Virus record (IMG/VR): IMGVR_UViG_3300044908_000045
Coordinates: 58,239 to 122,238 of that record
Source of the DNA: a virus
Reading direction: 5' to 3' (one strand)
DNA length: 64,000 bases
This document shows, piece after piece, positions 1-64,000 of this stretch; positions within the stretch are counted from its first letter, which is position 1; every line of letters begins with the position of its first letter. A program made the position numbers and the translations under genes. Under the pieces are notes generated by a model. It saw nothing but the letters and a program-made list of their open reading frames with translations, did no database searches and was not told the origin of the DNA.

Positions 1-1
1 A

Positions 2-142
2 TTTTTAGAATTGCCGCCTGATGGGCTCGCGGCGCTGGACCAAGCATTCGCGCGCGGAGGTCACAATACCCAAAGCGTGTGGCAACTAGTGCCGAATCTC
101 GGTGAATTGCGCAACGCTCTGATATGGGAAGGCTCCGTATAA
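2..142 (+). CDS. C-terminal fragment of an unidentified gene (cut by window edge)
   Basis: An open frame enters from the left edge and ends with TAA at 140-142. About 46 residues are visible, ending in ELRNALIWEGSV. Its stop overlaps the ATG of the next gene (TAATG), so the two are probably translationally coupled. Too little remains to name it. The surface-sugar theme of the downstream gene makes another glycan-modifying enzyme possible, but that is only a guess. Confidence 0.5.
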   Translation, partial: FLELPPDGLAALDQAFARGGHNTQSVWQLVPNLGELRNALIWEGSV

Positions 143-1251
143 TGGCGCGCACATCTGATTTTACTCATGAACGGCGAATTGTTCGCCGGTCGCACGCAGT
201 TGCGCCGACACCGGCTAGTGTTGTCGTGAGGCTGATTGTGCAGGCAACGGCACCGCCAGTCTCAGGCAGCGGCATGGGGCTTTCTATCACGTCACTGATG
301 ACCGCTATCGTGCTTCGCTCGGCGGGTATCGACTGTGAGGTGTGGACTGTATCCGATGGCGAGCAACTACAGCAAAAGCTCCAGTCCTATGTCTATCAGA
401 CCGAGCGTCCGATAACTCATGTCGTCATCAACACGCCGGAGTTTATCGGCCCGCTTACTTATGGCACACTGTCTGCCGCATGGCCGAACATAAATTTCGT
501 CATGCTCAATCACACTGGGCTCGCGTACCTATCAATCGACCACGACGGGTGGCGCAACATCCGCTGGGATTTGCGGCTTCAGCGGTCAACCGACAACATC
601 TTCGTAGCAGGAAACAACCCTCGCTTTGCTGCCAGCATACTAGCGCAGGACGGGGTTGCGGCATTGTGGCTGCCGAACCTCTACGACACCTCGACGTTTC
701 GGAAGCTCCGCGCTCCCCGTCCTTCCTACTCACCGTTGCGGATCGGCTCTTTTGCCGAGGGCCGCCCTTGGAAAAATCAGTTGGTTGCGGCACAGGCAGC
801 ATTGGCAATTGCCAGAACCCTCGATGCGGATCTGGAACTATATGTGAATCAAGATCTCTGGGCCGAGACCAAGGCGCTTTCGGAGGCGCGGAGACAGCTT
901 TTCTATGGGCGCCCACGGGCTAAGTTGATAACGGTACCTTGGACGGACTGGGCCAACTTTGTCGATACCGTTGAGGCGATGGATCTGCTCCTCTACGCAT
1001 CGTTCGATGAGGCGTTCGGCATGGTTCCAGCTGACGGGATCGCGGTCGGCGTGCCCAGCGTCACCAGCGGTGCGCTGGAGTGGACGCCGCACACTTGGCA
1101 GGCCCCTAATGTGTGGGACCCGGCGAGCCTGACAACCGTTGGGCTGGCGCTGCTGAACGGCCGCCTCGGTGCGGTCCAAGCTGGTCAATCCGCGCTAGAG
1201 GACTACGTCGCGATGGGTACGAAGCGCTGGATCGACTATTTGACCGCCTAA
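142..1251 (+). CDS. GT-B fold glycosyltransferase (family 4-like)
   Basis: This 369-residue protein looks like a GT4-type glycosyltransferase, which moves a sugar from a nucleotide donor to an acceptor. The C-terminal half carries the nucleotide-sugar site: RIGSFAEGRPWKNQ is followed by MDLLLYASFDEAFGMVPAD and GIAVGVPSVTS, matching the usual E-x7-E region in which an acidic residue is followed by a small-residue turn and a GVPSV strand. The start at 142 is chosen because it overlaps the upstream stop; the ATG at 124 lies inside the upstream gene. Phage enzymes of this kind modify DNA, virions or host surface polysaccharide; nothing here decides which. Neighbouring exported proteins suggest envelope glycans. 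Confidence 0.75.
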   Translation: MARTSDFTHERRIVRRSHAVAPTPASVVVRLIVQATAPPVSGSGMGLSITSLMTAIVLRSAGIDCEVWTVSDGEQLQQKLQSYVYQTERPITHVVINTPEFIGPLTYGTLSAAWPNINFVMLNHTGLAYLSIDHDGWRNIRWDLRLQRSTDNIFVAGNNPRFAASILAQDGVAALWLPNLYDTSTFRKLRAPRPSYSPLRIGSFAEGRPWKNQLVAAQAALAIARTLDADLELYVNQDLWAETKALSEARRQLFYGRPRAKLITVPWTDWANFVDTVEAMDLLLYASFDEAFGMVPADGIAVGVPSVTSGALEWTPHTWQAPNVWDPASLTTVGLALLNGRLGAVQAGQSALEDYVAMGTKRWIDYLTA

Positions 1252-1265
1252 AAAGGAAGACGACG

Positions 1266-2357
1266 ATGCCGATCCAGATGCGCAATCACTTGGCGCTGCA
1301 CTCAAATTTCAAGAGGATACTAGCGCCAGCAGGGTTAGCGGATTCCCAACCCTTTGCCTGGAAAGTTCCCGACCTCTGCAAAGCCTATGGCTGGCCGACG
1401 AACATCGCTGGGGCTGGGGAGATTGCGATTGTCGAGCTTGGCGGAGGATATCTGTCGTCCGATACCGACAAGTTCTGCCAGACCTACGGGATGCCGGTTC
1501 CAACCATCACGGATATTTCGGTGGATGGCACGGTAAATAGCCCAGGCATCTCCGATGCTGACGGCGAGGTCGCGCTCGACATCCAAGTATCGCTGACGGC
1601 GTATTCATCTGCTACTGGCAAGCCAGCCAACATTTTTATGTACTGGTCACAGGACATTGCCTCTGCGGTGACGAAGGCTGCTGACGATGGCCGTGATGTC
1701 TGCTCGATAAGTTGGGGGGCGGACGAAAGCGCATGGGGAGACGCAGCACTGGTACAGATGGAGGCGGCACTGCTCTACGCGACATCTAAGGGGATGGTCG
1801 TTCTGGTCGCGAGCGGCGACAACGACGCAGATGACGGCGGGGGCATGACAGGTGTGGACGCGCCAGCGTCGTGTCCGCACGCTATTGCCTGTGGGGGAAC
1901 CAATAAATTTCCGAACCAAGTCGAGAGGGTGTGGAACGACAACCCCGGTAACGTAGCCGGCGAGGGAACTGGGGGCGGGTTTTCGGCTTATTTCCCGGTT
2001 CAGGCGTGGCAATTGGGTCGCGCGCAGACGCCCCCCAAGGGGCTGGGCCGCATGGTCTCGGATGTGGCGGCGGTTGCCGATCCCGCGACGGGTTATCTCG
2101 TTGTCATTGCTGGGCAGGTTGAGATCATCGGCGGGACGAGCGCGGTGGCACCCCTGTATGCGGGGCTGATCGCTTCCTGTGGGCGCAAGCTCGGCTGGAT
2201 CACGCCAACGCTGTGGCAGAACCCGAGTTGCTTCGTCAAGGTGCCAGAGGGGAACAACGGAGTTTATGGCGGACTGGTGTGCTGTGGTCTCGGTCGACCG
2301 CGCGCGAGGATGCTCGCAACAGTGCTGGCGGAGGGGCGTCCCGTCATAGCAGTTTAG
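1266..2357 (+). CDS. S53-family (sedolisin-like) serine-carboxyl peptidase
   Basis: The 363-residue product resembles the catalytic domain of S53 peptidases, which use a Ser-Glu-Asp triad. DGEVALDIQ (about residues 99-107) supplies the Glu and Asp, VASGDNDADDG the oxyanion Asp region, and IGGTSAVAPLYAGL the nucleophilic Ser in the GTSAxxP motif. No long N-terminal prodomain is present, and the C-terminal end, normally a calcium site, is abbreviated to a GVYGGLVCCGLG stretch. The ATG at 1266 follows AAGGAAGA. It lies just downstream of the glycosyltransferase and converges with the leftward operon, overlapping its last gene by 14 bases. A secreted or virion-associated peptidase is an inference; no signal peptide is seen. 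Confidence 0.8.
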   Translation: MPIQMRNHLALHSNFKRILAPAGLADSQPFAWKVPDLCKAYGWPTNIAGAGEIAIVELGGGYLSSDTDKFCQTYGMPVPTITDISVDGTVNSPGISDADGEVALDIQVSLTAYSSATGKPANIFMYWSQDIASAVTKAADDGRDVCSISWGADESAWGDAALVQMEAALLYATSKGMVVLVASGDNDADDGGGMTGVDAPASCPHAIACGGTNKFPNQVERVWNDNPGNVAGEGTGGGFSAYFPVQAWQLGRAQTPPKGLGRMVSDVAAVADPATGYLVVIAGQVEIIGGTSAVAPLYAGLIASCGRKLGWITPTLWQNPSCFVKVPEGNNGVYGGLVCCGLGRPRARMLATVLAEGRPVIAV

Positions 2358-2667
2358 GTTCTGGCTGGCGCTCTGGTGCCGGCAAGCCTTGGCGGACACC
2401 ATCTGCGATGTCCTTCGCGAGATCGGCCGCAAATTGCTGGGCTGTGATGTAGACCAGCGGTGGGCCAGATGTCGCTAGCCGAGCCGCAGCATCAGCGATC
2501 CCGGCGCACCGCTCCCGCTCCTCGGCGACTGCGGCCAAGATCGCCTCAGAGAATTCCTGCTGTTGGAACGGCCCCATCTCCTCGCGCGGATAGCCGTGTT
2601 TAATCGCGCCAGCCGCAGCCTCCCTCTGCGCCTGATTTACGCGGCGCAGTGCTTCTGACTTCGTCAT
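2344..2667 (-). CDS. Small phage protein with EERERC motif
   Basis: 107 residues starting MTKSEALRRV, containing AAVAEERERC and ending in a QPEPK tail. It is a paralogue of the next upstream gene (2664-2984): both have an MTxKEA start, a central AVAEERERC segment and a proline/glutamate tail. The stop overlaps the converging peptidase gene. It overlaps its upstream neighbour by 4 bases, as is usual in this operon. Function unknown. Confidence 0.65.
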   Translation of the reverse strand: MTKSEALRRVNQAQREAAAGAIKHGYPREEMGPFQQQEFSEAILAAVAEERERCAGIADAAARLATSGPPLVYITAQQFAADLAKDIADGVRQGLPAPERQPEPKLL

Positions 2668-2984
2668 GGCACCTTCTCTGGCTTCGGCTGGAGATCGGGA
2701 ACCTTGCCAGAAATTATGTCGGCGATGTTTTGTGCCGTATTATAGCTAACGGCCAAATTGGCGTGGCCCCAACTCTCGGGGTTATAACGACGAGCCACCA
2801 TCTCGCACCGTTCGCGCTCTTCGGCGACTGCTGCCTGGATAGCCTCTGCGATCGTGTCGGCGAACATGCCGCGTTCGGCGACTGTGCTGTGGTCCCATGT
2901 CGTGTATTTCAGTTCAGCGGAACACTTCGCCTGGTAGCGCTCCACGGCCGCATTAAACGCCGCATCGGCTTCCTTACGCGTCAT
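2664..2984 (-). CDS. Small phage protein, paralogue of 2344-2667
   Basis: 106 residues from the ATG at 2984 (MTRKEADAAFNAAVERYQ). A 16-residue upstream extension is possible but overlaps the previous gene. It contains AAVAEERERC and ends DLQPKPEKVP. The same EERERC segment appears in genes at 36631-37082. Function unknown; probably a host-takeover or regulatory peptide of the early operon. Confidence 0.6.
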   Translation of the reverse strand: MTRKEADAAFNAAVERYQAKCSAELKYTTWDHSTVAERGMFADTIAEAIQAAVAEERERCEMVARRYNPESWGHANLAVSYNTAQNIADIISGKVPDLQPKPEKVP

Positions 2985-3400
2985 GGCGCATCCTCTTCTA
3001 ACGGGTCCGGCACCTTGTCGGCGTGTTTCCATCGCAGTCGCGCCGCGATCTCACGAAAGTGCTGGACAGCGTTCGTGCCACCCTCGTACTCGGCATGATC
3101 GACGTGCATGCGGATTCGATCGATGACCGCGTGCGCAGCATCGTAGAGTTCGAGAAAGTCGGCGACCGGCACGGTGCCCTTCACGGCGCATTCCTCCGGC
3201 TCCGGCTGGCGGTCGGGCTCATCTTTGAACCAGCAGAACCGCTCTCGGGGCCAGTGAATATATCGGTGGGTACCTGTTGCTTCATCTGTGTATTGCGACA
3301 CGACCAACACTGAATTGCCGGCCGTCCAGAAGACCGTCTTAACGCGCTCATAGACGACCTGAACGGTGCTATCGTCGCGATAAATTGTCAGCGTTCTCAT
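2981..3400 (-). CDS. Hypothetical protein, apparently two modules fused
   Basis: 139 residues. The first about 60 residues (MRTLTIYRDDSTVQVVYERV onwards) are a small beta-rich unit that ends with DRQPEPEECA, a tail that closes neighbouring proteins. A second helical unit follows at once (VPVADFLELYDAAHAVIDRI), with a possible internal GTG start. This looks like read-through fusion of two ancestral small genes. Its ATG overlaps the stop of the frameshifted gene upstream. Function unknown. Confidence 0.55.
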   Translation of the reverse strand: MRTLTIYRDDSTVQVVYERVKTVFWTAGNSVLVVSQYTDEATGTHRYIHWPRERFCWFKDEPDRQPEPEECAVKGTVPVADFLELYDAAHAVIDRIRMHVDHAEYEGGTNAVQHFREIAARLRWKHADKVPDPLEEDAP

Positions 3401-3608
3401 GGCGTATCCTCCGGCTCCGGTTGCGCGTCACGCTCAATGCTGTCGAGGCGCGCCCGGACTTCTTCAGTGACCGGCGAACCACATAGAGCGGCACTGGCGT
3501 CTCCAATCCTGGCCCAACTTCACGGTCAAGGCTGTCACCAGCCCACTCGGAACAATTTTTGGCGATGTAGGCGCAGCGGCGAGCAAAAAGTCGGTAGGTC
3601 AGGCTCAT
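3397..3608 (-). pseudogene. Small gene interrupted by a frameshift
   Basis: The frame opens at 3608 with MSLTYRLFARRCAYIAKNC and stays plausible to about LDREVGPG. It then turns into an Arg/Ser-rich run (KKSGRASTALSVTRNRSRRI) that ends at 3369 inside the next gene. The adjacent frame over about 3397-3530 instead encodes a natural-looking end, VTEEVRARLDSIERDAQPEP then EDTP. This carries the QPEPE tail of the neighbours and stops at TGA 3399-3397, giving the usual ATGA overlap. A single indel near 3490-3530 therefore explains the data. It could be a real mutation, a sequencing error or, less likely, programmed frameshifting. Confidence 0.55.
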
Positions 3609-3799
3609 GACTTGTCATCCGGGTCTGGCCGCCCGCCGCCTTCGGATATCCCAGAGCCGGCGGTATCGCAGCACGACGCAATCCCGCTGCCCTGGCATTC
3701 GGGGCACGGGAGTTCCTGCGTCACAATGAACGAGCCGTCTTCCGACTTGACCCGCACGACAGGGAACTTGCCTCGACCGAAGCAAAGAGGACAGATCAC
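3605..3799 (-). CDS. DnaJ-type zinc-ribbon mini-protein
   Basis: 64 residues with two CxxCxGxG-like knuckles: CPLCFGRGKF at residues 3-12 and CPECQGSG near residue 32, then SCCDTAG. Such pairs bind one zinc in DnaJ-like and phage regulatory mini-proteins. It overlaps both neighbours by 4 bases. The partner and role are unknown. Confidence 0.6.
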   Translation of the reverse strand: MICPLCFGRGKFPVVRVKSEDGSFIVTQELPCPECQGSGIASCCDTAGSGISEGGGRPDPDDKS

Positions 3800-4062
3800 G
3801 GCTGCTTCTTCCGCGCGATCTCGGCGTCGTTAAGGTAATCTACTTCGGCCGAGGTCATGTTGACGCGTCTTAGAATCCATTCCGCCTCCCTCATGTTCCG
3901 ATACCGCGCCGCGTCGCGCATCATGGCGGCGGCGCATTTCATATGAAACGGGCGCGCGGATTGCTCTGCCGGCAGCATCGTTGGCCATTGACCGGGGTCA
4001 CCCGCGAGGCTGTTGCAAAACTCTCCGCAGGCGTAACAAGGCTCATTGTGCCCTTCAGCCAT
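3796..4062 (-). CDS. Hypothetical protein with Cys/His cluster
   Basis: 88 residues. The N-terminal half has CYACGEFC and a later FHMKC, a possible zinc site. The C-terminal half is helical, with RDAARYRNMREAEWILRRV, related to RDAARLNWLIEH in the next gene upstream. The shared RDAAR segment marks another small paralogous module. Function unknown. Confidence 0.6.
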   Translation of the reverse strand: MAEGHNEPCYACGEFCNSLAGDPGQWPTMLPAEQSARPFHMKCAAAMMRDAARYRNMREAEWILRRVNMTSAEVDYLNDAEIARKKQP

Positions 4063-4390
4063 TGGGCTTCTCCCGCGCGATCTCGGCGTCGATCGCTTGC
4101 CTTATTTCTTTTGGACTCTCGCCGCGCAGACCTATCCGCTGATGCTCAATGAGCCAATTCAACCGCGCCGCGTCGCGCAGCAGGTCGTCGATGCGCGCGA
4201 CTATGCGCCAGCTAGGCGGGAACCATCGATCCAGCCGCCCAGGCAGACACCAATATCCCTCCTCTTGGAGCCGGAGCGGGAATTCATTGTCGCTGTCGGC
4301 TGAGCGTATCCAATACCACCCCGACTCCGGGTTCGCGTCGTCATCCATCGGTTTTGGCGGGGTGCGCCAACGCTCGCCATCTTCAGTCAT
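4055..4390 (-). CDS. Hypothetical phage protein, GWYWI/RDAARLNWL type
   Basis: 111 residues, acidic and Trp-rich N-terminal half (ESGWYWIRSADSDNEFPLRL, then GYWCLPGRLDRWFPPSW) followed by a helical RDAARLNWLIEHQR segment. It overlaps the downstream gene by 8 bases. Function unknown. Confidence 0.6.
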   Translation of the reverse strand: MTEDGERWRTPPKPMDDDANPESGWYWIRSADSDNEFPLRLQEEGYWCLPGRLDRWFPPSWRIVARIDDLLRDAARLNWLIEHQRIGLRGESPKEIRQAIDAEIAREKPNG

Positions 4391-4613
4391 TTACGGACCT
4401 TCTCCCGATATCCACACTTCCTTTATCGGCGATAGGCGGAATCTGGTGGTGCATGACGACGCCGATGATGGCGCATGCCGATGCGCAAAGCAGCGAAAAC
4501 GGCACAAGGACGTTTAGCCCTACCAAGTAGTCGAAGACGGCGAACGCCACGGAGCCGACAGCGCACACCGCCATGAGATCGCGGTCGCGCCGGGGATTCT
4601 TCGATTTGAACAT
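4383..4613 (-). CDS. Small two-span membrane protein
   Basis: 76 residues from the ATG at 4613, preceded by AGGAGG and one base after the upstream stop. Residues about 16-35 (VCAVGSVAFAVFDYLVGL) and 38-58 (VPFSLLCASACAIIGVVMHH) form two hydrophobic segments after a basic N-terminus (MFKSKNPRRDRDL). Probably an inner-membrane protein. Role unknown. Confidence 0.55.
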   Translation of the reverse strand: MFKSKNPRRDRDLMAVCAVGSVAFAVFDYLVGLNVLVPFSLLCASACAIIGVVMHHQIPPIADKGSVDIGRRSVND

Positions 4614-4614
4614 C

Positions 4615-4983
4615 TCACTCGTCCTCCTGGGTTTTGAGAGCATCACGCATCGCTTGGTCTGGGCTGCGGGCGACAAAGGCGGCGGCGATGGCGAACAGAT
4701 CAATGTGGTACAGGCGCTCGAATGCGGGCTGGCCCACCTCATGTTGTTGGGTGTGGTGAGCTACGCAGAGGGCAATTGAATCCCAGTCGGCTGGCTTTAT
4801 TCCAGTTCCAGAGTTTGCGGCACTCCGCACATGCGCGACCTGTATGGGCAGGCCCGGACAATTTGGCACGCAGCACTGGTGCGCCCGCACAAATTTCCTA
4901 TGCCGAGGCCATTCGCGCGCGACTGCGCGCTCGATGCCTGATCGCGGGCGCACCCGCCTGGGCGGGAGCCGAGTGTAACTCAC
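4615..4983 (-). CDS. HNH/DUF968-like putative recombination endonuclease
   Basis: 122 residues from a GTG at 4983 that overlaps the RecT stop (GTGA). A basic N-terminus precedes a zinc/HNH-like core: CCVPNCPG, IQVAHVRS, then LCVAHHTQQHE, the Cys-Cys/His pattern of small phage recombination nucleases (DUF968, Rap/NinG-like). Placement directly after RecT supports a recombination role such as Holliday-structure or flap processing. The exact family is uncertain. Confidence 0.65.
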   Translation of the reverse strand: MSYTRLPPRRVRPRSGIERAVAREWPRHRKFVRAHQCCVPNCPGLPIQVAHVRSAANSGTGIKPADWDSIALCVAHHTQQHEVGQPAFERLYHIDLFAIAAAFVARSPDQAMRDALKTQEDE

Positions 4984-6140
4984 CCCTTTCCCTCCAGTTT
5001 TCGCATTCTTGCGGTGAAGGCGTCGTGCCAGCGCTGATACGCCACGTCGTCTGAAATTGCTTGGATTACGCGCCCGTTCTTGCGCGCGAACGCGTTGCAT
5101 CCCGCCAAGGTTTGCAGCTTCTCGTTAGCCTCGATCAGATCGGTGACGGTTGCGCTCCAATTCACTGCGCCCGCCAGATCAAGGCGCAGCGGGATTTCGG
5201 GAATCTCGACTTCACCAATATCTGGCGGCGTACCCGAACTCTTCGAAGGGTCTCCGATCGAAGTAGAGACGCCGTCGGAGTTCGCTAAAGGGTCGGGCAG
5301 CCCCTCTCGTCTGGCAGCCGGCGAGGACGACGAGGGTATGTCACCCTCGTCGTCCTGCGGCGCCTCACGCTCGGATGGGGGGTCGAGCGGAGCTGGGGGA
5401 TCAGGGAGAATTGGGACGGGCATCGGTAGTGCGGGCGTGTCGTCGAGGAACGACGTGTCGGTCTTCACCGGCTCAGGCGGCATGTCCTCGACCAACTCGC
5501 GGATCGCCAACCCCATCAGGTCGTCGGCAAACCCATCGCTCGCGGGACGATGAAATGCACGCCACTTTAGCATCCTTTTGGGGTGTTGGGTCCACGGTTG
5601 GCGATGCGGGTCCATCCACAGCCGGGCGCGTTTGGCGTCGCCGACCGTGAACTCGCCAACATAAGGCTCGTCTTGGTCTTTGCGTTTCATCGTGACGCGG
5701 ACACCAAATCCATCACTGAACTTGCCGGTTTCGGTCGCCGCATCAGGTCGGGGGCCGATCTCCTCGATCTTCATCCATTCCAGGTGCCCCTTGTTTTGGA
5801 TCAGGGCGCTGATCCCGTCTCCAAACACACAGGGAATATTGTTAATTATGCCTATGGTTGAGAGCGCGGTTAGCGGCGGCAGACCAACCTCGGAGCCCTT
5901 CTGAATGCCCATTACGACACGGGCGACTTGGACCTCTTTGGGGTACGGCCCGCCTCTGTTCTTGGTGTAGCTGTCAGGAGCGATTCCCGACAGCAGCACC
6001 GCTTCGGCAAACCGCCAAATCTCCTCGATGGTGCGCGGGATGATTGGCGTCGGGTTTCCGCCAGCGACCAACTCAGCCCGGCGCACGCGATCAATTGCGC
6101 GATCGACAGCAATCTCGGTTGAGAGAGGGGCATCGTTCAT
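4980..6140 (-). CDS. recT: RecT-family single-strand annealing protein
   Basis: 386 residues. The core (about 30-230) has RecT features: SGIAPDSYTKN, then MGIQKGSEVGLPPLTALSTI, INNIPCVFGDGISALIQNKG and MLKWRAFHRPASDGFADDLM. The last about 150 residues are an acidic, proline-rich linker followed by a short helical tail. RecT anneals complementary single strands made by its partner exonuclease. The RecE-like gene lies 340 bases upstream in the same operon, so the pair should support phage recombination and repair. Confidence 0.9.
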   Translation of the reverse strand: MNDAPLSTEIAVDRAIDRVRRAELVAGGNPTPIIPRTIEEIWRFAEAVLLSGIAPDSYTKNRGGPYPKEVQVARVVMGIQKGSEVGLPPLTALSTIGIINNIPCVFGDGISALIQNKGHLEWMKIEEIGPRPDAATETGKFSDGFGVRVTMKRKDQDEPYVGEFTVGDAKRARLWMDPHRQPWTQHPKRMLKWRAFHRPASDGFADDLMGLAIRELVEDMPPEPVKTDTSFLDDTPALPMPVPILPDPPAPLDPPSEREAPQDDEGDIPSSSSPAARREGLPDPLANSDGVSTSIGDPSKSSGTPPDIGEVEIPEIPLRLDLAGAVNWSATVTDLIEANEKLQTLAGCNAFARKNGRVIQAISDDVAYQRWHDAFTARMRKLEGKG

Positions 6141-6454
6141 CGCCGCACCCGGTTGCGAGGGCGCAGGTGTATGCCGCGTTCCTCTAACGCCTCACACCCA
6201 ATCTCTCCTATGGCGTGCACCACCAGGGGGAGTCCAAACGCCACAGCCGCAACCGCCATGGCTCCAAGGATCACGAGCAGCGGCACAAATAACATGCCTA
6301 TAGGCCATGGAAATTCGCTCCAACCTCCAGAAACTTTCTGGAGTTCCAGCGCCGCAAAATAATCCGCCACCACCGGGATTGTGATCAAAGCTACTCCTAC
6401 CACAGTTTCTGTTATCTCGCGGCGGGGCTCGCGGAAGATGTTGGATAGAGCCAT
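6137..6454 (-). CDS. Two-span membrane protein between recE and recT
   Basis: 105 residues with hydrophobic segments VVGVALITIPVVADYFAAL and MLFVPLLVILGAMAVAAVAF and a basic C-terminus (RPRNRVRR). It overlaps recT by 4 bases, so it is co-transcribed with the recombinase genes. No recognised family. Confidence 0.6.
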   Translation of the reverse strand: MALSNIFREPRREITETVVGVALITIPVVADYFAALELQKVSGGWSEFPWPIGMLFVPLLVILGAMAVAAVAFGLPLVVHAIGEIGCEALEERGIHLRPRNRVRR

Positions 6455-6481
6455 CAGTCGTCTCCCTCTGGAAGGTTGAGT

Positions 6482-7561
6482 TTAGTACGCCCTGTAAATG
6501 AAGTCTTCGTCAGCGAACGTTTCGATCTCGGATAAATCGACCCATGGCGCCTCGCCAAAAACCCGCCAATTTCGCGCCCAAATATGCTTGGCATCTTCGA
6601 CCTCAGCCTTGGCGACTTCCATGTACGTCAAGTGCCGATGCGCCACGAATCCTTTCGCAACCGGCGCTGGTCCTTTCGCACTGAAAACGAACATAAAGGT
6701 TGGTTCGGCGGCAACACTTTGCAGAAAGGCGGGGCTGACATCGCCGTAGACCAGGCCCGCGTCAATTAGGGTGCGCGCTTCTCTGGCGGCGTCGAGATAG
6801 ACACACGCCTGGGTAAAATAACGGTACCGGAGCATCGCTTGGGCTATGGCTGTCTTTAGGGGCAACCCACGACTGTCAAACGATTTCAGATCCGCAATCG
6901 CGTTGGTTTTCCAATAGTCCAAGCGCGCCTTCATCGGAACCCCAGTCTCAGGATCGCGCCAGAAAACCGACACCTCGCTATACCCACCCTTGAAGGCTTT
7001 GCCCAACTGCGGATGAGCCTCGATCATGTGCGCCGCCATCTCGATCTTGCGCACCGTTTTGGCCGAGAGAAACTCCTTGCCCGCATGGCGGCGCTCATGC
7101 GTTTGGAGCAACGATTCCCAGACTTGCGCCTCGGGATCGTAGCCAAGCAGCATCTCAATCAACTCGTCCTTGCGCTTGCCAGAGAACCCCTTTATCGGGC
7201 CGCCAGCAGCGACGATCGCCGCCGCGATGTCCTTGTTGGTTTTGAGCGCATCCGGGAAGTCGCGATCGTCGAGCTTGGCGGCATACCGAGCGTAGAACGT
7301 ATCCCGACCCTCCAATATGCGGGAGTGATACGCAGATCCAATTATTTTGGCCTCGCTGTCCTCTTCGTCATCGGGGTCGTCGTTGAGCGGACTGCGAGAC
7401 CACCAATCTAGCGGGCTGACCCGCAGCCACTTGATTCCCGAAGCGCTCAAAGCGAGAGCCTGATGGTAACGAGACTCATCTAGCCCGAAGAAAACCCCCG
7501 AAGGGTGCACCAACGGGTGCACCACTTCGATCGGCTGGTCGTCAAGCGGGACTGCGCTCAT
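6482..7561 (-). CDS. RecE-like PD-(D/E)XK exonuclease (DUF3799 type)
   Basis: 359 residues. An N-terminal LSASGIKWLRVSPLDWW and IIGSAYHSRILEG set typical of RecE/YqaJ-like phage nucleases precedes the catalytic core. The core is EVSVFWRDPETGVPMKARLD, with the Asp of KARLDYW, then AIADLKSF (the DxK pair) and a downstream Tyr/Gln helix (YRYFTQACVYLD). These enzymes digest one strand of duplex DNA to expose the strand annealed by RecT. RecT is two genes downstream in the same leftward operon. Confidence 0.85.
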   Translation of the reverse strand: MSAVPLDDQPIEVVHPLVHPSGVFFGLDESRYHQALALSASGIKWLRVSPLDWWSRSPLNDDPDDEEDSEAKIIGSAYHSRILEGRDTFYARYAAKLDDRDFPDALKTNKDIAAAIVAAGGPIKGFSGKRKDELIEMLLGYDPEAQVWESLLQTHERRHAGKEFLSAKTVRKIEMAAHMIEAHPQLGKAFKGGYSEVSVFWRDPETGVPMKARLDYWKTNAIADLKSFDSRGLPLKTAIAQAMLRYRYFTQACVYLDAAREARTLIDAGLVYGDVSPAFLQSVAAEPTFMFVFSAKGPAPVAKGFVAHRHLTYMEVAKAEVEDAKHIWARNWRVFGEAPWVDLSEIETFADEDFIYRAY

Positions 7562-7955
7562 CTACCTTGGACTCGATGAATTGGATTTGCGGAACCTGCT
7601 CTGCCTCGCGGTAGGCAATCGCTTGGTCGAACTTCCGCAAGACCCCCCGTTTGGTGCGCCACCAGCGGTTGTTGTACGTGGGCACTTTCCTTACGGTTCT
7701 GCCAACCGCCGCGCCGAGATCGCAGATCGCCTCCATTATCGCGCTCTCCTCAGCAACATGACAACAAATCCAGGGGCTCTCGGTTTCTAACCCAGCCGCA
7801 GCACACACCACACCGATCATGCAATAGCTCACGGCACGCGGATCGGTGGGCTTGCACGGCAGGCCGTTGGCTCTCCTTGCGTAGGCTCTCTTGCACAGAT
7901 CGGCCTCAGCGAGGATTACCCGCGCATCACGCAGGATTTGCAGCGCCTCGTCCAT
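7542..7955 (-). CDS. DUF6197-like protein
   Basis: 137 residues with the pattern LQILRDARVILAEADLCKRA, then DPRAVSYCMIGVVCAAAGLE, resembling DUF6197 proteins, in which a helical start precedes a Cys-containing conditional segment. More divergent than the cluster at 35-41 kb. It overlaps the RecE-like gene by 20 bases. Function of the family is unknown. Confidence 0.55.
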   Translation of the reverse strand: MDEALQILRDARVILAEADLCKRAYARRANGLPCKPTDPRAVSYCMIGVVCAAAGLETESPWICCHVAEESAIMEAICDLGAAVGRTVRKVPTYNNRWWRTKRGVLRKFDQAIAYREAEQVPQIQFIESKVDERSPA

Positions 7956-7973
7956 TTGATCACCTCCTCTCTG

Positions 7974-9647
7974 TTAGTTGAACCGACCCTCGATTCGACC
8001 CAGTCGCTTGTTGACCTCGACGAGAACCTCGACCAAGCGATTGACCTTGGTGTTGACCGAGGGGACCAGGGCGTCGGGCACATCGTCGCGCCCGACTGCG
8101 GCTTGGATAAATCCAGCGTTGCTCTGAATGTGTCGCGTCCGACCTGCGGTGTCGTTAACTAGGCGCTCGACCGCGTCGGGGTTTTTGAATCCGTCCGCTC
8201 CGTTGCCGTTATGCAGGATGGCTTGAAAGCTCTCAACGAACTTTTCGGCGTCGGATTTGTCACCGAGGTTCCGATTGAGCAGACCCAACTGGAATCCCAT
8301 GCTCTCGGCCGAGATAAACAGGTCGTGGTCGCTCAATTGGTCCGCGTCACGCCCGACCATCGACAGGGTGGCGCGCGACACGCACTCCCGGATCGAAGAT
8401 GGGATTTGCCCGGCAAGCGCTTCGCCGGCTTTGGGCAACGGCAAATCCTGCGGGATCAGGTCGCGGGCGTAGAACCGCAGTAGGCGCTCGACGGTTGGGG
8501 CGTCGGGGGCTTTGAGCGAGATGATCGCATCGAGACGGCCGGGGCGCAGCATCGCTTGGTGGATTTCGTCAACGTGATTAGTTGACAGCAGCACCATGAC
8601 CTCGTCGTCCTTGCCGACAACGCCGGAGATCGTGTTGATCAGATCGTTGGCGTCTTCGTCTCGCTCTTCGGTGATGCGGTCGATATCCTCGGCAAACACA
8701 ACGCACGGCATGTAGCGCCGCGCGAGGTGCAGCGCGGCGGTCAAACCCTGGACCTTGTCGAGCAAAATATAGGTCCACTCGCCATGCCGCTGTGCGACGT
8801 TGGCTACCATGCGCGCGGTCAAGGACTTGCCGGTGCCGAAGCGGCCTTCGAGCAGAACTTTGCGCCCAAGCGGGATTTTACGCTGGCGGCACGCCTCGGA
8901 TTTCAGCAATGGCACCAGCAGATTGACCGTGATCTGATCGGTCGTCACGTCATCGAACAAAACCGCCGCCTCGGTGGTGTCCTCGACGTTTAGGAAGTCG
9001 GGTCCCTCGGCCAGCATTAGTTGGCCGTTGTCATCGACTTGGATGCTGATCGCCTTGCCGCGATAGATTGATTCCTCGCGGACGATGCGGCGGGTTTCCT
9101 CGGCGATCCGCAGGATGATCTCGCGATCCTTCTTGGCCACCGTGCCCATGATGACCATACCGGGATGACCCTTGTTGTTGAAACTGAACCCGGTGGTGAT
9201 CTGCTTTTCGACGCCGGGCAACTTGAAGTTCCCCATCGCGACTTGGACGAACTCGCCTGGCCGATACCCAGTTTTGATCGTCAGCATCTGCGGGTCGGAA
9301 TACCAAGTGCTGACCGGCGACGACAGCCCGTAAAGGTTGCGGCACGCTTTGGTGAACGCCACCGCAGCGTCGTGCGGGAAAGCGTCGATCCACTCGAATA
9401 CCTTGAAATCCTGGTCTTCGTCCTTGATGATGCGGTCGAGGGTTTCGCGCGCGACCGTTAGCGGCATACGCGCCGGATCGGCTGGCAATTGGATGCGGCG
9501 ACCGCCATCGGGCCAGTCCACCGGAACGTCAATCTTGCTCCAATTGGGCTGCTTTTTGCCGGATAGCCGTTCGGCCAATTCCAGCATGACATCGGCCAGC
9601 GCGGCATTTTCCAGCACTGGGGTTTCGGCAACTACTAACTTAGCCAT
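7974..9647 (-). CDS. Phage AAA+ ATPase with large N-terminal domain
   Basis: 557 residues from the ATG at 9647, preceded by GAGAGGGG; a longer frame upstream is rejected as non-coding. The N-terminal about 250 residues are an unrecognised alpha/beta domain. The classical AAA core follows: Walker A EGRFGTGKSLTA (Lys near 274), Walker B CVVFAEDIDRI, sensor-1 VLLSTN, arginine finger MLRPGRLDA. It resembles FtsH/Cdc48-type hexameric remodellers rather than a replicative helicase. Phage AAA+ proteins of this kind often work with a VWA protein; a VWA-like gene lies at the right end of the window. Confidence 0.85.
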   Translation of the reverse strand: MAKLVVAETPVLENAALADVMLELAERLSGKKQPNWSKIDVPVDWPDGGRRIQLPADPARMPLTVARETLDRIIKDEDQDFKVFEWIDAFPHDAAVAFTKACRNLYGLSSPVSTWYSDPQMLTIKTGYRPGEFVQVAMGNFKLPGVEKQITTGFSFNNKGHPGMVIMGTVAKKDREIILRIAEETRRIVREESIYRGKAISIQVDDNGQLMLAEGPDFLNVEDTTEAAVLFDDVTTDQITVNLLVPLLKSEACRQRKIPLGRKVLLEGRFGTGKSLTARMVANVAQRHGEWTYILLDKVQGLTAALHLARRYMPCVVFAEDIDRITEERDEDANDLINTISGVVGKDDEVMVLLSTNHVDEIHQAMLRPGRLDAIISLKAPDAPTVERLLRFYARDLIPQDLPLPKAGEALAGQIPSSIRECVSRATLSMVGRDADQLSDHDLFISAESMGFQLGLLNRNLGDKSDAEKFVESFQAILHNGNGADGFKNPDAVERLVNDTAGRTRHIQSNAGFIQAAVGRDDVPDALVPSVNTKVNRLVEVLVEVNKRLGRIEGRFN

Positions 9648-9678
9648 GTCGTCCCCTCTCTTAGGTTGATAGTGAAAA

Positions 9679-10077
9679 TTATTCTTCGGCGTTGGGTGCG
9701 GGCTCGAAACGCGTCGAATCAACATGGAAGACGACGAAGTCGCCGTCCTTGTCCCACTGCCCGATTCGCATGTCCATGTGGTGCCGATAATACGGCGAAC
9801 CTGAGTCACCGTTCCTTCCCGCATTGTCAATGACTGCCTTGGGCAGGATTTCGACGACGATCGAGAGCCCGTTGTCTCCGGCATCGCGGTAGAGGCGGCA
9901 GGCGGGCTTTTGCCGCACGATCATGCCGACGGCGAACGTGTTGACGGTCTGCAGAGAGCGCAGCGCACAGCGGAGGTTCTCGATCTCGCCTTCCCGCGAG
10001 ATTTTCTGTCTCGCGGGCGGCTCATCGTCGTCAGCCTCGGCGCTGGCTCTCATCATTTGGATGAGTGGGTGGGTCAT
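9679..10077 (-). CDS. First gene of the leftward early operon, unknown function
   Basis: 132 residues. A helical, charged N-terminal half (KISREGEIENLRCALRSLQT) is followed by a beta-rich half (GMIVRQKPACRLYRDAGDNG). It lies 31 bases from the 10108 operator and directly upstream of the AAA+ gene, so it is probably the first gene expressed from the leftward promoter. No family recognised. Confidence 0.6.
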   Translation of the reverse strand: MTHPLIQMMRASAEADDDEPPARQKISREGEIENLRCALRSLQTVNTFAVGMIVRQKPACRLYRDAGDNGLSIVVEILPKAVIDNAGRNGDSGSPYYRHHMDMRIGQWDKDGDFVVFHVDSTRFEPAPNAEE

Positions 10078-10107
10078 TTCCGTCCCCTTTGAGTGATGGT
10101 AGGTGAT

Positions 10108-10122
10108 GTTGGCATAACCAAC
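10108..10122 (-). promoter_or_regulatory. Operator dyad GTTGG-N5-CCAAC (leftward promoter)
   Basis: A perfect 5+5 inverted repeat, GTTGG CATAA CCAAC, lies between the repressor gene and the first leftward gene. Read leftward it is GTTGGTTATGCCAAC, one base different from the site at 39506. It contains a TATGCC hexamer usable as a -10 box, with TTCCGC 18 bases upstream as a poor -35. Probably a repressor-controlled leftward early promoter. Confidence 0.65.
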
Positions 10123-10185
10123 GGCGTGTGTCTAGCGGAATTTTGTCGGCGTCCCCAACGGCCCTGGCGCGGCATAGTGTCGCAT

Positions 10186-10524
10186 CTACTCGGCGGCGAC
10201 CGCCGGTCCGACGCGGGCGCGGATCAGCGCCAGATGCGCCTTGGCCTCGGTCGCGGGAAGCCGTCGGTAACACAGAAGCAAGGCGGTTTCGTCTTCGGTT
10301 GCGGGGTGATTTCCGTTGCCGTTACCAATCAGCTGATCGGTTGATACTTGGAAAAGCTCGGCCAATGCTGAGAGCGCCTCGCGACCGGGCAGCATGTGAT
10401 CGTTTTCCCACCCCGCATAGGTGCTGCGCTTGCGCCCGATCGCGGCAGCGACGCGGGCTTGCGTCCAACCAACGTGCAACCGTAGCTGAGAGAGGGTTTC
10501 GCCGAGATGTCGGGGGGTGTTCAT
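10186..10524 (-). CDS. CI-like XRE-family repressor
   Basis: 112 residues from the ATG at 10524; a 45-residue upstream extension runs across the divergent gene and is rejected. Residues 5-60 form an HTH_XRE domain (LGETLSQLRLHVGWTQARVA then AAIGRKRSTYAGWENDHMLP). The short C-terminal helix bundle (PATEAKAHLALIRARV) lacks a LexA-type peptidase, so it is not RecA-cleavable like lambda CI. Divergent from the YdaS/Cro-like gene with a shared operator between them: the classical lysogeny switch. Confidence 0.85.
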   Translation of the reverse strand: MNTPRHLGETLSQLRLHVGWTQARVAAAIGRKRSTYAGWENDHMLPGREALSALAELFQVSTDQLIGNGNGNHPATEDETALLLCYRRLPATEAKAHLALIRARVGPAVAAE

Positions 10525-10558
10525 TATGAACCTATGTAAAAAATCCTTGCACGCCGCC

Positions 10559-10573
10559 GTTGGAAATGCCAAC
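10559..10573 (+). promoter_or_regulatory. Central operator dyad of the immunity switch
   Basis: GTTGG AAATG CCAAC, a perfect dyad extended by one base on each side (CGTTGG/CCAACG), lies between the divergent repressor and Cro-like genes, 9 bases before the latter. TTGCAC lies just upstream on the + strand. This position and symmetry identify the likely binding site of the repressor and/or Cro-like protein. Confidence 0.75.
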
Positions 10574-10582
10574 GATAGGGTC

Positions 10583-10786
10583 ATGGATGTCGAGCAGGTT
10601 ATCGCCGCTGCGGGCGGCACGATCGCGCTAGCGGAGGCGGCGGGGGTAGACCGCACCACCGTTCTCTACTGGCGCTCACGCGGGCGCATTCCGGTCGAAC
10701 GGGCGTTGCGGATCAACGAGGAATTGGGGATACCGCTGCATGAGATGCGCCCCGATGTGTGGAAGCCGTTCGCGGCTGTGGGCTGA
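10583..10786 (+). CDS. YdaS/Cro-like DNA-binding protein
   Basis: 67 residues from the ATG at 10583. The sequence follows the YdaS/Cro pattern: VIAAAGGTIALAEAAGVDRT, TVLYWRSRGRIPVERALRI, then LGIPLHEMRPDVW. Proteins of this type occupy the cro position opposite a CI-like repressor and promote lytic growth by shutting off the repressor. Divergent from the repressor over one operator. Confidence 0.8.
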   Translation: MDVEQVIAAAGGTIALAEAAGVDRTTVLYWRSRGRIPVERALRINEELGIPLHEMRPDVWKPFAAVG

Positions 10787-10846
10787 GCCAACCATGGGTG
10801 CTAGTTGGGGGTTGTAACGCAGCGTTGTCAAGCCAAAATATACGGC

Positions 10847-10875
10847 TTGCGCCAAATGCCAAATTACCGTATTAT
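10847..10875 (+). promoter_or_regulatory. Sigma70-type promoter of the rightward early operon
   Basis: TTGCGC, a 17-base spacer and TATTAT lie 113 bases before the first ParB-like gene. It has no GTTGG dyad, in contrast to other promoters here. Transcription would run through the ParB-like, GapR-like and RusA genes. Confidence 0.55.
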
Positions 10876-10987
10876 GGATGCGCGCCCCTTTCCGGGGAAT
10901 TGATCAGCACCTTTGCGCATCCCGCGCCCAACGCTCGGTCTCTTGTTAGGCAGAGCACACCCATCGGAGAACGACGAGGAGAACGAG

Positions 10988-11953
10988 ATGCTGACCGCGA
11001 AATCCGGACCAGCCACGACTGTCCCCAATGTTGGTGCTCGGCCAGAACTGAAAAAAGCCGACGATCGCGCGGCCAAGCCGCTCAGCCACATAATCGTTGA
11101 AGGGGTAATCACGATCACCCCCGAGCTTGCCTGGCGGATCATTCAGGAGGCGCCCTACGCCAAGCAGCGACCGATTCGCAAGGCGCATGTTGACGCGCTG
11201 GCGATGCAAATGCGGCGGCATGAGTGGACGGGGGGCACTCAGATCCATTTTGGCCGAGTCAAGGGTGACGATCCGCTACTGGCGTTGGTTAACGGCAATC
11301 ATCGGATGCATGCCGTAATCAAGGCTGACACCGCAATCTCGTTCCAGGCCCTGGTCAGCGAGGTTGAAAATGCAGGCGGCCTTGATCGGCTGTACCGTCG
11401 CCACGATCGGCTGGTGGCCCCACGTTCGGTGCAAGATGCGCTGAGGGCGGAAGGCATTGAAGTCCAGCATGATCTCCAAAAAGGATTTGCGGCAGCGTGC
11501 TTCCGCGCCCTTCCGATGATCGAGTCGGGGTTCCAGCACGTCCGAACCCACGCCGATCCGTACTTGCTACGCTCGGATGAGGCTCGGCTGCGGCTCGCCG
11601 AGCCGTGGTGGCCGGTCGCAAGAGTCATCCAAGACGCGGCCCTTGGAGGTCCCAACACTAGGTTCGTCAAGGCAGCTGGGGTGATGGCGGCTGCTTTGGT
11701 GACGATGCGCTACCAAGAGATGAAGGCGTTCCCGTTCTGGCAAGGGATCGCAACTGGCGATAGGTTGGCGCAAGATGATCCGCGGGCGGCCTTGATCCGC
11801 GCCTTTCAGCATCCGCGGCTGCGTAGTGAAGTGAACAGCGCCAAAAGCACGTCAGCCGCGTGGAATGCGTTTTTCCGTGGCGAGCCGCTGTCAATCGTGC
11901 GAGCGACAGCCGGACCGATACGGTTTCTTGGAACTCCATTCGAGAAGGGCTAA
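10988..11953 (+). CDS. ParB/sulfiredoxin-fold protein, phage type
   Basis: 321 residues from the ATG at 10988, which follows GAGGAGAA. An N-terminal ParB-like nuclease-fold domain is visible (residues about 45-110): RPIRKAHVDALAMQMRRHEW, LALVNGNHRMHAVIKA with the conserved GNHR. The remainder is helical and not recognised. Phage proteins of this fold act in partition, gene regulation or as nucleases. It is followed 7 bases later by a second ParB-like gene. Confidence 0.65.
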   Translation: MLTAKSGPATTVPNVGARPELKKADDRAAKPLSHIIVEGVITITPELAWRIIQEAPYAKQRPIRKAHVDALAMQMRRHEWTGGTQIHFGRVKGDDPLLALVNGNHRMHAVIKADTAISFQALVSEVENAGGLDRLYRRHDRLVAPRSVQDALRAEGIEVQHDLQKGFAAACFRALPMIESGFQHVRTHADPYLLRSDEARLRLAEPWWPVARVIQDAALGGPNTRFVKAAGVMAAALVTMRYQEMKAFPFWQGIATGDRLAQDDPRAALIRAFQHPRLRSEVNSAKSTSAAWNAFFRGEPLSIVRATAGPIRFLGTPFEKG

Positions 11954-11960
11954 TCGTCCG

Positions 11961-12833
11961 ATGCGGCTCGCGATTGCCGCGATCTCGGTTGGCTCGCGCC
12001 TGCGCCAGTTGCGCGAGCCAATCGTTCGCGAGTTGATGGATAGCATTTCGATGCTGGGCCTGCGCGAGCCGATCTCGGTATCAACCGGGCTCGGCCAACG
12101 CGAGGGCGGCGGCCCCGAGGTTGTGACTTTTGCTCTTGTCGTTGGGCGGCATCGGCTAGAAGCGTGCCGCCGTCTAGGGAGAACCGAAATCGAAGCAAAT
12201 ATTCTCCAACTGGACGAAGCAGAATGCAAGCTGTGGGAGATTGACGAGAATCTGTGCCGCGCCGAGCTATCGCAATTGGAGCGCGCCGAGCATCTGCTCA
12301 AGCGCAAGGAAATCTTTGAGAAGCGCTACCCATCCGCCAAAGCTGGGGTTATGCGAGCGCTAGGCATGAACCGCGCGCTCGGTCGCAACGTTGACGACAG
12401 CGTTGACGCCAACGTCTCCTCCTTTACCGAGGACACCGAGACCAAGACGGGAATTGCGCGGCGCAATGTCCAGCGTGCGCTGCGCCGCGCCGATGGGATT
12501 AGCCAGGGGGTGCGCGACCGCATTCGCGACCGAGATGGCATTGCCGACAACGGCGTGGAACTCGATACCTTGGCTAGTCTGCGCCCATCCGATCAGGAAA
12601 TGGTTGTCGGGCTAGTCGAGAAGGGTGAGGCGTTTAGTGTGCGCGAAGCGGCGCGTCTGTTGGCTCTGCCCGCCAAAAACGTTACTAAGGCAGAGGCGCG
12701 GGAAGAACAGGAGTTCGAGCGGCTGATGCTGGCGTGGAAGCGCGCTGGGACAGCGGCGAGACGGCGGTTCCTGACGGAAACCGCAAATTGGAGGGAGTTA
12801 TCGAATGGCGCCACTGAATCCGGAACCGAATGA
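11961..12833 (+). CDS. ParB-family DNA-binding protein
   Basis: 290 residues from the ATG at 11961; a longer frame overlaps the previous gene and is rejected. The ParB_N domain is clear: RLRQLREPIVRELMDSISML, GLREPISV, and VVGRHRLEACRRLG (GxHR box). A helical region follows (DENLCRAELSQLERAEHLLK) and another carries FSVREAARLL, HTH-like. Chromosomal ParB proteins bind parS and load SMC. This one may regulate or partition phage DNA; no ParA-like ATPase is in the window, but a perfect parS lies at 52648. Confidence 0.75.
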   Translation: MRLAIAAISVGSRLRQLREPIVRELMDSISMLGLREPISVSTGLGQREGGGPEVVTFALVVGRHRLEACRRLGRTEIEANILQLDEAECKLWEIDENLCRAELSQLERAEHLLKRKEIFEKRYPSAKAGVMRALGMNRALGRNVDDSVDANVSSFTEDTETKTGIARRNVQRALRRADGISQGVRDRIRDRDGIADNGVELDTLASLRPSDQEMVVGLVEKGEAFSVREAARLLALPAKNVTKAEAREEQEFERLMLAWKRAGTAARRRFLTETANWRELSNGATESGTE

Positions 12834-13143
12834 CGACGGCGAGGAGCCCGATCGCGACTTCGCCAAGATGTTCGATCTTGATCGCAGTACGCTGATCAAG
12901 ACCTTGGTGGACGCGATGGAGCAGACGTATCGCGATACCGATGCCGCACGGGACAGTCTAAAGGAGATCGTCTCGCAGTGTCGCGCCGCCGAGTTCCCGC
13001 CGCGCGACATCATCGCGATGAAGCGAATCGCCAGATTGCGCAAGGACGACAAAGGCGGCGAGGCGCGCGAGCAATTGGCGGCATTGGAACGAATCGGGCA
13101 CGCGGTCGGCTACGATTTGTTCGATTGGGCCGCCCAGGCGTGA
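12805..13143 (+). CDS. GapR-like (DUF2312) nucleoid protein
   Basis: 112 residues. After an acidic start, residues about 28-90 match the GapR pattern: a coiled helix (LIKTLVDAMEQTYRDTDAAR, DSLKEIVSQCRAAEFPPRDI) then IAMKRIARLRK and a second helix. GapR is an alphaproteobacterial protein that recognises overtwisted DNA and helps replication. A phage copy beside two ParB-like genes suggests manipulation of nucleoid organisation or topology. It overlaps the ParB gene by 29 bases. Confidence 0.6.
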   Translation: MAPLNPEPNDDGEEPDRDFAKMFDLDRSTLIKTLVDAMEQTYRDTDAARDSLKEIVSQCRAAEFPPRDIIAMKRIARLRKDDKGGEAREQLAALERIGHAVGYDLFDWAAQA

Positions 13144-13149
13144 TCTGCC

Positions 13150-13368
13150 GTGACGATCCGACCACCGCTTCCGGGCACCCCGGAGGCTAAGACCTTGGGT
13201 TGCCCCTGTACGCTTGGGCAGCCCAGCGGCACCAACGAAGAGCGCGACTGGGAGCACGATTTCTGGGGTCTCCCGCCAGTGACGGTGTGGATTGTTCACC
13301 CTGAGTGCCCGCTGCACGTCAAGCCGCAGGCGTGGTGCGAGCCGTCAGTCGAGAGCGCCGGGAATTGA
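13150..13368 (+). CDS. Hypothetical protein with Cys/His pairs
   Basis: 72 residues from a GTG. It contains LGCPCTLG near residue 17 and VHPECPLH near residue 49, a possible zinc site. Its stop overlaps the TTG start of rusA. Function unknown. Confidence 0.55.
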   Translation: MTIRPPLPGTPEAKTLGCPCTLGQPSGTNEERDWEHDFWGLPPVTVWIVHPECPLHVKPQAWCEPSVESAGN

Positions 13369-13787
13369 CGTTGTTGCCAATTGTGGTGTCCTTGGATGGG
13401 CCTCCCCGCGGGAAAGGGCGTGGACGTGCCGTCAGCACCACAATGGGTGCTCGCGTCTATACCGACGCCAAGACGCGTTCCTACGAGGCTCAACTGCGCT
13501 ATGCCGCGCAACAGGTGATGGCGGGGGCGGCTCCAATAGAAGGCCCGCTGCGCGTTGACATCACGGCGAACGTGTCAATCCCGCGTTCAATGCCGCGCAA
13601 AAAACAACTTCTCGCAATACTCGGTGAACTGCGTCCGCAAACTAAACCAGACTGGGATAACTACGCCAAAGTATGCGATTCTATGAACGGAGTCGTTTGG
13701 GGTGACGACAAGCAGATTGTCGATGGCCAGGTGCGCAAATTCTATTCAGAGCGTCCGGGTTTGCACATTCGGGTGTCACGACCGTGA
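13365..13787 (+). CDS. rusA: RusA-type Holliday junction resolvase
   Basis: About 140 residues from a TTG at 13365 that overlaps the previous stop (TTGA); no better start is free of overlap. The RusA core is clear: GPPRGKGRGRA near the start, PLRVDITA, KPDWDNYAKVCDSMNGVVW and DDKQIVDGQV, including the catalytic Asp residues of KPDxDN and WxDD. RusA resolves four-way junctions by paired nicking, complementing the RecE/RecT system on the other early operon. Confidence 0.88.
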   Translation: MTLLPIVVSLDGPPRGKGRGRAVSTTMGARVYTDAKTRSYEAQLRYAAQQVMAGAAPIEGPLRVDITANVSIPRSMPRKKQLLAILGELRPQTKPDWDNYAKVCDSMNGVVWGDDKQIVDGQVRKFYSERPGLHIRVSRP

Positions 13788-13824
13788 ATTGGCTTATCCC
13801 GATGCGGGACTGTGAGGGGACGTA

Positions 13825-14016
13825 ATGGCTTGTTCTTGGGATTTAGAATATGACGAGCCCGATCCAGAGACGCGGCAGGTAACTTGCCGCTGCCGGGCGT
13901 GCGGGAAATTTGCCGATCTCGACTGCGAACGGGACTTCGCGTCTGGCGACATCATTGTGCAGGTCATGACATGTTCTGCGAAAGGCGGCACGCAAGCCGT
14001 GCGGGAAGCGGCGTGA
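13825..14016 (+). CDS. Small Cys-rich protein
   Basis: 63 residues with VTCRCRACGKFADLDC and a later MTCSAKG, a probable zinc ribbon. It starts at an ATG shortly after GAGGGGACG. Function unknown; small zinc-ribbon proteins are frequent in this genome. Confidence 0.55.
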   Translation: MACSWDLEYDEPDPETRQVTCRCRACGKFADLDCERDFASGDIIVQVMTCSAKGGTQAVREAA

Positions 14017-14038
14017 CTGAGGCTCAGGGGAGCACGCG

Positions 14039-14179
14039 ATGTGGACCGTCGTCATTGACATCCTCGCCGTCGTCGGGGCGCTAGCGATCGGCAGGTTCGT
14101 CGCCTGTCTGGTCCTTGAGTTTCTCGACTGGCCAGCGCGGCAGAACAAGAAACACTGGGATCACCTTGGCGATGGCTGA
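14039..14179 (+). CDS. Single-span membrane peptide
   Basis: 46 residues starting MWTVVIDILAVVGALAIGRF, one hydrophobic helix then a charged tail (WPARQNKKHWDHLGDG). The ATG at 14039 follows CAGGGGAGCACGCG. Its stop overlaps the next start (ATGGCTGA). Function unknown. Confidence 0.5.
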   Translation: MWTVVIDILAVVGALAIGRFVACLVLEFLDWPARQNKKHWDHLGDG

Positions 14180-14360
14180 CCAACTCAACCTCTTTGCGCC
14201 AGCGCCGCACGCTCCGCTTTACGCGAACTGGCAACCAGATCCGATGTCTGCGCCTGCCCACGAGGCCAACTGGACCCTGATGACAGAAGGCGTCCTACGG
14301 CCCGGCCAGGACGTATGGGCGGCGCTGTTCCGCGAGATCGCCGATCGGCGGCAGCAATGA
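14172..14360 (+). CDS. Small hypothetical protein (MADQLNLF type)
   Basis: 62 residues from the ATG at 14172, starting MADQLNLFAPAPHAPLYANW. The QLNLF-like start resembles beta-clamp-binding (QxxLF) peptides, but this is only a visual resemblance. Its TGA overlaps the next ATG. Confidence 0.5.
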   Translation: MADQLNLFAPAPHAPLYANWQPDPMSAPAHEANWTLMTEGVLRPGQDVWAALFREIADRRQQ

Positions 14361-14554
14361 CCGAGCATCTTGAATGGCGCGTTGTGATCCGCTACGGCGA
14401 CAGCGTTCCCGACGATCGCTCGGTCCCGATCCTGACGCCAAAGTGGATGCGCGGGACCGTGTTTGATGCGCGCTTTGACACAGAGACCGAGGCGCGGGAG
14501 TTTGCCAAGCAATACGGTGGGGTGGCTTATTTGAAAGATTGGTCTCTGGCGTGA
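14357..14554 (+). CDS. Small hypothetical protein
   Basis: 65 residues from the ATG at 14357 (ATGA overlap), MTEHLEWRVVIRYGDSVPDD onwards, ending in TETEAREFAKQYGGVAYL, a compact alpha/beta shape. It is translationally coupled to the methyltransferase through a GTGA overlap. Function unknown. Confidence 0.5.
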   Translation: MTEHLEWRVVIRYGDSVPDDRSVPILTPKWMRGTVFDARFDTETEAREFAKQYGGVAYLKDWSLA

Positions 14555-16485
14555 CAGTAAAAATCATCAATACCCATGTAATGGAGGGACTCCGCAGCCT
14601 GGCGGATGAGAGCACCCACTGCGTTGTATGTTCTCCACCATATTACGGGCTCCGCGATTACGGCATTGAGCCGCAGGTGTGGGAGGGCAATCCAAATTGC
14701 GAGCACGAATGGGGAGATGAGACGCGCCGCAAACAATCGCCGCAGCGGGATCACGCGCCTGACGGCTCATTCGGCGACACGAGGGGCACAGAACCATCTC
14801 GCGCCGGCATGACCTATGAGTCGAGCCAAGGCGCGTTCTGCCGCCTCTGCGGTGGTTGGCGAGGCTCATTGGGATTGGAGCCCAGCCTCAGTTTGTACCT
14901 GGACCACATGGTCGAGGTGTGCCGCGAGATCCGTCGCGTGCTGCGGAGCGATGGCACATTTTGGATGAATCTGGGTGACTCGTACTCTGCTCATGCTGGG
15001 CAGCGAAAAGAAACAGACAAGGCGGGTATCAAACAACAATCGAATGTGGCGTCTACAAGCGCACCCAGCCGCTGTGAGCCTACGCTAAAGCCGAAAGACC
15101 TGATGATGGTGCCGGCGCGGCTGGCTATTCGTCTACAAGAAGATGGGTGGGTTTTGCGATCCAATATCCGCTGGTGCAAAAAAGCGCCGATGCCTGAAAG
15201 CTGCGAGGATCGCCCGACGAGCGCTGTCGAGGACGTATTCTTATTCTCAAGGGCAGAATGGCGCGGGACTGAGAAGCCGCTCCCGCTACGCCGCGAGGAT
15301 GCTGCGTGGCTCGCAGCGCTCATTGATGGCGAGGGCACAATCTGCTTTCAGGAACGCGCCGATGCGACGGGCTGCGCGCCGTCTGTGAGCATCCGGCTTT
15401 CGGTCGTCAATACGCACCGCGGACTGCTGGAGCGCGTGCGCGAGATCGTGGGATACGGCGGTTCCGATACACCTTCGCCACGCTGGCGCAACGATGGCAG
15501 TTCGGGGCGACCAGTCTTTACTTGGCAGGTAGGAAACGCCAAGGCAGCGCGCGTGATTGCCGCTATCAGGCCGTATCTGATCGCCAAGGGTACGCAGGCT
15601 GATCTGGCGCTCAAATGCCACGAATTAAATCAAAAGCACCGGGGCCGCCGCGTACCGACAACGAGCGCAGCCGAGCTTGCATTCAAGCGGCGACTGTCTG
15701 CGGCGTGTTCAGCACTCAATCACGGCGAAGATGTTGATCTGTCGTGGTTCAAGCCAGCGAGGCTCGGCCGATGGGTTCCGCTTCCTTACAGCTACGACGC
15801 CGAGGCGGTCAAGGAGGACGGAGGTGAATTAGGCAATAGAAATGCGTTTCGTGGTTTTGGCGATTACACGACTCAAGGGGGCGGCGCGTTCGATAATAGC
15901 AAGCCCCGCAATGGAAATCAGATTGCAGGAAACGATGGCGTCCGATCGAAGCGCAACATGCGAAATTACATGTTGCTCGGGCCGTCGCCCTTCCCAGGTG
16001 CGCACTTCGCAACTTTTCATCCGGAGATTCCAACAATTGCGATTTTGTCTGGCACGTCAGAAAAAGGAGTTTGCCCGAAATGCGGCGCGCCATGGACACG
16101 GGTGATAACCAAGGAAGAATCTGATTGGCAGGGGCGCCTAGCAAAAGGTGCGCCAATGCGCTCTGGACTGGCCTCGGCAGCGGCATCCCCGACTTATGGG
16201 AACTTCAAAGACCGTTCTGCTGAAACCATCGGCTGGCGTGCGACATGCCGTTGCGACGCTGGTGAGCCGGTGCCAGCCACGGTATTGGACCCGTTCGCTG
16301 GGGCGTTCACTACGTGTCTGGTCTCAGAGCGGCTGCAGCGCAATTCGATTGGCATCGAATTAAATCCGACGTACTGCGAGATGGGCCGCAAACGGCTTGC
16401 CGAGGATGCGTCATTGTTCTTTGCCGAGACTCCAGCGGAGCCCAGAGGCGAGGATGAACCGCCAAGGCAGGCGATGTTACTGTAA
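14551..16485 (+). CDS. DNA methyltransferase (N4C/N6A type) with LAGLIDADG insertion
   Basis: 644 residues from a GTG at 14551. Motif IV SPPYYGLRDYG is at 28-38. A Cys/His region (NPNCEHEWG ... FCRLCGGWRG) and YLDHMVEVCREIRRVLRSDG follow, as in phage enzymes of this type. Motif I is near the end (LDPFAGAFTTCLV at about 578-590, SIGIELNPTYC), so the order is the beta class. Between VFLFSRAE (to 236) and YSYDAEAVKE (from 413) lies about 175 residues of foreign sequence containing WLAALIDGEG. The usual enzyme runs straight from VFLFSRA to YDAEAVKE. Activity with the insert is uncertain. It probably protects phage DNA from restriction. Confidence 0.88.
   Translation: MTVKIINTHVMEGLRSLADESTHCVVCSPPYYGLRDYGIEPQVWEGNPNCEHEWGDETRRKQSPQRDHAPDGSFGDTRGTEPSRAGMTYESSQGAFCRLCGGWRGSLGLEPSLSLYLDHMVEVCREIRRVLRSDGTFWMNLGDSYSAHAGQRKETDKAGIKQQSNVASTSAPSRCEPTLKPKDLMMVPARLAIRLQEDGWVLRSNIRWCKKAPMPESCEDRPTSAVEDVFLFSRAEWRGTEKPLPLRREDAAWLAALIDGEGTICFQERADATGCAPSVSIRLSVVNTHRGLLERVREIVGYGGSDTPSPRWRNDGSSGRPVFTWQVGNAKAARVIAAIRPYLIAKGTQADLALKCHELNQKHRGRRVPTTSAAELAFKRRLSAACSALNHGEDVDLSWFKPARLGRWVPLPYSYDAEAVKEDGGELGNRNAFRGFGDYTTQGGGAFDNSKPRNGNQIAGNDGVRSKRNMRNYMLLGPSPFPGAHFATFHPEIPTIAILSGTSEKGVCPKCGAPWTRVITKEESDWQGRLAKGAPMRSGLASAAASPTYGNFKDRSAETIGWRATCRCDAGEPVPATVLDPFAGAFTTCLVSERLQRNSIGIELNPTYCEMGRKRLAEDASLFFAETPAEPRGEDEPPRQAMLL
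15259..15783 (+). mobile_element. In-frame LAGLIDADG homing-endonuclease domain inside the methyltransferase
   Basis: About 175 codons lie between the two halves of a conserved methyltransferase segment. The insert has one LAGLIDADG motif (WLAALIDGEGTICF), then beta strands and helices typical of a single-motif LAGLIDADG protein (LSVVNTHRGLLERVREIVG, FTWQVGNAKAARVIAAIRPY, AFKRRLSAACSAL). No intein blocks are visible: no Cys/Ser at the start, no TxxH block B and no HN at the end. Boundaries are accurate only to a few codons. Confidence 0.75.
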
Positions 16486-16514
16486 AATCAACTCAAGCCA
16501 GAAAGGGACTGACG

Positions 16515-16700
16515 ATGAGTAGAACACGCGAGGAACTGGAGACGCAGGCTGATCGCATCTGCAACGCGATCAACGACAAATACGTCGAGATCAACCAACT
16601 GCTGATCCAACTACAGGAATTGCATGAGGAGTTGTCGCCAGAGCCGATGGACGATGCCGATGGCGAGCGCGCGGTCAAGATTCTGGCGCTGCCAGCGTGA
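16515..16700 (+). CDS. Small coiled-coil protein
   Basis: 61 residues, mostly one amphipathic helix (REELETQADRICNAINDKYV, EINQLLIQLQELHEEL). It follows GAAAGGGACTGACG. Its stop overlaps the GTG of the next gene, an HTH regulator, for which it could be a partner; this is inference only. Confidence 0.55.
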   Translation: MSRTREELETQADRICNAINDKYVEINQLLIQLQELHEELSPEPMDDADGERAVKILALPA

Positions 16701-16948
16701 AACTGGTCACCAGCGTCGTGCTCTCGCCTACAGAACGGATGGCGCTGCGGGCGGCGCGGAGAGCGGGCGGGCTGACGGCAAAGGTCGTCGCGCATCAAGC
16801 AGGCTGCACGGTGTCGCTGCTTTACTCATGGGAGGCTGGCACTCGTCATCCGTCGGGGGATGCGTTTAGCCGCTGGTGTGTCGTCCTTTCCGACGCTCTC
16901 GACGAAGCCGAGAAAAAGCGGGTGACAACCCTTCATCAGGTGGCGTAG
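16697..16948 (+). CDS. XRE-like helix-turn-helix regulator
   Basis: 83 residues from a GTG (GTGA overlap). ALRAARRAGGLTAKVVAHQA followed by GCTVSLLYSWEAGTRHPS is a typical HTH_XRE with SxLYSWExG as the recognition helix end. It may adjust later transcription of the rightward operon. An operator dyad starts 2 bases after its stop. Confidence 0.65.
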   Translation: MKLVTSVVLSPTERMALRAARRAGGLTAKVVAHQAGCTVSLLYSWEAGTRHPSGDAFSRWCVVLSDALDEAEKKRVTTLHQVA

Positions 16949-16964
16949 GGTTGGCTCTCCCAAC
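16932..16964 (+). promoter_or_regulatory. Operator dyad GTTGG-N5-CCAAC with overlapping -10
   Basis: GGTTGG CTCTC CCAACC is a perfect 6+6 dyad with 5-base spacer (core 16950-16964), 22 bases before the next ATG. TAGGGT at 16946-16951 can act as -10 and GTGACA 18 bases upstream as a weak -35. The same dyad occurs in the immunity region, so this internal promoter is probably under repressor control. Confidence 0.65.
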
Positions 16965-16985
16965 CTCATCTGATGGAGGGAACCG

Positions 16986-17162
16986 ATGCCCGATACGCGC
17001 CCAGATGGCGATTCCCGCGCCAGCTTATCGCGCGCTATCAGCCAGATAGCCACGCTTTTGGAGAAGGGGGCAATCTCCCCTCCAATAGCGGGAGAATGGC
17101 TCAGGAAAATTTCCGAGCAGATAATGCTGATAGAGCTTGACGGAAGAAACCCCTGTTCGTAA
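16986..17162 (+). CDS. Small helical protein upstream of the replication gene
   Basis: 58 residues (MPDTRPDGDSRASLSRAISQ, IATLLEKGAISPPIAGEWLR, ending in PCS). The ATG at 16986 follows GGAGGGAACCG, a strong ribosome site. It is the first gene after the 16950 operator. Function unknown. Confidence 0.5.
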   Translation: MPDTRPDGDSRASLSRAISQIATLLEKGAISPPIAGEWLRKISEQIMLIELDGRNPCS

Positions 17163-17168
17163 AGCAGT

Positions 17169-18104
17169 ATGCGTTGGCGGCCTAGATCGGAAGTCATGAC
17201 CCGGTCGAAGGCTCTGATGTCGCACCAGCCCGACGAGCGGATTCGGCCGCCAACGTCTTCCCGCTGGGCGGGAAGGCTGGAATTGAAACCTCGGCGCATA
17301 GATTGGTATCCAGTAGACTGGCTTGATGGCGTAGCAACGATGCCGCCAGATCAACGTGGCGTTTATGACACCATTATCAATTTGATATACGCCCACGCGG
17401 CGGAAGACGGCTCAATAGAGATCGGGGAAAGAGAGTTGGCGGTTCGCTGTTGCTGCCACTGGCGGGAGCTGCGGCGCATTCTTGCGGCACTTGTGAGGGG
17501 GGGTAAAGTGACGCAGGATGGTCGCAAGCTATGGGTCACGCGTTGCGCAGACGAGTTGCAGAAAGCCCGCAAGCGCACCGCACAAGCTCATCATAACGGG
17601 GCAAAAGGTGGGAGACCCAATGGGTTAAGTGAACCTGACGGTTTCGCCAACCAAAAGCTCGCGCGCGCGTCATCCATCAACCATCAACCATCAACCATCA
17701 AAGAATCCCCCCCGACGCCTGCGGCGTCTCTTCCCCCAACCGAGCCAGCGGAGAAGGCCAACGGTCATGACCGACGAAAGCCACGACGACAAATTCCAAA
17801 CGATTGGCAGCCTGACGAGCAAGATTGCGGATTCGCTGAAAAACAAGGTTTTGACCTCGGGCGCATTGTTGCCGAGCGGGACAAATTCGTTGACTGGCAC
17901 CGCTCGAAAGCCAATGTCTTTGCCGACCACCACGCCGCTTGGCGAACGTGGGTTGGCCGTTGCGCCGAACAGTCTCCGACAAATGGTCGCAACCAGCCGC
18001 AACCCCGCCGAGGTGGATCGGAGCCTGCGAGCGTCGTTGCATCCGCTCGTCGAGTTATCGAGCGAGTGCGAATGGCTAACGGAAGACCCGCATCAGATGG
18101 GTGA
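17169..18104 (+). CDS. DUF1376-type phage replication initiator-like protein
   Basis: Up to 311 residues; the ATG at 17217, after GAAGG, is an alternative start. The DUF1376 domain is clear: RIDWYPVDWLDGVATMPPDQ, RGVYDTIINLIYAHAAEDGS, then a winged-helix segment with WRELRRILAALVRGGKV. A linker coded by 7-bp repeats follows, then a conserved C-terminal unit (QIPNDWQPDEQDCGFAEKQG, WHRSKANVFADHHAAWRTWV) found in O-like phage replication proteins. Lambda O-type initiators bind iterons inside their own gene, and repeats occur here too. Confidence 0.75.
   Translation: MRWRPRSEVMTRSKALMSHQPDERIRPPTSSRWAGRLELKPRRIDWYPVDWLDGVATMPPDQRGVYDTIINLIYAHAAEDGSIEIGERELAVRCCCHWRELRRILAALVRGGKVTQDGRKLWVTRCADELQKARKRTAQAHHNGAKGGRPNGLSEPDGFANQKLARASSINHQPSTIKESPPTPAASLPPTEPAEKANGHDRRKPRRQIPNDWQPDEQDCGFAEKQGFDLGRIVAERDKFVDWHRSKANVFADHHAAWRTWVGRCAEQSPTNGRNQPQPRRGGSEPASVVASARRVIERVRMANGRPASDG
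17674..17701 (+). repeat. Four tandem 7-bp repeats CCATCAA (possible iterons)
   Basis: Four perfect head-to-tail copies of CCATCAA fill 28 bases of the linker region of the DUF1376 gene. Lambdoid origins lie at the same relative place inside the initiator gene. It could also be simple repeat expansion of a disordered linker. Confidence 0.5.
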
Positions 18105-18606
18105 AATCCGCCGTTTCAGCGTCTCTGGCGAGAAGGCTCCCGATGGCTTGCAATCTGCGTCAGAACTCATCAACGCGGTGCGCCACCCGTTGCCAATCGA
18201 GGACATCATTGCAGCGCTGACAAATGTGCGGGTACTAACAATATCGCGGGCTTCGACCAGCGAAGACCTTGATCTCACTTTGGCGGCTTTTGCGGATGCG
18301 CTTAGTGAATTTCCTGCGGACATCGTGCGAAAAGCCCTCCGCGACTGGCCCCAAAGCCACAAGTATTGGCCGACTCTCGCCGAGATCAGAGCGTCAATGG
18401 AGCCATTGTTGCGAGAGAGAGGCATGATTAGCGATGCCATCGAGCGAGCGCAGAACGGTAATTTTGCTGATCGCGAAAACGGTGCTTGGCCGAGTTGGCT
18501 GGAAAAGATTTGGGGCAAGTTGCCAAATGGCCTGCAACAGCGCCTCGATGCGATCGAAGGTCAACAGAGATCCCCCGAAACCCCGGCAACTGAGGAATCC
18601 GTATGA
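18097..18606 (+). CDS. Replication-associated hypothetical protein
   Basis: 169 residues from the ATG at 18097 (ATGGGTGA overlap with the DUF1376 stop). A longer frame in the other reading of the DUF1376 gene is rejected as a shadow. Contains LAAFADALSEFPADIVRKAL and WPQSHKYWPTLAEIRASMEP, a helical segment typical of proteins encoded after DUF1376 genes, where helicase-loader-like functions sit. Loader activity is inferred from position only. Confidence 0.6.
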   Translation: MGEIRRFSVSGEKAPDGLQSASELINAVRHPLPIEDIIAALTNVRVLTISRASTSEDLDLTLAAFADALSEFPADIVRKALRDWPQSHKYWPTLAEIRASMEPLLRERGMISDAIERAQNGNFADRENGAWPSWLEKIWGKLPNGLQQRLDAIEGQQRSPETPATEESV

Positions 18607-19037
18607 ATCGTATCACTATTCTGACCGCCGCCGCCGCAGCTTTTGCCGCCGCCTTGGCCATTGGTCGGGTTGACGCCCAAGCACCCCCGCCGCCTCCATC
18701 GGCACCGCAGACCTCGGTGGACATGCAGATCCAAGTGTTGCAGCAGCGGATCGCGCAGGACACCCAGACCCGCGACACGCTGCAAAAAAACCTCGATGCG
18801 ATTCGCTCCGGGGCATTGTCGACCGCGAATGTCACCAAGCAGCTCGATGCGGTCGGGGCATTGCTGGCGAACGACCAAGCTGAGTTGCGTAGGCTACAGG
18901 CGCCGCCCCAAGCGCCCGCAAGCTATCTGAGTGACAACGGGCGTCCCCTGTCGGTGGATGCGCCCCCACATGGCCCACAGAGCTTCCCTGCGCCTCCTGT
19001 GCGGCGCGTCCCTGGCTCACCTTTGCCGCAGCGGTGA
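18603..19037 (+). CDS. Exported coiled-coil protein
   Basis: 144 residues with a Sec signal peptide (MNRITILTAAAAAFAAALAI, cleavage probably after VDA) and a proline-rich spacer. A coiled coil follows (MQIQVLQQRIAQDTQTRDTL, QKNLDAIRSG) and then a proline-rich tail. Overlaps the previous gene by ATGA. Probably periplasmic; no family known. Confidence 0.6.
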   Translation: MNRITILTAAAAAFAAALAIGRVDAQAPPPPPSAPQTSVDMQIQVLQQRIAQDTQTRDTLQKNLDAIRSGALSTANVTKQLDAVGALLANDQAELRRLQAPPQAPASYLSDNGRPLSVDAPPHGPQSFPAPPVRRVPGSPLPQR

Positions 19038-19291
19038 TTTGCGATGACCGGGTCAGAGAAGCGCGATATCGCGCGGGCCAAGTGATCTACCTCCCTGCCG
19101 CGCTGGTTGCGTTCACGCTGTTCTCGCGACCCTTCACGTTCCCGATCTACCAAGTGCTGCCGCCGCCACCCAACGGATGCGTATTTGGCAACCCGCCATT
19201 GCCATGCGAAATGTTCAACCTCGATGCTGGACCAGAACCATCTCTTCTGCAGGACAAACTGATTGGCGGCGAGCATCTGGAGGTGAGATGA
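19034..19291 (+). CDS. Hypothetical protein with one hydrophobic segment
   Basis: 85 residues from a GTG overlapping the previous stop. AGQVIYLPAALVAFTLFSRP could be a membrane segment, followed by a Cys-containing proline-rich part (LPPPPNGCVFGNPPLPCEMF). Function unknown. Confidence 0.45.
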   Translation: MICDDRVREARYRAGQVIYLPAALVAFTLFSRPFTFPIYQVLPPPPNGCVFGNPPLPCEMFNLDAGPEPSLLQDKLIGGEHLEVR

Positions 19292-19497
19292 CAAATCAGC
19301 GGGTGCGGTTCAATGAGGGATCGCCGCGCGCTGTGCCGCGTGGAGTGCCGTTCCCGTTCCGTGGGCATCGCCCGCTGTCGCATTTCTCGTTCAATAACTG
19401 CCAGCGCTGCGGGGTGAGAATGAGCAAGGCCGAAATGGCCATCGGGGTGCTGTGCGCGCTTTGCTCAGGCCCACAGCACCCTGAGCCCGCTGCGTAG
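19288..19497 (+). CDS. Small zinc-ribbon protein
   Basis: 69 residues from the ATG at 19288 (ATGA overlap). FNNCQRCGVRMSKAEMAIGV followed by LCALCSG forms a CxxC-x(n)-CxxC ribbon. Last gene of the rightward early operon, ending 3 bases before the converging Tat-signal gene. Confidence 0.55.
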   Translation: MTNQRVRFNEGSPRAVPRGVPFPFRGHRPLSHFSFNNCQRCGVRMSKAEMAIGVLCALCSGPQHPEPAA

Positions 19498-19500
19498 GGC

Positions 19501-21099
19501 TTAAGGCGCATCCGGGCTGTCGGCCGCTGGGCTGACGATCGTGAAACCAAGTGGCGTCGAGGCAGCGGTGTCGACCGTATCCGAGGGAGAGACCGTGATG
19601 TTCTCTATTGTGACCCCGCTGGTATCCGTCTCGACGACGTTCCCTGATACGGTGCCTTGGTTGTTCCCGAAATCATTCACTGCGCTGTAGACTGTCCCGC
19701 CCGAGGTTATCGTGACGTTCCCGGTAGCGGTGCCGTTGAGCAGGACCTGCGGCGTGTTGAGGATGCCGGAGGCTATGACGTTGGCGCCGTACTGCGGCAT
19801 CGCTACGGCGACTGAGGTGATGGTGCCCTGCACCTGCTGCTGCACGTATGACGCCGCCTCAGCGACATTCGGCGCTGCGTCAGCAATCTGACCGTAGATG
19901 ATCGATGCGGCGGCGTTCTCCGAAGCTGCTAAAGCAGCGCCGTTTATTTCTAACGAGGCCGCCTGTAGACTAAGCTGAGTCTGGACCGACGCGCCTGCTC
20001 TGACCGCTGCGTTCTGCGCCGCCGCGACGCTAGTTTGGACGCCAGCGATTACTGTCTTTATCTGCTGTAGGAGCGCGGCCTGATTCTGGACGGCGGCAGC
20101 TTCGTTCTGCTCAGCGAGGTTCTCCGCCAGCCGCACTTGGCTCAGCACCGAGGAGATCACCTGCGCCAGTATAGCGTTGGCGCTCGGCACGGTCGGCCGC
20201 ACGAATGCTTGTTTGTCGATCAGGGTCGCCGGGGTGATGCCAGGAGTCGGGCTGAAGTTGAGGAACACCTTGGCGAGGCTGGCCTGCAAGCCTCGGAGAT
20301 ACTGACTCGCGGTCGAGACGATGGGAGCGAAACCGCTGGCGGGCGATCTCGTCGGCTGGCCGAAGTACAGGGAGTATACGTCGGGCGCGCCTGAAGCTGT
20401 CTTGATGCCGGTATTGACCATCGGCCAGTTGAAGGCGACGCTTGGGATCTGATCGCTCAGCGGGTTGTTGTCGCGATCCGCCCAGAACCCGGTCGGCGGG
20501 ACATTGATTACGTAGTCGTCCACGTCGATATCGACCGCCTCGATCAGCCAACGTGGCGTCGAGGCTTGGGTCTGGCCGATTGTGACGTTGACCTGGTGCC
20601 AGTCGCCATCCACGGACGACAGCATATCGGGGATCAGGTAGTTGAAGAACGCGGCGTTGGGGTTCTCAGAATTGGCGGTTGCGAAGACCTGCAGGATCGG
20701 CGTCGGTGTCGTCGACAGCCTGGCGTTCGGCGGCAGCATTCGCACCGCGAAGCTCTCATTGCCCAGTAGCGAACCGGTGCCGAGGAGGGTCTGATAACCT
20801 GGATAGTTCGCGGCCATGATCAGCCCCTGCTTGATGAAGAGGCTCACGACGGCTCGCCCGGTCGATAGGGGAAGCGGGTTCAACGGCGGTGGAACTGCGG
20901 CCAGCGTCTTGGTATTGAGCACGACAGCAGTGCCTAGTTTAGTAGCGGTGCCTTGGAAAAACTCCACCGCCTGAATGGCATTCTCAGCAGCAAGCAACCG
21001 AGCGTGAGGCAGGGCAAATAAGGCTGCGGTCGCTCCAGCGCCCTTGAACAGTGCGCGGCGACTCAGGCGGCTCTGGTCGGGCAAGTTTGTCGGGGTCAT
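19501..21099 (-). CDS. Tat-exported large surface protein, unknown family
   Basis: 532 residues. The N-terminus has a twin-arginine signal (SRLSRRALFKGAGATAALFA then LPHARLLA), so the folded protein should cross the inner membrane by Tat. The middle is beta-rich with long Ala/Gln helices (LLQQIKTVIAGVQTSVAAAQ), and the C-terminal about 100 residues are Thr/Val/Gly-rich (GNVTITSGGTVYSAVNDFGN), like a beta-helix or adhesin repeat. It is the terminal gene of the 25.1-19.5 kb leftward unit. A lysogenic-conversion surface protein is likely. No family recognised. Confidence 0.65.
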   Translation of the reverse strand: MTPTNLPDQSRLSRRALFKGAGATAALFALPHARLLAAENAIQAVEFFQGTATKLGTAVVLNTKTLAAVPPPLNPLPLSTGRAVVSLFIKQGLIMAANYPGYQTLLGTGSLLGNESFAVRMLPPNARLSTTPTPILQVFATANSENPNAAFFNYLIPDMLSSVDGDWHQVNVTIGQTQASTPRWLIEAVDIDVDDYVINVPPTGFWADRDNNPLSDQIPSVAFNWPMVNTGIKTASGAPDVYSLYFGQPTRSPASGFAPIVSTASQYLRGLQASLAKVFLNFSPTPGITPATLIDKQAFVRPTVPSANAILAQVISSVLSQVRLAENLAEQNEAAAVQNQAALLQQIKTVIAGVQTSVAAAQNAAVRAGASVQTQLSLQAASLEINGAALAASENAAASIIYGQIADAAPNVAEAASYVQQQVQGTITSVAVAMPQYGANVIASGILNTPQVLLNGTATGNVTITSGGTVYSAVNDFGNNQGTVSGNVVETDTSGVTIENITVSPSDTVDTAASTPLGFTIVSPAADSPDAP

Positions 21100-21137
21100 C
21101 GTCGTCTCCGGTGTGTGGGTTGATGATGTCGTTTCTT

Positions 21138-21416
21138 TTACCGACGCGCTTCCGGGTCGGGGGTTTCGTCGAGGAACAGGTTGAGGAAATCCCGAAGGCG
21201 CCGGGCTTGGTCGCGCGGGATCACGGTCGAAGGGAGCTGCATGAATCCGTCATGCGTTCTGAAGCGATTGTAATGCTTAAGTTCCGACTCGGGAATCGCG
21301 GTGCGGAAGAAGAGGCCAATTCCCGGATTTGTTTGCGGATCGGTGCCTGCCCGTGCGGGCGCACTAAATTCCAAATCCGTGAGGGGCAGATTCACGACGA
21401 TTGTGCGGGATTTCAT
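21138..21416 (-). CDS. Hypothetical protein
   Basis: 92 residues starting MKSRTIVVNLPLTDLEFSAP and ending FLNLFLDETPDPEARR. It overlaps the upstream gene by 4 bases. No recognisable domain; cytoplasmic by appearance. Confidence 0.55.
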   Translation of the reverse strand: MKSRTIVVNLPLTDLEFSAPARAGTDPQTNPGIGLFFRTAIPESELKHYNRFRTHDGFMQLPSTVIPRDQARRLRDFLNLFLDETPDPEARR

Positions 21417-21889
21417 GCCTCGCCTCCCAGCAGATTGGCGAACCGAGAGGTCATTGACACGCCTTCCGGGTCTAGCATCAGATCGGTGCAGTTGCCCCTG
21501 GGGTCACGGTGGGTTGCCCAACTGCGCCATACTGTATGGATGCCGTCAGTGGCGAACGCCATCACGCATTCTTGACGATCGGGACGCTGTGAAGGCATGA
21601 CCCCGATCGGCTGGCCATGATCCCATCCGGGCGGCTGAACCGCTCGCCATCCCTCGCTCAGAAACGAATAGCGGGTGACGTGGTGCTCGCGGATCAGCTC
21701 GCGCACGGCTGCGGTAGCGCGATCCTTGTCGTCGTTATTGACAAATGGCGTACCGACGATGATTCGATCGCCGTTGCCCGCGACCAGCAGAAAAACCGGC
21801 ATCAATTCCTCTTCGGTGCCGATCATGACGCGGCGGGCGTGATCACCCGCCGCATCGACGAGTGTGGTTAGCGCGTCGGCGTCTGGCAT
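21413..21889 (-). CDS. Hypothetical protein
   Basis: 158 residues from the ATG at 21889; a much longer upstream frame reads the opposite strand of a low-complexity gene and is rejected. VDAAGDHARRVMIGTEEELM, PVFLLVAGNGDRIIVGTPFV and CVMAFATDGIHTVWRSWATH suggest a mixed alpha/beta fold like small phage proteins acting on host surveillance, but no family can be named. Confidence 0.6.
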   Translation of the reverse strand: MPDADALTTLVDAAGDHARRVMIGTEEELMPVFLLVAGNGDRIIVGTPFVNNDDKDRATAAVRELIREHHVTRYSFLSEGWRAVQPPGWDHGQPIGVMPSQRPDRQECVMAFATDGIHTVWRSWATHRDPRGNCTDLMLDPEGVSMTSRFANLLGGEA

Positions 21890-22631
21890 TTGACGTGCCT
21901 CTAGTAAGAGCCCTTTTCGCAGCGAAAAGGGCGATTGCGAACAACAGCAGTCCAAACGATTGCGGTTCCGGTGTGGACGACCCGTTTGTCGGAGGCGGGG
22001 GGGTTTCCGAGGGAGGGATGGGAGTGAAAATTTCGCTCGGCGTTTCCTGGAATGGCGGCACGATCGCGGCGCTTGTCGATGTCCCTCCGGTACTGCCAGA
22101 TGGCACCTCATAGGCCGCAGGGAGGGCACCTGGCGAGCCAAAGCCTCCGCCGAGACCGCCGTAGCCTCCGCTGCCCCATCCGTAGCCGTAGCCCTCCGTA
22201 TCGCCCTCACCGCCCCACTCAGGAAGCGCCCAACCCTCACCTATCGGGGGCGTTCCCCAAATCGGGAAGGGCGGGACGCGTTCATAAGACCAATTCCCGC
22301 AAACTTTGGGCAGGATCAGCGCATTGCCTCTGCCGTCGGTGCATTCGAGAATGAGCCGCGACGCGTTGGCAGGCCAATCATCAACGTCAACGAATACGCC
22401 ATAGGCCACCTGACCGTGACCGAACACCATCGCGTCAACGATCTCGCCTTGCTGCCACGCGCGGAATCGGCAGAATCCGCGCGTCTCGATTGCCGCCAGC
22501 GCTGGGCGCGTCAGGAAAAACGCTGCGGCCGGATAGAGCAAATCGAGCGCGTGGTCTGTCGTTCCCCGATACGAATCGCCACCAGGATGTTGGTAGATCA
22601 TAGCTGGCGGTGATGCAGCTGCCATAATCAT
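21843..22631 (-). CDS. Gly/Pro-rich protein with a PEP-CTERM-like C-terminus
   Basis: 262 residues. The first about 120 are globular. Then comes a Gly/Tyr-rich stretch (GEGDTEGYGYGWGSGGYGGL), a Ser/Thr/Pro stalk, and an end resembling a PEP-CTERM sorting signal: TPEPQSFGLLLFAIALFAAK then a basic cluster. In true PEP-CTERM proteins an exosortase recognises Pro-Glu-Pro before a membrane helix and Arg tail. Here an N-terminal signal peptide is not obvious, so the assignment is weaker than for the gene at 38206. The stop overlaps the next gene by 47 bases. Confidence 0.55.
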   Translation of the reverse strand: MIMAAASPPAMIYQHPGGDSYRGTTDHALDLLYPAAAFFLTRPALAAIETRGFCRFRAWQQGEIVDAMVFGHGQVAYGVFVDVDDWPANASRLILECTDGRGNALILPKVCGNWSYERVPPFPIWGTPPIGEGWALPEWGGEGDTEGYGYGWGSGGYGGLGGGFGSPGALPAAYEVPSGSTGGTSTSAAIVPPFQETPSEIFTPIPPSETPPPPTNGSSTPEPQSFGLLLFAIALFAAKRALTRGTSNARRRRANHTRRCGG

Positions 22632-22660
22632 GGCCGCCCCCTTCCGCGCGTTGCGCGATC

Positions 22661-23017
22661 TTAGCGGTAGTGCGCAGTATCGGTGCCGTCAGGATCGGTT
22701 GTGATTCGAATGTAGGAGGTCTGGCAGAGATCGAAGCCGTCGGTAAAAGCGTCCACTACCCCGTCATTGAATTCGAGCCGAAGCTGCTGGTGGCATGGGA
22801 ATCCGGGGTGATTGAAGGTAACATGCGTAGTCTCGCCGGGATCAATCACCTCTCCTTGGACGGGGTACCAGCGGTTATCAGACGGCGTGGAAACCGCCAC
22901 CCCGACAATTGTGTGACCGGTTTCGTTGACCAAATCGAAATCGCCAGTGGTGCCCGCATGAGCAGAGACCGCATAAAGCAGAATTGCGGCGGCGAGTGGT
23001 AGATAGCGAGTAGTCAT
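22661..23017 (-). CDS. Small secreted protein
   Basis: 118 residues. Signal peptide MTTRYLPLAAAILLYAVSAHA with cleavage near AHA-G, then a beta-sandwich-like domain (GDFDLVNETGHTIVGVAVST, IDPGETTHVTFNHPG) with two Cys, probably a disulphide. Similar small periplasmic proteins exist in alphaproteobacteria. Probable envelope modifier. Confidence 0.65.
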   Translation of the reverse strand: MTTRYLPLAAAILLYAVSAHAGTTGDFDLVNETGHTIVGVAVSTPSDNRWYPVQGEVIDPGETTHVTFNHPGFPCHQQLRLEFNDGVVDAFTDGFDLCQTSYIRITTDPDGTDTAHYR

Positions 23018-23072
23018 TGTGGTCGTCTCCCTTTGTTTTGGGGTAGGAACTAGAGTCGGTTGGTGTTGTCTT

Positions 23073-23285
23073 TTATTCCCTGAATTTCCAGGAGTGTTTT
23101 CCGCAGGCGTTGCAGGTCGAGCCGTTCCTATAGGTCGGGGTCCAGGCTCCTTTGTGGCGGCAGAAAATCTGGCGGATTTTCACCTGGCCCCGATCACTGA
23201 CGGCAAATTTGATGCCGCGAACAATCAGCACGGTAGACCCGACGAAGGCACAGACGGCAAGCACGTCAATCGCAGCATCAAACAT
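23073..23285 (-). CDS. Small membrane protein with zinc-like tail
   Basis: 70 residues: N-terminal hydrophobic helix (DVLAVCAFVGSTVLIVRG) then IFCRHKGAWTPTYRNGSTCN and ACGKHSWKF. The CxxH/CxxC pattern suggests a cytoplasmic zinc knuckle after the membrane helix. Function unknown. Confidence 0.55.
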   Translation of the reverse strand: MFDAAIDVLAVCAFVGSTVLIVRGIKFAVSDRGQVKIRQIFCRHKGAWTPTYRNGSTCNACGKHSWKFRE

Positions 23286-23300
23286 GGGTGATCTCCCTTT

Positions 23301-23816
23301 CTAGCAGCGTCCGAAATCGGGTGATCCCGGTACGTTGCAATTCCGCCACTGCTGTTGCTGCTGGAATTGTTGCTGCATTTGATAGGCATTCTGGTCGGCT
23401 TGGTCGTGGAGATACGCGGTAACGCCGGGGTTCGGGTCGTAGGGGTTGTCATATTGTGATGCTGGCGGACGCGGATCGTTGTAATATTGCGCCTGTGCCG
23501 CGCCGATCACCGCAACGGCGAGCAATCCAGCAGCAATTAGCATTTTCGTCTTCTCGAAGAGGTGGAAAACGAGGCTCCCGCCGTGAAGTTGGCAGGTTCC
23601 AACGTGCTTTAGCGAATCAACGTGATCGGGGATAGGATGCCCGGTGCCGGCGAATACAAATCGGCGCGTTTCGGTGGACGCGGCATCAGGATCAACCAAC
23701 GCCCAAAGCGTGGGAACATCGTGTTGCGCTTGAAACGCCAGCAGTTTTGCGCCGACAGGCATTTCGATTTCGGGGTTGGATTGCGGCTCGATCGGAAATT
23801 TGTGAACCGTTGGCAT
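23301..23816 (-). CDS. DUF7352-like domain fused to an exported Gln-rich protein
   Basis: 171 residues from the ATG at 23816 (AGGAG upstream). Residues 1-88 look like a DUF7352-type cytoplasmic domain (VHKFPIEPQSNPEIEMPVGA, CQLHGGSLVFHLFE). With no stop this continues into KTKMLIAAGLLAVAVIGAAQ, a complete signal peptide ending AQA, and a Gln/Tyr-rich exported segment. An internal ATG at 23543 preceded by GAGAAGACGAAA could start the exported protein on its own. It is either a fusion by stop loss or two overlapping products in the same frame. Confidence 0.55.
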   Translation of the reverse strand: MPTVHKFPIEPQSNPEIEMPVGAKLLAFQAQHDVPTLWALVDPDAASTETRRFVFAGTGHPIPDHVDSLKHVGTCQLHGGSLVFHLFEKTKMLIAAGLLAVAVIGAAQAQYYNDPRPPASQYDNPYDPNPGVTAYLHDQADQNAYQMQQQFQQQQQWRNCNVPGSPDFGRC

Positions 23817-23884
23817 TGTGATCTCCTGGGGTGCACAGCGCACCGTGACGCGCCGGGGTCCAGCCGGCGCGCGGCGGTAAGCTG

Positions 23885-24277
23885 TCAGCGGCGCGCCGCT
23901 CTGGATCGAACTAGGCCAGCAATCATCTTCTCGGCCGCCTCGCCAGGTTCTTTGATTTCGCGCAGACCGTGGGCGCGAGCTGCCGCTCCTGAGCGGAATA
24001 CAGGGACATCCGTTTTGTAGTCGTAGATCGCGGGATTGATATCCGGGTTATGGAACCGCAGGGCCAGCAATTCTTGGGGGCCGTGACACGCAAGCCAACC
24101 CGCGCAGAGGTTGCCATCGCGTTGATGGCACATGAACAATTTTGGCGATTGACTCCAAGTGGGGCCATCGTAGCTGGGTAACTTGTCATACTCGTCACGG
24201 CTCCAGATCCCCGAAGGAACATCGCGCCTATAGGGACAGGAGCCGCACGGAACGCGAGCGGCGGTGATTGCGGTCAT
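23885..24277 (-). CDS. DUF6283-like Cys-rich phage protein
   Basis: 130 residues with PCGSCPYRRDVPSGIW near residue 10, KLFMCHQRDGNLCAGWLACH and a basic tail. The CGSCPYRR...CH...CAGW spacing is that of DUF6283 phage proteins, probably zinc-binding. Function unknown. Confidence 0.65.
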   Translation of the reverse strand: MTAITAARVPCGSCPYRRDVPSGIWSRDEYDKLPSYDGPTWSQSPKLFMCHQRDGNLCAGWLACHGPQELLALRFHNPDINPAIYDYKTDVPVFRSGAAARAHGLREIKEPGEAAEKMIAGLVRSRAARR

Positions 24278-24279
24278 GG

Positions 24280-24456
24280 CTATTCCTCCGCAAGTTTCTC
24301 GCCGGTTTTGGCGTCGTGTATGGTGGCGTTGTCCACAACTGCCGTGGGCATGTCGAGCAACTCATCGACCGAGCGGTTCTCCGCCCACTCTAGCGCCTCA
24401 AAGAGAGTGTTCGCCTTGACTTGGCAGCGGACGAGCACGCGAATTTCGTAAGTCAT
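24280..24456 (-). CDS. Small hypothetical protein
   Basis: 58 residues (MTYEIRVLVRCQVKANTLFE, ALEWAENRSVDELLDMPTAV, ending LAEE). AAGGAG lies 10 bases before the ATG at 24456, and it is packed between neighbours with 2-6 base gaps. Function unknown. Confidence 0.55.
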   Translation of the reverse strand: MTYEIRVLVRCQVKANTLFEALEWAENRSVDELLDMPTAVVDNATIHDAKTGEKLAEE

Positions 24457-24462
24457 TGCTGG

Positions 24463-24657
24463 TCACTCCTTTTCGTAATCGTCACACCAATGCCCCATTC
24501 GCTCGGTGCGCCGAACATTCACGGCCTTGGTTGCGGTCGAACTGCTGGTTTCGGGATCGCGGCACCAGGCCTGCGCTTCGTCTAGGGTCAGACCCGTGGC
24601 GAGCGTGCGGGCATCGTAATGTAAATAGGTGCGGACGATTTTGTAGGTCTCGGCCAT
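24463..24657 (-). CDS. Small hypothetical protein
   Basis: 64 residues, MAETYKIVRTYLHYDARTLA then TGLTLDEAQAWCRDPETSS and a WCDDYEKE end. The LTLEEAQAWCRDPETSS segment is a recurrent pattern in small phage and alphaproteobacterial proteins. Function unknown. Confidence 0.6.
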   Translation of the reverse strand: MAETYKIVRTYLHYDARTLATGLTLDEAQAWCRDPETSSSTATKAVNVRRTERMGHWCDDYEKE

Positions 24658-24669
24658 TATCGCGCTCCC

Positions 24670-25083
24670 TCACTTGTAAACGGCGATGCCGCGGGAATAG
24701 TAAGAGTCGGCCCTTTCGCCATCGGGCACGTCGCCGGGGCGCAGGATATAGAGAGACGCGCCGCGCGGATCGCCTTGCACGTAATGGCCGAGCGTCGGGT
24801 AGCGAGTCATGATCGCGGTCAGCCGCTTTAGCGCGCCGTTCTCGCGATCGGCGACGGGATAGCGCCGAGGCTTGCCCTGACCGCCGTAGTAAACCCAGAA
24901 TGGCGCGCCGTCGCCATTCTCACCAGCGCGCTCGATGCAGCCATTATCCGTGCCGCACTCCAATTCGTGCCAGCGATGCAGGGTCATTGAGATACGCCGC
25001 AGCGCCTTTGCGTCTTCGTACTCGATGCCGGCTTGGATCAGGCTGCCGATGCAGTCGTGGTTACGGTTCGGGTGGTTTGCCAT
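24670..25083 (-). CDS. Conserved phage protein, first gene of the 25.1-19.5 kb leftward unit
   Basis: 137 residues from the ATG at 25083; the ORF extension beyond it crosses the promoter and is rejected. YEDAKALRRISMTLHRWHEL is followed by ECGTDNGCIERAGENGDG and YPTLGHYVQGDPRGASLYIL, a pattern shared by small proteins of many phages. The GDPRGASLYIL segment is the most recognisable. Function unknown. A TTGACG/TATGTT promoter with an operator dyad lies 47 bases upstream. Confidence 0.65.
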   Translation of the reverse strand: MANHPNRNHDCIGSLIQAGIEYEDAKALRRISMTLHRWHELECGTDNGCIERAGENGDGAPFWVYYGGQGKPRRYPVADRENGALKRLTAIMTRYPTLGHYVQGDPRGASLYILRPGDVPDGERADSYYSRGIAVYK

Positions 25084-25129
25084 TTCGTCCCTCAAGCCCC
25101 TGAAACCGCCGAGGCGCGCGGTCTGTCTC

Positions 25130-25170
25130 GTTAACAACGCCAACATAAGCCCGCAGCGATAGGGCGTCAA
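25130..25170 (-). promoter_or_regulatory. Leftward promoter with operator dyad over the -10
   Basis: On the minus strand TTGACG (25170-25165), a 17-base spacer and TATGTT (25147-25142) form a strong sigma70 promoter. The last three bases of the -10 begin GTTGGCGTTGTTAAC (25144-25130), a dyad of the operator family with two mismatches. A bound repressor would block promoter opening. Confidence 0.65.
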
Positions 25171-25202
25171 GGATTATTTTCGGCTCATTCGCGCTTTTTC
25201 GC

Positions 25203-25243
25203 TTGCCGCACGCCCCGCGCTGCATTATGTTAGGAATGTCAAC
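25203..25243 (+). promoter_or_regulatory. Rightward promoter with operator dyad over the -10
   Basis: TTGCCG (25203-25208), 17 bases, TATGTT (25226-25231). GTTAGGAATGTCAAC (25229-25243) starts inside the -10, exactly as at 25130 and 30016. It lies 33 bases from the 25130 promoter, facing away. Confidence 0.65.
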
Positions 25244-25258
25244 CCGATGAGGGAGAAG

Positions 25259-25453
25259 ATGATGGCCCCGAGCTATCGCAGCGCTATTGTTGTCGGCACA
25301 AAATCCGAGGTCGAATTCGAGATATCCCGAATTCGGAGATTGTCTAAAGCTTGCGGCTGGAAGGCTGACAAGTGCAGACCGCTATATGCGCGGCTGCGGT
25401 GGCTTCGCTGGGAAGCCGAGGCAGACAATATTTGGTTTGGTGGAAGAATATGA
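25259..25453 (+). CDS. Small basic protein
   Basis: 64 residues beginning MMAPSYRSAIVVGTKSEVEF; the ATG at 25262 is equally possible. GAGGGAGAAG precedes the start. The C-terminal half is basic and Trp-rich (CRPLYARLRWLRWEAEAD). First gene of the first of two similar promoter-gene units. Function unknown. Confidence 0.5.
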   Translation: MMAPSYRSAIVVGTKSEVEFEISRIRRLSKACGWKADKCRPLYARLRWLRWEAEADNIWFGGRI

Positions 25454-25500
25454 CCAAAGAGCAGTTGCGCGCTTGGCGCGATCATCGCGCCTCATGTTAA
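25450..25500 (+). pseudogene. Truncated copy of the start of the 25729 gene
   Basis: 16 codons reading MTKEQLRAWRDHRASC then stop. The first 11 residues are identical to the beginning of the gene at 25729, and the DNA is nearly identical for about 35 bases. The copy ends where the second promoter/operator begins. It is a remnant of a duplication or of insertion of the 25.50-25.73 kb unit. Confidence 0.65.
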
Positions 25501-25510
25501 TAATGTCAAC
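25473..25510 (+). promoter_or_regulatory. Second rightward promoter/operator unit
   Basis: TTGGCG (25473-25478), 16 bases, TGTTAA (25495-25500), with GTTAATAATGTCAAC (25496-25510) across the -10. The dyad has three mismatches to the consensus but matches the 25229 site at most positions and is followed by the same GATGAGG-like leader. Confidence 0.55.
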
Positions 25511-25531
25511 CAGATGAGGACTTAGACGACG

Positions 25532-25732
25532 ATGACCACCACCCAGGAATTGCTCGCGGCAGTCCTCATCCAAGTGAATGAGCTTATCGCCTGGGCGACT
25601 GCTGACTATGAGCACTCGCAAGAAGCCGATGCGCCCGAGCAAGCAGAAAGTGACTTAGTGCGCGTTAATGAGTTGTTGCGGGCGCGCGATGCTCTTGTGG
25701 CCGCGGCCCATCAGGAGAGGCAACAACTTTGA
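25532..25732 (+). CDS. Small helical protein
   Basis: 66 residues (MTTTQELLAAVLIQVNELIA, WATADYEHSQEADAPEQAES, then a VNELLRARDALVAAAHQERQ helix). All-alpha and acidic. Its stop overlaps the TTG of the next gene. Function unknown. Confidence 0.55.
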   Translation: MTTTQELLAAVLIQVNELIAWATADYEHSQEADAPEQAESDLVRVNELLRARDALVAAAHQERQQL

Positions 25733-25947
25733 CCAAGGAACAACTGCGCGCTTGGCGCGATCGGCATTTCGGGTTGCACGGCAATCGGGATGCCGCCCAC
25801 AAGCTTGGCTTGTCGATAGATCAGTTTCAAAAGCGGCTTTATGGCTCGGTCAAGATTGACCGCACGCTAGAGTTGCTGTGCGCCGCGCTCCAGCGGGAAT
25901 GGCTTAGGGAAGGCGCGTTCGACCATACGGCGCTGCAAGGAGAATGA
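25729..25947 (+). CDS. Small HTH-like protein
   Basis: 72 residues from a TTG (TTGA overlap). MTKEQLRAWRDRHFGLHGNR, DAAHKLGLSIDQFQKRLYGS reads like a helix-turn-helix: a scanning helix, turn at GLS, recognition helix DQFQKRLYG. Its start is duplicated at 25450. Possibly a regulator of the neighbouring units. Confidence 0.55.
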   Translation: MTKEQLRAWRDRHFGLHGNRDAAHKLGLSIDQFQKRLYGSVKIDRTLELLCAALQREWLREGAFDHTALQGE

Positions 25948-25956
25948 CGATGTTCG

Positions 25957-26172
25957 ATGCCGCTGATTGTCAAGATGCTACGCCCCATAGCGTTTAGTCC
26001 CTGGCTCTATCCGCTATGGGGATACCCATACCTTTGGCTCAACTGGCGCCTTGGCGCGCGTGGCCATGTCTGGCATCGCCTTGTGGCGCGCCAACGGTGG
26101 GCCGAATTGGTCGCCGAGGATGAGCGCAGACGCCAGCGAAAGGCATTTGATCGCGCCAACAGAATCGGCTAA
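25957..26172 (+). CDS. Small Trp-rich, possibly membrane-associated protein
   Basis: 71 residues. SPWLYPLWGYPYLWLNWRLG is a hydrophobic aromatic stretch; the rest is basic and helical (RQRWAELVAEDERRRQRKAF). The start is uncertain because another ATG 6 bases upstream opens a short competing frame. Function unknown. Confidence 0.45.
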   Translation: MPLIVKMLRPIAFSPWLYPLWGYPYLWLNWRLGARGHVWHRLVARQRWAELVAEDERRRQRKAFDRANRIG

Positions 26173-26180
26173 CATGCGCC

Positions 26181-26495
26181 ATGTGCGGCCCGGCTGATTC
26201 CGCTTCGTCCCCTCCTCTGCGGTTGAGTCACCCTCCCGCAGAGGGCGGCATTGACCGGGCCGCACAAAGCCTGCGCCGTGCGTTTGGCGGCTGGCCTGAG
26301 ATCCCTTTGCCGCTTCCTGAGCTTGGCGTGCTACTGGGCCGCTCGCCGGGGTTTGTCGGCACTCGCGACAATCAGATTCACGTGTATTTGCGCGTCAAGC
26401 AGCGCGACCTCGGTGGCGTGCTGCCCTATGAATGGCACGGGTTCCCAGTCGAATACCACTATGGTATCGGGATCGCGCTTGTCGGGGAAGGATGA
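26181..26495 (+). CDS. Hypothetical protein
   Basis: 104 residues. LPELGVLLGRSPGFVGTRDN followed by QIHVYLRVKQRDLGGVLPYE suggests a compact alpha/beta fold. The first about 30 residues are low complexity, so the true start may be internal. No family recognised. Confidence 0.5.
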   Translation: MCGPADSASSPPLRLSHPPAEGGIDRAAQSLRRAFGGWPEIPLPLPELGVLLGRSPGFVGTRDNQIHVYLRVKQRDLGGVLPYEWHGFPVEYHYGIGIALVGEG

Positions 26496-26501
26496 TAACC
26501 C

Positions 26502-26732
26502 ATGGCTCGCCGAAATGGGTGCGACGGCAAGAGACGGCACGCTACGTTATTGACCGCGCAGATTGCTTGTCGCCGCAGCAAAAATTGTAGTTTGCACCCT
26601 TATCGCTGCGACAAATGCGGAGGATTCCATGTGGGCCATAGCAACAATGCGTTTCTACGGGCTAAGCGGATAGACCAGTTAATTACCCGCTCCGAGCGGA
26701 GCCGCGTTGCCACTAATGAGGGAGAGAGATAA
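26502..26732 (+). CDS. Zinc-ribbon protein of the YRCDKCGGFHVGH type
   Basis: 76 residues. CGGFHVGH after HPYRCDK forms a Cys2/His2 knuckle seen in many small phage proteins; the basic N-terminal half (RRNGCDGKRRHATLLTAQIA) may bind nucleic acid. It ends directly before the Tad2-like gene. Confidence 0.6.
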   Translation: MARRNGCDGKRRHATLLTAQIACRRSKNCSLHPYRCDKCGGFHVGHSNNAFLRAKRIDQLITRSERSRVATNEGER

Positions 26733-27002
26733 ATGATGAATTTCAGCGATGCGTTAGCAGCACTGAAACGTGGCGAAAGGGTCCGCCGCAAGGGCTGGAA
26801 CAAAGGAATGTATTTGTTCCTAGTTGACGGGTCGGAGTTTCAGGTTAACCGAGCGCCGCTTAACAAGATTTATCCAGAAGGAACATGGGTAACTTACCAT
26901 GCTCATATAGATATGTTTACGGCACAAGGGTATGTTGTGCCGTGGTTAGCGTCACAAGCCGATTTGCTTGATGAAGACTGGGAAATCCGCGATGAGATAT
27001 GA
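26733..27002 (+). CDS. tad2-like: DUF2829 / Tad2-like putative anti-Thoeris protein
   Basis: 89 residues matching DUF2829 along its whole length: FSDALAALKRGERVRRKGWN, MYLFLVDGSEFQVNR, TYHAHIDMFTAQG, VVPWLASQADLLDEDWEI. Tad2 proteins are DUF2829 members that bind the glycocyclic ADP-ribose signal made by Thoeris TIR proteins and so block the abortive response. The family also contains members of unknown role. It sits in a cassette of tiny accessory genes, as anti-defence genes usually do. Confidence 0.75.
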   Translation: MMNFSDALAALKRGERVRRKGWNKGMYLFLVDGSEFQVNRAPLNKIYPEGTWVTYHAHIDMFTAQGYVVPWLASQADLLDEDWEIRDEI

Positions 27003-27120
27003 AGTGGAAGCCGAGGTGACCCGCCTTGGTATCCTTGCGGGGTTAACCGCATTGATCGTTGGCGTAGCTTGGCTGACGCTCAAAAGGCGCAAGCCCAAGG
27101 GAAAATTCGAGGATGAATGA
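26992..27120 (+). CDS. Single-span membrane peptide
   Basis: 42 residues (MRYEVEAEVTRLGILAGLTA, LIVGVAWLTLKRRKPKGKFE), one membrane helix with a basic cytoplasmic tail. It overlaps both neighbours, which supports translation. Function unknown. Confidence 0.55.
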   Translation: MRYEVEAEVTRLGILAGLTALIVGVAWLTLKRRKPKGKFEDE

Positions 27121-27307
27121 CGACGCCTTTTCGGTCGAAAGCCGCGAACTGGCGGCGAATTTTGCCGATCAGCTCGACGGCAAACCGAGGCTAGTGGCAC
27201 TAACCGCAGTCTGCGCCTTGTTTGGCGCGATTGCATCGCAGATGGACGTGAACCGGGCGGCTTGCCACGCGATGTTGGATAGTGTTTTTGACGATTTGGG
27301 AAAGTGA
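27113..27307 (+). CDS. Small hypothetical protein
   Basis: 64 residues with a moderately hydrophobic middle (RLVALTAVCALFGAIASQMD) and acidic ends. Could be membrane-associated. Function unknown. Confidence 0.5.
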   Translation: MNDDAFSVESRELAANFADQLDGKPRLVALTAVCALFGAIASQMDVNRAACHAMLDSVFDDLGK

Positions 27308-27311
27308 GTCA

Positions 27312-27584
27312 ATGCCGCAGACTGATAGCTTGAGCTTGCATAGGGTCTGGCATATGACGGGCTTTTTGCAAGCCAGCGTGCAAGCCGAGATAGTGGAGCA
27401 CCCAGCAATTCGGGAAAACCCGGAATTGGAAAACCTCGCAACTCGCGCGGGATTTGCGCTTGGGATGCTTTATCTGGCAATCGGCAAGATGCACTCCGGC
27501 TTGGCAAAGCCGCCTAGCGATCCGGAGTCAGCCTGGACAAATCTGCACCCTCTCTCTCAAGGAGCAAACGATGCCGCAGACTGA
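27312..27584 (+). CDS. MPQTD-type small protein, copy 1
   Basis: 90 residues from the ATG at 27312. Paralogue of the next gene: both start MPQTD, then an LHRVWHMTGFLQASVQAEI / VHEILHMAAFLQRAVEAEL helix, EHxAI and a long second helix. The pair arose by tandem duplication. Function unknown. Confidence 0.6.
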   Translation: MPQTDSLSLHRVWHMTGFLQASVQAEIVEHPAIRENPELENLATRAGFALGMLYLAIGKMHSGLAKPPSDPESAWTNLHPLSQGANDAAD

Positions 27585-27768
27585 CGATTACGGAGTCCAC
27601 GAGATCCTGCATATGGCCGCATTCCTACAGCGTGCCGTCGAAGCCGAGCTGTGCGAGCATGAGGCAATCAACCTGGATCCTCGATGGCGCAAGCTAGCTG
27701 ACCAAGCGGCTGATATTTTGGCCGATCTCTGTCAAGCGATCGGCCGCTACCACGTAAGCTCGGAATGA
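27571..27768 (+). CDS. MPQTD-type small protein, copy 2
   Basis: 65 residues from the ATG at 27571, overlapping copy 1 by 14 bases and preceded by AAGGAGCAAACG. Slightly shorter than copy 1. The conserved HMxxFLQxxVxAE core suggests a helical hairpin. It ends one base before the converging metallopeptidase gene. Confidence 0.6.
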   Translation: MPQTDDYGVHEILHMAAFLQRAVEAELCEHEAINLDPRWRKLADQAADILADLCQAIGRYHVSSE

Positions 27769-28689
27769 TCAGCCGATGAAGTCGCGCACGTCGGCGGCGC
27801 TAAGCCCGTACTGGCGCAACAGGTTTGCCACGCCTTCCGGGTTGTCGCGCACAACCTCGGTTAGCTCGTCCTCGTCATACTCGCGCGGACCAATCTGCCG
27901 ATATTTGCGCCAATCATCGCAATCATCATTGGCCAAAATGATAGGCTCATGGCGTGCGATCCGATGCGGCGCCAAGCCTTTCAGGCTCATGGCGCAGACC
28001 GCATCACGCAGCTCGCACAAATGGCCAACGTCAAGCCATTCGGTCGGACCGTGTTCCCGCTCATAGCCGACACTGAGATTGGTGCACTCGGGAACCAAGT
28101 GAGTGTAATTGGCCGTATCGGTGAAAACGCCGCTGTCGTCCAGCCGATAGGGCAAGTTCAGCCGCTTGATAAAGCCTCGCGCCCATTGGTCGGAACAGCA
28201 GCGATCCCATGATTGATGGGTTATCAACGAGTTTGTCCCTTTGCGATCGAACGCAACCGCGCAATTCATTTCGGCCAGCAGCTCGGGAGTGTAATCGGCA
28301 ATGTAAGCGCTCCCCAAACCGCCCCGCTCCTCGCCCCGGTGGAAGATGTAGAGCCCTGGCCGCTCGGCCAAGATCATTTGCCGCATCAGCCAAACGCCAG
28401 CGCCATCGTCGGCGCCGAGACACATGCCGGCCTTGCCTTTGACCAAGGTAGCGACTCCATCGCGCATATGGATCGTCTGTCGCCCGCCGCGCGCATGCAC
28501 CGTATCAGTGTGGCATGACCAAATGACCGGCATTTGCCCGATCCGCACCATGTGGTTGCCAAAGGCGTCGACCAAGGGTGCCAGCGGCGCCACGTATTCG
28601 TTGACGAAAGCCTGCTCGGCACCACTGCCATAGGGGCGCGCCCAGCTCAGGATCTCGGCAATCTCGTCACTGTCTGTTTTGAAAGTCAT
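27769..28689 (-). CDS. M20/M28-type zinc peptidase-like hydrolase
   Basis: 306 residues. Metal-site motifs of the M20/M28/M42 group are visible in order: VIWSCHTDTVH (His/Asp), MCLGADDGAGVWL (bridging Asp), FHRGEERGGLGSAYI (catalytic Glu and metal Glu), and SVGYEREHGPTEWLD. These enzymes cleave amino-acid or peptide amides. The last about 60 residues are an acidic helical tail. A phage metallopeptidase of this kind could process a host peptide or small molecule; the substrate cannot be read from sequence. Confidence 0.75.
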   Translation of the reverse strand: MTFKTDSDEIAEILSWARPYGSGAEQAFVNEYVAPLAPLVDAFGNHMVRIGQMPVIWSCHTDTVHARGGRQTIHMRDGVATLVKGKAGMCLGADDGAGVWLMRQMILAERPGLYIFHRGEERGGLGSAYIADYTPELLAEMNCAVAFDRKGTNSLITHQSWDRCCSDQWARGFIKRLNLPYRLDDSGVFTDTANYTHLVPECTNLSVGYEREHGPTEWLDVGHLCELRDAVCAMSLKGLAPHRIARHEPIILANDDCDDWRKYRQIGPREYDEDELTEVVRDNPEGVANLLRQYGLSAADVRDFIG

Positions 28690-28699
28690 TGGTGGTCCC

Positions 28700-30001
28700 C
28701 TATTCCGCTGGCCAAAGGATAATTTCGGTTTGCCTCGGATCGTCGATTGTCGGAGTCGTTGGCGAAAGGACGACTATCCCGTCATCCTCGGGGGAATCGT
28801 CGTCCTCGTCCTCTTCTGGCATGCAAGCATCGCAATAGTGCTCGCCGTGATGGTATTGCAAATCGTGATGTGGAAAATGCTCATCGCATCCATAGCACCG
28901 GCCAAGGTGCCGATTGGCACAACGCTCGCACCAGGTATCGCCATCATGATCAGTGATTGCGTCCTCGCGGTAAACTTCTGTGCTACAGTTGACGCATGAC
29001 GAGAAATGCTCGGAATAACAGTCGTCGCACCAATCATAGCCGTTATCGTCGGTATAACCGCAATCCTCGCGATCGAAACGATCGCCGCAATTGTGGCAAC
29101 GCGCGCGCGTATCCTCAGTCAGCCCGTTAGTATTGCGAGCGTCAATATCGCCTCCGATGCGCAAGAACTCGCCATCATCCTCGACTCCATGGTGCGGATC
29201 ATCGAGGTATGGGCAAACAAAGCCGTTATCGTCCTCGATGCGGAGAAGCTTGGCGCCGTCAAAGGATGGCTCGCTGCGCCGAATGTCACCGAACCCCGCC
29301 GATTCCAGCATAGGGACAAGCTTACCGGCATCCCCATACACACGACCGAAAATCTTGCGAGCCGGCCAGCACAATGCCCGCGCGGTGACATGACCTTTTT
29401 CCGGTTCCAGGTAGGCAATGGCCAAATCGCCTGCGCCATAGACGCGAACGGGATGGCATGAACTGTCGTAATCGTCCGCTGGGTGACACATGCAGGAATT
29501 CGGCCCATGCCGATAGACCCGCTCGATATCGTCCGGTATATCGGCAAAGCGCAATTTGGTCGGATGGTTTTCGATCGCCCATGCCGAGCACCATTCGCGC
29601 ACGTCGTCGTCGTCGAGTTTCAGAACGCTCGCGAGATACTTGCCTGGCCGCATGCGAACCTGGCGATCATCGCGCCCATGCGCCGCGTCTGGCGTAAACG
29701 CTAGTTTTGTCGGGTCGTCTGTGCTAACGTGTGCGAAGTGATTGACGTTGGCAAAGTCGTGATAGCGCCAGGGAACGCCTTTGTAGGTTCCATCATTGAA
29801 CCGTTGCTGTTCGCGCGCTTGCCAGGTGATATCCGCTATTTCATCGGCATCGAGCCGGACAACGCGGAAACGCTCAGCCGTTCCCTGGCGCTTGTGGACA
29901 TCATTTAGATATTTGGCGAGTTCGGCCGCACCCTTGCCGGTGCGTTCGACACAATGGCGTTCGCCATCGCTCACTCGTATGACTGCAAACATTTCGGTCA
30001 T
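28700..30001 (-). CDS. Large phage protein with C-terminal zinc-finger array
   Basis: 433 residues from the ATG at 30001; ATGs at 30007 and 29992 (GGGGA 8 bases upstream) are alternatives. The N-terminal about 300 residues contain CSAWAIENHPTKLRFADIPD and NSCMCHPADDYDSSCHPVRV. The C-terminal part has four or more LIM/ribbon-like pairs (CHNCGDRF, WCDDCYSEHFSSCVNCSTEV, WCERCANRHLGRCYGCDEHF, YCDACMPEED) and an acidic tail. Resembles conserved large-phage proteins without assigned function; zinc arrays suggest protein or nucleic-acid binding. Starts right after the strong promoter at 30016-30055. Confidence 0.65.
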   Translation of the reverse strand: MTEMFAVIRVSDGERHCVERTGKGAAELAKYLNDVHKRQGTAERFRVVRLDADEIADITWQAREQQRFNDGTYKGVPWRYHDFANVNHFAHVSTDDPTKLAFTPDAAHGRDDRQVRMRPGKYLASVLKLDDDDVREWCSAWAIENHPTKLRFADIPDDIERVYRHGPNSCMCHPADDYDSSCHPVRVYGAGDLAIAYLEPEKGHVTARALCWPARKIFGRVYGDAGKLVPMLESAGFGDIRRSEPSFDGAKLLRIEDDNGFVCPYLDDPHHGVEDDGEFLRIGGDIDARNTNGLTEDTRARCHNCGDRFDREDCGYTDDNGYDWCDDCYSEHFSSCVNCSTEVYREDAITDHDGDTWCERCANRHLGRCYGCDEHFPHHDLQYHHGEHYCDACMPEEDEDDDSPEDDGIVVLSPTTPTIDDPRQTEIILWPAE

Positions 30002-30015
30002 CCCCATGTCCGTGT

Positions 30016-30055
30016 GTTGGCAACATCAACATATCATGTAGCGCTAGGCTGTCAA
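30016..30055 (-). promoter_or_regulatory. Leftward promoter with operator dyad over the -10
   Basis: Minus strand: TTGACA (30055-30050), 16 bases, TATGTT (30033-30028). GTTGATGTTGCCAAC (30030-30016) begins inside the -10 and has one mismatch to GTTGG-N5-CCAAC. The start codon follows within about 20 bases, so the leader is very short. Confidence 0.7.
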
Positions 30056-30195
30056 CACGTATTTGGGCGAATGAGGATATTTATTTGTGGCGGGGAGAGT
30101 CGGAACGCGCAACGCCAGCGAGCGCTGGGATTACCCAACGCTGGCCGGCGGTTTTGTGGAAAGGGCGCCGCTGCGGCGCGCGGTAGTAAGCTCAG

Positions 30196-30516
30196 TCAGC
30201 GGGCGACGATGACCAGCGCCGTTGGAAACGGGATTAACTGCAGCTTGGCAGCGGCGGAAAAGGCTTGTGTGCGCTCACCAAACGTCAAGTCCGGTGGAAT
30301 AGTGCCAAGGTTCTCAATCGTATTCGCCACCGTGTGGCAATCGCCGCCCATACGGTATGCGGTTTCCCGCGCTATGCGATCATACATAGTTGAGCCAGCC
30401 TGCTCATGCGTTGCCGCGTTGGCGCGCAAAGTTTCGCAAAGCAAAGTAGGATGACACATAATCGAGCGTTGGATTACGTCAACTGCCGTTGCTGTGTTAA
30501 GATCGATTGGATACAT
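30196..30516 (-). CDS. Hypothetical protein
   Basis: 106 residues from the ATG at 30516, after AGAGGGACTCTCGCT. Helical: MYPIDLNTATAVDVIQRSIM, ETLRANAATHEQAGSTMYDR. Last gene of its leftward unit; a 7-1-7 GC palindrome at 30165-30179 follows. Function unknown. Confidence 0.55.
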   Translation of the reverse strand: MYPIDLNTATAVDVIQRSIMCHPTLLCETLRANAATHEQAGSTMYDRIARETAYRMGGDCHTVANTIENLGTIPPDLTFGERTQAFSAAAKLQLIPFPTALVIVAR

Positions 30517-30539
30517 AGCGAGAGTCCCTCTGAGTTGGG

Positions 30540-30842
30540 TTAGGTATTGACGTGCCAGGAATGATGAGTCTCGGTATTGGTGCGCTCGGTCAAGCCCCAA
30601 CGCTTGCCCCGACTGCGGAACCAATCAAGCGCGACAGTAAAATCAGCAAACGTTGTCCGGGCGCAACTGTCGTCATAGAAGCTAACGCTCACGTCTGCAC
30701 CGCGAGGCGATCCGTCGAAAGCGGTTAGCTTTTGCACCGATACAAAGCGCACCCCGATCTTGCCAGCCCTAGAGATAATGCCGCGCAAATTTTTGGAGCG
30801 CTGCACCGTCTCGCCGTTCAATCTGATCTCGATCATGGTCAT
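30540..30842 (-). CDS. Hypothetical protein
   Basis: 100 residues, beta-rich (MTMIEIRLNGETVQRSKNLR, IGVRFVSVQKLTAFDGSPRG) with a C-terminal DWFRSRGKRWGL segment. Overlaps the upstream gene by 4 bases. Function unknown. Confidence 0.55.
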   Translation of the reverse strand: MTMIEIRLNGETVQRSKNLRGIISRAGKIGVRFVSVQKLTAFDGSPRGADVSVSFYDDSCARTTFADFTVALDWFRSRGKRWGLTERTNTETHHSWHVNT

Positions 30843-30985
30843 TTTCCCTCTTTGCAGGCTTTCGTGAAACGTTCCATATCGAAACGTGGGTTAGATTTCC
30901 GCAGCACCTCAGCGACGCGGAAAATGATATGGTCTGGCGCGCCAAAGAGCGCTTCCGCTAGGGCTTCAAAATCTTTCTTGGTCAT
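30839..30985 (-). CDS. Small hypothetical protein
   Basis: 48 residues (MTKKDFEALAEALFGAPDHI, IFRVAEVLRKSNPRFDMERF), ending ACKEGK. This layout (KKDFEALAxAL...RxLxxxNPRFDxxRFxxAC) is a common small phage protein. ATGA overlap with the next gene. Confidence 0.6.
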   Translation of the reverse strand: MTKKDFEALAEALFGAPDHIIFRVAEVLRKSNPRFDMERFTKACKEGK

Positions 30986-31052
30986 TGTGTCGTCTCCTGG
31001 CTGGGTACACGTAAGCGCTGCGGACAGCGCTTCCGTCTGCTCAGCGGGCAGC

Positions 31053-31229
31053 TTACCAAAGCTGCAATTTCACGTATCGAGCACCTTCCAACTTCGTGGC
31101 AAGATCATCAATCTGGTCCATTGCCGCTTGATCTTTTACAAGCTCGCGACCTTTCCAATCCTTTACGTACTTGTATGACCGCAGAGCCGCTGTAATTGTC
31201 TCTGTTTCCCAAGCTGTAAGCTTTGCCAT
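31053..31229 (-). CDS. Small hypothetical protein
   Basis: 58 residues (MAKLTAWETETITAALRSYK, YVKDWKGRELVKDQAAMDQI, ending KLQLW). AGGAGAGTGAGAG precedes the ATG. Less GC-rich than its neighbours, suggesting recent acquisition. Function unknown. Confidence 0.5.
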   Translation of the reverse strand: MAKLTAWETETITAALRSYKYVKDWKGRELVKDQAAMDQIDDLATKLEGARYVKLQLW

Positions 31230-31265
31230 CTCTCACTCTCCTATTGCTGGACTGGCGGGTTAGAC

Positions 31266-31487
31266 TCACCAGCTCTCAATTCGAGCCGCGAGCGTTTGTG
31301 TCTGGGATCCTGCGCGTTGCCACATAGTCGCATCGTGGTCGTGGTGGTCATAGTTGCTGCGGATATGTTCCGCTTTCTCATGCGCAATGACTCCGATCGC
31401 ATCGAGCACGCGAGCGAGTCCGCACTCGTCAATCAGGTTTTCAAGCGCGCAGTCTTGTTCTGGCGAAGTGAGCTTGTATGCAAACAT
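31266..31487 (-). CDS. Small hypothetical protein, first gene of the 31.5-30.2 kb unit
   Basis: 73 residues. LENLIDECGLARVLDAIGVI AHEKAEH is a typical helix of small phage proteins (ALExLIDxxGLxxVLxAI). A strong promoter lies 37 bases upstream. Function unknown. Confidence 0.6.
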   Translation of the reverse strand: MFAYKLTSPEQDCALENLIDECGLARVLDAIGVIAHEKAEHIRSNYDHHDHDATMWQRAGSQTQTLAARIESW

Positions 31488-31523
31488 CGTGGTTCCCTTG
31501 CGTTGGCGTATCTGACAAACAGG

Positions 31524-31552
31524 AATATATGCGGCGCTCCATATGCCGTCAA
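31524..31552 (-). promoter_or_regulatory. Leftward sigma70 promoter
   Basis: Minus strand TTGACG (31552-31547), 17-base spacer, TATATT (31529-31524). No convincing GTTGG dyad overlaps the -10; a GT...CCAAC half-match lies just downstream. Drives the 31487-30196 genes. Confidence 0.6.
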
Positions 31553-31573
31553 GCCTAAAATGCGCGCGATCAG

Positions 31574-31584
31574 CCTAATATATA
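31574..31584 (+). promoter_or_regulatory. CCTAATATATA element, copy 1 (upstream of terS)
   Basis: An AT-only core in GC-rich DNA, 100 bases before the terminase small subunit gene. The same 11 bases recur at 41174 and 41901 at gene boundaries. The three may be phage-specific late promoter elements; no good -35 box accompanies them. Confidence 0.4.
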
Positions 31585-31683
31585 CTGAGCGCTCTGCCGT
31601 CCGATTCCGCTCGCGAGGCTATAGCTTTTCCGTCGCGGATATCATACACTTAGCCTCTGATCGGTTCAGACTGCGGTTGCGAC

Positions 31684-32670
31684 ATGACGCGAAAACCCAA
31701 TCTCACCAATAAGATATGGCAGGCCGGGTTCGACGATGGCGCCAAGGGCGCGCGAGCCAAATCCAGGCTTCCCACGTATCTCGCCGGTCACAAAGCCGGA
31801 TCAGACGCCGCTCGCGACGCAAAAGCCATTGCCGATGAAAGACTTAATCCAATCCCGCTCGCACCCAAAATCAGCGCCTCGCCGGCTGTCAGCGAGCCCG
31901 CACCGCAGCCTAAGCCTACCAAGCCCCGTCCCGGCGGTCACAAAGCCCGCCGCGCTCAAATCATCGCACAAACCGATCCGACCTCACCTACCAGCACTCC
32001 CGTAACGCCAAAATCACCTCGTAACGCTACGGCCGAAAGCGACGGGTCGCAGACCTCCCGCAAAATCGCTAAGCCCCAGAAGCCAAAGCGCAAAACCATC
32101 CGACCCGATAACTACACCTTCGGCCGCCCTAGCAAATACAACGAGTCCGTCGCCTCAGAAGTCCTTAACCTCATGCAAGCCGGACTCTCGCTTAGGCGTA
32201 TATGCGCGCTCCCAAACATGCCGCCAGCGTTCTCGGTCTATCACTGGCAAGCAACGCACCCGGACTTCTCTCAACGTTATGCGCGCGCTCAGCTTGATCG
32301 GGCTCAATTCTGGGCTGAGGAGATACTGGACATTTCGGACGATGGGTCTAACGATTGGGTTGAACAGCAGCGGAACGGCAGAACCGTAATGGTTGCCGAT
32401 CATGAGCATATTCAGCGGTCGCGGTTGCGAGTTGACACACGTAAGTTCTTGATGGCAAAGCTAGATCCGAAACGGTGGGGCGATAAGATCCAAGTGGGCG
32501 GCGATGCGGACAATCCGTTACAGATCTCGGTTCGCGATCTAGCCAAGGAACAGCATGCGCTGTCGCCTCCTGAGCTGGCGGCGTTGCAGGCTTTCGCCGA
32601 GGCGCGGCGGAACGCGACCGAGATAGAGTCGAACGACAGTAGCGCGACCGACCCGAGTGAAACCGACTAA
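31684..32670 (+). CDS. Terminase small subunit (TerS) with long N-terminal extension
   Basis: 328 residues. The TerS domain is in the second half: GRPSKYNESVASEVLNLMQA, GLSLRRICALPNMPPAFSVY (HTH), FSQRYARAQLDRAQFWAEEI, RLRVDTRKFLMAKLDPKRWG. TerS binds the packaging start and feeds DNA to TerL. The first about 140 residues are a basic Ala/Pro/Lys-rich disordered extension, unusual for this family. It lies about 11 kb before TerL instead of next to it. Confidence 0.8.
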   Translation: MTRKPNLTNKIWQAGFDDGAKGARAKSRLPTYLAGHKAGSDAARDAKAIADERLNPIPLAPKISASPAVSEPAPQPKPTKPRPGGHKARRAQIIAQTDPTSPTSTPVTPKSPRNATAESDGSQTSRKIAKPQKPKRKTIRPDNYTFGRPSKYNESVASEVLNLMQAGLSLRRICALPNMPPAFSVYHWQATHPDFSQRYARAQLDRAQFWAEEILDISDDGSNDWVEQQRNGRTVMVADHEHIQRSRLRVDTRKFLMAKLDPKRWGDKIQVGGDADNPLQISVRDLAKEQHALSPPELAALQAFAEARRNATEIESNDSSATDPSETD

Positions 32671-32890
32671 CACGCTGATATAGCTAACGCATTCAGGTTG
32701 TCGCCGTAGTCGTGACAATGGGTGTTATCCCGAATAGCTAAACTCGCCTAGCTGAGCCGGAACTGTGCTGGCCGGCGATCCTGGCACGCTTTGACCCCCG
32801 TATACCCCGCTGGCTGAGTCGGCCTATTGCGTGATTCCGCCCTCGACCTTCGCGAAAAATTCCCAGGAAATTCGGGGAATGTTGGGGGTG
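32671..32890. other. Non-coding spacer after terS
   Basis: No convincing gene is seen. The stretch lacks start codons with ribosome sites and carries stops in all frames. It precedes the palindrome/promoter at 32904-32933. Confidence 0.4.
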
Positions 32891-32903
32891 TTGACGATTG
32901 TGC

Positions 32904-32933
32904 TTGATTTTTGCGTTACCGTAACGCTAAATT
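32904..32933 (+). promoter_or_regulatory. Promoter with 15-bp palindrome GCGTTACcGTAACGC in the spacer
   Basis: TTGATT, a 17-base spacer and CTAAAT precede the ATG at 32941. The spacer holds a perfect 7-1-7 palindrome (32913-32927), different from the GTTGG dyads. TTGACG lies further upstream at 32891. GTAACGCTAAA recurs at about 33147. A second regulator, not CI, would be expected to bind here. Confidence 0.5.
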
Positions 32934-32940
32934 CCTTAGC

Positions 32941-33210
32941 ATGAGGATTGGCCCGAAGGAGGCTCAGCGGCGAGCGTTACGGGAGCGGGGCGAGTCACGT
33001 TTGGCGCCGAAGATTGTTGACGGGCGGTGCGATGTTCCTGTTGACGCCGGGGACCCGGCAACTGAGGAAGCTGGACCATCTGCGTCGGTTTCGGGTTCAC
33101 GAAGGCGGGGGCGACCTCGGCTTGAGTTGTCTGGCGAGGAGCGTGTAACGCTAAAACGTGAGCAGACGAAGGCTCGCGTTGCGGCGCATCGGGCTAAGCG
33201 GAGGGGGTGA
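32941..33210 (+). CDS. Small basic protein
   Basis: 89 residues from the ATG at 32941 (MRIGPKEAQRRALRERGESR), with Arg-rich ends (GSRRRGRPRLELSGEE, KARVAAHRAKRRG). GRPRL is AT-hook-like, so DNA binding is possible. First gene of a run with marked G/T richness of the + strand. Confidence 0.5.
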   Translation: MRIGPKEAQRRALRERGESRLAPKIVDGRCDVPVDAGDPATEEAGPSASVSGSRRRGRPRLELSGEERVTLKREQTKARVAAHRAKRRG

Positions 33211-33410
33211 TGGGTGAGTTTGAAAGCCGCGACGGGTTTCCGTATTTTTGGTTAGGGGCGGAGGCTGAGAGCATTCCGACCCCGTGGCGGACGGTGTGGC
33301 TTGGGTCGTCCACTGAGGAGCGCGCGCCTGCGCCGAAGTTTGACCGGGCGGCGTACCAGCGGGAGTACATGCGACGGCGGCGTGCGGCCCAGGTGAGGAA
33401 ATCGGAATGA
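33210..33410 (+). CDS. Small protein with YMRRRRA tail
   Basis: 66 residues from the ATG at 33210, directly after GGAGGGGG and overlapping the previous stop. Ends FDRAAYQREYMRRRRAAQVR, a basic helix shared with the gene at 34418 (RKAYMRGYMARRRAKAEDGE). Probably a DNA- or RNA-binding tail. Confidence 0.5.
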   Translation: MGEFESRDGFPYFWLGAEAESIPTPWRTVWLGSSTEERAPAPKFDRAAYQREYMRRRRAAQVRKSE

Positions 33411-33628
33411 GTTTACCGAGGGTGAGGTGCCCGCGCTGTGGTGGGGATCACTTTGTATGGGGGTGTCCGTCTGTGGGGTTGGTCTTGAAGAGTGAGGGGT
33501 CTTCGAGGGGGCGCGGGGCGGCGTTATGTGCGCCGCCTGGGGAGTGTGAGCATTGCGATCGGCGTCGGGCGTATGCGGCGGCCTCGATGAGGCGGTGGCG
33601 GGCGGAGAAGGCGGGGGATTCGGGATGA
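33407..33628 (+). CDS. Small zinc-ribbon protein
   Basis: 73 residues. VRCPRCGGDHFVWGC and ECEHCDRRRAYAAASMRRWR provide two CxxC pairs, a probable zinc ribbon with a basic helix. ATGA overlaps on both sides. Function unknown. Confidence 0.55.
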   Translation: MSLPRVRCPRCGGDHFVWGCPSVGLVLKSEGSSRGRGAALCAPPGECEHCDRRRAYAAASMRRWRAEKAGDSG

Positions 33629-34467
33629 GCGACTTGGTTCTTGATCGCGCGCTGGCGGAGCGGGACGAGGCGCGACGGCGGGTTGAGGAATTGACGCATT
33701 TTATAGAGGTGTACCAGGGGTTGGTGGGGGTCGCGGTCCTCCCGATCGAGGCGGTGCCGCGTTTGCGTGGGGTCGGGTCGCCGATTGATTTGGCGGGGCG
33801 GCGGTTTGGGCGGTTGGTAGCGATTGCGCGGTCGGGGCGTGCTGGCAAGGGTCGGCATATTTATTGGGTGTGTCGGTGTGATTGCGGGGTAGAGACGGAG
33901 GCGCGGGGCGATGCGCTGCTAAACGGGTATCACTTGAGTTGCGGGTGTCATCGGGTGGCGGCTTCGGCGGAGCGGGCCACGCGGCAGTCGGCGCTGCAGC
34001 CTCGGGTCAATGGTCACTTTGTGGCATTCCCTGAAACGGTCACGGTTGATGCTGCCTGCGATTATTTGCGAGAGCGGGGGGTTGCGGCCGATCGGCTGGA
34101 TGGGGATCATGTAGTTATTGATGGCGTCGTAGGTGACCGGGTGGATCTCATTCGCGAGGTAAACCGTCATAATGAGCCGCCGGTTGCGATTTCGCTTGGC
34201 GTCTTGATGCCGGAGGTCGAACCCAATCTTGGGCTAGCTAAGAAATGCTGTGCGTGGTGTGGCGGAGCGATGCCTGCGGATCGGGCTCACAAGGTTAGGG
34301 TGAAGTATTGCAACCCGCGGTGTCAGATTGCCGCTCAGAATGATCGCTATCTGCGGCGTCAGCGGTTGATTATGGCTGCGGTGACGGGTGCGATTGGGGT
34401 CGAGAAGGAGGATCGGGATGATTGCGATGCGGACGAATCTGCTGCCGAGGATGGCGCCGCCGGTTGA
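33625..34467 (+). CDS. Zinc-binding protein with SCGC domain
   Basis: 280 residues from the ATG at 33625. A coiled N-terminus is followed by SPIDLAGRRFGRLVAIARSG, HIYWVCRCDCGVETEARGDA and LLNGYHLSCGC. This AP2/SCGC-type zinc domain is often linked to homing endonucleases. The middle (FPETVTVDAACDYLRERGVA) looks HTH-like, and the end has KCCAWCGGAMPADRAH and KYCNPRCQIAAQNDRY, a second zinc ribbon. No nuclease motif remains. A DNA-binding regulator or degenerate mobile protein is likely. Confidence 0.55.
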   Translation: MSDLVLDRALAERDEARRRVEELTHFIEVYQGLVGVAVLPIEAVPRLRGVGSPIDLAGRRFGRLVAIARSGRAGKGRHIYWVCRCDCGVETEARGDALLNGYHLSCGCHRVAASAERATRQSALQPRVNGHFVAFPETVTVDAACDYLRERGVAADRLDGDHVVIDGVVGDRVDLIREVNRHNEPPVAISLGVLMPEVEPNLGLAKKCCAWCGGAMPADRAHKVRVKYCNPRCQIAAQNDRYLRRQRLIMAAVTGAIGVEKEDRDDCDADESAAEDGAAG

Positions 34468-34600
34468 GGTTGTGGTGCCGCTGAAGGTTGGGGCGCTGCC
34501 GGTGCCGAAGCGGCGGAAGCCGCAGGCGAAGCGCGATCGGAAGGCATACATGCGCGGGTACATGGCGCGGCGGCGAGCTAAGGCGGAGGATGGGGAATGA
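34418..34600 (+). CDS. Small basic protein, relative of 33210
   Basis: 60 residues from the ATG at 34418, overlapping the previous gene by 50 bases. Ends KAYMRGYMARRRAKAEDGE like the 33210 product. Function unknown. Confidence 0.5.
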   Translation: MIAMRTNLLPRMAPPVEVVVPLKVGALPVPKRRKPQAKRDRKAYMRGYMARRRAKAEDGE

Positions 34601-35103
34601 GCGAAGGGAGGGTGGAGCGGGTCGCGCGAGCGATTGCGGCGTTACGAAGCTGCTCGCTCGAATGGGGGCCGAAACAGCCGATTTGCGCGTCGTGCAGCAA
34701 CGCTCGCGGGTATTCTGACGATGTGGGTTGCGTGACGCTCGCCCGCGCGGCGATGGCCGCGAGGGATGATCGACGCTGCGCTGGGCGAAGGGGATGGCTG
34801 ATGGTTGACGAGTTGCATGAGAAAATCCGTCGGGCGCAGGTTGCGGCTGGGGAAAGGGTGGTGTGTGAGTATCTCGAAAAATCGGGACTTCTCAAGCCTC
34901 GCGCACCGGCTGACGACGACATCCCCGTTAGCGGCGCGATGATCGAGGCGGGCGCACGCGAGTTGGAGGACGGGCAGGGTTGGCATCGCGGTTGGCTGCA
35001 AAATGCTCCGCAAGTCATGACCGCCATCTACCGCGCGATGGAGCAGGTGCGCCGCGCCGAGGCGGACGCCGAGGTCATTCGGCGGAGTGTGAAGCAGGAT
35101 TAA
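34597..35103 (+). CDS. Hypothetical protein, probably two joined modules
   Basis: 168 residues. First module: SEGRVERVARAIAALRSCSL with a Cys pair (CASCSNARG) and LARAAMAARD. A second begins MVDELHEKIRRAQVAAGERV (internal ATG at 34801) and ends with SGAMIEAGARELEDGQGWHR and MTAIYRAMEQVRRAEADAEV, a repeat unit common in rhizobial phage proteins. Fusion of two small genes or an internal start is likely. Confidence 0.5.
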   Translation: MSEGRVERVARAIAALRSCSLEWGPKQPICASCSNARGYSDDVGCVTLARAAMAARDDRRCAGRRGWLMVDELHEKIRRAQVAAGERVVCEYLEKSGLLKPRAPADDDIPVSGAMIEAGARELEDGQGWHRGWLQNAPQVMTAIYRAMEQVRRAEADAEVIRRSVKQD

Positions 35104-35118
35104 CCAAGGGAGACGACG

Positions 35119-35430
35119 ATGCCGTTTGACGGAACGCAGCTAAACAAGACCGCAGCTCATCTGATGCGGGCTAAGCGCTACATCGAGGAGCACGGGTGGT
35201 GCCCGCTTGGTAACAGAGATGAAGATGGCCGGGTATGTATGGTTGCGGCCCTGGTCGTCGAGGATTACGGCACGGCGCTGCCGGCGCTACGCAGCCTCTT
35301 CGAAGCCGCTGGCGAGGGCGACGTATTTCATCTGGCGCGCTGGAACGACACCCCCGGCCGCACCGTCGAAGAGGTCTACGCCGCGTTCGACCGGGCGATT
35401 GCGCTCGCGATGGAGACGCCCGATGCGTAA
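35119..35430 (+). CDS. DUF6197 protein, MPFDG paralogue
   Basis: 103 residues: MPFDGTQLNKTAAHLMRAKR, YIEEHGWCPLGN, DGRVCMVAALVVEDYG. DUF6197 proteins share an Arg-helix, a GWC turn and a Cys-containing ALxx helix. The same MPFD start occurs in four genes at 39.5-40.9 kb. Role unknown; probably a small host-directed effector family. Confidence 0.65.
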   Translation: MPFDGTQLNKTAAHLMRAKRYIEEHGWCPLGNRDEDGRVCMVAALVVEDYGTALPALRSLFEAAGEGDVFHLARWNDTPGRTVEEVYAAFDRAIALAMETPDA

Positions 35431-35617
35431 TCTGACGTTGCAACCCCCCACCTTCCCCGCCGAAGTCGTCAAAGATGCCGTTATGTGCGACGCGTGGCGG
35501 GTCGAGAAGCTGGATGCCGATGGCGATGGCGGAGTGGATGTGACGATCTTCGCCGGTCCTGATGCGCAAAAGCGCGCCGAGGAATACGCAATATGGAAAT
35601 ACGGAAGCCAAATCTGA
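35423..35617 (+). CDS. Small hypothetical protein
   Basis: 64 residues from the ATG at 35423 (ATGCGTAA overlap with the previous stop). AEVVKDAVMCDAWRVEKLDA, VDVTIFAGPDAQKRAEEYAI: one beta-alpha-beta-like unit. Function unknown. Confidence 0.55.
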   Translation: MRNLTLQPPTFPAEVVKDAVMCDAWRVEKLDADGDGGVDVTIFAGPDAQKRAEEYAIWKYGSQI

Positions 35618-35618
35618 A

Positions 35619-35708
35619 ATGAACCGCATCACCCGTGCCGCGCCCATCGCCGCCGCAGCCGTTGTGTCGCTCTCCATCGCGCTCGCGATGGAGACGGCTG
35701 CTCCGTAA
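35619..35708 (+). CDS. 29-residue hydrophobic peptide
   Basis: MNRITRAAPIAAAAVVSLSI then ALAMETAAP and stop. It resembles a signal peptide or a very small membrane protein. An 18-base stretch inside it (35679-35696) repeats the end of the 35119 gene (35401-35418), so it may be a duplication remnant. Confidence 0.35.
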   Translation: MNRITRAAPIAAAAVVSLSIALAMETAAP

Positions 35709-35739
35709 AAATTCCCAGAAATTCTGCGAGGTTGAGGCG

Positions 35740-35967
35740 ATGAGCGACGGGACAGGGGTTGCGGCGCTGTCTTTCTGGGAAGATATCGTGACGGCGCCGA
35801 CTGACGGCACGGCCTTTTACGCCGTTATTCACGGGGTTGACATGGAAAAGTACGACAACCCCGGTCAGGCGGTATGTGTCTTCGATTCGGAGGGGCAGTG
35901 CCGGGTTGCGACGGGATGGGTCAAGTGCGTTGCAACCCGCTGGCATCCGCTGATGCCCGATGTCTGA
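35740..35967 (+). CDS. Small APTDGT-type phage protein
   Basis: 75 residues from the ATG at 35740. FWEDIVTAPTDGTAFYAVIH and a C-terminal TGWVKCVATRWHPLMP match a common layout in small phage proteins (WxxAPxDGTxFxA...WxPLP). Function unknown. Confidence 0.6.
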   Translation: MSDGTGVAALSFWEDIVTAPTDGTAFYAVIHGVDMEKYDNPGQAVCVFDSEGQCRVATGWVKCVATRWHPLMPDV

Positions 35968-36196
35968 GATCAGCGAGCGGATGCTGCTGGCGGGCACGCT
36001 GGCGATTGCGAAGAACCGCGGGGTTTCCGAAAAATCCGACAAATTCTACGACCTTGACGATTGGCGCTGGTGCCAAGACGACGCCCGAGAGAGCTATCTG
36101 GCGATGGAGGCTGAGAGACGGCGGGAAGAGACCGAGAACGAACGCCAAATCGCGTGGCTGCGCGACTCAGCAGCCAAGATAAAAAGTGGATCATGA
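35960..36196 (+). CDS. Small charged helical protein
   Basis: 78 residues (MSEISERMLLAGTLAIAKNR, WCQDDARESYLAMEAERRRE). Ends with AAKIKSGS, the same AAKIxSG tail found in the next EERERC-type genes. Overlaps the previous gene by 8 bases. Confidence 0.55.
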   Translation: MSEISERMLLAGTLAIAKNRGVSEKSDKFYDLDDWRWCQDDARESYLAMEAERRREETENERQIAWLRDSAAKIKSGS

Positions 36197-36235
36197 CCCC
36201 GTATCAGTGGATTATGCCCTGAGGGGAAATCCGTT

Positions 36236-36412
36236 ATGACCGACAAACCGAAGGCGAGCCTGTGGCAAGGTCTAAAGCGATGGGCGCTCCCCAGGATGAA
36301 TCTGTCGCTCTATGGAGATCGGGATGGACTCTGCGGTGCCGATGCCGCAGTGCTGTGGCTGGGCCGGGCATGGCTGCGCCACAACTTAGAAGAGAGACCG
36401 CAACATGGATAA
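36236..36412 (+). CDS. Small hypothetical protein
   Basis: 58 residues (MTDKPKASLWQGLKRWALPR, MNLSLYGDRDGLCGADAAVL, ending PQHG). GAGGGGAAATCCGTT precedes the ATG. Function unknown. Confidence 0.45.
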   Translation: MTDKPKASLWQGLKRWALPRMNLSLYGDRDGLCGADAAVLWLGRAWLRHNLEERPQHG

Positions 36413-36431
36413 ACCGATCTGAGAGGAAATC

Positions 36432-36617
36432 ATGGACTACCTGATCTGGCCTCTGCTGGCGGCATTCATTGTGACCTGGATCGCCGCGATGCGGATCATG
36501 CGCAGGAAGCAAGTCGAGGGAATGATGGAGATTGTTGCGATGGCTTACAGTGCCGGCCAGGACGCGGGTCAGCCAGCCCCCGGCCCGCATCCCCCGCATG
36601 AACCGGGCGCGATTTGA
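36432..36617 (+). CDS. Small single-span membrane protein
   Basis: 61 residues: MDYLIWPLLAAFIVTWIAAM is one membrane helix, followed by RIMRRKQVEG and a Pro/His-rich tail. GAGAGGAAATC precedes the ATG. Function unknown. Confidence 0.55.
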   Translation: MDYLIWPLLAAFIVTWIAAMRIMRRKQVEGMMEIVAMAYSAGQDAGQPAPGPHPPHEPGAI

Positions 36618-36630
36618 TAGGAAAGGGGGA

Positions 36631-36882
36631 ATGACCGAGCCGACAGAAGCCGATTACGCTGCGACCCGCTCATTGTTGGACGGATGGCCGTTCGACGACA
36701 ATGAGCATTCCTACTATGCGGACATCGGCACATGCACGCTCTACCAGGCGATAGCCTGCAAGATCGCGACCGCCCGTGCGGAGGAGCGCGAGCGCTGTCT
36801 CGGGCATGCGGAAGCGCGAATGAAACTTGACTGGACGGTGGTAGACGAGATTGCCGCCAAGATCAGGAGCGGTGGACCATGA
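36631..36882 (+). CDS. EERERC-type small protein
   Basis: 83 residues from the ATG at 36631, after GGAAAGGGGGA. MTEPTEADYAATRSLLDGWP leads to KIATARAEERERCLGHAEAR and the tail IAAKIRSGGP. Same family as the next gene and, more distantly, those at 2344-2984. Confidence 0.6.
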   Translation: MTEPTEADYAATRSLLDGWPFDDNEHSYYADIGTCTLYQAIACKIATARAEERERCLGHAEARMKLDWTVVDEIAAKIRSGGP

Positions 36883-37082
36883 CCGAGCCGACAGACCGCC
36901 TCCGCGAAATTGCGACAAAGATCGTGGTCAAATATATCGACCGCGGGGCAAACAAAGAGATCGTCGGGTATGTCGCCGCGTGGCTCGCAACCGCATGCGC
37001 TGAGGAGCGTGAGCGGTGCGCCGCCGAGCTTGACCGACAGCGTCTTCCGTGCCTCGCCGCCAAGATCAGGAGCGGCGAATGA
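36879..37082 (+). CDS. EERERC-type small protein
   Basis: 67 residues, MTEPTDRLREIATKIVVKYI, then LATACAEERERCAAEL and LAAKIRSGE. It shares its first four residues, the AEERERC segment and the AAKIRSG tail with its neighbour: a tandem duplicate. ATGA overlaps on both sides. Confidence 0.6.
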   Translation: MTEPTDRLREIATKIVVKYIDRGANKEIVGYVAAWLATACAEERERCAAELDRQRLPCLAAKIRSGE

Positions 37083-37429
37083 ACATCATCGAGCAGTGCG
37101 CCAGGTGTTGCCGCGAACAATTTGGCCATAGGCCAGTCCCAGACTGGTGGGAGCAGATGCACCAGGGCGCCCGCGAGCACTGGATTAGCGGGACGAATGC
37201 CGTCCTCGCCGAGTTCGCGCGGCTGGCGCAGAGCGAGGAGATGGTCGAGAAGATCGCCAAAGCGATCTGCGCTGCCGAGGGGCACGACCCCAACGAACTT
37301 GTATTCACAGAAAAGAGTGTTCTGCGCGGCGAGGGCAGGGGCTACGAATATCGTCTTTCGGAAGACTATAGGCCACAAGCTCGTGAGGCCCTCGCCGCAC
37401 TGTTCCACGAAACTGGGGTGATCTCATGA
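37079..37429 (+). CDS. Hypothetical protein
   Basis: 116 residues from the ATG at 37079. MNIIEQCARCCREQFGHRPV and MVEKIAKAICAAEGHDPNEL then a basic REALAALFHETG end. The VEKIAKAIC...AREALAAL layout is another recurring small phage module. Function unknown. Confidence 0.55.
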   Translation: MNIIEQCARCCREQFGHRPVPDWWEQMHQGAREHWISGTNAVLAEFARLAQSEEMVEKIAKAICAAEGHDPNELVFTEKSVLRGEGRGYEYRLSEDYRPQAREALAALFHETGVIS

Positions 37430-37503
37430 TGCCGCTGGCACGCGTTTTAGTATGGCTCGGCATCCCGACCGCTGCGTGGTTTCTGATCGTGTGGCTGGGT
37501 TAG
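37426..37503 (+). CDS. 25-residue membrane peptide
   Basis: MMPLARVLVWLGIPTAAWFL then IVWLG: one membrane helix. Its ATG overlaps the previous stop and its stop meets the converging gene. Supported only by position and hydrophobicity. Confidence 0.35.
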   Translation: MMPLARVLVWLGIPTAAWFLIVWLG

Positions 37504-37712
37504 TCTGTCCCAGTCTGCGCGGTAAGCGCGGTGCTCAAACTTTGGTTGATCGCGAGTTGTGCCGCAGCGGGTGGTCCGGCGACGGTCCAGTATTGACCGC
37601 TCTGCATCCGAATGGTGGTGTTGCTGGGACCGTTTGGCCCGACCGATTCGACATGCTCGCCGGAGATGTACTCGATTGTCAGGCTATTCGCCAAGGTGAA
37701 CGGAATCAGCAT
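37500..37712 (-). CDS. Small hypothetical protein
   Basis: 70 residues from the ATG at 37712. MLIPFTLANSLTIEYISGEH, then GPNGPSNTTIRMQSGQYWTV and an Ala/Gln helix. Compact beta-rich unit, possibly a structural accessory. Function unknown. Confidence 0.5.
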   Translation of the reverse strand: MLIPFTLANSLTIEYISGEHVESVGPNGPSNTTIRMQSGQYWTVAGPPAAAQLAINQSLSTALTAQTGTD

Positions 37713-37713
37713 T

Positions 37714-38073
37714 TTATCGCCAGAACGGCCCGCGCAACGGCGACGGGTCTTCGGCTGGCTCTCGGTTGACCGGGGTTTCAAGCCGTTCCTTCATCACCGC
37801 CAACTCGGCGAGCGCTTGGTCACGCTCATCCAGAGCTGTGTCGCGCTCGATCGTCATCGCCTGTAGCGCACGCCGATGTTCTTCGGTTGCCGCGAGAGCG
37901 GCGAGGAATTTGCTCTCCATCCGCTTCCGAGCCTCGTCGGCTTCGGTGGCTGTGCCGGTCGCGTAATTACCACCGTAGAGCGAGTTGATGGTCAGCGGCA
38001 GAGGCTGATAGAGCAGATTCTGCGTCTGCATCCACGCCTGCTGCATGGCTTGGTTGAAGTTTTGGTCAGCCAT
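37714..38073 (-). CDS. Small coiled-coil protein
   Basis: 119 residues from the ATG at 38073. MADQNFNQAMQQAWMQTQNL, then a coiled-coil helix (MTIERDTALDERDQALAELA). Divergent from the PEP-CTERM gene across the 38151-38186 promoter/operator. Function unknown. Confidence 0.5.
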   Translation of the reverse strand: MADQNFNQAMQQAWMQTQNLLYQPLPLTINSLYGGNYATGTATEADEARKRMESKFLAALAATEEHRRALQAMTIERDTALDERDQALAELAVMKERLETPVNREPAEDPSPLRGPFWR

Positions 38074-38150
38074 CGCGATCACTCCCGTTATCCCTTCGAG
38101 CAGACAATACCCGATCGCCCGATCTCGGCGCAATCCCCGCGTTGACCCTC

Positions 38151-38186
38151 TTGACAGACGCCCGAGATAGCGTTAATGTCCCCAAC
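38151..38186 (+). promoter_or_regulatory. Strong promoter with operator dyad
   Basis: TTGACA (38151-38156), 17 bases, TAATGT (38174-38179). The dyad GTTAATGTCCCCAAC (38172-38186) covers the -10. GAGAGAGGG and an ATG follow within 20 bases. The consensus -35 means strong expression once the repressor is absent, or during lysogeny if the site is weak. Confidence 0.65.
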
Positions 38187-38205
38187 TCATCAGAGAGAGG
38201 GACAG

Positions 38206-38844
38206 ATGCGTAGCTTACTTCTGGCTGCCACGGCGGTCATGGCGTTAACCATCACGGCGGCGCAAGCCGATCAGATCACGGGCGGGGCTGGCGGAGACTG
38301 GGCGACGACAGGGTCGGGAGGCGGAGCGCTCAGCATGAGCACGGGCGGTTGGTCGGCAACGGCGTTCGATCCAGCCGACGATTTGGGGAATGCGGTTTTT
38401 GGTGCCTCATCCCTCACGACCAATGTGCAGTCGGCCGGTGTATTTTCTGTGAAGACCGGGGGTGTGCAGTCGTTCTCATTCACCAGCGGCGCGAACACGC
38501 TGGATGGCACCCTCCACTTGGCGGACGTTGTTGACAATTCGTTGAATCCTCATGTTGACGGGACGCTCGACATCACCGCGGTGACGGGAGACCTTCTGTC
38601 CACATTTACGGTCGGCGGCACGGCGTCGTTCGACGCGATCATGGAAGATGTGACGACGCGGCTGGATGCCTTGTCGCTCACCAAAAATGAGGAGAATATT
38701 TTTACCAGTAGCTTTGAGATCGTACCAAACAATGTCCCCGAGCCGGCTTCGGCCTTGCTGCTCGGCGTCGGCCTGCTCGGTATCGGTTGGATAAGGCGCC
38801 GGCGCGCACCTGCCGCCATGCGGGCAGGCGTCGGCGGCGTCTGA
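38206..38844 (+). CDS. PEP-CTERM sorted exported protein
   Basis: 212 residues from the ATG at 38206. A Sec signal peptide (MRSLLLAATAVMALTITAAQ, cleavage near AQA-D) precedes a Ser/Thr/Gly-rich beta domain. The end is a textbook PEP-CTERM signal: NVPEPASALLLGVGLLGIGW then IRRRR. In bacteria an exosortase (EpsH/XrtA type) recognises this tripartite end and handles the protein during exopolysaccharide export. A phage copy implies a host with an exosortase. It has its own promoter/operator and a terminator, so it is an autonomous moron-like unit. Confidence 0.85.
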   Translation: MRSLLLAATAVMALTITAAQADQITGGAGGDWATTGSGGGALSMSTGGWSATAFDPADDLGNAVFGASSLTTNVQSAGVFSVKTGGVQSFSFTSGANTLDGTLHLADVVDNSLNPHVDGTLDITAVTGDLLSTFTVGGTASFDAIMEDVTTRLDALSLTKNEENIFTSSFEIVPNNVPEPASALLLGVGLLGIGWIRRRRAPAAMRAGVGGV

Positions 38845-38920
38845 TTAACCAGCTCTGCCGCCTTTAGCGTTTCAGGCGGCGAGACGCGGAGCCGGTGGAC
38901 TCCGTGGTCCTCCCAAACTT

Positions 38921-38944
38921 GACCCGGCTAGCCGGGTCTTTTTT
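38921..38944 (+). terminator. Rho-independent terminator after the PEP-CTERM gene
   Basis: GACCCGGCTAGCCGGGTC folds into a near-perfect GC-rich hairpin directly followed by six T residues. The clearest intrinsic terminator in the window. Confidence 0.9.
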
Positions 38945-38973
38945 GTGGGATTGCCGCGCTCTAAGGTGATGAT

Positions 38974-39435
38974 GTGCACCAAAGCCAACTGTTCCCCGGC
39001 GACAACAAATTTCACCGTGGGAATGGCGATGATGGAAAGCACTATTGGCTGACGCCGCCTGATCTCTATGCGGCGCTCGACGCAGAATTTCACTTCGATT
39101 TTGACCCCTGCCCCTATCCTTTGCCGCCTGGATTCGATGGCCTGCGTTGCGAATGGGGATCGCGGAATTACGTCAATCCTCCCTTCGGATCCATCATCCA
39201 CCACGGCAAGAAGAAAGGTCCGACCGCATGGGTGCGGAAGGCAATTGCAGAGCAAGCCAAAGGGCGTCTCTCGGTGTTGGTCTATCCCGTCGACAAATGG
39301 GTGCTCATGCTCTTGGCGGCGATCGGTACGGAAGTTCGCAATCTGGGCGACGTGCGCTGGCTCTCTACCGAGGACCGTAAACCCGGCAAAGGCACAGGTC
39401 GCCATATCGCGGCTTTCATCCTGACACCTAGATAG
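38974..39435 (+). CDS. Phage DNA N-6-adenine methyltransferase (Dam-like, DNMT type)
   Basis: 153 residues from a GTG. HYWLTPPDLYAALDAEFHFD, FDPCPYP and WGSRNYVNPPFGSII match the small phage N6A methyltransferase family, with NPPF as the catalytic tetrad. It transfers methyl from S-adenosylmethionine to adenine in DNA, usually for anti-restriction. Short for the family, so the target-recognition part is minimal. Confidence 0.8.
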   Translation: MHQSQLFPGDNKFHRGNGDDGKHYWLTPPDLYAALDAEFHFDFDPCPYPLPPGFDGLRCEWGSRNYVNPPFGSIIHHGKKKGPTAWVRKAIAEQAKGRLSVLVYPVDKWVLMLLAAIGTEVRNLGDVRWLSTEDRKPGKGTGRHIAAFILTPR

Positions 39436-39488
39436 CGGGGGCGTCATGGATGCGCATCGCCCTTTTTGCGCTCTCACCAAAATGGTGC

Positions 39489-39520
39489 TTGCCCGCCGTT
39501 CCGGTGTTGGTTATGCTAAC
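39489..39520 (+). promoter_or_regulatory. Promoter with operator dyad
   Basis: TTGCCC (39489-39494), 17 bases, TATGCT (39512-39517). GTTGGTTATGCTAAC (39506-39520) has one mismatch to the consensus dyad and differs by one base from the leftward-read 10108 site. Drives the MPFD gene cluster. Confidence 0.65.
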
Positions 39521-39547
39521 CCCATTCGACTCATCAAGGGGATGACA

Positions 39548-39910
39548 ATGCCATTCGATGACAACACGATCCTGTCCTATCGCGAGGAGACGCCGCTTGA
39601 CCGGCGGCGTCAACTGATCGCCGCCCTGCGGAACCTGCCAAAAGAATTCGAGTGGAACTTCGTTGTGGCCAGAAAGAAGGCCGAATGCGGCAGTCAGGGG
39701 TGCGCACTCGGGCTGGCCAGCATCCTGTGGCCCGACAAAGTTCATCCGGAATGGCCTAATTTTACCGCAGTCGGCAGTCAAATCGGGCTTTCGCGAAAAG
39801 CTACCTGCCATATCATGGGTCTTTATGGGCGCTTCGCTGGTTACCCTAGATACTCGGTTACCGCCGCGATGGTCGCCGATGCCCTGGAGGAGACGATCGA
39901 TGCCGTTTGA
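39548..39910 (+). CDS. Conserved phage protein, MPFD start
   Basis: 120 residues from the ATG at 39548. MPFDDNTILSYREETPLDRR, IAALRNLPKEFEWNF, CGSQGCALGLASILWPDKVH, VTAAMVADALEETI. This GCALGLA...LWP layout is common in small proteins of rhizobial phages. It shares only the MPFD start with the following DUF6197 genes. Confidence 0.6.
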   Translation: MPFDDNTILSYREETPLDRRRQLIAALRNLPKEFEWNFVVARKKAECGSQGCALGLASILWPDKVHPEWPNFTAVGSQIGLSRKATCHIMGLYGRFAGYPRYSVTAAMVADALEETIDAV

Positions 39911-40244
39911 TAATCTCCCGGTTGTTTCAAACCCGGTGCGCGACGTGATCGACCAAGCGATCGATCGCATCGAGACCGATGGGTGGTGCCAGGGATCTCT
40001 GGGTGTGCACCCAAAAAGCACCAGAGGGCTCAGCGTTTGCCTGCTCGGCGCGATCGGGATTTACCAAGTCAGGGGGTCGTACTTTGCGCCTACCCCAGAT
40101 GTCGAGGAAGCGAAGCGATTGCTCGCCGAGATGATTCCGCGGTGCGGAGACGAGCAGCACTCGCTCTTTATGTGGAATGACGATCCCCAGCGCACCCGCG
40201 ACGAAGTCATTGATTTGCTGAAACGAGTCCGCGACCTCGCGTAA
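39900..40244 (+). CDS. DUF6197 protein, MPFD paralogue
   Basis: 114 residues from the ATG at 39900. MPFDNLPVVSNPVRDVIDQA, then RIETDGWCQGSLG and GLSVCLLGAIGIYQV. The GWCQG and CLLGAI segments are the DUF6197 hallmark. Overlaps the previous gene by 11 bases. Confidence 0.65.
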   Translation: MPFDNLPVVSNPVRDVIDQAIDRIETDGWCQGSLGVHPKSTRGLSVCLLGAIGIYQVRGSYFAPTPDVEEAKRLLAEMIPRCGDEQHSLFMWNDDPQRTRDEVIDLLKRVRDLA

Positions 40245-40257
40245 CAAGGAGATTAGC

Positions 40258-40635
40258 ATGCCGTTTGACGGAACGACGAACCCAACCCTCGAAACCCTGA
40301 TCCGCGCAAGACAAATCCTCGCTGAGGATGGGTGGTGTCAGGGTGTCTTGTGGGACCATCGCGGTCGGGTATGTGCGATCGGAGCGCTGCTCAAAGGCGG
40401 CGGACTGCCATGGGAAGATGACCGTCGCTCGATCCTCCCTGCTCTCGGAGTCCTCATTGAGGCCAATCAACTCCCACCAGAGGATGATCCTCGTTTACCC
40501 ACTCCCGAAGCCCGATTGCAGATCAGCGTCGTTAGATGGAATAACGCCGCCGGTCGGACCAAAGAAGAAGTGCTCGATGCGTTCGACCGAGCCATCGAAA
40601 GCCTAATTCCGAGGAGTCATTGCGATGCCGTTTGA
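40258..40635 (+). CDS. DUF6197 protein, MPFDG paralogue
   Basis: 125 residues. MPFDGTTNPTLETLIRARQI, LAEDGWCQGVLWDHRGRVCA, IGALLKGGG. Includes a C-terminal RTKEEVLDAFDRAIES helix present in the 35119 and 40625 copies. Preceded by AAGGAGATTAGC. Confidence 0.65.
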   Translation: MPFDGTTNPTLETLIRARQILAEDGWCQGVLWDHRGRVCAIGALLKGGGLPWEDDRRSILPALGVLIEANQLPPEDDPRLPTPEARLQISVVRWNNAAGRTKEEVLDAFDRAIESLIPRSHCDAV

Positions 40636-40945
40636 CGGCGCTGAACTAAACGAGACCGCCGCCGCCCTCCTCCGCGCGCGGCAATATTTAGTGGAGCGCG
40701 GCTGGTGCAAGGGCGCATTTGGGGATGATGGGTCGCCTCGTTGTATGGTCGGCGCTATCCTGAGCGCGACTGGAGCGCGCGGATGTTTCGACCCTCTGAT
40801 CTTGGGAGCAATGCGGGCGCTGAAGCCTGTTATTGGCAGTTCCGGCACGGTCGTGGGATGGAATGACGCTCCTGACCGCACCGAGCAGGAAGTGCTCGAC
40901 GCCCTCGATCGAGCCGCCGCCATCGCGCATAGCGAGGCGCTGTGA
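40625..40945 (+). CDS. DUF6197 protein, MPFDG paralogue
   Basis: 106 residues. MPFDGAELNETAAALLRARQ, YLVERGWCKGAFGDDGSPRC, MVGAILSATG. Closest to the 35119 copy. Overlaps the previous gene by 11 bases. Function unknown. Confidence 0.65.
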   Translation: MPFDGAELNETAAALLRARQYLVERGWCKGAFGDDGSPRCMVGAILSATGARGCFDPLILGAMRALKPVIGSSGTVVGWNDAPDRTEQEVLDALDRAAAIAHSEAL

Positions 40946-41178
40946 GCGGCGAGATGGAGGAATTGTTTGTCTGGGTCGAGGACGGCTCAGACAACAAGGA
41001 GGGGACGATCGCCGCGATCATCCAAGGGTTTTCGGGTGGCCCGATACCCCTCCAGTCCCGCAGTCGCGCCATTGCGATGCAATTTCGCGAGTTCGCCGAA
41101 GCCCATCGCCAAGCGTTCGGCAACCCAGTACGCCTGCTGCGCTTCCGCCGCGACAGTGTGGTCGAGGAACTTCCCTAA
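40942..41178 (+). CDS. Hypothetical protein
   Basis: 78 residues from a GTG (GTGA overlap). MSGEMEELFVWVEDGSDNKE, GTIAAIIQGFSGGPIPLQSR and RAIAMQFREFAEAHRQAFGN: a single alpha/beta unit. A CCTAATATATA element overlaps its end. Function unknown. Confidence 0.55.
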   Translation: MSGEMEELFVWVEDGSDNKEGTIAAIIQGFSGGPIPLQSRSRAIAMQFREFAEAHRQAFGNPVRLLRFRRDSVVEELP

Positions 41179-41184
41179 TATATA
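41174..41184 (+). promoter_or_regulatory. CCTAATATATA element, copy 2
   Basis: Covers the stop codon of the preceding gene, ten bases before the next ATG. Identical to copies at 31574 and 41901. Followed by AAGGTGAACG, which can serve as ribosome site. Confidence 0.4.
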
Positions 41185-41193
41185 AGGTGAACG

Positions 41194-41898
41194 ATGGACC
41201 AGATGATCATCGCGACCCCGCCGCAGGAGGACGAGATTGTCCTGTCGCTGATCGAACAGAAGACCGTCACCCACGACACGGTGCGGATCAATGTTACGGT
41301 AGCCGCGCAACGCGACGCCGAGACCGACGAAACCGAACTGCGCCAGCGGATTCGGGCGGTATTGCGCAAATTTATTGAAGGCGAATGGCGGTTCACTGGG
41401 GTTCAGCGATTACAGGGGCAGACACGGTTCGAGATCGTCAATGTGCAGGCGGTGGTGCGAGCTTCCGAGAGTGAAAACCGGCAACTGGCCGAGCGCGCGA
41501 AGGCGGTGTCGCAGCAGGGTTTGGAATTGGTCAACCCGCAGGCGACATACGCTCTGCCGGTGGCGAAGGTACGCGAGATCAATCGCGACTTGCGGGTCGC
41601 GCTGGCGGCACAGGCTGCCGCCGAATGCGCGCTCTACAACAAGAACGTGCGACCGTCAGGGCTGTATCGCGTCGCCGTCATCGAATTTGCCGACACTTGG
41701 CGGCTCAATGCCCCAAGTGCGGATCTGGCAGCGCAGAAGATGCGGGCGTCTTCGGCATACGCTACCGCGAACAATGTCTACACGCCGAGCGGCGGCAGCG
41801 GAGCCGAGCCGGATGTCGAGGAGGGCGGGGCTGATCTCGGCGTCAGCGAGCGGTTCTGGGTCGCGGGTCAAGTCACCCTGCGCGCCAAGATCGCGTGA
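41194..41898 (+). CDS. Unknown protein with weak SIMPL (DUF541)-like layout
   Basis: 234 residues. VTHDTVRINVTVAAQRDAET, FEIVNVQAVVRASESENRQL and LVNPQATYALPVAKVREINR followed by ALAAQAAAECALYNKN resemble the strand-helix repeats of SIMPL-domain proteins, but no diagnostic motif is complete. It lacks a signal peptide, which those proteins usually have. Flanked by two CCTAATATATA elements, so it may be one late transcription unit. Confidence 0.45.
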   Translation: MDQMIIATPPQEDEIVLSLIEQKTVTHDTVRINVTVAAQRDAETDETELRQRIRAVLRKFIEGEWRFTGVQRLQGQTRFEIVNVQAVVRASESENRQLAERAKAVSQQGLELVNPQATYALPVAKVREINRDLRVALAAQAAAECALYNKNVRPSGLYRVAVIEFADTWRLNAPSADLAAQKMRASSAYATANNVYTPSGGSGAEPDVEEGGADLGVSERFWVAGQVTLRAKIA

Positions 41899-41900
41899 GC

Positions 41901-41911
41901 CCTAATATATA
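41901..41911 (+). promoter_or_regulatory. CCTAATATATA element, copy 3
   Basis: Lies 2 bases after the previous stop and 14 bases before the next ATG. Third identical copy; see 31574 and 41174. Confidence 0.4.
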
Positions 41912-41924
41912 ATGAGTCCCAGCC

Positions 41925-42557
41925 ATGCCGAAGAAGGGCGTTTCTCTCACCCCTGAGCATCTGGCAGCGATGGCTGAGGGACGCCGCCGTGCCGCTGCGG
42001 AGCGAGATGCGGTCGTGTCCCCGATCCGCCCGACGACCCGACCAGTTCCAGAAGAATCGGGGAACGCCGCGATGCTCACTGAACTCCGCGCGAGCCGCAC
42101 GCTCCTCGAAGCAATTCGCGCGCTCCTAGAAACGAGGTTGCCTAGTTGGGCGGCTACTGCGCCAAGTACAGTCGCACGCGACATGAACCGCGAGACCAGC
42201 AGACAGTTCGTTGCGGCAAAGCTCGACCGCGCCAAAGAGGCCGTTCGCCAATTCACCAACACCAAGGTCAGCGACGGCAATCAGTGGAACGACACAGGAT
42301 CACCCAGTGCGGTCCCAGCTGTCGAGCCCGATGGCGCAGAGGACGTATTCGATCTCGGCGATGAATTGACTGAACTCAATCGCGAGATCGCCGACGAATT
42401 GCCCCCACCGCCATCACTCGATGAGCAGTGGGTCAGCCGATTGGATAAGTTCAAGCGATTTGGGATGTGGCTGCCAGAGTGGTCGGGTCGCCCCGGTCAA
42501 GCAGATTGCGATGCGCCAGTCGAACTCCTGGAGGAATACGGCTTTGTCAAGCGATAG
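41925..42557 (+). CDS. Hypothetical protein upstream of TerL
   Basis: 210 residues. A Lys/Arg-rich start (MPKKGVSLTPEHLAAMAEGR) and a central helix (ARDMNRETSRQFVAAKLDRA, KEAVRQFTNTKV) precede an acidic Pro-rich part and a C-terminal WVSRLDKFKRFGMWLPEWSG. The position before TerL would suit a packaging accessory, but TerS is elsewhere and this protein has no HTH. Function unknown. Confidence 0.55.
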   Translation: MPKKGVSLTPEHLAAMAEGRRRAAAERDAVVSPIRPTTRPVPEESGNAAMLTELRASRTLLEAIRALLETRLPSWAATAPSTVARDMNRETSRQFVAAKLDRAKEAVRQFTNTKVSDGNQWNDTGSPSAVPAVEPDGAEDVFDLGDELTELNREIADELPPPPSLDEQWVSRLDKFKRFGMWLPEWSGRPGQADCDAPVELLEEYGFVKR

Positions 42558-42804
42558 GTTTGTCGTGGCTTGGCGATTCCCATGTGATGCCCGGCATCGG
42601 ACACTAGACCAAGCACTCGCCGCCGGTGCAATCGAACGCCAGCGCTGGCACGATCAGAACCCAGACCACAAACTCGGCGCATTGTGTGTTCAGCGCATCG
42701 GTGCCAATGATGAGTGGATCGTGTCGGCTTCCGTTCTTGGTACATCCGCACTAAATCTGGTGCGTGAAGAGCAAGGAACGACCTCTAGCGGGGAAGGGCA
42801 CTAG
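42544..42804 (+). CDS. Small hypothetical protein overlapping TerL start
   Basis: About 86 residues from a TTG at 42544, 9 bases after GGAGG (GTG at 42565 is an alternative). RTLDQALAAGAIERQRWHDQ and KLGALCVQRIGANDEWIVSA read naturally. Overlaps the GTG start of TerL by 41 bases. Function unknown. Confidence 0.5.
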   Translation: MSSDRFVVAWRFPCDARHRTLDQALAAGAIERQRWHDQNPDHKLGALCVQRIGANDEWIVSASVLGTSALNLVREEQGTTSSGEGH

Positions 42805-45061
42805 ACGCCAATCCCCCGTCCTGCGGCTAGGCGACGAGGCAATACCGCCCGAGTTACGCCATCTCCGCAATCACCCCGCCTTCGAACTCGCATACCGCTT
42901 CCCAAAGGAAGGACTAAAGCACTTCGAGCGACTGCGGTGTGAGCAGTCGCTATTGGCGTTTTTTGAGCGGGCGTGGCGAGAGATCGACCCGGCACCACTT
43001 AAGGTTAACTGGCACCATCAGTGCGTGTGTGCACACCTGGAGGCCGTAACTCGTGGCGAAATCCGCCGTCTCGTGGTGAACGTCCCGCCGCGCGCAACCA
43101 AAACGATCATAGTAAACGTATGCTGGCCAGCGTGGTGCTGGACACAACCAAAAATAGGTCCATTGTCGGGGCCGCAGACCAAGTTTATGTGTATTTCCTA
43201 TGGGCAAAGGCTCTCGACTGAAATTGCAACTCTTGCGCGGCGGCTGATCCTGTCCGATTGGTACCAAGGTCATTGGGGCGAGCGGGTTAAAATTCTCGAT
43301 GACCAAGGACGCATCGACAATTTCGGCACGACAGCGGGAGGGTTCCGTATCGCCACCTCGATGACCGGATCGACTCTTGGCCGAGGCGGCGATTGCGTTG
43401 TTGGCGATACTACAGTAATAGGCTATGCTGGACCGCAGCGCATAGATGAAACAAAGCTAGGCGATTATGTATTATCCTGCACGAAAGAAGGAATACCAGT
43501 CTACCGTCGAGTTATTGCTGTCGCTAGGCGCCCGCCGAGGGCCATCTGGCGGGTATGTACTCGATCTGGAAACGTGGTTGAGGCGACGGGAGAGCATATA
43601 TTCTACACTAGACGGGGTTCAGTCAGCGCAATGGCCCTTCGTCCTGGTGATGTTCTCTTGCGCGCACTGCGGCAAAATTTGCTGTATCCCGCACGCGGAG
43701 GAGCGTTCCAAGTCGAAGACGATATCGTTTCCGTGGTTGAGAAAACGGACAGAGAGGAACTCGTCTATGATATCCAAGTCGAAGAAACGGGCTGCTTTTT
43801 TGCAAATGGAATAAAAATCTCCAATTGTCGAATAATTGATGATCCCCAAAGCGTAGAAGATGCCAATAGTCAGGTAGAAACCGAAAATGTTACGCGGACC
43901 TATCGGGAATCGCTGCAAACCCGCGAGACCGACCCCTCGACCTCGGCTGAGGTGCTGATTATGCAGCGCCTCGGTCAGGATGACCTTTCAGGATACATCC
44001 TGCAAAAGGCTCGCGACGATGTTATTCACGTTTGCTTGCCAATGCGCCACATCCCCGAGGCGCACTGCACGACACCGTGGTACGACGATCCACGCACCGA
44101 ACGCGATGAATTGCTCTGGCCTGAGCAATTCCCCAAGGAAGTTGTTGACAACTATGAGTTTGAATTAGGGCCGTTTTCGTTCGCCGGTCAGTTTATGCAG
44201 CAGCCTGTCCCACGCGGGGGCGGGATTTTCAAAAACGAGTGGTTCGAAGCGTGGCCACCGCTTGACGAGATGGGCGAACCGCCGATCGGGGCGATCGTCA
44301 ATGGTCGGATCATCTACCCAGCGCTTGAGTATGTCGTAGCATGGCTCGACACCGCGCACACGATCAAAGAGGAGAACGACTTTTGCGCGATGCTGACTTT
44401 TGGCGTCTTCCGCGCCGAAGGGAAGGGGCGGATCGAACGCCAAACCGACGGTCAATATATCCGAGTGGCAGACGATCAGGGATATCCGAAGGTTCTGCTG
44501 CTGAATGCGTGGCTGAAACGGCTGACAATCCACGGACCCCCGGAAGAACTGCCGCCTGGGGTCGATCTTAAAACCTGGAATAGCCCTCAGTATCTGCTGG
44601 AGCGGCAGAAGAACTGGGGGCTCGTCGAGTGGGTCCATCACACTGCGAAAAGATACAAAGTTGACCATCTCGGCATCGAAACCCAGGCCGTAGGCCATCA
44701 GCTTGAGCAAGAACTGCACCGCCTGCACTCTGACGCAACGTGGAGCGTCGAACTCGTCCCGGCTCGGGGTGATAAGGTGGCGCGCGCCTACGCAGTGCAA
44801 GGGATTGTATCGTCAAGACAAGTATATCTCCCCACTTTTCCTGATGGAACCTACCCAAGCTGGGTAGATCCTTGCCTAGATCAGATTCTTATGTTCCCCA
44901 AGGGAAGATACGACGACGCAACTGACGCTTTTTGTGCTGCTCTAAAGCATCTCCGCGACATCGGCATCTTTGAACGGCGTGGCGAATACGAGATTGCCGA
45001 AGAGCAATCCAAGATTTGGATACCTGGACAGCAGCGACTCGAATTGCCCTACGATCTCTGA
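42764..45061 (+). CDS. terL: Terminase large subunit (TerL) containing a mini-intein
   Basis: 765 residues precursor from a GTG. The ATPase half has FFERAWREIDPAPLKVNWHH, the Walker-A-like VNVPPRATKTIIVNVCWPAW, SYGQRLSTEIATLARRL and the Walker B IIDDPQS. The nuclease half carries VAWLDTAHTIKEENDFCAML, LGIETQAVGHQLEQEL and a final DATDAFCAALKHL. A 144-residue intein separates GRGGD from CRIIDDP, directly before Walker B, so the ATPase cannot fold without splicing. After excision the protein is 621 residues. It packages DNA into the procapsid through the portal. Confidence 0.92.
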   Translation: MKSKERPLAGKGTRRQSPVLRLGDEAIPPELRHLRNHPAFELAYRFPKEGLKHFERLRCEQSLLAFFERAWREIDPAPLKVNWHHQCVCAHLEAVTRGEIRRLVVNVPPRATKTIIVNVCWPAWCWTQPKIGPLSGPQTKFMCISYGQRLSTEIATLARRLILSDWYQGHWGERVKILDDQGRIDNFGTTAGGFRIATSMTGSTLGRGGDCVVGDTTVIGYAGPQRIDETKLGDYVLSCTKEGIPVYRRVIAVARRPPRAIWRVCTRSGNVVEATGEHIFYTRRGSVSAMALRPGDVLLRALRQNLLYPARGGAFQVEDDIVSVVEKTDREELVYDIQVEETGCFFANGIKISNCRIIDDPQSVEDANSQVETENVTRTYRESLQTRETDPSTSAEVLIMQRLGQDDLSGYILQKARDDVIHVCLPMRHIPEAHCTTPWYDDPRTERDELLWPEQFPKEVVDNYEFELGPFSFAGQFMQQPVPRGGGIFKNEWFEAWPPLDEMGEPPIGAIVNGRIIYPALEYVVAWLDTAHTIKEENDFCAMLTFGVFRAEGKGRIERQTDGQYIRVADDQGYPKVLLLNAWLKRLTIHGPPEELPPGVDLKTWNSPQYLLERQKNWGLVEWVHHTAKRYKVDHLGIETQAVGHQLEQELHRLHSDATWSVELVPARGDKVARAYAVQGIVSSRQVYLPTFPDGTYPSWVDPCLDQILMFPKGRYDDATDAFCAALKHLRDIGIFERRGEYEIAEEQSKIWIPGQQRLELPYDL
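43394..43825 (+). mobile_element. Mini-intein in TerL
   Basis: Residues 211-354 of the precursor. Block A CVVGDTTVIGYAG begins with Cys1; block B GNVVEATGEHIFYT has the TxxH; block F/G EELVYDIQVEETGCFF then ANGIKISN ends in Asn, followed by Cys+1. The penultimate residue is Ser instead of His. No endonuclease domain is present. The DNA is visibly more A+T-rich than the flanking extein. Confidence 0.9.
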
Positions 45062-45103
45062 TAAAGGGCTTGACGCCCCGCGATTTGTGGGCTTCAATTG
45101 CGC

Positions 45104-45325
45104 ATGAAGCGCACCCCCAACCCTCGCCTGCACTTCGAAGTCTCGGAGACATTGGATGCTGAACTTCGGGCCATCGCCGAGGATCAGGGGGTTACCCTAG
45201 CTACCGTGCTGCGCGCCGGGATCGCGCTGGTCAAGATTTACCACCGCACGAAGCAGACCAAACGCCATCTCGGGATTGTTTCCGACCCGGCGGTTCTCGA
45301 CACCGAGATCATCGGGCTTTTTTAA
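45104..45325 (+). CDS. Small RHH-like protein
   Basis: 73 residues from the ATG at 45104. LHFEVSETLDAELRAIAEDQ followed by GVTLATVLRAGIALVKIYHR fits a ribbon-helix-helix DNA-binding protein. TTGACG with a weak TTCAAT -10 lies upstream at 45072-45100. Possible late regulator. Confidence 0.55.
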   Translation: MKRTPNPRLHFEVSETLDAELRAIAEDQGVTLATVLRAGIALVKIYHRTKQTKRHLGIVSDPAVLDTEIIGLF

Positions 45326-45340
45326 CCCTCGGAGGACGAC

Positions 45341-45787
45341 ATGCAAGTGCCCGAAATCATCACCAAGCGGCTAGCCGAATTGAACCGCTACATCGACGAG
45401 CTGGAACAGCTTTGGCCGCTTCTCGAAGAGCGCGAAGCGCTACAGATCGCGATCGATGCGATCCGCAGCAAGGGTGCCCCAGCAGGCACACAAGAAGACT
45501 TCGAGCGAGTCGCCGCTACACACCAGGATATGCTTGCGGCAAAGGCTTGGGCGTCTGCTGAGCCGATCCCGCATCTGCGAAATACAGACAAGGGCGAACC
45601 TCCAGAGGGGTTGCTGCCAACGATTTCTGAGAGGATTCTGGGGGCGCTCACCGAGCCGATGACCGCGCTGCAAATCGCGCACGCGCTTGGTGTTCCGGTC
45701 GCGAATGTTTCGCCGCGACTGACAACATTGTATCAGCGCGGCAAACTGACCCATGAAGGGAATTTGTGGGGTCCGACTGCTGGCTGA
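45341..45787 (+). CDS. Winged-helix-like protein with coiled N-terminus
   Basis: 148 residues. A coiled helix (KRLAELNRYIDELEQLWPLL) is followed by a C-terminal winged helix: SERILGALTEPMTALQIAHA, LGVPVANVSPRLTTLYQRGK, LTHEGNLW. Such proteins bind DNA. It sits between TerL and portal. Role unknown. Confidence 0.6.
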   Translation: MQVPEIITKRLAELNRYIDELEQLWPLLEEREALQIAIDAIRSKGAPAGTQEDFERVAATHQDMLAAKAWASAEPIPHLRNTDKGEPPEGLLPTISERILGALTEPMTALQIAHALGVPVANVSPRLTTLYQRGKLTHEGNLWGPTAG

Positions 45788-45921
45788 ATTAGAGCCGCGA
45801 GTGATCGCTCGGAAGACAAGAACGACCGCCGAGTAAATCGTGATATAAACTAGGGGCCAGCCGAGATCGCTGGCCTGATCCGCATCCAGCCTCGGGGTCG
45901 TGGCGTGCGTAAAGGCACGTC

Positions 45922-48276
45922 ATGCCCGACGATCTGGCGCACGGGTTCTCCCGTATCCCGCCTCCCGATGAGCCCGAGGGTCTCCCCGAGGACGAGGGCG
46001 GCGAGGTCTCGGTTCTCACCGACGACCCCTCAGTCAAGCCCAGGCTTGACCCCAAGACTGGGGCCTTGTCAATTGACACCGAGGATGGCGGCGTTGTTGT
46101 CCAATTCAACCCGCCGAAGCCGCAAGCCGACACCGGCGACGACAAGTTTTTCGCCAATCTCGCCGACAAGATCAGTGCCGAGGCCCGCAACGAGATCGTC
46201 AGCGAACTCCTAGAGGGGATCGCGGCCGATGACCAGTCGCGCACGCAATGGCTCGACATGCGTGCCGAAGGGATCAAGATGCTCGGCATCGCGCTGGAAA
46301 AGCCGCGCGCCGATGCTGGCAATACGACCGAGCCGTTCGAGGGGATGTCGACAATCCGGCATCCGCTGCTCTCCGAAGCCATCGCCCGGTTCCAAGCCAA
46401 TGCCGCTGCCGAACTCTACCCGCCGAGCGGCCCCGTCAAGGTTCGCGACGATCGGCCTTCGAAGCCGAGTGGCGCTAATGACATCCCCGGTATCGGCGAC
46501 AATGGCGGTCCGCCTCTCGATGACGGTAGCCCGCCCGTTCAGGCGACCCGTGAGGAACTCGCCGAGGCACTGGAAAAGGGCTTCAACCACAATCTGACGG
46601 TGGTTGACCGCGGCTATCGTCCTGACAGCGTGCGGATGCTGTTCGAGATCGGGTTCTCCGGCTGTGCCTTTAAAAAGGTCTACGACTGCCCAATCCGCGA
46701 ACGCCCGATCAGCCGCTTTGTCAAGGCGACCGACATCATCGTCGCCGACGCCACTTCGGACGCGCGCGATGCCGGCCGGCTGACGCACCGCATTGTGATG
46801 CGGCAGAGCGTGGTCAGGCGGATGCAGATCCTCGGCGTCTACCGCGATATCGAACTGCATGAGCCATTCTTCGAGCCCAATGCTGCGGAACAAGCGACCG
46901 CCCGCGCTCAGGGGCTCGAAGACAAGCCGCAGCGCCAAGAGGACCAACCGCGCACGATCTACGAATCCTATGTCGAACTCGACATTGAGGGGTTTGAGCA
47001 CAAACGGCACGGGAAGCCGACTGGGCTGCCGTTACCCTACAAGGTCACGATCGACAAAGACAGCCGCGAGATGCTCGAACTGCGGCGCAATTGGGAGGAA
47101 GACGACGACACCTTTCAGCCGCGCACCGTGTTCGTCAAATTCGGGTTTATCCCAGCGCTCGGGTTTTACGACATTGGTCTGTTGCACCTGTTGGGTAACG
47201 GCGACAAAGCCCTGACCGCTGCGTGGCGCGAGGCGCTCGACACCGGGATGTTCAATAACTTTCCGGGGTTCATGTATAATGAAGGCGTCATCCGCAACTG
47301 GACGAATCAGAACCGCATCCCGCCTGGCGGGGGGCTTGGGATCAAGGGAGTACCCCCCAATGTTCCGCTGCGCAATGTCCTGGAACCGCTGCCGTACAAG
47401 GATGTCAGTGCCGGGCTCGTCGGCATCACGACACACATCGAGCAGCGCATGGACCGGGTCGCCAGCATGGGCGAATTGCCGGTTGGCGAGGGCGTGCAAA
47501 ACGCGCCGGTGGGAACCACTTTGGCTTTGCTCGACCAAGCCCAGAAGTTATTGGCTGCGGTGCATATCGGGCTGCACGCCAGCCAAGCCGAGGAATTTGC
47601 CCTATTAAAGGAGCGCTACAAGCAGAACCCAGAATCGTTCTGGCGGTGGAACAAGAAGGGCTATGCGTGGGAGGAGAGCCTGTTCCTCCAGGCCCTCGAC
47701 GATTGCGAGATCGTCCCGGCGGCCGATCCGAATACCGCATCGCACACCCTGCGGCTGATCAAGTGCCAAGCGGTCAAGCTGGTGGCGCAGATGAACCCGC
47801 AGATGTACGACATGAAAAAGGTTGATGAGTGGGTCTTCAAGATGATCGGGGTCGCCGATTCCGACTCGTTCTTTGCGCCGCCGCCCGATCCTAACGCGCC
47901 ACCACCAGCGGTCCCGATTGACCCCAACAAGCAGGCGCAGGTCCAGCAAAAGCAGGATCAGGTCCAGACCGAGAACCAAGCCAAGATCGCCGCGCTGCAA
48001 CTCAAGGGACAGCAGCAGGAGCAGGACAACGCTGCCAAGATGGCCGAGATGCAGACGGGGCAAGCGGCAGAAGCGCGCGACGCCCAACTTCAAGCACAGC
48101 AAAGCGTTGTGGAAAGCGCCGACCGCGAGGCCGACCGCGCATCGCGCGAGCGGGTCGCGGCGATGCGCGAGCAGACCGAGCAGGCCAAATTGCAACACGA
48201 GGCAACGCAAAACACCATGGACCGCGCCCACGAAGCGCTAACCGCACCTCCGCCAGCCGCCCCTGAATCGCCATAA
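45922..48276 (+). CDS. Portal protein (large, podovirus-like)
   Basis: 784 residues. Portal features: an N-terminal helical region with KISAEARNEIVSELLEGIAA, FEGMSTIRHPLLSEAIARFQ, a crown/wing region and HIEQRMDRVASMGELPVGEG with NAPVGTTLALLDQAQKLLAA. The last about 130 residues form a Gln/Ala/Glu coiled coil (QKQDQVQTENQAKIAALQLK). The portal is the dodecameric ring for DNA entry and tail attachment. The size and long C-terminal coiled barrel resemble P22-like portals. Confidence 0.82.
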   Translation: MPDDLAHGFSRIPPPDEPEGLPEDEGGEVSVLTDDPSVKPRLDPKTGALSIDTEDGGVVVQFNPPKPQADTGDDKFFANLADKISAEARNEIVSELLEGIAADDQSRTQWLDMRAEGIKMLGIALEKPRADAGNTTEPFEGMSTIRHPLLSEAIARFQANAAAELYPPSGPVKVRDDRPSKPSGANDIPGIGDNGGPPLDDGSPPVQATREELAEALEKGFNHNLTVVDRGYRPDSVRMLFEIGFSGCAFKKVYDCPIRERPISRFVKATDIIVADATSDARDAGRLTHRIVMRQSVVRRMQILGVYRDIELHEPFFEPNAAEQATARAQGLEDKPQRQEDQPRTIYESYVELDIEGFEHKRHGKPTGLPLPYKVTIDKDSREMLELRRNWEEDDDTFQPRTVFVKFGFIPALGFYDIGLLHLLGNGDKALTAAWREALDTGMFNNFPGFMYNEGVIRNWTNQNRIPPGGGLGIKGVPPNVPLRNVLEPLPYKDVSAGLVGITTHIEQRMDRVASMGELPVGEGVQNAPVGTTLALLDQAQKLLAAVHIGLHASQAEEFALLKERYKQNPESFWRWNKKGYAWEESLFLQALDDCEIVPAADPNTASHTLRLIKCQAVKLVAQMNPQMYDMKKVDEWVFKMIGVADSDSFFAPPPDPNAPPPAVPIDPNKQAQVQQKQDQVQTENQAKIAALQLKGQQQEQDNAAKMAEMQTGQAAEARDAQLQAQQSVVESADREADRASRERVAAMREQTEQAKLQHEATQNTMDRAHEALTAPPPAAPESP

Positions 48277-48319
48277 AGGGGCTTGCGCGCCGATACGTGG
48301 CGTATTATCTCTGCTGCGG

Positions 48320-48514
48320 ATGACTGCAGAAGAGTTCAGTGACATCGGCAAAAAACTGGTCGGCGCGCGTCCAGGATGGCAGCGCCGATTGGGGCTTAAG
48401 CTCGGCAAGGAACAGGCGACTATCAGCCGCTATGCGGCGGGAAGCTTGTCTATTCCTCATACTGTAGCGGTGGCGTTGGAAGCTCTGCTTGGTCGTATCC
48501 ATCATCCCAAATGA
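48320..48514 (+). CDS. Small HTH regulator
   Basis: 64 residues. WQRRLGLKLGKEQATISRYA then AGSLSIPHTVAVALEALLGR is an XRE/HTH-like segment with ATISRYAAG as recognition helix. TATTAT at 48301-48306 lies shortly upstream as a -10. It begins the envelope cassette region and could regulate it. Confidence 0.6.
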   Translation: MTAEEFSDIGKKLVGARPGWQRRLGLKLGKEQATISRYAAGSLSIPHTVAVALEALLGRIHHPK

Positions 48515-48527
48515 GGGGTACCACGCA

Positions 48528-49286
48528 ATGTCTCTCTTGCCGTTTGCCCGAAACTTTTTCACCGTTCAGGGCAACAATGCTGCGGCGGCGGTCACGAAGG
48601 CGCTCGTCAATCTGGACCCGGAAGGCGCTTCCGCTGCCGATCTCATGTCAATGGAGCAGGATCTCGACCGAGCGGGCGGCGTCATTGCTAAGCTCCGAAA
48701 GGATCTGGTCACCGAACAGCGCGAATTCGACGCGTTAAACAGACAGTACACCGAACTGATGGGAGCCGCTGAAATCCTTCAAAAAAAGCTGGAGGGCGGC
48801 GACGCCTCGGTCGAGGCATCCCTTGCATCGCTTGTCGGTAAAATTGAGAACATCGCGCCTGAGTTGGAGCGCGACCGCAAGGATGTTGACGCGACCCAAA
48901 AGCTGATCACAGAGGCTGAGAATGCCTATCAGCAAAAAGCGGCGGCGCTGACCGGAGCCAAGCGCAACCTCGATGCGGCCCGTCACGATCTGGCGCACGC
49001 CAATATCCAAGAGGAGCGCGCACGCGAACGCGCACAGCAAGCTGCTGTTGTGGCGGGTCTCACAAAATCTCCGACGAGTGGTCTGACGGTGGCGCTTAAC
49101 GTGATGCAACAGAGCGCAGATGACGCGCGGCAACGCGCCGAATCGGCGGACATGAAGGCCGCAGCCCTGCACCACGCGGGCAACGACGCCGCCGACGATC
49201 CGAACATCGCGGAGGCACTCGCCGAAGTGCACGGTGCGGCGTCGACCAAATCACTGAGTGAGCGGCTCGCAGCCCTAAAAAAATAG
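48528..49286 (+). CDS. PspA/IM30 (YjfJ-like) coiled-coil protein
   Basis: 252 residues from the ATG at 48528. After a short hydrophobic start it is almost all coiled coil (MEQDLDRAGGVIAKLRKDLV, KKLEGGDASVEASLASLVGK). Its end, ALAEVHGAASTKSLSERLAA, follows the DLDEKLAEAGI...VLARLQ end of YjfJ-like PspA proteins. PspA proteins coat the inner membrane and protect it under stress. The next genes are the partners of YjfJ in bacterial yjf operons (DUF1190 lipoprotein, membrane protein, ATP-grasp), which strengthens the call. Confidence 0.65.
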   Translation: MSLLPFARNFFTVQGNNAAAAVTKALVNLDPEGASAADLMSMEQDLDRAGGVIAKLRKDLVTEQREFDALNRQYTELMGAAEILQKKLEGGDASVEASLASLVGKIENIAPELERDRKDVDATQKLITEAENAYQQKAAALTGAKRNLDAARHDLAHANIQEERARERAQQAAVVAGLTKSPTSGLTVALNVMQQSADDARQRAESADMKAAALHHAGNDAADDPNIAEALAEVHGAASTKSLSERLAALKK

Positions 49287-49296
49287 GAGCAGGCAC

Positions 49297-49863
49297 ATGC
49301 GCGTTCGTAACGCCGCGTGCCTTGGCTCACTATTGTTGCTCGCCGCCTGCGGCCCTAACGGTTGCAGCGGCGATAACAGCCAAGAGCGCGTCTTCAACTC
49401 TCTCGCCGAGTGCCAAAAGGACCCAACTTACACTGCTCAACAATGCCTAGATGCCTTTGCTAGGGCATCTCAGGAACAAGCGGCGAGCGCCCCGCGCTAC
49501 TCTAATAGAGATAGCTGTGAGGAACTCTACGGACCAGGGAACTGTGTGCCGAGAGGTAGTGGAGATAGTTCATTCATACCGATGATGACTGGCTTCATGC
49601 TTGGCAACATGATGTCTGGTGGCGGTGGAACGACCTATATTTCGCGTCCTGTCTACATTGATCGCGGGGGCACTGCGTACACCACGGGTGGGCGTTCCAT
49701 CGGCACGGTGACGCCGGGTCGAGGCGGGTTTGGCGGCTCAGCCAGTTCGTGGAGCGGGTTCCATTCCTCATCCTCGTCGCCGGGCATCACATCGGGTGGC
49801 TCGGTCTCTCGCGGAGGTTTCGGAGGTTCGGCGTTCTCCGCCTCCTCGTCTGGAGGCGAATGA
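49297..49863 (+). CDS. DUF1190 (YgiB/YjfM-like) lipoprotein
   Basis: 188 residues. A lipoprotein signal (CLGSLLLLAAC, lipobox LAAC) is followed by the DUF1190 pattern: FNSLAECQKDPTYTAQQCLD, RYSNRDSCEELYGPGNCVP, IPMMTGFMLGNMMSGGGG and Gly/Ser-rich repeats with RGGFGGSA. The alignment to E. coli YgiB is visible along the whole protein. In bacteria ygiB sits beside ygiC, the ATP-grasp gene, exactly as here. Outer-membrane or periplasmic location. Confidence 0.85.
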   Translation: MRVRNAACLGSLLLLAACGPNGCSGDNSQERVFNSLAECQKDPTYTAQQCLDAFARASQEQAASAPRYSNRDSCEELYGPGNCVPRGSGDSSFIPMMTGFMLGNMMSGGGGTTYISRPVYIDRGGTAYTTGGRSIGTVTPGRGGFGGSASSWSGFHSSSSSPGITSGGSVSRGGFGGSAFSASSSGGE

Positions 49864-50042
49864 TGATCCGCATCTGTGTCGAGATCATCATTGCGATCAT
49901 CATCGCGTGGTTTGTGGCCCACTTCCTCTTCTGGGTTCTGTGGAAAGCCGCCACTCTCGCTGCCTTCATCGGCGTGTTATACGGCACGATTCGTGTATTT
50001 TCGCACTTCAGGGGATTACCAAAATGGAACGGATCACCATAG
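49860..50042 (+). CDS. Two-span membrane protein of the envelope cassette
   Basis: 60 residues (ATGA overlap with the lipoprotein gene). RICVEIIIAIIIAWFVAHFL and WKAATLAAFIGVLYGTI form two membrane helices. It takes the place of YjfL (DUF350) in the yjf operon but is shorter and not obviously homologous. Overlaps the ATP-grasp gene by 19 bases. Confidence 0.6.
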   Translation: MMIRICVEIIIAIIIAWFVAHFLFWVLWKAATLAAFIGVLYGTIRVFSHFRGLPKWNGSP

Positions 50043-51166
50043 ACCCGCGACCCAACTGGTCGAGCGAAATCGAGAAACTGGGGTTCGACTTCTACCTAAT
50101 GGACGGGATACCGTACTGGACCGAGAACGCCTATTACCATTTCACCGCAGCGGAAATTGACGAGATCGAAGCGGCGGCGAATAAGGTACATCGGCTCTGC
50201 ATCTACGCCGTCCAGCGCATCATTGACGAACGGCTGTTTCCGCTTCTCGGTATCGAGCCTGAGTTGGTGCCGTTGATCGCCGAGAGCTGGGACCGCAAAG
50301 ACCCAGCGATCTACGGCCGCTTTGACATGATGTACGACGGCAAGTCGCCACCAAAGCTCCTCGAATACAACGCCGACACACCCACCAGCCTATTTGAGGC
50401 ATCCATCGTGCAGTGGAACTGGCGCGAGCAACGCTTTCCCAAATCAGACCAGTTCAACTCAATCCATGAGCACATCGTCGCTCGGTGGCAGAATCTGCTG
50501 GTCGGTCGTCGAAATGCTGATCGGCTCTACGTCACTACCGCAACACCCATGCCCGAGGACGAGGCTACTGTTCAGTACATTGGTCGCACGGCTGAGGACG
50601 CCGGCTACAAGGTCAAATTCCTGCCCATCAAGGAGATCGGCTGGCACGATGGCCTAAACGCCTTCGTTGATCTCGACGGCACCGCCATGCGACAGATCTT
50701 CAAGCTATACCCGTGGGAGTGGCTGATGCGTGACGACTTCGGCGCTCACATTCGCGGGTCAGGCTCAGTCTGGCTAGAGCCGGCATGGAAGATGCTGCTC
50801 TCGAACAAAGGTCTGCTCCCGATCCTCTGGGACATGTTCCCTGAGCACGAGAACCTATTGCCTGCGTTCCGCGAACCCAGTCCCCTGCAAGGGAAGCCCA
50901 TGGTGCGTAAGCCGCTACTTGGGCGCGAAGGCAACAACATCGGCATCTACGACCCAGCGGGCCATGTGCTCGCCGAGACTGATGGTCGCTACGCCGAAGG
51001 CAACTTCGTCTATCAAGCCTATGCCGAGCCGCCAGAGTTCTCAGGATGTCGCGCTAATCTTGGTGTCTGGATGGTGCACGACGAGGCATGCGGCATGGGC
51101 GTCCGTGAGGACAATGGGTTGATCATCTCGAATAGTTCGAGGTTCGTCCCGCACACATTTGATTGA
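50024..51166 (+). CDS. Glutathionylspermidine synthase-like ATP-grasp ligase (YgiC/YjfC)
   Basis: 380 residues from the ATG at 50024, after AGGGGATTACC. MERITIDPRPNWSSEIEKLG, GIPYWTENAYYHFTAAEIDE, LLEYNADTPTSLFEASIVQW, LFKLYPWEW-like IFKLYPWEWLMRDDF, RKPLLGREGNNIGIYDPAGH and a final SRFVPHTF match YgiC/YjfC throughout. ATP-grasp enzymes join a carboxylate to an amine through an acyl phosphate. The amidase half of bifunctional Gsp is absent. The substrate of YgiC-type enzymes is not settled; a polyamine- or peptide-linked envelope modification is inferred. Confidence 0.9.
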   Translation: MERITIDPRPNWSSEIEKLGFDFYLMDGIPYWTENAYYHFTAAEIDEIEAAANKVHRLCIYAVQRIIDERLFPLLGIEPELVPLIAESWDRKDPAIYGRFDMMYDGKSPPKLLEYNADTPTSLFEASIVQWNWREQRFPKSDQFNSIHEHIVARWQNLLVGRRNADRLYVTTATPMPEDEATVQYIGRTAEDAGYKVKFLPIKEIGWHDGLNAFVDLDGTAMRQIFKLYPWEWLMRDDFGAHIRGSGSVWLEPAWKMLLSNKGLLPILWDMFPEHENLLPAFREPSPLQGKPMVRKPLLGREGNNIGIYDPAGHVLAETDGRYAEGNFVYQAYAEPPEFSGCRANLGVWMVHDEACGMGVREDNGLIISNSSRFVPHTFD

Positions 51167-51248
51167 TGCCCACCCCAGCGCGTCGGGATTTGGTATTGAG
51201 CTAATCGGTGTGCTAGACTGCGGCTCTCTGTCTATGGGAGCCGCCAGT

Positions 51249-52109
51249 ATGGCCAACTCGCACGACCACTCTCATCTGCGCCACATGGCGGTGCAGCAGC
51301 ACGCCGAGCGGATTCATGAAATCCAGCGCGATCACCGCGCACATGGGGGTCGCGGCGACGAAGCCGCTGACAAAATTCTTGTGACGAAGGGCGTGCATGA
51401 CCACGAGCGCGCAATGCACAAGGGATCGCCGCTCACTCACTTAAATCTCCGCGATGGCGGTCACGCCGAGGGTCACTCAGGCAGGCATCGGCTTGATCGG
51501 GCAAGACGCGCGGACGGCGGCAAGGTTGACTCGATCTACCGCGACCGCAATGGTGGTGAGGGGGCGTCGAACAGCGGCAAGGGACGTGACGCGTCGGGCG
51601 AGAAAGACGCCGCCCGCATGCATGCCGAACAGAAGCGCGATGTTGACCATTACGCTCGTGATCGGTTTGCCGATGGTGGCCACACAAAGCGTGGCGGCAA
51701 GGCCAGCCACGTCAATGTCATCGTCGCACCTGGGCAAGGTCCGGCGCGCCCGGTGCCGATCCCGGTTCCTGCGGCTGGGATTGGCGGCGCGCCACCGCCT
51801 CGACCACCGATGCCCCCAATGGGCGCGGGCGGACCACCAATGGGCGGTCCTCCTCCGGGAGGTATGCCGGGAGCGGGAATGCCACCGCGCCCAGGCATGC
51901 CCATGCCGATGGCACCTGGCGGGATTCGCCGCAATGGGGGGCGTGCTGGGCGAGCCGATGGCGGTAGTATCGAGGAAGAGGCTGGCGAGCCGCATCCGCC
52001 GTTTAGCGCTGACCCAGAGATGCGTGGCGGCGCGCAGGGTGCGCTCGGCCGTCTCGAAAAGACCAAAAGCGCCCGCAAGATCGGCTCTGCCGCTGTGGCG
52101 GGAGACTAA
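51249..52109 (+). CDS. His/Gly/Pro-rich structural protein (RADGG type)
   Basis: 286 residues from the ATG at 51249 after GGGAGCCGCCAGT. A His/Arg-rich N-terminus (HLRHMAVQQHAERIHEIQRD), RADGGK repeats, a Pro/Gly/Met-rich centre (PPMGGPPPGGMPGAG) and RAGRADGGSIEEE. Such low-complexity head-module proteins are typical of rhizobial phages; related patterns occur at 60066 and 60482. Possibly a virion-internal protein. Confidence 0.55.
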   Translation: MANSHDHSHLRHMAVQQHAERIHEIQRDHRAHGGRGDEAADKILVTKGVHDHERAMHKGSPLTHLNLRDGGHAEGHSGRHRLDRARRADGGKVDSIYRDRNGGEGASNSGKGRDASGEKDAARMHAEQKRDVDHYARDRFADGGHTKRGGKASHVNVIVAPGQGPARPVPIPVPAAGIGGAPPPRPPMPPMGAGGPPMGGPPPGGMPGAGMPPRPGMPMPMAPGGIRRNGGRAGRADGGSIEEEAGEPHPPFSADPEMRGGAQGALGRLEKTKSARKIGSAAVAGD

Positions 52110-52123
52110 AAGGAGAGCCCGTC

Positions 52124-52381
52124 ATGCGGGCGTTGGTGCTGACGCATGCGGGCGAATTGTCGGCGATGGAAAAACGTCGAGACCGCCGCGGTGCCGCTCC
52201 TGGTCATCAGCAGTGCGATGGTCTGATCGAGCCGCATATCGAATATGACCGTGAGCAGGGCTGGCGCATTACCCATCGGTGCAAATGTGGCAATGTCACC
52301 CGTAGCGATGGGTGGCACAGCGAACTGACCATGATCGAGCATGGTTTTTGGCGGAGGTTACGGGATGACGGAGCAAAGTAG
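52124..52381 (+). CDS. Small zinc-binding hypothetical protein
   Basis: 85 residues. QQCDGLIEPHIEYDREQGWR followed by ITHRCKCGNVTRSDGWHSEL shows a CxC/CxH pattern. AAGGAGAGCCCGTC precedes the ATG. Function unknown. Confidence 0.55.
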   Translation: MRALVLTHAGELSAMEKRRDRRGAAPGHQQCDGLIEPHIEYDREQGWRITHRCKCGNVTRSDGWHSELTMIEHGFWRRLRDDGAK

Positions 52382-52646
52382 ACCGCGTCAATTCAATGGA
52401 TTTGTCATTGACATTCACGCGCTGGAGAAAGCTCTTGGAATTCCGCGCGATCACCGCATCGTTCGAGTGTCCACGACGACTGACGACTACGTTCCTGGCA
52501 TTAAAATCATCATCGAAGGTCCAGCGTGTTATCTTCTTGCTGGCTCGCGAGCCCCAGTCGCATATGACGATTTTGAGCGATGGTTGCAAAATGTTGATGA
52601 AATCAGAGAGGCGGGGATTGATCGCTATGGACCTTACGAGTGGTAG
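52365..52646 (+). CDS. Hypothetical protein ending at parS
   Basis: 93 residues from the ATG at 52365 (overlap 17 bases). GFVIDIHALEKALGIPRDHR, IIEGPACYLLAGSRAPVAYD and FERWLQNVDEIREAGI: a small alpha/beta protein. Its stop codon is one base before the parS palindrome. Function unknown. Confidence 0.55.
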   Translation: MTEQSRPRQFNGFVIDIHALEKALGIPRDHRIVRVSTTTDDYVPGIKIIIEGPACYLLAGSRAPVAYDDFERWLQNVDEIREAGIDRYGPYEW

Positions 52647-52647
52647 G

Positions 52648-52667
52648 GGTGTTTCACGTGAAACACC
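52648..52667. promoter_or_regulatory. parS: Chromosomal-type parS (ParB binding site)
   Basis: A perfect 20-bp palindrome whose central 16 bases, TGTTTCACGTGAAACA, are the canonical bacterial parS. Chromosomal ParB proteins bind it, then slide and recruit SMC. It is not a terminator: there is no loop and no T-run. A second site fitting GTTNCACGTGNAAC lies at 57299. Confidence 0.88.
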
Positions 52668-52677
52668 GAGCCGCCGC

Positions 52678-52706
52678 TTGACAATGGCGCAATTGATTCG
52701 TAACTA
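52678..52706 (+). promoter_or_regulatory. Sigma70-type promoter next to parS
   Basis: TTGACA, 17 bases, TAACTA, starting 11 bases after parS. It points at the Ntn-hydrolase gene 145 bases downstream. Occupied parS could silence or insulate it. Confidence 0.55.
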
Positions 52707-52851
52707 GCATCGGTACTGGCGAACCTCAGCCACGAATGCTGGGAAAGCCGCGCTCTGGTAGCGCATAGCGGTTCGACGGACTGATCCCAGAACCGCACGG
52801 CGGCATCGCCATCAGAACGAGGCGCGCGATGGGATTCTCCGCGACCAGTAA

Positions 52852-53370
52852 GTGACGGTAGTGTGCTTCAGGGATGGGATTCTCTGCGCCGACAGACTTG
52901 TCACAGCCAGCTATGGCGGTCGCGTCGGTCACCGCAGTAAAATCTTCCGCACTTCGGCCGAAGGCAATCACTACGGCTTTTCTGGCCCTATCGGTGCCGC
53001 CGCGATATTTACGCGTTGGCTTGCCGAAGGGGGTGCCCTGAAAGACGCCCCCGATCTTGATGAGCACCAAGCAATCGAAATTCGATCGGGCAATCGGGTT
53101 GCGCTGTCCTCCGGCAAGAAGCCCGTCTTTATTGAGGTTGAAGCACCGTTTTACGCCATTGGCTCAGGCTGGCAATTGGCGCTGGGGGCCATGGAAATGG
53201 GGGCGACCGCCGAGCAGGCGGTCGAGGTGGCGATACGCCATGACGAGGGCTGCGGGGGTCAGATTGATGTGATCCGGTGCTACGAGCAGGCGATGCAGTT
53301 TGCCCCGCAGGCGGCAGCGGTGACCTTCCCAAATCGCATTGACCCGATCCACCTTGGGGGGCCGCGATGA
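52852..53370 (+). CDS. Proteasome/HslV-like Ntn-hydrolase
   Basis: 172 residues from a GTG. MTVVCFRDGILCADRLVT places Thr2 where the catalytic Thr1 of proteasome-type Ntn-hydrolases would be after Met removal. KIFRTSAEGNHYGFSGPIGA, FYAIGSGWQLALGAMEMGAT and AEQAVEVAIRHDEGCGGQID match the beta-subunit fold, including the GSGxxxALGAM helix. Phage relatives exist without a clear role. Located between the portal and the scaffold, where a head-maturation protease is normally found. Confidence 0.75.
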   Translation: MTVVCFRDGILCADRLVTASYGGRVGHRSKIFRTSAEGNHYGFSGPIGAAAIFTRWLAEGGALKDAPDLDEHQAIEIRSGNRVALSSGKKPVFIEVEAPFYAIGSGWQLALGAMEMGATAEQAVEVAIRHDEGCGGQIDVIRCYEQAMQFAPQAAAVTFPNRIDPIHLGGPR

Positions 53371-53465
53371 CTGCGTATCCCGCCGTCAATTCGTTCGACG
53401 ATAGCCAATATCATCTAGTGGGTCATCTGGTTTTCCGCATCTACAGCCGTCAGGATTTCGACTGA
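53367..53465 (+). CDS. 32-residue peptide
   Basis: MTAYPAVNSFDDSQYHLVGH then LVFRIYSRQDFD. Its ATG overlaps the previous stop and its last base is the first base of the next ATG, so it is probably translated. Function unknown. Confidence 0.4.
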   Translation: MTAYPAVNSFDDSQYHLVGHLVFRIYSRQDFD

Positions 53466-53668
53466 TGATCGGTGGTGGCTATAATCCCTGGTTTGTGGAC
53501 GAGTTGATTCGGCGAATTGATACCGATCGCCGCGACAAAGCTTCCGATCTCGGGAATGGGATTGCCCCTGATTTCGGTGCCTACCAGTATGCTTGTGGGG
53601 TGATCGAGGGATTGCGGCTCGGTGCCGAGCACGCCGAAGATATTAAAAGAGAGCAGGACCGGCAATGA
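53465..53668 (+). CDS. Small hypothetical protein
   Basis: 67 residues. NPWFVDELIRRIDTDRRDKA, YACGVIEGLRLGAEHAEDIK: helical. Overlaps the next gene by 4 bases. Function unknown. Confidence 0.5.
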   Translation: MIGGGYNPWFVDELIRRIDTDRRDKASDLGNGIAPDFGAYQYACGVIEGLRLGAEHAEDIKREQDRQ

Positions 53669-54150
53669 ATACCAGTTTTTTAATGCCTGAACGGGCGTTG
53701 GTGACGCCGAGCGGCGTGCGTCCCGCAGAGCATCGGGTGACGTTCTCTGAGGAAAACGAAGCCAAGGAGCAAGCCTATCGGCTATTGGGCGATCTCGATG
53801 ACATTGAGTTGTTCTTCAACGACGTTCTGATCCTGAAATACATTCGCACCCAATTGAGCGAGAATCTGACGGCCTCAGCCGAGACGCAGAAAGAAGACAA
53901 GTGGCAAAGCAGCATTGGTTTGGTGCTCAAGGTCGGCCCGACCGCTTTCGTTGATGACGAACACACCAAGTTCCACGGCGCCACTGTGGCGCGTGGTGAT
54001 TGGGTAATGTTCCGCGACAGCGACGGCTGGAACCGCGGCATTCAGGAACTCTACGGGTTTCATCGGTTTGCGCATTGCCGGGTACTGCAGGACGCGCACA
54101 TTCGGGCGCGGGTCAAATACCCCGGTCGATTTATGGCACTGGAATGGTGA
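53665..54150 (+). CDS. GroES-like co-chaperonin-type protein
   Basis: 161 residues. A helical first half is followed by a beta barrel with KWQSSIGLVLKVGPTAFVDD, FHGATVARGDWVMFRDSDGW, the GxVxxxGP...GDxVxF signature of the GroES fold. The barrel of T4 gp31 plays this role in capsid folding. It lies directly before the scaffold gene, so assistance in head folding is plausible. Confidence 0.65.
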   Translation: MNTSFLMPERALVTPSGVRPAEHRVTFSEENEAKEQAYRLLGDLDDIELFFNDVLILKYIRTQLSENLTASAETQKEDKWQSSIGLVLKVGPTAFVDDEHTKFHGATVARGDWVMFRDSDGWNRGIQELYGFHRFAHCRVLQDAHIRARVKYPGRFMALEW

Positions 54151-54158
54151 TCTAGCCC

Positions 54159-55178
54159 ATGTCTGAAACTCGGGTCACTGACCCCAATACCGATGTTGAT
54201 CAGAAAAATCGCGAGATCGAGATCGTCGATGAGCCGATTGACGATCAGAGCGGCATCGTCGAGGAGATGAAGCGGCAACTGGCTGAGCTTGAGGAGCGGG
54301 ATCGGAAGCGCGAAGATGAGATCAAGGCTGAGCGCCAGCGCGCTAGTGATGCCCAGCGCGCCCGCGAGGCGGCCGAGGCTCGGGCGCGTGATGCCGATGC
54401 CCGCGCTCGGGATGGCGCCGACACCGCTGCCCGCTCGGTCGATGACGCTCAGTTCGAGGCGATCTCAACGTCGCTGACGGCGGCAACCGATCAGATGAAC
54501 GGTCTGAAAGGGCAGTACAAGACGGCGTTCACCGAGGGCGATGCCGACAAACTGGCCGAGATTCAGGCTAATATGGCGTTGCTTGGATCGAGGATTACAA
54601 CGCTCGAAGCGGGCAAGCGAGCATTGGAGGCACGCAAGGCAACCCCCGATGCGCAGCGGCGACAAGAGACGCAATCCGAGCCAAGTGAATCCGAACGCCA
54701 AGAAACCTTTATCCGCGGGCAACCTCCGCGCGTCCAAGACTGGCTGCGCGCCAATCGCGAGCGCTATTTCAATGACGCCGATTTCCAGCAGCAGGTCGCC
54801 GCTGCCGCCGGGTACGCACAGCGCATCAAGCGCCTAGACCCCGGCAGTCAGGAATATATTGACTATGTTGATTACGAACTTGGTTTGCGTCAGCGGCCAG
54901 ATCCGGTTGCGGCGCAAACCAATGAGCGGACCAATCAGCCAGCAGGACGCAATCCCGAGGATCGCGATAACCGCAATGACCGGCGCATGGTGACCGCTCC
55001 AGCAGGGGGGAGTGTGCCGAACACCGCGCAGGCGAGCGGCGGCACCGAGCAGGTCTATCTGACCCGCGAGGAAAAGGAGCAGGCCCGCCGCGACGGAATC
55101 ACCGAGGCGGAATGGGCCAAGGCCAAGCTCGAATTGATCCGCGAGGGTCAGTTGGGGCCAAACCGGAGGAATAGATGA
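54159..55178 (+). CDS. Scaffolding protein
   Basis: 339 residues, acidic and largely coiled coil: IVEEMKRQLAELEERDRKRE, AREAAEARARDADARARDGA, a central helical region ending in GQPPRVQDWLRANRERYFND, and a charged C-terminal tail (LTREEKEQARRDGITEAEWA). Composition and position two steps before the capsid genes fit a head scaffold, which is lost during maturation. Confidence 0.7.
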   Translation: MSETRVTDPNTDVDQKNREIEIVDEPIDDQSGIVEEMKRQLAELEERDRKREDEIKAERQRASDAQRAREAAEARARDADARARDGADTAARSVDDAQFEAISTSLTAATDQMNGLKGQYKTAFTEGDADKLAEIQANMALLGSRITTLEAGKRALEARKATPDAQRRQETQSEPSESERQETFIRGQPPRVQDWLRANRERYFNDADFQQQVAAAAGYAQRIKRLDPGSQEYIDYVDYELGLRQRPDPVAAQTNERTNQPAGRNPEDRDNRNDRRMVTAPAGGSVPNTAQASGGTEQVYLTREEKEQARRDGITEAEWAKAKLELIREGQLGPNRRNR

Positions 55179-55441
55179 ACCCCCGGATCATTTGCGAAGC
55201 TGACAAGGCGGCGCGCACTATCACGTTTTACGTGCGTGAGGGATTTGGTGACGGCAGGGATTTCCGAGGATTGTGCCTTGCCGATCCTGAGCAAGAACGT
55301 GCCGTGGCAATGAGAACGTTTGGTGAGGCCATCGATGTCATCACGGGCAAGAAGCGGTCAGCGGTCGCTGTCGAAAAGTGGTGCACGATGACCTATCTCG
55401 ATGATGGATCTCCGACTGACGGGAGTTTGGCACGTGAATGA
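55175..55441 (+). CDS. Small hypothetical protein
   Basis: 88 residues. IICEADKAARTITFYVREGF, ERAVAMRTFGEAIDVITGKK. Overlaps scaffold by 4 bases and the next gene by 8. Function unknown. Confidence 0.5.
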   Translation: MNPRIICEADKAARTITFYVREGFGDGRDFRGLCLADPEQERAVAMRTFGEAIDVITGKKRSAVAVEKWCTMTYLDDGSPTDGSLARE

Positions 55442-55976
55442 CGCAGGCTACCAATCTGAGGCGCGGGCTACCGATCGTGCTCCACGCCTCTCGCCGCGCG
55501 ACGGCAATCCGCGTCTTGCCAGCACCCCGACCGATGGTCCGCGCTTGCAGCGCCGCCGGCATCAGGTCAACATCATGGAGTCGCCCAAGCCTCCGCCCGG
55601 CTTCACCTATGAGTGGAAGGCCGAGAAAATTTACGGCGAGCCGCAGAACGAGCATATCATCGACATCCGCGAGAACCATTGGAAGCAGGTGCCGGCCTCG
55701 CGCCACCCGGAATACGCCATGGGCAGCGACACCGTAATTCGCCGCAAGGATACTGTACTTTATGAGCGCCCGACCTATCTGGTCGATGAGGCCCGCATGG
55801 AGCAGATCGAGGATGCGATGAAGCCGGTGCTGCACCAGGAGCAGATCATGTATGGGGGTGCCCCGGATCAATTGACCCGCGATCACCCTTCGGTGCGGCG
55901 CATCTCAAAAATCAATCAGCAATACGCGCCGGGAGCCCCCATATCAGATGACGGCCCCCTATCATCGGAGCCATAA
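55434..55976 (+). CDS. Head-module hypothetical protein
   Basis: 180 residues from a GTG at 55434. Basic N-terminus, then KPPPGFTYEWKAEKIYGEPQ, ENHWKQVPASRHPEYAMGSD, YERPTYLVDEARMEQIEDAM and PSVRRISKINQQYAPGAPIS. PPxGxxYEWK...VPAxRHPE is a recurring head-gene pattern in large-portal phages. Probable head assembly protein. Confidence 0.6.
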   Translation: MNDAGYQSEARATDRAPRLSPRDGNPRLASTPTDGPRLQRRRHQVNIMESPKPPPGFTYEWKAEKIYGEPQNEHIIDIRENHWKQVPASRHPEYAMGSDTVIRRKDTVLYERPTYLVDEARMEQIEDAMKPVLHQEQIMYGGAPDQLTRDHPSVRRISKINQQYAPGAPISDDGPLSSEP

Positions 55977-55977
55977 A

Positions 55978-56163
55978 ATGCGCGAATACAAGATGGTTGA
56001 GATGGGGACCTCCGAGTATCTGTCCCTGTTAGACACCAGACTGCTTCCCGATCCAGGCAATAATTGGTGGAAGGCCAACCCAGACGGTTGGCATCAGCGG
56101 GCAGTGGTAGACAATCAGGTGTTTTTCTGTCGCGAGAGAATGGAACACGGTCAAGACGGTTGA
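55978..56163 (+). CDS. Small hypothetical protein
   Basis: 61 residues from the ATG at 55978. MREYKMVEMGTSEYLSLLDT, NNWWKANPDGWHQRAVVDNQ. Short alpha/beta unit. Last gene before the non-coding capsid leader. Confidence 0.5.
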   Translation: MREYKMVEMGTSEYLSLLDTRLLPDPGNNWWKANPDGWHQRAVVDNQVFFCRERMEHGQDG

Positions 56164-56250
56164 GTGACCTAGCCCAACAGGGCTGAAAAACCCCGTCCGG
56201 CGGCAGGAGAAAACGTTACGTCGTCCCCGTTCTCCGTGGCCGCCAATCCC

Positions 56251-56285
56251 AGTGCGTCAAGTTTCTTAAACCCGCTTGACGCACT
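56251..56285. repeat. 11-bp inverted repeat over the capsid promoter
   Basis: AGTGCGTCAAG and its exact complement CTTGACGCACT flank 13 bases. The right arm contains the -35 TTGACG, so it may be an operator rather than a terminator (no T-run). Confidence 0.65.
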
Positions 56286-56304
56286 GCCAGTAGTTACTTT
56301 ATAG
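56276..56304 (+). promoter_or_regulatory. Promoter of the decoration/capsid genes
   Basis: TTGACG (56276-56281) with TTTATA (16-base spacer) or TTATAG (17-base spacer). Transcription would start near 56311, giving a leader of about 145 bases. Confidence 0.6.
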
Positions 56305-56317
56305 AGTCACAATTAAC

Positions 56318-56458
56318 GGACTTGCGGGAAGTCCGAGAGACGGTCCCCCAGCGCGACGGGCGCTGCTGACGGGATTGAGAGCGCGATCGGCGGGTCGATC
56401 GCAAACCCCCGCAAACCCAGATCGGTCGAGGGTTGAGGGCCAAGTCGGGAAGTCCCGA
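56318..56458 (+). promoter_or_regulatory. Structured 5' leader of the decoration protein gene
   Basis: Four hairpins in a row: GGACTT/AAGTCC (56318-56334), CAGCGC/GCGCTG (56349-56365), GCGATCG/CGATCGC (56383-56402) and TCGGGA/TCCCGA (56445-56458). The last covers the ribosome site and the A of the start codon. The stretch 56164-56457 has no gene. A translational control element or stability structure is inferred. Confidence 0.55.
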
Positions 56459-57078
56459 TGGCCAATATCTTCGCGCCGAACGGGTTTCAGGACTCAGGGC
56501 TCCAGATCGGAGCTGCGTGGTCCGCGAACCAGACGCGCTATCAGATCCTCTATTCGAACACCCACACCATTTTCCAGGGTGACCCAGTCACCCTGCTGTC
56601 GTCGGGCTACATCGACACCCTAACTCCAGGGTCGGTCAGTTCGACGGTGATGCCCGTCGGCATCTTCAACGGCTGCTACTACATCTCGGCCTCCCAAGGC
56701 CGTCTGGTGTGGAGCGCTTGGTATCCAGGCGGCGACCAGTTGACCAACGGGGTTGTTTACGCTTCGATCGTAGACGACCCCAATGTCACATTTGTCGTCC
56801 AGACCGGGTGGAGCGGCGGATCGCCAGTTCCCGCTACCCAGGCAATGGTCGGGATGAATGCGACCTACGCCTACGGCACAGGCAACCAGCTAAACGGCCA
56901 GTCGGGCGCTTATCTCGATCTCAATACGACCCCAGCGACCACCGCCGCCTTTCCGTTTCGCATCCTGTCGCTGGTCACTGACCCGCCAGGCTCAAACGGG
57001 TCCGATACGACAACTGCCTACAACAAAGTTCTGGTGATGTGGAACAATGAGTTCTACCGCCAGCTGACGGGAGTGTAA
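56458..57078 (+). CDS. Head decoration / minor capsid protein
   Basis: 206 residues. ANIFAPNGFQDSGLQIGAAW, THTIFQGDPVTLLSSGYIDT, VMPVGIFNGCYYISASQGRL, FRILSLVTDPPGSNGSDTTT and KVLVMWNNEFYRQLTGV: an all-beta protein. It is encoded 3 bases before the major capsid gene, the usual place of decoration proteins that trimerise on the expanded head. Confidence 0.7.
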   Translation: MANIFAPNGFQDSGLQIGAAWSANQTRYQILYSNTHTIFQGDPVTLLSSGYIDTLTPGSVSSTVMPVGIFNGCYYISASQGRLVWSAWYPGGDQLTNGVVYASIVDDPNVTFVVQTGWSGGSPVPATQAMVGMNATYAYGTGNQLNGQSGAYLDLNTTPATTAAFPFRILSLVTDPPGSNGSDTTTAYNKVLVMWNNEFYRQLTGV

Positions 57079-57081
57079 CCG

Positions 57082-57996
57082 ATGCCAGTCGCACTCTCAT
57101 CAATCCACGATATGCTGCTGCCGGGGCTGCGCGCGGTCACCGGCAAATACCAGCAAATCCCCCGCCAATACGACAAGATTTTCCAATACATCAAGTCGGA
57201 GCAGGCGGTCGAGCGCACGATTGAAAACCGTTACCTGCCCTTGGCGCGACTGAAGAATGAAGGCGCCACGACGGTTTTCGACAACCGCGCGGGCCAACGT
57301 TTCACGTGGAACCAATCGCATCTGGAAATCGCGCTCGGCTACGCGATCACCCGGCCGGCGATCGACGACAACCTCTACAAGACCCAGTTCAATCCGTCGA
57401 ACCTCGGTCTGCAAGAGAGCTTCAACCAGACCAAGGAAATCTACGCCGCCTCGGTCTTCAATCTCGGCTTCGTCTACCAGCAGGCTGTCGGCGGCGACGG
57501 TCAGCCGTTGTTCTCGACGGTTCACCCGATCGACGGCGGTTCCTACGCCAATGCCTTCACGACCGCAGCCGATCTGTCCGAGACGACACTGCTGTCGGCA
57601 ATGATCTCGATCCGCCGTCAGTTTGTCGATCAGGCGGCATTGAAGCTCTATGCGCGCGCCAAGATGCTGCTGATCCCACCGGAGTTGGAGCCAGTCGCGA
57701 TCCGGCTATTGGAGACCCAACTGCGGCCCGGCACTGGCGACAACGATGTCAACGCCATCCGCTCAACCACTGGCGGTCTAAAGGAAGGGTATTTCGTCAA
57801 CGACTACCTCACCTCAGCCTATTCGTGGTTCCTGCTGACCAACGTGCCGGGGTTGGCGTATATGGAACGTATCCCCTTTGAGATGAGCATGGAGGTAGAA
57901 TTTTCTACCGACAATTTATTGGTCAAGGGGTATGAGCGCTATTCATTGAGCTATTACAACCCTCGGTCGTGCTACGGCACTAATCCAACGAGTTGA
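57082..57996 (+). CDS. Major capsid protein (Mu gpT-like)
   Basis: 304 residues. IENRYLPLARLKNEGATTVF, DNRAGQRFTWNQSHLEIALG, QESFNQTKEIYAASVFNLGF, GDGQPLFSTVHPIDGGSYAN, LLIPPELEPVAIRLLETQLR, FLLTNVPGLAYMERIPFEMS. This is the layout of Mu gpT-like HK97-fold capsid proteins. It forms the icosahedral shell. A parS-like site lies in its coding sequence at 57299. Confidence 0.85.
   Translation: MPVALSSIHDMLLPGLRAVTGKYQQIPRQYDKIFQYIKSEQAVERTIENRYLPLARLKNEGATTVFDNRAGQRFTWNQSHLEIALGYAITRPAIDDNLYKTQFNPSNLGLQESFNQTKEIYAASVFNLGFVYQQAVGGDGQPLFSTVHPIDGGSYANAFTTAADLSETTLLSAMISIRRQFVDQAALKLYARAKMLLIPPELEPVAIRLLETQLRPGTGDNDVNAIRSTTGGLKEGYFVNDYLTSAYSWFLLTNVPGLAYMERIPFEMSMEVEFSTDNLLVKGYERYSLSYYNPRSCYGTNPTS
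57299..57312. promoter_or_regulatory. Second parS-like site inside the capsid gene
   Basis: GTTTCACGTGGAAC fits the degenerate parS core GTTNCACGTGNAAC at all 12 fixed positions. It encodes part of QRFTWNQ, so coincidence with coding need is possible. It lies 4.65 kb from the perfect site. Confidence 0.45.
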
Positions 57997-58061
57997 GTTG
58001 TATGCGCTGTTGCCGATCACCTGAGTTACAATCCGTCTGTAAAACGACGGAGGAATGTGCT

Positions 58062-59048
58062 TTGGCGACGACACCGAGATTGGATGTGCTGCGCGAGCTT
58101 CTGGCATACGATTCGGAAACGGGCGAGTTTCGTAATCGCGTGAAACGTAGTGGGGTCCGGTTTGGCGGCTTGGCCGGAACAATCAATTCATCTGACGGGC
58201 TGCGATATATTCGGATTGATGGTCGACGGCATGCCGCGCAGCGACTTGCGTGGCTCTACATACATGGCGTAATGCCGAAGGAAGAGGTTGGATTTAAAGA
58301 CCCAACGCTGCCGAGCTCAGCCCGCGAGCGCCTCGCTAACTTAGCCGTCGTGGTTCCTGGCGCGCTTACGGCAGATGATGTCCGGAAAATTCTCCATTAC
58401 GACGCCAAAACGGGAATCTTCACATATCGGGCTTCTCGAAAATCGGTTACGGCAGGCAAACGGGCTGGCAGTGTTGAGCCGAACGGATATCGGTTTATTG
58501 GGTTCAGAGGCGAGCGGCATCCTGCGCAGCGTTTGGCGTGGCTTTATGTCTACGGCGAATGGCCAGATGGTGCTGTGCGGTTCCGCAATAACGATCGCGA
58601 TGATTGCCGGATCGAAAATCTGTACCAGCCTGATGGCTATAGCCAAGTGCCTGAGTTGCGCTATGCACATGCGCGCGAAGACCGAAAGAACAATCCGGCC
58701 AAATATCGTCGTTACGACATCCGCAAAAAGTGGGGTCACGAAGGCGAGGTCGTCTTTGCTCGCCTATTTGCTGAGCAGAACGGTGTCTGTGCCAGTTGCG
58801 GCGAGCCCGAGACTGCGATGCGCAATGGCAAGGTCAAGGCGCTCGCCATGGATCACGATCACGCTCTCGAAGAGGCGACTGGCGAACTACACGTTCGAGG
58901 GTTGCTCTGCGGTCGATGCAATCCGCTCATCGGCTTTGCAAAAGACGATACTGCCCGAATGCACAAGGCGATAGCGTACATGGAGCGCGTAGGCATCGTT
59001 CGTTCGGAGAACGTGATCACGCTGCCCAAGAAAAAGGACAGCGCCTGA
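58062..59048 (+). CDS. Endonuclease VII-type HNH homing-like nuclease
   Basis: About 328 residues from a TTG at 58062, seven bases after GGAGG. Two copies of an N-terminal DNA-binding HNH/AP2-like unit: LAYDSETGEFRNRV...LAWLYIHGVMP and LHYDAKTGIFTYRA...LAWLYVYGEWP. The C-terminal Endo VII domain follows: NGVCASCGEPE, LAMDHDHALEEATGELHVRG and LLCGRCNPLIGFAKDD, with zinc Cys pairs and the DHDH active site. Such genes are free-standing homing endonucleases. Inserted between the capsid and the next structural gene. Confidence 0.85.
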   Translation: MATTPRLDVLRELLAYDSETGEFRNRVKRSGVRFGGLAGTINSSDGLRYIRIDGRRHAAQRLAWLYIHGVMPKEEVGFKDPTLPSSARERLANLAVVVPGALTADDVRKILHYDAKTGIFTYRASRKSVTAGKRAGSVEPNGYRFIGFRGERHPAQRLAWLYVYGEWPDGAVRFRNNDRDDCRIENLYQPDGYSQVPELRYAHAREDRKNNPAKYRRYDIRKKWGHEGEVVFARLFAEQNGVCASCGEPETAMRNGKVKALAMDHDHALEEATGELHVRGLLCGRCNPLIGFAKDDTARMHKAIAYMERVGIVRSENVITLPKKKDSA

Positions 59049-59963
59049 ATGGCTCGCACTGATTTCACTGGCCCGGTAATAGCGTTTGGCAAGGGTCGCA
59101 GCCCTGGCGGTATTGGATTTTCTCAGGACAACAACCCTGACGATCCCTCTCCGTCGCTGGGCAACAGGGGCTGGGGCTGGCTAGACCCGCGTCCGCCGTT
59201 CACCTATCAGCCGGGGATGAGCGCGACGGAGCCGTTCTACGGGTTTGCGGCCGGCGAACTCACTCTGATCGACCAAGCGCCTTCAGCGTTGGCGGCCAAC
59301 AACATCGCGGCATCGCAGGCAGTAACTGCCGGCACTGCGGCGACATTGGTTGCGACTAGCGGTGCCGGAATTACGGTTGGCGCTTCGGTAGTCAACGCGC
59401 TGACTGGACAATTGGTCACTGGTTTGCTAGCGATCGACGGCACGCATGGTGGGGTGGCATTTGGTGCCAATGCTGCTGCCAATGCGTGGAATCCGGCAAC
59501 GGCGATAAGTCGCTGTCTAGTCGTCGCTGGCCTTACCGGCACGATGCTGATTTCGGGTTACGACCTCTACGGTTACCCGATGACGCAATTGGTGACGGGC
59601 GCTGCAACAACATTGAAGGCGTTCAAGTACGTGGCGTCGGCGGTGCCGCAGGCCGGGTCCAGCGGCAGCGCGCTGACGATCGGCACGACCGACGTATATG
59701 GCATTCCGCTGGCGGTGTCGGCTTTCGGATACCTCACGGTTTATTGGAACAACGCGCTGATCGCGGTTGCTGGGACGGGTGTCGCATTTGTCCCGGCGGT
59801 AACGACCTCGCCGAGCACCAATCTGCTTGGTGACGTTCGCGGCACGCTGAATATCGGCACCGGCACGCCGTCGAACGGCACTGTCGCAATGCAATTGTTC
59901 TGGCGTCCCAATGTGAATAATATGCTGACTCAAGCTGGCATCTTCGGAGTCCAGCAGGTCTAG
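59049..59963 (+). CDS. Head-associated structural protein, Ala/Gly/Thr-rich
   Basis: 304 residues. A Gly/Pro-rich N-terminus (GPVIAFGKGRSPGGIGFSQD) leads to repeated beta segments (AATLVATSGAGITVGASVVN, GTTDVYGIPLAVSAFGYLTV, YWNNALIAVAGTGVAFVPAV) and QLFWRPNVNN. Probably a virion surface or head-fibre protein. Family not recognised. Confidence 0.55.
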   Translation: MARTDFTGPVIAFGKGRSPGGIGFSQDNNPDDPSPSLGNRGWGWLDPRPPFTYQPGMSATEPFYGFAAGELTLIDQAPSALAANNIAASQAVTAGTAATLVATSGAGITVGASVVNALTGQLVTGLLAIDGTHGGVAFGANAAANAWNPATAISRCLVVAGLTGTMLISGYDLYGYPMTQLVTGAATTLKAFKYVASAVPQAGSSGSALTIGTTDVYGIPLAVSAFGYLTVYWNNALIAVAGTGVAFVPAVTTSPSTNLLGDVRGTLNIGTGTPSNGTVAMQLFWRPNVNNMLTQAGIFGVQQV

Positions 59964-60065
59964 CCAATACCGCCGCCAATGCGGCAGTAGCCTCGCCCCT
60001 TTACCGGGACGGGTCCCAGCTGGGAAACCGGCGGCGCGGATCGCCGAGATTGAAGGAGACTAGCG

Positions 60066-60464
60066 ATGGCCGGAAGAGGACATCACAGACGTAAGGGCGG
60101 CGAAGTTGACATGCCAGAGGAGCATGGCGGCAAGCCAATGAGCTACACGGCGGACAACAACGTCGAGAAAGAGGCTGAGGGCGAAGAGCGCAGCAAGGGC
60201 GGTCGTGCCAAGCGCGCTCGCGGCGGCGCTGCCAAGCATCACGTCGAGCACCATCAGGCCGAGCATGTCGAGCACCACCATTACAAGCGGGGTGGCGGCA
60301 TGAAAGAGGCGGAGATGGAAGGCGGCAAGACCAAGCATCGCCGGATGGACCGCCCTGGCCGCAAGCGCGGTGGCGGTATTGGTGCTGATGCGACGCCACT
60401 GTCGACGGCGGCCCGCACCAAGCAAGAAGGCCACATGGCCGATAACGACGAACTCGCGTCTTAG
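60066..60464 (+). CDS. His/Lys/Gly-rich low-complexity protein
   Basis: 132 residues, very basic: GRGHHRRKGGEVDMPEEHGG, HHVEHHQAEHVEHHHYKRGG, RRMDRPGRKRGGGIG. Disordered and DNA-binding by composition; resembles the RADGG/KRGGG proteins at 51249 and 60482. Possibly condenses DNA in the head. Confidence 0.5.
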   Translation: MAGRGHHRRKGGEVDMPEEHGGKPMSYTADNNVEKEAEGEERSKGGRAKRARGGAAKHHVEHHQAEHVEHHHYKRGGGMKEAEMEGGKTKHRRMDRPGRKRGGGIGADATPLSTAARTKQEGHMADNDELAS

Positions 60465-60481
60465 TTGCGGCGGGAATTCTG

Positions 60482-60928
60482 ATGGCCAAGAAGGGCCGTG
60501 AGGCGGATTGCGACGATGTGACTCTGCCGTCAATCCCAGATGCCCCTGGGGTCGGCAAGATGCCGCATTACAAGCGCGGTGGTGCTGCCAATGGCGTTGG
60601 CCCATTGCCGCACTACAGCCGTGGGGGGAAAACCAAGCATGTTGAAGAAGACGGCGGCTCTAAGGGCCGTCGCCGCCTCGATCGCGGGGGATGGAAGAAA
60701 GGCGGTCGCCTGACTTACGGCGAGCGCGAGAAAATGCCCAGCAGTGAATTTGCATTGCCCGGCAAGGGATCTGGCCCCAAGGGTAAGGGCGGAGGCTCCT
60801 ACCCGATTCCAGACCAAAGTCATGGACGCAATGCGTTGGCCAGAGTCGCGCAACACGGCTCTCCGGCTGAAAAAGCTGAGGTTCGCCGCAAGGTGCACGC
60901 CAAATTCCCAGACATTGGCAAAGAGTGA
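60482..60928 (+). CDS. KRGG-type protein with conserved ALARVAQHGSP end
   Basis: 148 residues. HYKRGGAANGVGPLPHYSRG, RRRLDRGGWKKGGRLTYGER, then a conserved end NALARVAQHGSPAEKAEVRR, KVHAKFPDIG. The last segment is a recurrent module of alphaproteobacterial phage head proteins, often following the same repeats. Function unknown. Confidence 0.6.
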   Translation: MAKKGREADCDDVTLPSIPDAPGVGKMPHYKRGGAANGVGPLPHYSRGGKTKHVEEDGGSKGRRRLDRGGWKKGGRLTYGEREKMPSSEFALPGKGSGPKGKGGGSYPIPDQSHGRNALARVAQHGSPAEKAEVRRKVHAKFPDIGKE

Positions 60929-60992
60929 TCTGCGGGCTGTCTCGCAATCGTCACTGGCGCGTTGGGCCAATAAATGATATTAGGACGCCGCA

Positions 60993-61421
60993 ATGAGTGA
61001 TCCGCCCGACGCACTGAGCCAGCCGATCAATATCTTCAATTTCGGCAGCTACCTCGGTCAGGTGCTGGCGATCGTGCAGGACATCGCGCAGTCGGTTGCC
61101 GCAATAATTTTCACTCAGAACGAAGCAACCGTCACCGAAAATCTGCTGGCCACCAATCAGGCAGCATTGCAGAACCAGGTCACGCTGTTGACGCAACAGG
61201 TCGCCGCACTGGCAGCCACTGTTGGGAACACCGTCAATCTGCTGCTGGTGACGATTGATGGGCTGGGCAACGTTGCCACTGCCCCATTGCAGCAGGAGGA
61301 GATCACCCTGCTTGAAGAGATCGCGCAGAACGTCGCTCCAACCCGGCCGGTCGAACTGGGGTTGGATTTCACCAATGTCGCTTCGACCAAACAATCCGCG
61401 CCAACCGACGCGGGTCCGTGA
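60993..61421 (+). CDS. Structural protein with GLDFTNV C-terminal motif
   Basis: 142 residues: long Ala/Gln/Leu helices (AIVQDIAQSVAAIIFTQNEA, LLATNQAALQNQVTLLTQQV), and an end reading LGLDFTNVASTKQSAPTDAG. The same end recurs in the next protein. Helix content suggests a fibre or trimeric coiled coil. Confidence 0.55.
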   Translation: MSDPPDALSQPINIFNFGSYLGQVLAIVQDIAQSVAAIIFTQNEATVTENLLATNQAALQNQVTLLTQQVAALAATVGNTVNLLLVTIDGLGNVATAPLQQEEITLLEEIAQNVAPTRPVELGLDFTNVASTKQSAPTDAGP

Positions 61422-61439
61422 AGCCAATAGGAGCTTTTG

Positions 61440-61859
61440 ATGGCAACTCTCACTACCCTACCCAATGGCCACTTGGCGCTGCCGAGCGACGAGGTCACCG
61501 CAATCGCGCTGGTTGCCCTCGACGCATCCCAGACTCAAGTGCCGATGCCGGCCAGCAACGTCTCGACGGTTGTAACCACAGGTACCTTTGCCGCCAGTCT
61601 CGGCGCCGCAATTGGTGTCATGCCGGGCACGACCAACGCTGCTGTAATCCTGACCCCGCTCGTACTCGAAAGCGATGCAGGCAATTCGGGCGGCGGCATC
61701 GGGCTCACGATCACCGACACGGCCGGCTTGCCGATCACAACGGGAACGACCGCTGCGTTGTTCGACATCGTTGTTGATGCGACACCGGCAGCCGAGGGTC
61801 TTGACCTTACGAATGTCGTTTCGACCCCGCAGACGGCACCAGTCGCGCCTGGCCCGTAA
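61440..61859 (+). CDS. Structural protein with GLDLTNV C-terminal motif
   Basis: 139 residues. Beta-rich: LPSDEVTAIALVALDASQTQ, AGNSGGGIGLTITDTAGLPI, and an end EGLDLTNVVSTPQTAPVAPG, matching the previous gene. The middle resembles a small bacterial-Ig-like or head-fibre domain. The shared end may be a virion-targeting tag. Confidence 0.55.
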   Translation: MATLTTLPNGHLALPSDEVTAIALVALDASQTQVPMPASNVSTVVTTGTFAASLGAAIGVMPGTTNAAVILTPLVLESDAGNSGGGIGLTITDTAGLPITTGTTAALFDIVVDATPAAEGLDLTNVVSTPQTAPVAPGP

Positions 61860-61866
61860 TCGGAGC

Positions 61867-61893
61867 GATAGGGCGGCATTGAGCCGCCCTATC
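61867..61893 (+). terminator. 11-bp stem hairpin after the structural genes
   Basis: GATAGGGCGGC, loop ATTGA, GCCGCCCTATC, 8 bases after the stop. Very stable stem but no T-run, so it may be a Rho-independent-like terminator or an mRNA end-protecting hairpin. Confidence 0.55.
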
Positions 61894-62051
61894 ACCATTC
61901 CAGGCCGATGCCCGCCCCTCCTTCCCTCGCCATTCCGCGCCTGCGCTGCCATGCGCAGCCGTACCCTGCGATGCCCTGCGTGGCGACGCCACCGACCACT
62001 CTAACTGTACCCGTTGAGAGCGTCAACAAATCGCGGGATTAGGAGAGCCTG

Positions 62052-62258
62052 ATGATCGGCTTGTTGATCCAAATTCTTATACTATGTCTTGTTTTAGGAT
62101 TAATTTTGTATATTTTTGGGGCGGTGCCAATCTTGGCACCGTTCCGCTGGCTCGCGCAGATCATCTGCGTCGTCATCGTGGTGATTTTCCTGATCGAGAT
62201 CCTGCTCGGCATCTCGGGAGGCGGGGTGAGCTTCCCCGCTTTCCATTCGATCAGATGA
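62052..62258 (+). CDS. Small membrane protein
   Basis: 68 residues. MIGLLIQILILCLVLGLILY and LAQIICVVIVVIFLIEILLG form two membrane helices around a short loop (GAVPILAPFRW). TAGGAGAGCC precedes the ATG. A role in lysis is conceivable but unproven. Converges with the PurA-like gene, overlapping by 8 bases. Confidence 0.6.
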   Translation: MIGLLIQILILCLVLGLILYIFGAVPILAPFRWLAQIICVVIVVIFLIEILLGISGGGVSFPAFHSIR

Positions 62259-63369
62259 CCGTTTCAGTTTGATCGCGGCGCGGGCCAAACCCGCGATAGC
62301 CGATCGCTAACCCAACATCGGGCATGGCGATCGTAACCTGATCGCAGCAGGTCAGGGCGAGATGTACAGACGATACTGAGCGACCACCAATCGCTAGGTC
62401 GTGGCTCACCCTTTCTTTGAGGCCACGCGGATCGAGATGACCAAAGCGCAAGGTGCCTTGGTAGGGATGACTTTGGTTGGTTGCGTCTATCGGGACCGGG
62501 TTCGGAACAAATTCGTTTTTGATCGCTCCAGCGCCGTGGCGCGTCAAATAGGTGCGCGAGACGTAAACAACGTCGAGTTCGAGGGCAAGTGCGCGGGCGA
62601 TCGGCACGACATTTTTGAGCCCCGTGTTCGATCGGGTCACATGCGGGAACTCGCCGTATTCCTGGTCTAGCAGCAACCCCTGTGCGCCCTCGAAGATGAT
62701 CTGCGAACTCTGGATGTATTCCAGCCCCGCTGAGGGTACGGCATGATCAAACTTCCGTGCGGCGGCGATGAACGCGTCAACCCAGTTGTTGCCGAGATGC
62801 GTGTCGTCTCCAACCAGTGGCGGGACGCCAAGTTGGTGCAGTCGCGCGGGCATCCAGTTGTCGCGGATGTTGATCAGTTTCTGCTTCAATAATTTATCAG
62901 AGGCTGACAGGTCGTCTTTTAACAGGCGAAACGCCGGATAGTTGTTGCGCTCAATGGTCTCGCCAAATCCGACCCCGCAACTGCCGTGTCGTGCGGCACC
63001 TCGGTGGTCTTCGACCATCTGGTTGATCAGCATATCGTAAGGCGTCGTCATGTAGCAGCGCGGGTCAGCCGCGACTGGGGGCGCTAGCCGAACCTCCAGA
63101 AACTCGGCGTATTCATGCCAAAACAAGATCGGATTGAGCACAAAGTGCTTGGCGAGGTAGGTCTTGGCCCCAGCGAGGGTGCCGGAGCCAAGATGGTGGA
63201 ACACACGTCGCCGATCATCGGGCGTGACGACGGTGTGCCCAGCTTGGGCTCCGCCATTAAAGCGCACGACAGCGCAATCGGCCGAGACGCCAGATGCGAG
63301 GTAATCAACCATCCGCCCTTTGGCCTCGTCGCCGTAGTTGGCCCCGATAACGGCTGTCGCGCGCCTCAT
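62251..63369 (-). CDS. Adenylosuccinate-synthetase-like enzyme (PurA/PurZ superfamily)
   Basis: 372 residues. NYGDEAKGRMVDY (residues 11-23) is the GDEGKGK P-loop-like motif, with the catalytic Asp at 14. GGAQAGHT carries the catalytic His45. GSCGVGFGETIER, IIFEGAQGLLLDQEYGEFPH and GTLRFGHLDPRGLKERVSHD align with PurA segments, and GPRRDQTETV is the conserved end. Cellular PurA adds aspartate to IMP using GTP. Phage PurZ enzymes use dGMP and start 2-aminoadenine synthesis, and typically have lost the Asp. Here it is kept, so the substrate is open. Shorter than cellular PurA (about 430). No DpoZ, DatZ or MazZ is in the window. Confidence 0.85.
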   Translation of the reverse strand: MRRATAVIGANYGDEAKGRMVDYLASGVSADCAVVRFNGGAQAGHTVVTPDDRRRVFHHLGSGTLAGAKTYLAKHFVLNPILFWHEYAEFLEVRLAPPVAADPRCYMTTPYDMLINQMVEDHRGAARHGSCGVGFGETIERNNYPAFRLLKDDLSASDKLLKQKLINIRDNWMPARLHQLGVPPLVGDDTHLGNNWVDAFIAAARKFDHAVPSAGLEYIQSSQIIFEGAQGLLLDQEYGEFPHVTRSNTGLKNVVPIARALALELDVVYVSRTYLTRHGAGAIKNEFVPNPVPIDATNQSHPYQGTLRFGHLDPRGLKERVSHDLAIGGRSVSSVHLALTCCDQVTIAMPDVGLAIGYRGFGPRRDQTETVI

Positions 63370-63384
63370 GGGTCGAGCCTCCAG

Positions 63385-64000
63385 TTAGTAGTTGAGCCTG
63401 ACGGCTCCCTCGCGGTGTTCGCCGGCAACGATATCGCGGATCGCATTGGCGACCACGACTGACGTGGCACCAGACCACGACCCGGCGACGGCATCTTTGT
63501 CGCGACCCTCGGCAACCTCTATTGCGGAGACGATCACTTCAGCGAGTTTTCTGTGATCACCGAGAGGCAGAACATGCTGGCCCAAGGTCTTGACCCATTC
63601 GCGCCGAACCTGATCGGGATGCGCTCGCGCGTGGCTACCTTCCTCGACGATGACGTGGAAAATGTCATATGTCGCGGAGGCCAATTTTAGGATTTCGGGT
63701 CCGGTCAGATCCTTGACCTCGTCGAGACCAAGGAATTTCTGGATGTGATGGGCGTACAGAATCGGGGTCGGCTGTTCGTCGCCGACGGTGAAAAGATACC
63801 CGCGCTTGCCGCGTTTCTCGAAGCAATCGATCGAGGTCTTGGTTGCCGCGAACAGCCATGCGGCGGCGTAGGATTCGTAGTGGTTGCCACCACCGCCGCG
63901 CTCCAGGTGGATTTTCTCCATCTGCTCGACGAGCGGTTTGTTCTCGGCTTCGAACTGGGTCGCTTGCACCGGCGACCGATCACATTCGAAATCGCCGATT
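63385..64000 (-). CDS. VWA-domain-like phage protein (N-terminus cut by window edge)
   Basis: The frame is open to the right edge (IGDFECDRSPVQATQFEAEN at its visible start), so the gene is partial; about 204 residues are seen. IHLERGGGGNHYESYAAAWL, DCFEKRGKRGYLFTVGDEQP and PILYAHHIQKFLGLDEVKDL match the second half of phage von Willebrand A-like proteins. The last 60 residues include a VLPLGDHRKLAEVIVSAIEV segment. VWA proteins commonly serve as adaptors of MoxR/AAA+ ATPases; an AAA+ gene is at 7974. Lies 15 bases upstream of the PurA-like gene. Confidence 0.65.
   Translation of the reverse strand, partial: IGDFECDRSPVQATQFEAENKPLVEQMEKIHLERGGGGNHYESYAAAWLFAATKTSIDCFEKRGKRGYLFTVGDEQPTPILYAHHIQKFLGLDEVKDLTGPEILKLASATYDIFHVIVEEGSHARAHPDQVRREWVKTLGQHVLPLGDHRKLAEVIVSAIEVAEGRDKDAVAGSWSGATSVVVANAIRDIVAGEHREGAVRLNY

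What the first reader, a model, noticed from the sequence alone, without database searches (positions are those of the whole stretch)
48528..51166. Phage-borne envelope cassette resembling yjfJ-yjfM-yjfC
A PspA/IM30-like coiled coil, a DUF1190 lipoprotein, a small membrane protein and a YgiC/YjfC ATP-grasp ligase are encoded in a row between the portal and the other head genes. In bacteria this same group (PspA-like, DUF350, DUF1190, ATP-grasp) forms membrane-stress operons. The ATP-grasp and lipoprotein matches to E. coli YgiC and YgiB are visible over the whole length. A phage carrying the full set late in its structural operon suggests it protects or alters the host envelope during virion production, or blocks superinfection.
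Basis: partly seen in the sequence, partly recalled or inferred. Interest (0 to 1): 0.78.

Follow-up and report, generated by a model that had tools for sequence, protein, structure and literature searches.

The report
Swappable phage cassette for host envelope
A bacterial virus carries, between its head genes, a small set of membrane-stress genes related to an alphaproteobacterial operon, and its near-identical sister viruses carry a different membrane-protein set at exactly the same spot, which suggests that this virus lineage keeps a slot for protecting or altering the host's cell envelope.

Summary
The four genes are real. The DUF1190 lipoprotein (Pfam 4.8e-31) and the YjfC-type ATP-grasp ligase (4.4e-143, catalytic residues intact) are certain. 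The small protein is a 60-aa membrane protein, not DUF350. The coiled coil is not PspA/IM30 by Pfam; it belongs to an unnamed alphaproteobacterial family (20 of 385 genomes) that lies beside DUF350 in 13 of 19 loci and in clusters with DUF350, DUF1190 and ATP-grasp in 4. Its profile aligns collinearly with PspA above reversed and shuffled controls: remote kinship likely, not proven. The ligase is also closest to these operons, so the cassette derives from that operon type. In two sister phages with 99% identical portals the interval is replaced, with sharp borders, by about 3 kb encoding secreted and membrane proteins and a band-7/SPFH protein, a known partner or substitute of PspA. Lipoproteins paired with this ligase end in RGGFG plus a fixed small C-terminus, suggesting that this tail is the ligase's substrate. 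Phage DUF1190/ATP-grasp pairs are common, and another phage carries all six yjfIJKLMC genes. New variant of a known kind; function untested.

The parts
48287..51190 (+). Exchangeable cassette: interval replaced as a unit in sister phages; left border about 10 nt after the portal stop codon, right border just before the next conserved gene
   Evidence: blastn and junction alignment against L172 and L174 (both borders) and L173 (left border only)
48320..48514 (+). Possible 64-aa helix-turn-helix protein inside the cassette (weak)
   Evidence: HTH_3 E 0.037, below cut-off; lies inside the swapped interval
48528..49286 (+). Coiled-coil protein, 252 aa, unnamed alphaproteobacterial family, probable remote PspA relative
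   Evidence: Homologs in 20 of 385 genomes, operon context, hhalign with controls, helical model
49297..49863 (+). DUF1190 lipoprotein, 188 aa, ending RGGFGGSAFSASSSGGE
   Evidence: PF06693 4.8e-31; tail analysis
49860..50042 (+). 60-aa membrane protein, overlapping the DUF1190 stop codon and the ligase start
   Evidence: Sequence; no Pfam family above cut-off
50024..51166 (+). GSP_synth-type ATP-grasp ligase (YjfC/YgiC-like), 380 aa
   Evidence: PF03738 4.4e-143, phrog_6215 1.8e-125; PDB matches; residues

Best explanation
This is an accessory (moron-type) cassette in a dedicated slot between the portal and head genes, derived from an alphaproteobacterial DUF350-coil-DUF1190-ATP-grasp operon, that acts on the host envelope during late infection. 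Shown: gene content, operon kinship, and exchange for a band-7 cassette in sister phages. Inferred: the coil coats the inner face of the cytoplasmic membrane in a PspA-like way. Inferred: the ATP-grasp enzyme joins an amine such as spermidine to a peptide carboxylate. Inferred, weaker: its natural substrate is the C-terminal tail of the neighbouring DUF1190 lipoprotein before export. The net effect would be to hold membrane integrity and potential until programmed lysis; sister phages would get the same service from a band-7 scaffold.
For: Families and conserved catalytic positions. Coil homologs beside DUF350 in 13 of 19 loci and in DUF350-coil-DUF1190-ATP-grasp order in L245, L247, L248; L246 has the same four genes with DUF1190 after the ligase. 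The closest coil and the closest ligase come from the same locus, L245 (43% and 53%), and the ligase tree groups the window with these operons, SH-aLRT 94. Coil-to-PspA profile score 41-51 against about 19 reversed and at most 31 block-shuffled. Cassette swap in sister phages for genes including a Band_7 protein (5.2e-14), with sharp borders. In B. subtilis an SPFH protein is needed to bring PspA to the membrane (PMC8581546), and band-7 replaces the PspA dyad in some ATP-grasp/DUF350/DUF1190 operons (PMC11237479). Tails: last residue G/S/A/E in 106 of 107 (null 78.5, sd 4.5), Glu at -1 in 13 (null 1.3).
Against: No expression or biochemical data. Coil-PspA kinship fails single-sequence tests and solved-structure comparison, and coiled coils inflate profile scores. 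DUF1190 of phage GAP31, with no ligase among its near neighbours, also ends in GG, so the tail may have another role. DUF350, the usual membrane partner, is missing. The sister cassettes are not shown to do the same job.
Confidence: 0.5

Rival explanations
1. Polyamine control: the ligase ties up host spermidine or homospermidine as a peptide conjugate to tune DNA packaging, translation or base modification; the other genes are passengers.
For: Phages encode polyamine enzymes; Motura has homospermidine synthase two genes upstream of its ligase (PMC9992855). A related gene is in phiW-14, whose DNA carries putrescinyl-thymine (PMC5977210).
Against: No polyamine synthesis gene was seen in this cassette; a lipoprotein, a membrane protein and a coil are; the sister slot has a band-7 protein and no ligase.
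Confidence: 0.2
2. Superinfection exclusion: the lipoprotein and membrane protein, made late, change the envelope so that other phages cannot adsorb or inject.
For: Lipoproteins and small membrane proteins are typical exclusion factors (general knowledge); variation of the slot between near-identical phages fits conflict-driven diversity. A pspA gain-of-function mutation blocks phage adsorption in Klebsiella (PMC12234005).
Against: DUF1190-ligase operons are common in bacteria without phage context; a ligase and a coil are not needed for simple exclusion.
Confidence: 0.2
3. The coil is a virion structural or assembly protein by chance next to a metabolic pair.
For: Location between portal and head genes; weak PHROG tail tape-measure hit 0.0081.
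Against: It is swapped out as part of the cassette in sister phages and its homologs sit in bacterial DUF350/DUF1190/ATP-grasp operons.
Confidence: 0.05

Closest known systems
E. coli yjfIJKLMC and ygiBC operons
   Same: DUF1190 lipoprotein followed by an ATP-grasp ligase (yjfMC, ygiBC); a coil gene upstream stands where yjfJ (PspA) belongs
   Different: No DUF2170, DUF2491 or DUF350; the coil is not YjfJ by sequence; a 60-aa membrane protein sits between lipoprotein and ligase
Alphaproteobacterial DUF350-coil-DUF1190-ATP-grasp operon (L245, L247, L248)
   Same: Same coil family (43% in L245), DUF1190 and ligase (53% in L245) in the same order
   Different: The phage lacks DUF350 and has a small membrane gene instead
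Phage GSP_synth/DUF1190 pairs (phrog_6215, phrog_3739), e.g. Ochrobactrum phage OC, Sinorhizobium phage Phosso, Motura
   Same: Ligase near a DUF1190-type lipoprotein in a phage
   Different: No coil of this family found in any other phage; not in a portal/head slot in the records read
B. subtilis ydjFGHI (PspA with SPFH protein YdjI)
   Same: PspA and SPFH proteins serve one membrane-protection system (PMC8581546)
   Different: There they act together; here the two kinds alternate between sister phages

Membership tests
PspA/IM30 | Match to PF04012 above its cut-off | tested here: not met
   No hit for the window protein or for five homologs
PspA/IM30 | Collinear profile-profile similarity over the whole length | tested here: inconclusive
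   hhalign probability 77-92%, E 2e-5 to 6e-7, above controls; coiled-coil bias possible
PspA/IM30 | ESCRT-III-like fold and membrane-bound polymers | tested here: inconclusive
   Single-sequence model is a long helical hairpin with further helices, pLDDT 76; PDB Foldseek shows no PspA in the 50 best; BFVD rank 2 is a phage PspA/IM30 protein, E 1.6e-3; polymers not testable
DUF1190 (PF06693) | Match above its cut-off | tested here: met
   108.7 bits against 22
GSP_synth / YgiC-YjfC ligases | Match to PF03738 with conserved ATP/Mg positions | tested here: met
   477 bits; R99, D101, E114, N116, K262, K296 conserved with Gss
GSP_synth / YgiC-YjfC ligases | Peptide-spermidine ligase activity | not testable with these tools
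   Reported for YgiC and YjfC (Pederick 2023, as cited in PMC12568646); not for this protein
yjfIJKLMC-type operon | DUF1190 and ATP-grasp genes together in one run | tested here: met
   49297-51166
yjfIJKLMC-type operon | DUF350 membrane protein present | tested here: not met
   The small ORF has no DUF350 match
Phage moron | Inserted or exchanged as a unit relative to close relatives | tested here: met
   Sharp-bordered swap in L172 and L174; no corresponding insert in L178 and L180
Phage moron | Own promoter and terminator | tested here: inconclusive
   No sigma-70-like promoter by scan; terminator-like matches only

The most novel reading that the evidence does not exclude
Two parts. (1) This phage lineage has a fixed slot in which whole envelope-maintenance modules (PspA-like coil + DUF1190 + ligase, or a band-7 scaffold with membrane proteins) are exchanged as functional equivalents. 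(2) The ATP-grasp ligase conjugates a polyamine to the C-terminus of its own DUF1190 lipoprotein, whose RGGFG-x(n)-G-[GSEA] tail is the recognition and acceptor site, in bacteria and phages alike: a genetically encoded protein-polyamine tag.
Probability: 0.3. Interest if true: 0.85.

Novelty: new variant of a known kind. Interest (0 to 1): 0.6.

Why it matters
Near-identical phages show by themselves that a coil/DUF1190/ATP-grasp set and a band-7 set can fill the same place. The work links an unnamed coiled-coil family to the widespread but unexplained DUF350/DUF1190/ATP-grasp operons. It also offers a testable substrate for YgiC/YjfC-type ligases, whose natural peptide is, to my knowledge, unknown.

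Tried and rejected
Direct placement of the coil in PspA by Pfam, NCBIfam, BLASTP against YjfJ, PDB sequence search and PDB Foldseek failed. No phage or viral relative of the coil by tblastn or pattern scans; one alignment was too divergent for the scan. The window ligase alone finds nothing in viral contigs. My iterative DUF1190 profile drifts to short Gly/Ser-rich lipoproteins: only 31 of its 75 viral hits near the ligase match Pfam DUF1190 at E 0.01, so neighbour counts are upper bounds. A first attempt at an unbiased tail test mis-set the gene starts and was redone. A sigma-70 promoter scan at the junction gave nothing. Phage ME3 has a PspA-like gene (ME3_238) without these partners beside it. 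The main amidoligase paper and the YgiC/YjfC paper are not in the library, so I cannot exclude that the tail idea has been published.

Full report
What is there. The window is part of a 122,238-bp IMG/VR virus record (window = 58239-122238). Between a portal gene and the head genes lie four packed ORFs: a coiled coil (48528-49286), a DUF1190 lipoprotein (49297-49863), a 60-aa membrane protein (49860-50042) and a GSP_synth ATP-grasp ligase (50024-51166). The last three overlap. A possible 64-aa HTH ORF precedes them (HTH_3 E 0.037).

The ligase. It matches PF03738 at 4.4e-143 and the solved YjfC and YgiC at 1e-93 and 2e-90. Positions aligned to Gss R316, D318, E330, N332, K498, K533, R538 and R598 are conserved (the roles of these residues are from my knowledge of Gss). 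Homologs are common in phages: 137 records in the phage collection, a few of which are bacterial, and 92 confirmed stretches in IMG/VR. On the tree, phage and bacterial copies are mixed (11 changes by parsimony, at least 4 forced by starred branches). The window's ligase groups with alphaproteobacterial operon copies (SH-aLRT 94), not with other phage copies; one row in that group (L246) has a long branch and its place is unsure.

The coiled coil. Single-sequence searches do not place it in PspA/IM30. A search of 385 genomes of one class (that of a Bradyrhizobium genome) found matches in 20, mostly full length and 32-44% identical. DUF350 is adjacent in 13 of 19 loci. In L245, L247 and L248 the order is DUF350-coil-DUF1190-ATP-grasp; L246 has the same four genes with DUF1190 after the ligase. 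The family has no name in Pfam or NCBIfam. Compared by hhalign with a PspA profile of 23 members it aligns collinearly over about 200 columns (score 41 or 51 by direction, E 2e-5 or 6e-7 for a single comparison); reversed profiles score about 19 and 20 block-shuffled profiles at most 31. A profile of the family finds no PspA structure by sequence in the PDB. The viral Foldseek search ranks a phage PspA/IM30 protein second, at E 1.6e-3. I read it as a probable, unproven remote PspA relative; the operon membership does not depend on that.

The slot. Four IMG/VR contigs carry a portal 99-100% identical to the window's; one of them, L175, ends inside the portal. In L172 and L174 the window interval 48287-51190 is replaced by about 3.06 kb of other genes, while most flanking blocks are 84-97% identical; both borders are sharp. 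The fragment L173 shows the same left border and the start of a related, shorter cassette. These cassettes encode small secreted and membrane proteins and a 460-aa Band_7/SPFH protein (5.2e-14). The window's record has no such band-7 gene and the sister records have no GSP_synth gene; records may be incomplete. More distant relatives (L178, L180) have no corresponding insert. In B. subtilis an SPFH protein is required to bring PspA to the membrane (PMC8581546), and in ATP-grasp/DUF350/DUF1190 operons a band-7 protein can replace the PspA dyad (PMC11237479). So the slot seems to hold alternative envelope modules; functional equivalence is inference.

The C-terminal tail. DUF1190-type lipoproteins within 1.5 kb of the ligase end in a position-fixed way: an RGGFG-like motif mostly 12-18 residues from the end, Gly at -2 in 81 of 107 non-redundant proteins, last residue G/S/A/E in 106 of 107 (expected 78.5, sd 4.5, by drawing from their own last 13 residues), and Glu at -1 in 13 (expected 1.3). 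Lipoproteins missed by the profile, such as those of Bradyrhizobium (L109, L110, L128), end the same way. The window protein ends SSSGGE. Since Gss acts on the C-terminal Gly of glutathione (my knowledge) and YgiC/YjfC are reported as peptide-spermidine ligases (Pederick 2023, cited in PMC12568646), I propose that this tail is the ligase's substrate. Against: most of the proteins were found with a profile that includes the tail; they are Gly/Ser-rich; DUF1190 in phage GAP31, with no ligase among its near neighbours, also ends in GG; the lipoprotein is exported while the ligase is predicted to be cytosolic.

Known and new. Phage ligase genes and their link to polyamines are published (PMC9992855, PMC5977210, PMC5587285), as is the bacterial operon (PMC11237479). 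I found no report of the coil family, of the cassette exchange, or of the tail, in an incomplete library. A Pfam-verified DUF1190 lies near the ligase in 31 of 80 viral loci, and DUF350 within 2.5 kb in 30 of 80; some of these loci are near copies. A phage contig with terminase, head protease, DnaB-like helicase and UvsX-like genes carries all six yjfIJKLMC genes in order (L089).

Mechanism, with the status of each step. Shown: the genes, their kinship, the exchange. Inferred from family: membrane coating by the coil, amide ligation by the ATP-grasp enzyme, export of the lipoprotein. Proposed: the lipoprotein tail as the ligase's substrate; support of the host membrane until lysis. Superinfection exclusion and polyamine control remain open.

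Verdict. Observation partly confirmed; interpretation partly supported; a new variant of a known kind with two testable new points, the slot exchange and the tail.

Noticed in passing
window 43409-43771 (inside terminase large subunit 42764-45061): Intein-like insert (Intein_splicing 3.9e-6, below the curated cut-off; Hint 3.1e-4) in the terminase; the sister phages L172 and L174 lack it.
   Followed up: partly
window 14539-16485 (+): DNA methyltransferase ORF (N6_N4_Mtase 5.2e-26, two stretches) interrupted by an HNH-endonuclease-like stretch (residues 253-369), possibly another intein.
   Followed up: no
window 62251-63369 (-): Adenylosuccinate synthetase homolog (PF00709 1.8e-40; PurZ model 5.7e-11, below cut-off): ordinary purine role or 2-aminoadenine synthesis undecided.
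   Followed up: partly
L089 3182-7149 (IMG/VR 3300020473_000020): Complete yjfI-J-K-L-M-C gene order, each with its Pfam family, on a phage contig.
   Followed up: partly
L009 1540-11845 (left end of the virus record): Array of 23 tRNA genes.
   Followed up: no
window 7974-9884 (-): AAA ATPase (phrog_10440 1.1e-80) with weak similarity to FtsH/PAN ATPases and to anti-phage ATPase IteA.
   Followed up: no
L172 6621-9658, L174 12379-15417: Alternative slot cassette: secreted 126-aa and 85-aa proteins, 172-aa and 95-aa membrane proteins and a 460-aa band-7 protein; related SPFH proteins occur in Brevundimonas, Xanthomonas and Vibrio phages.
   Followed up: partly
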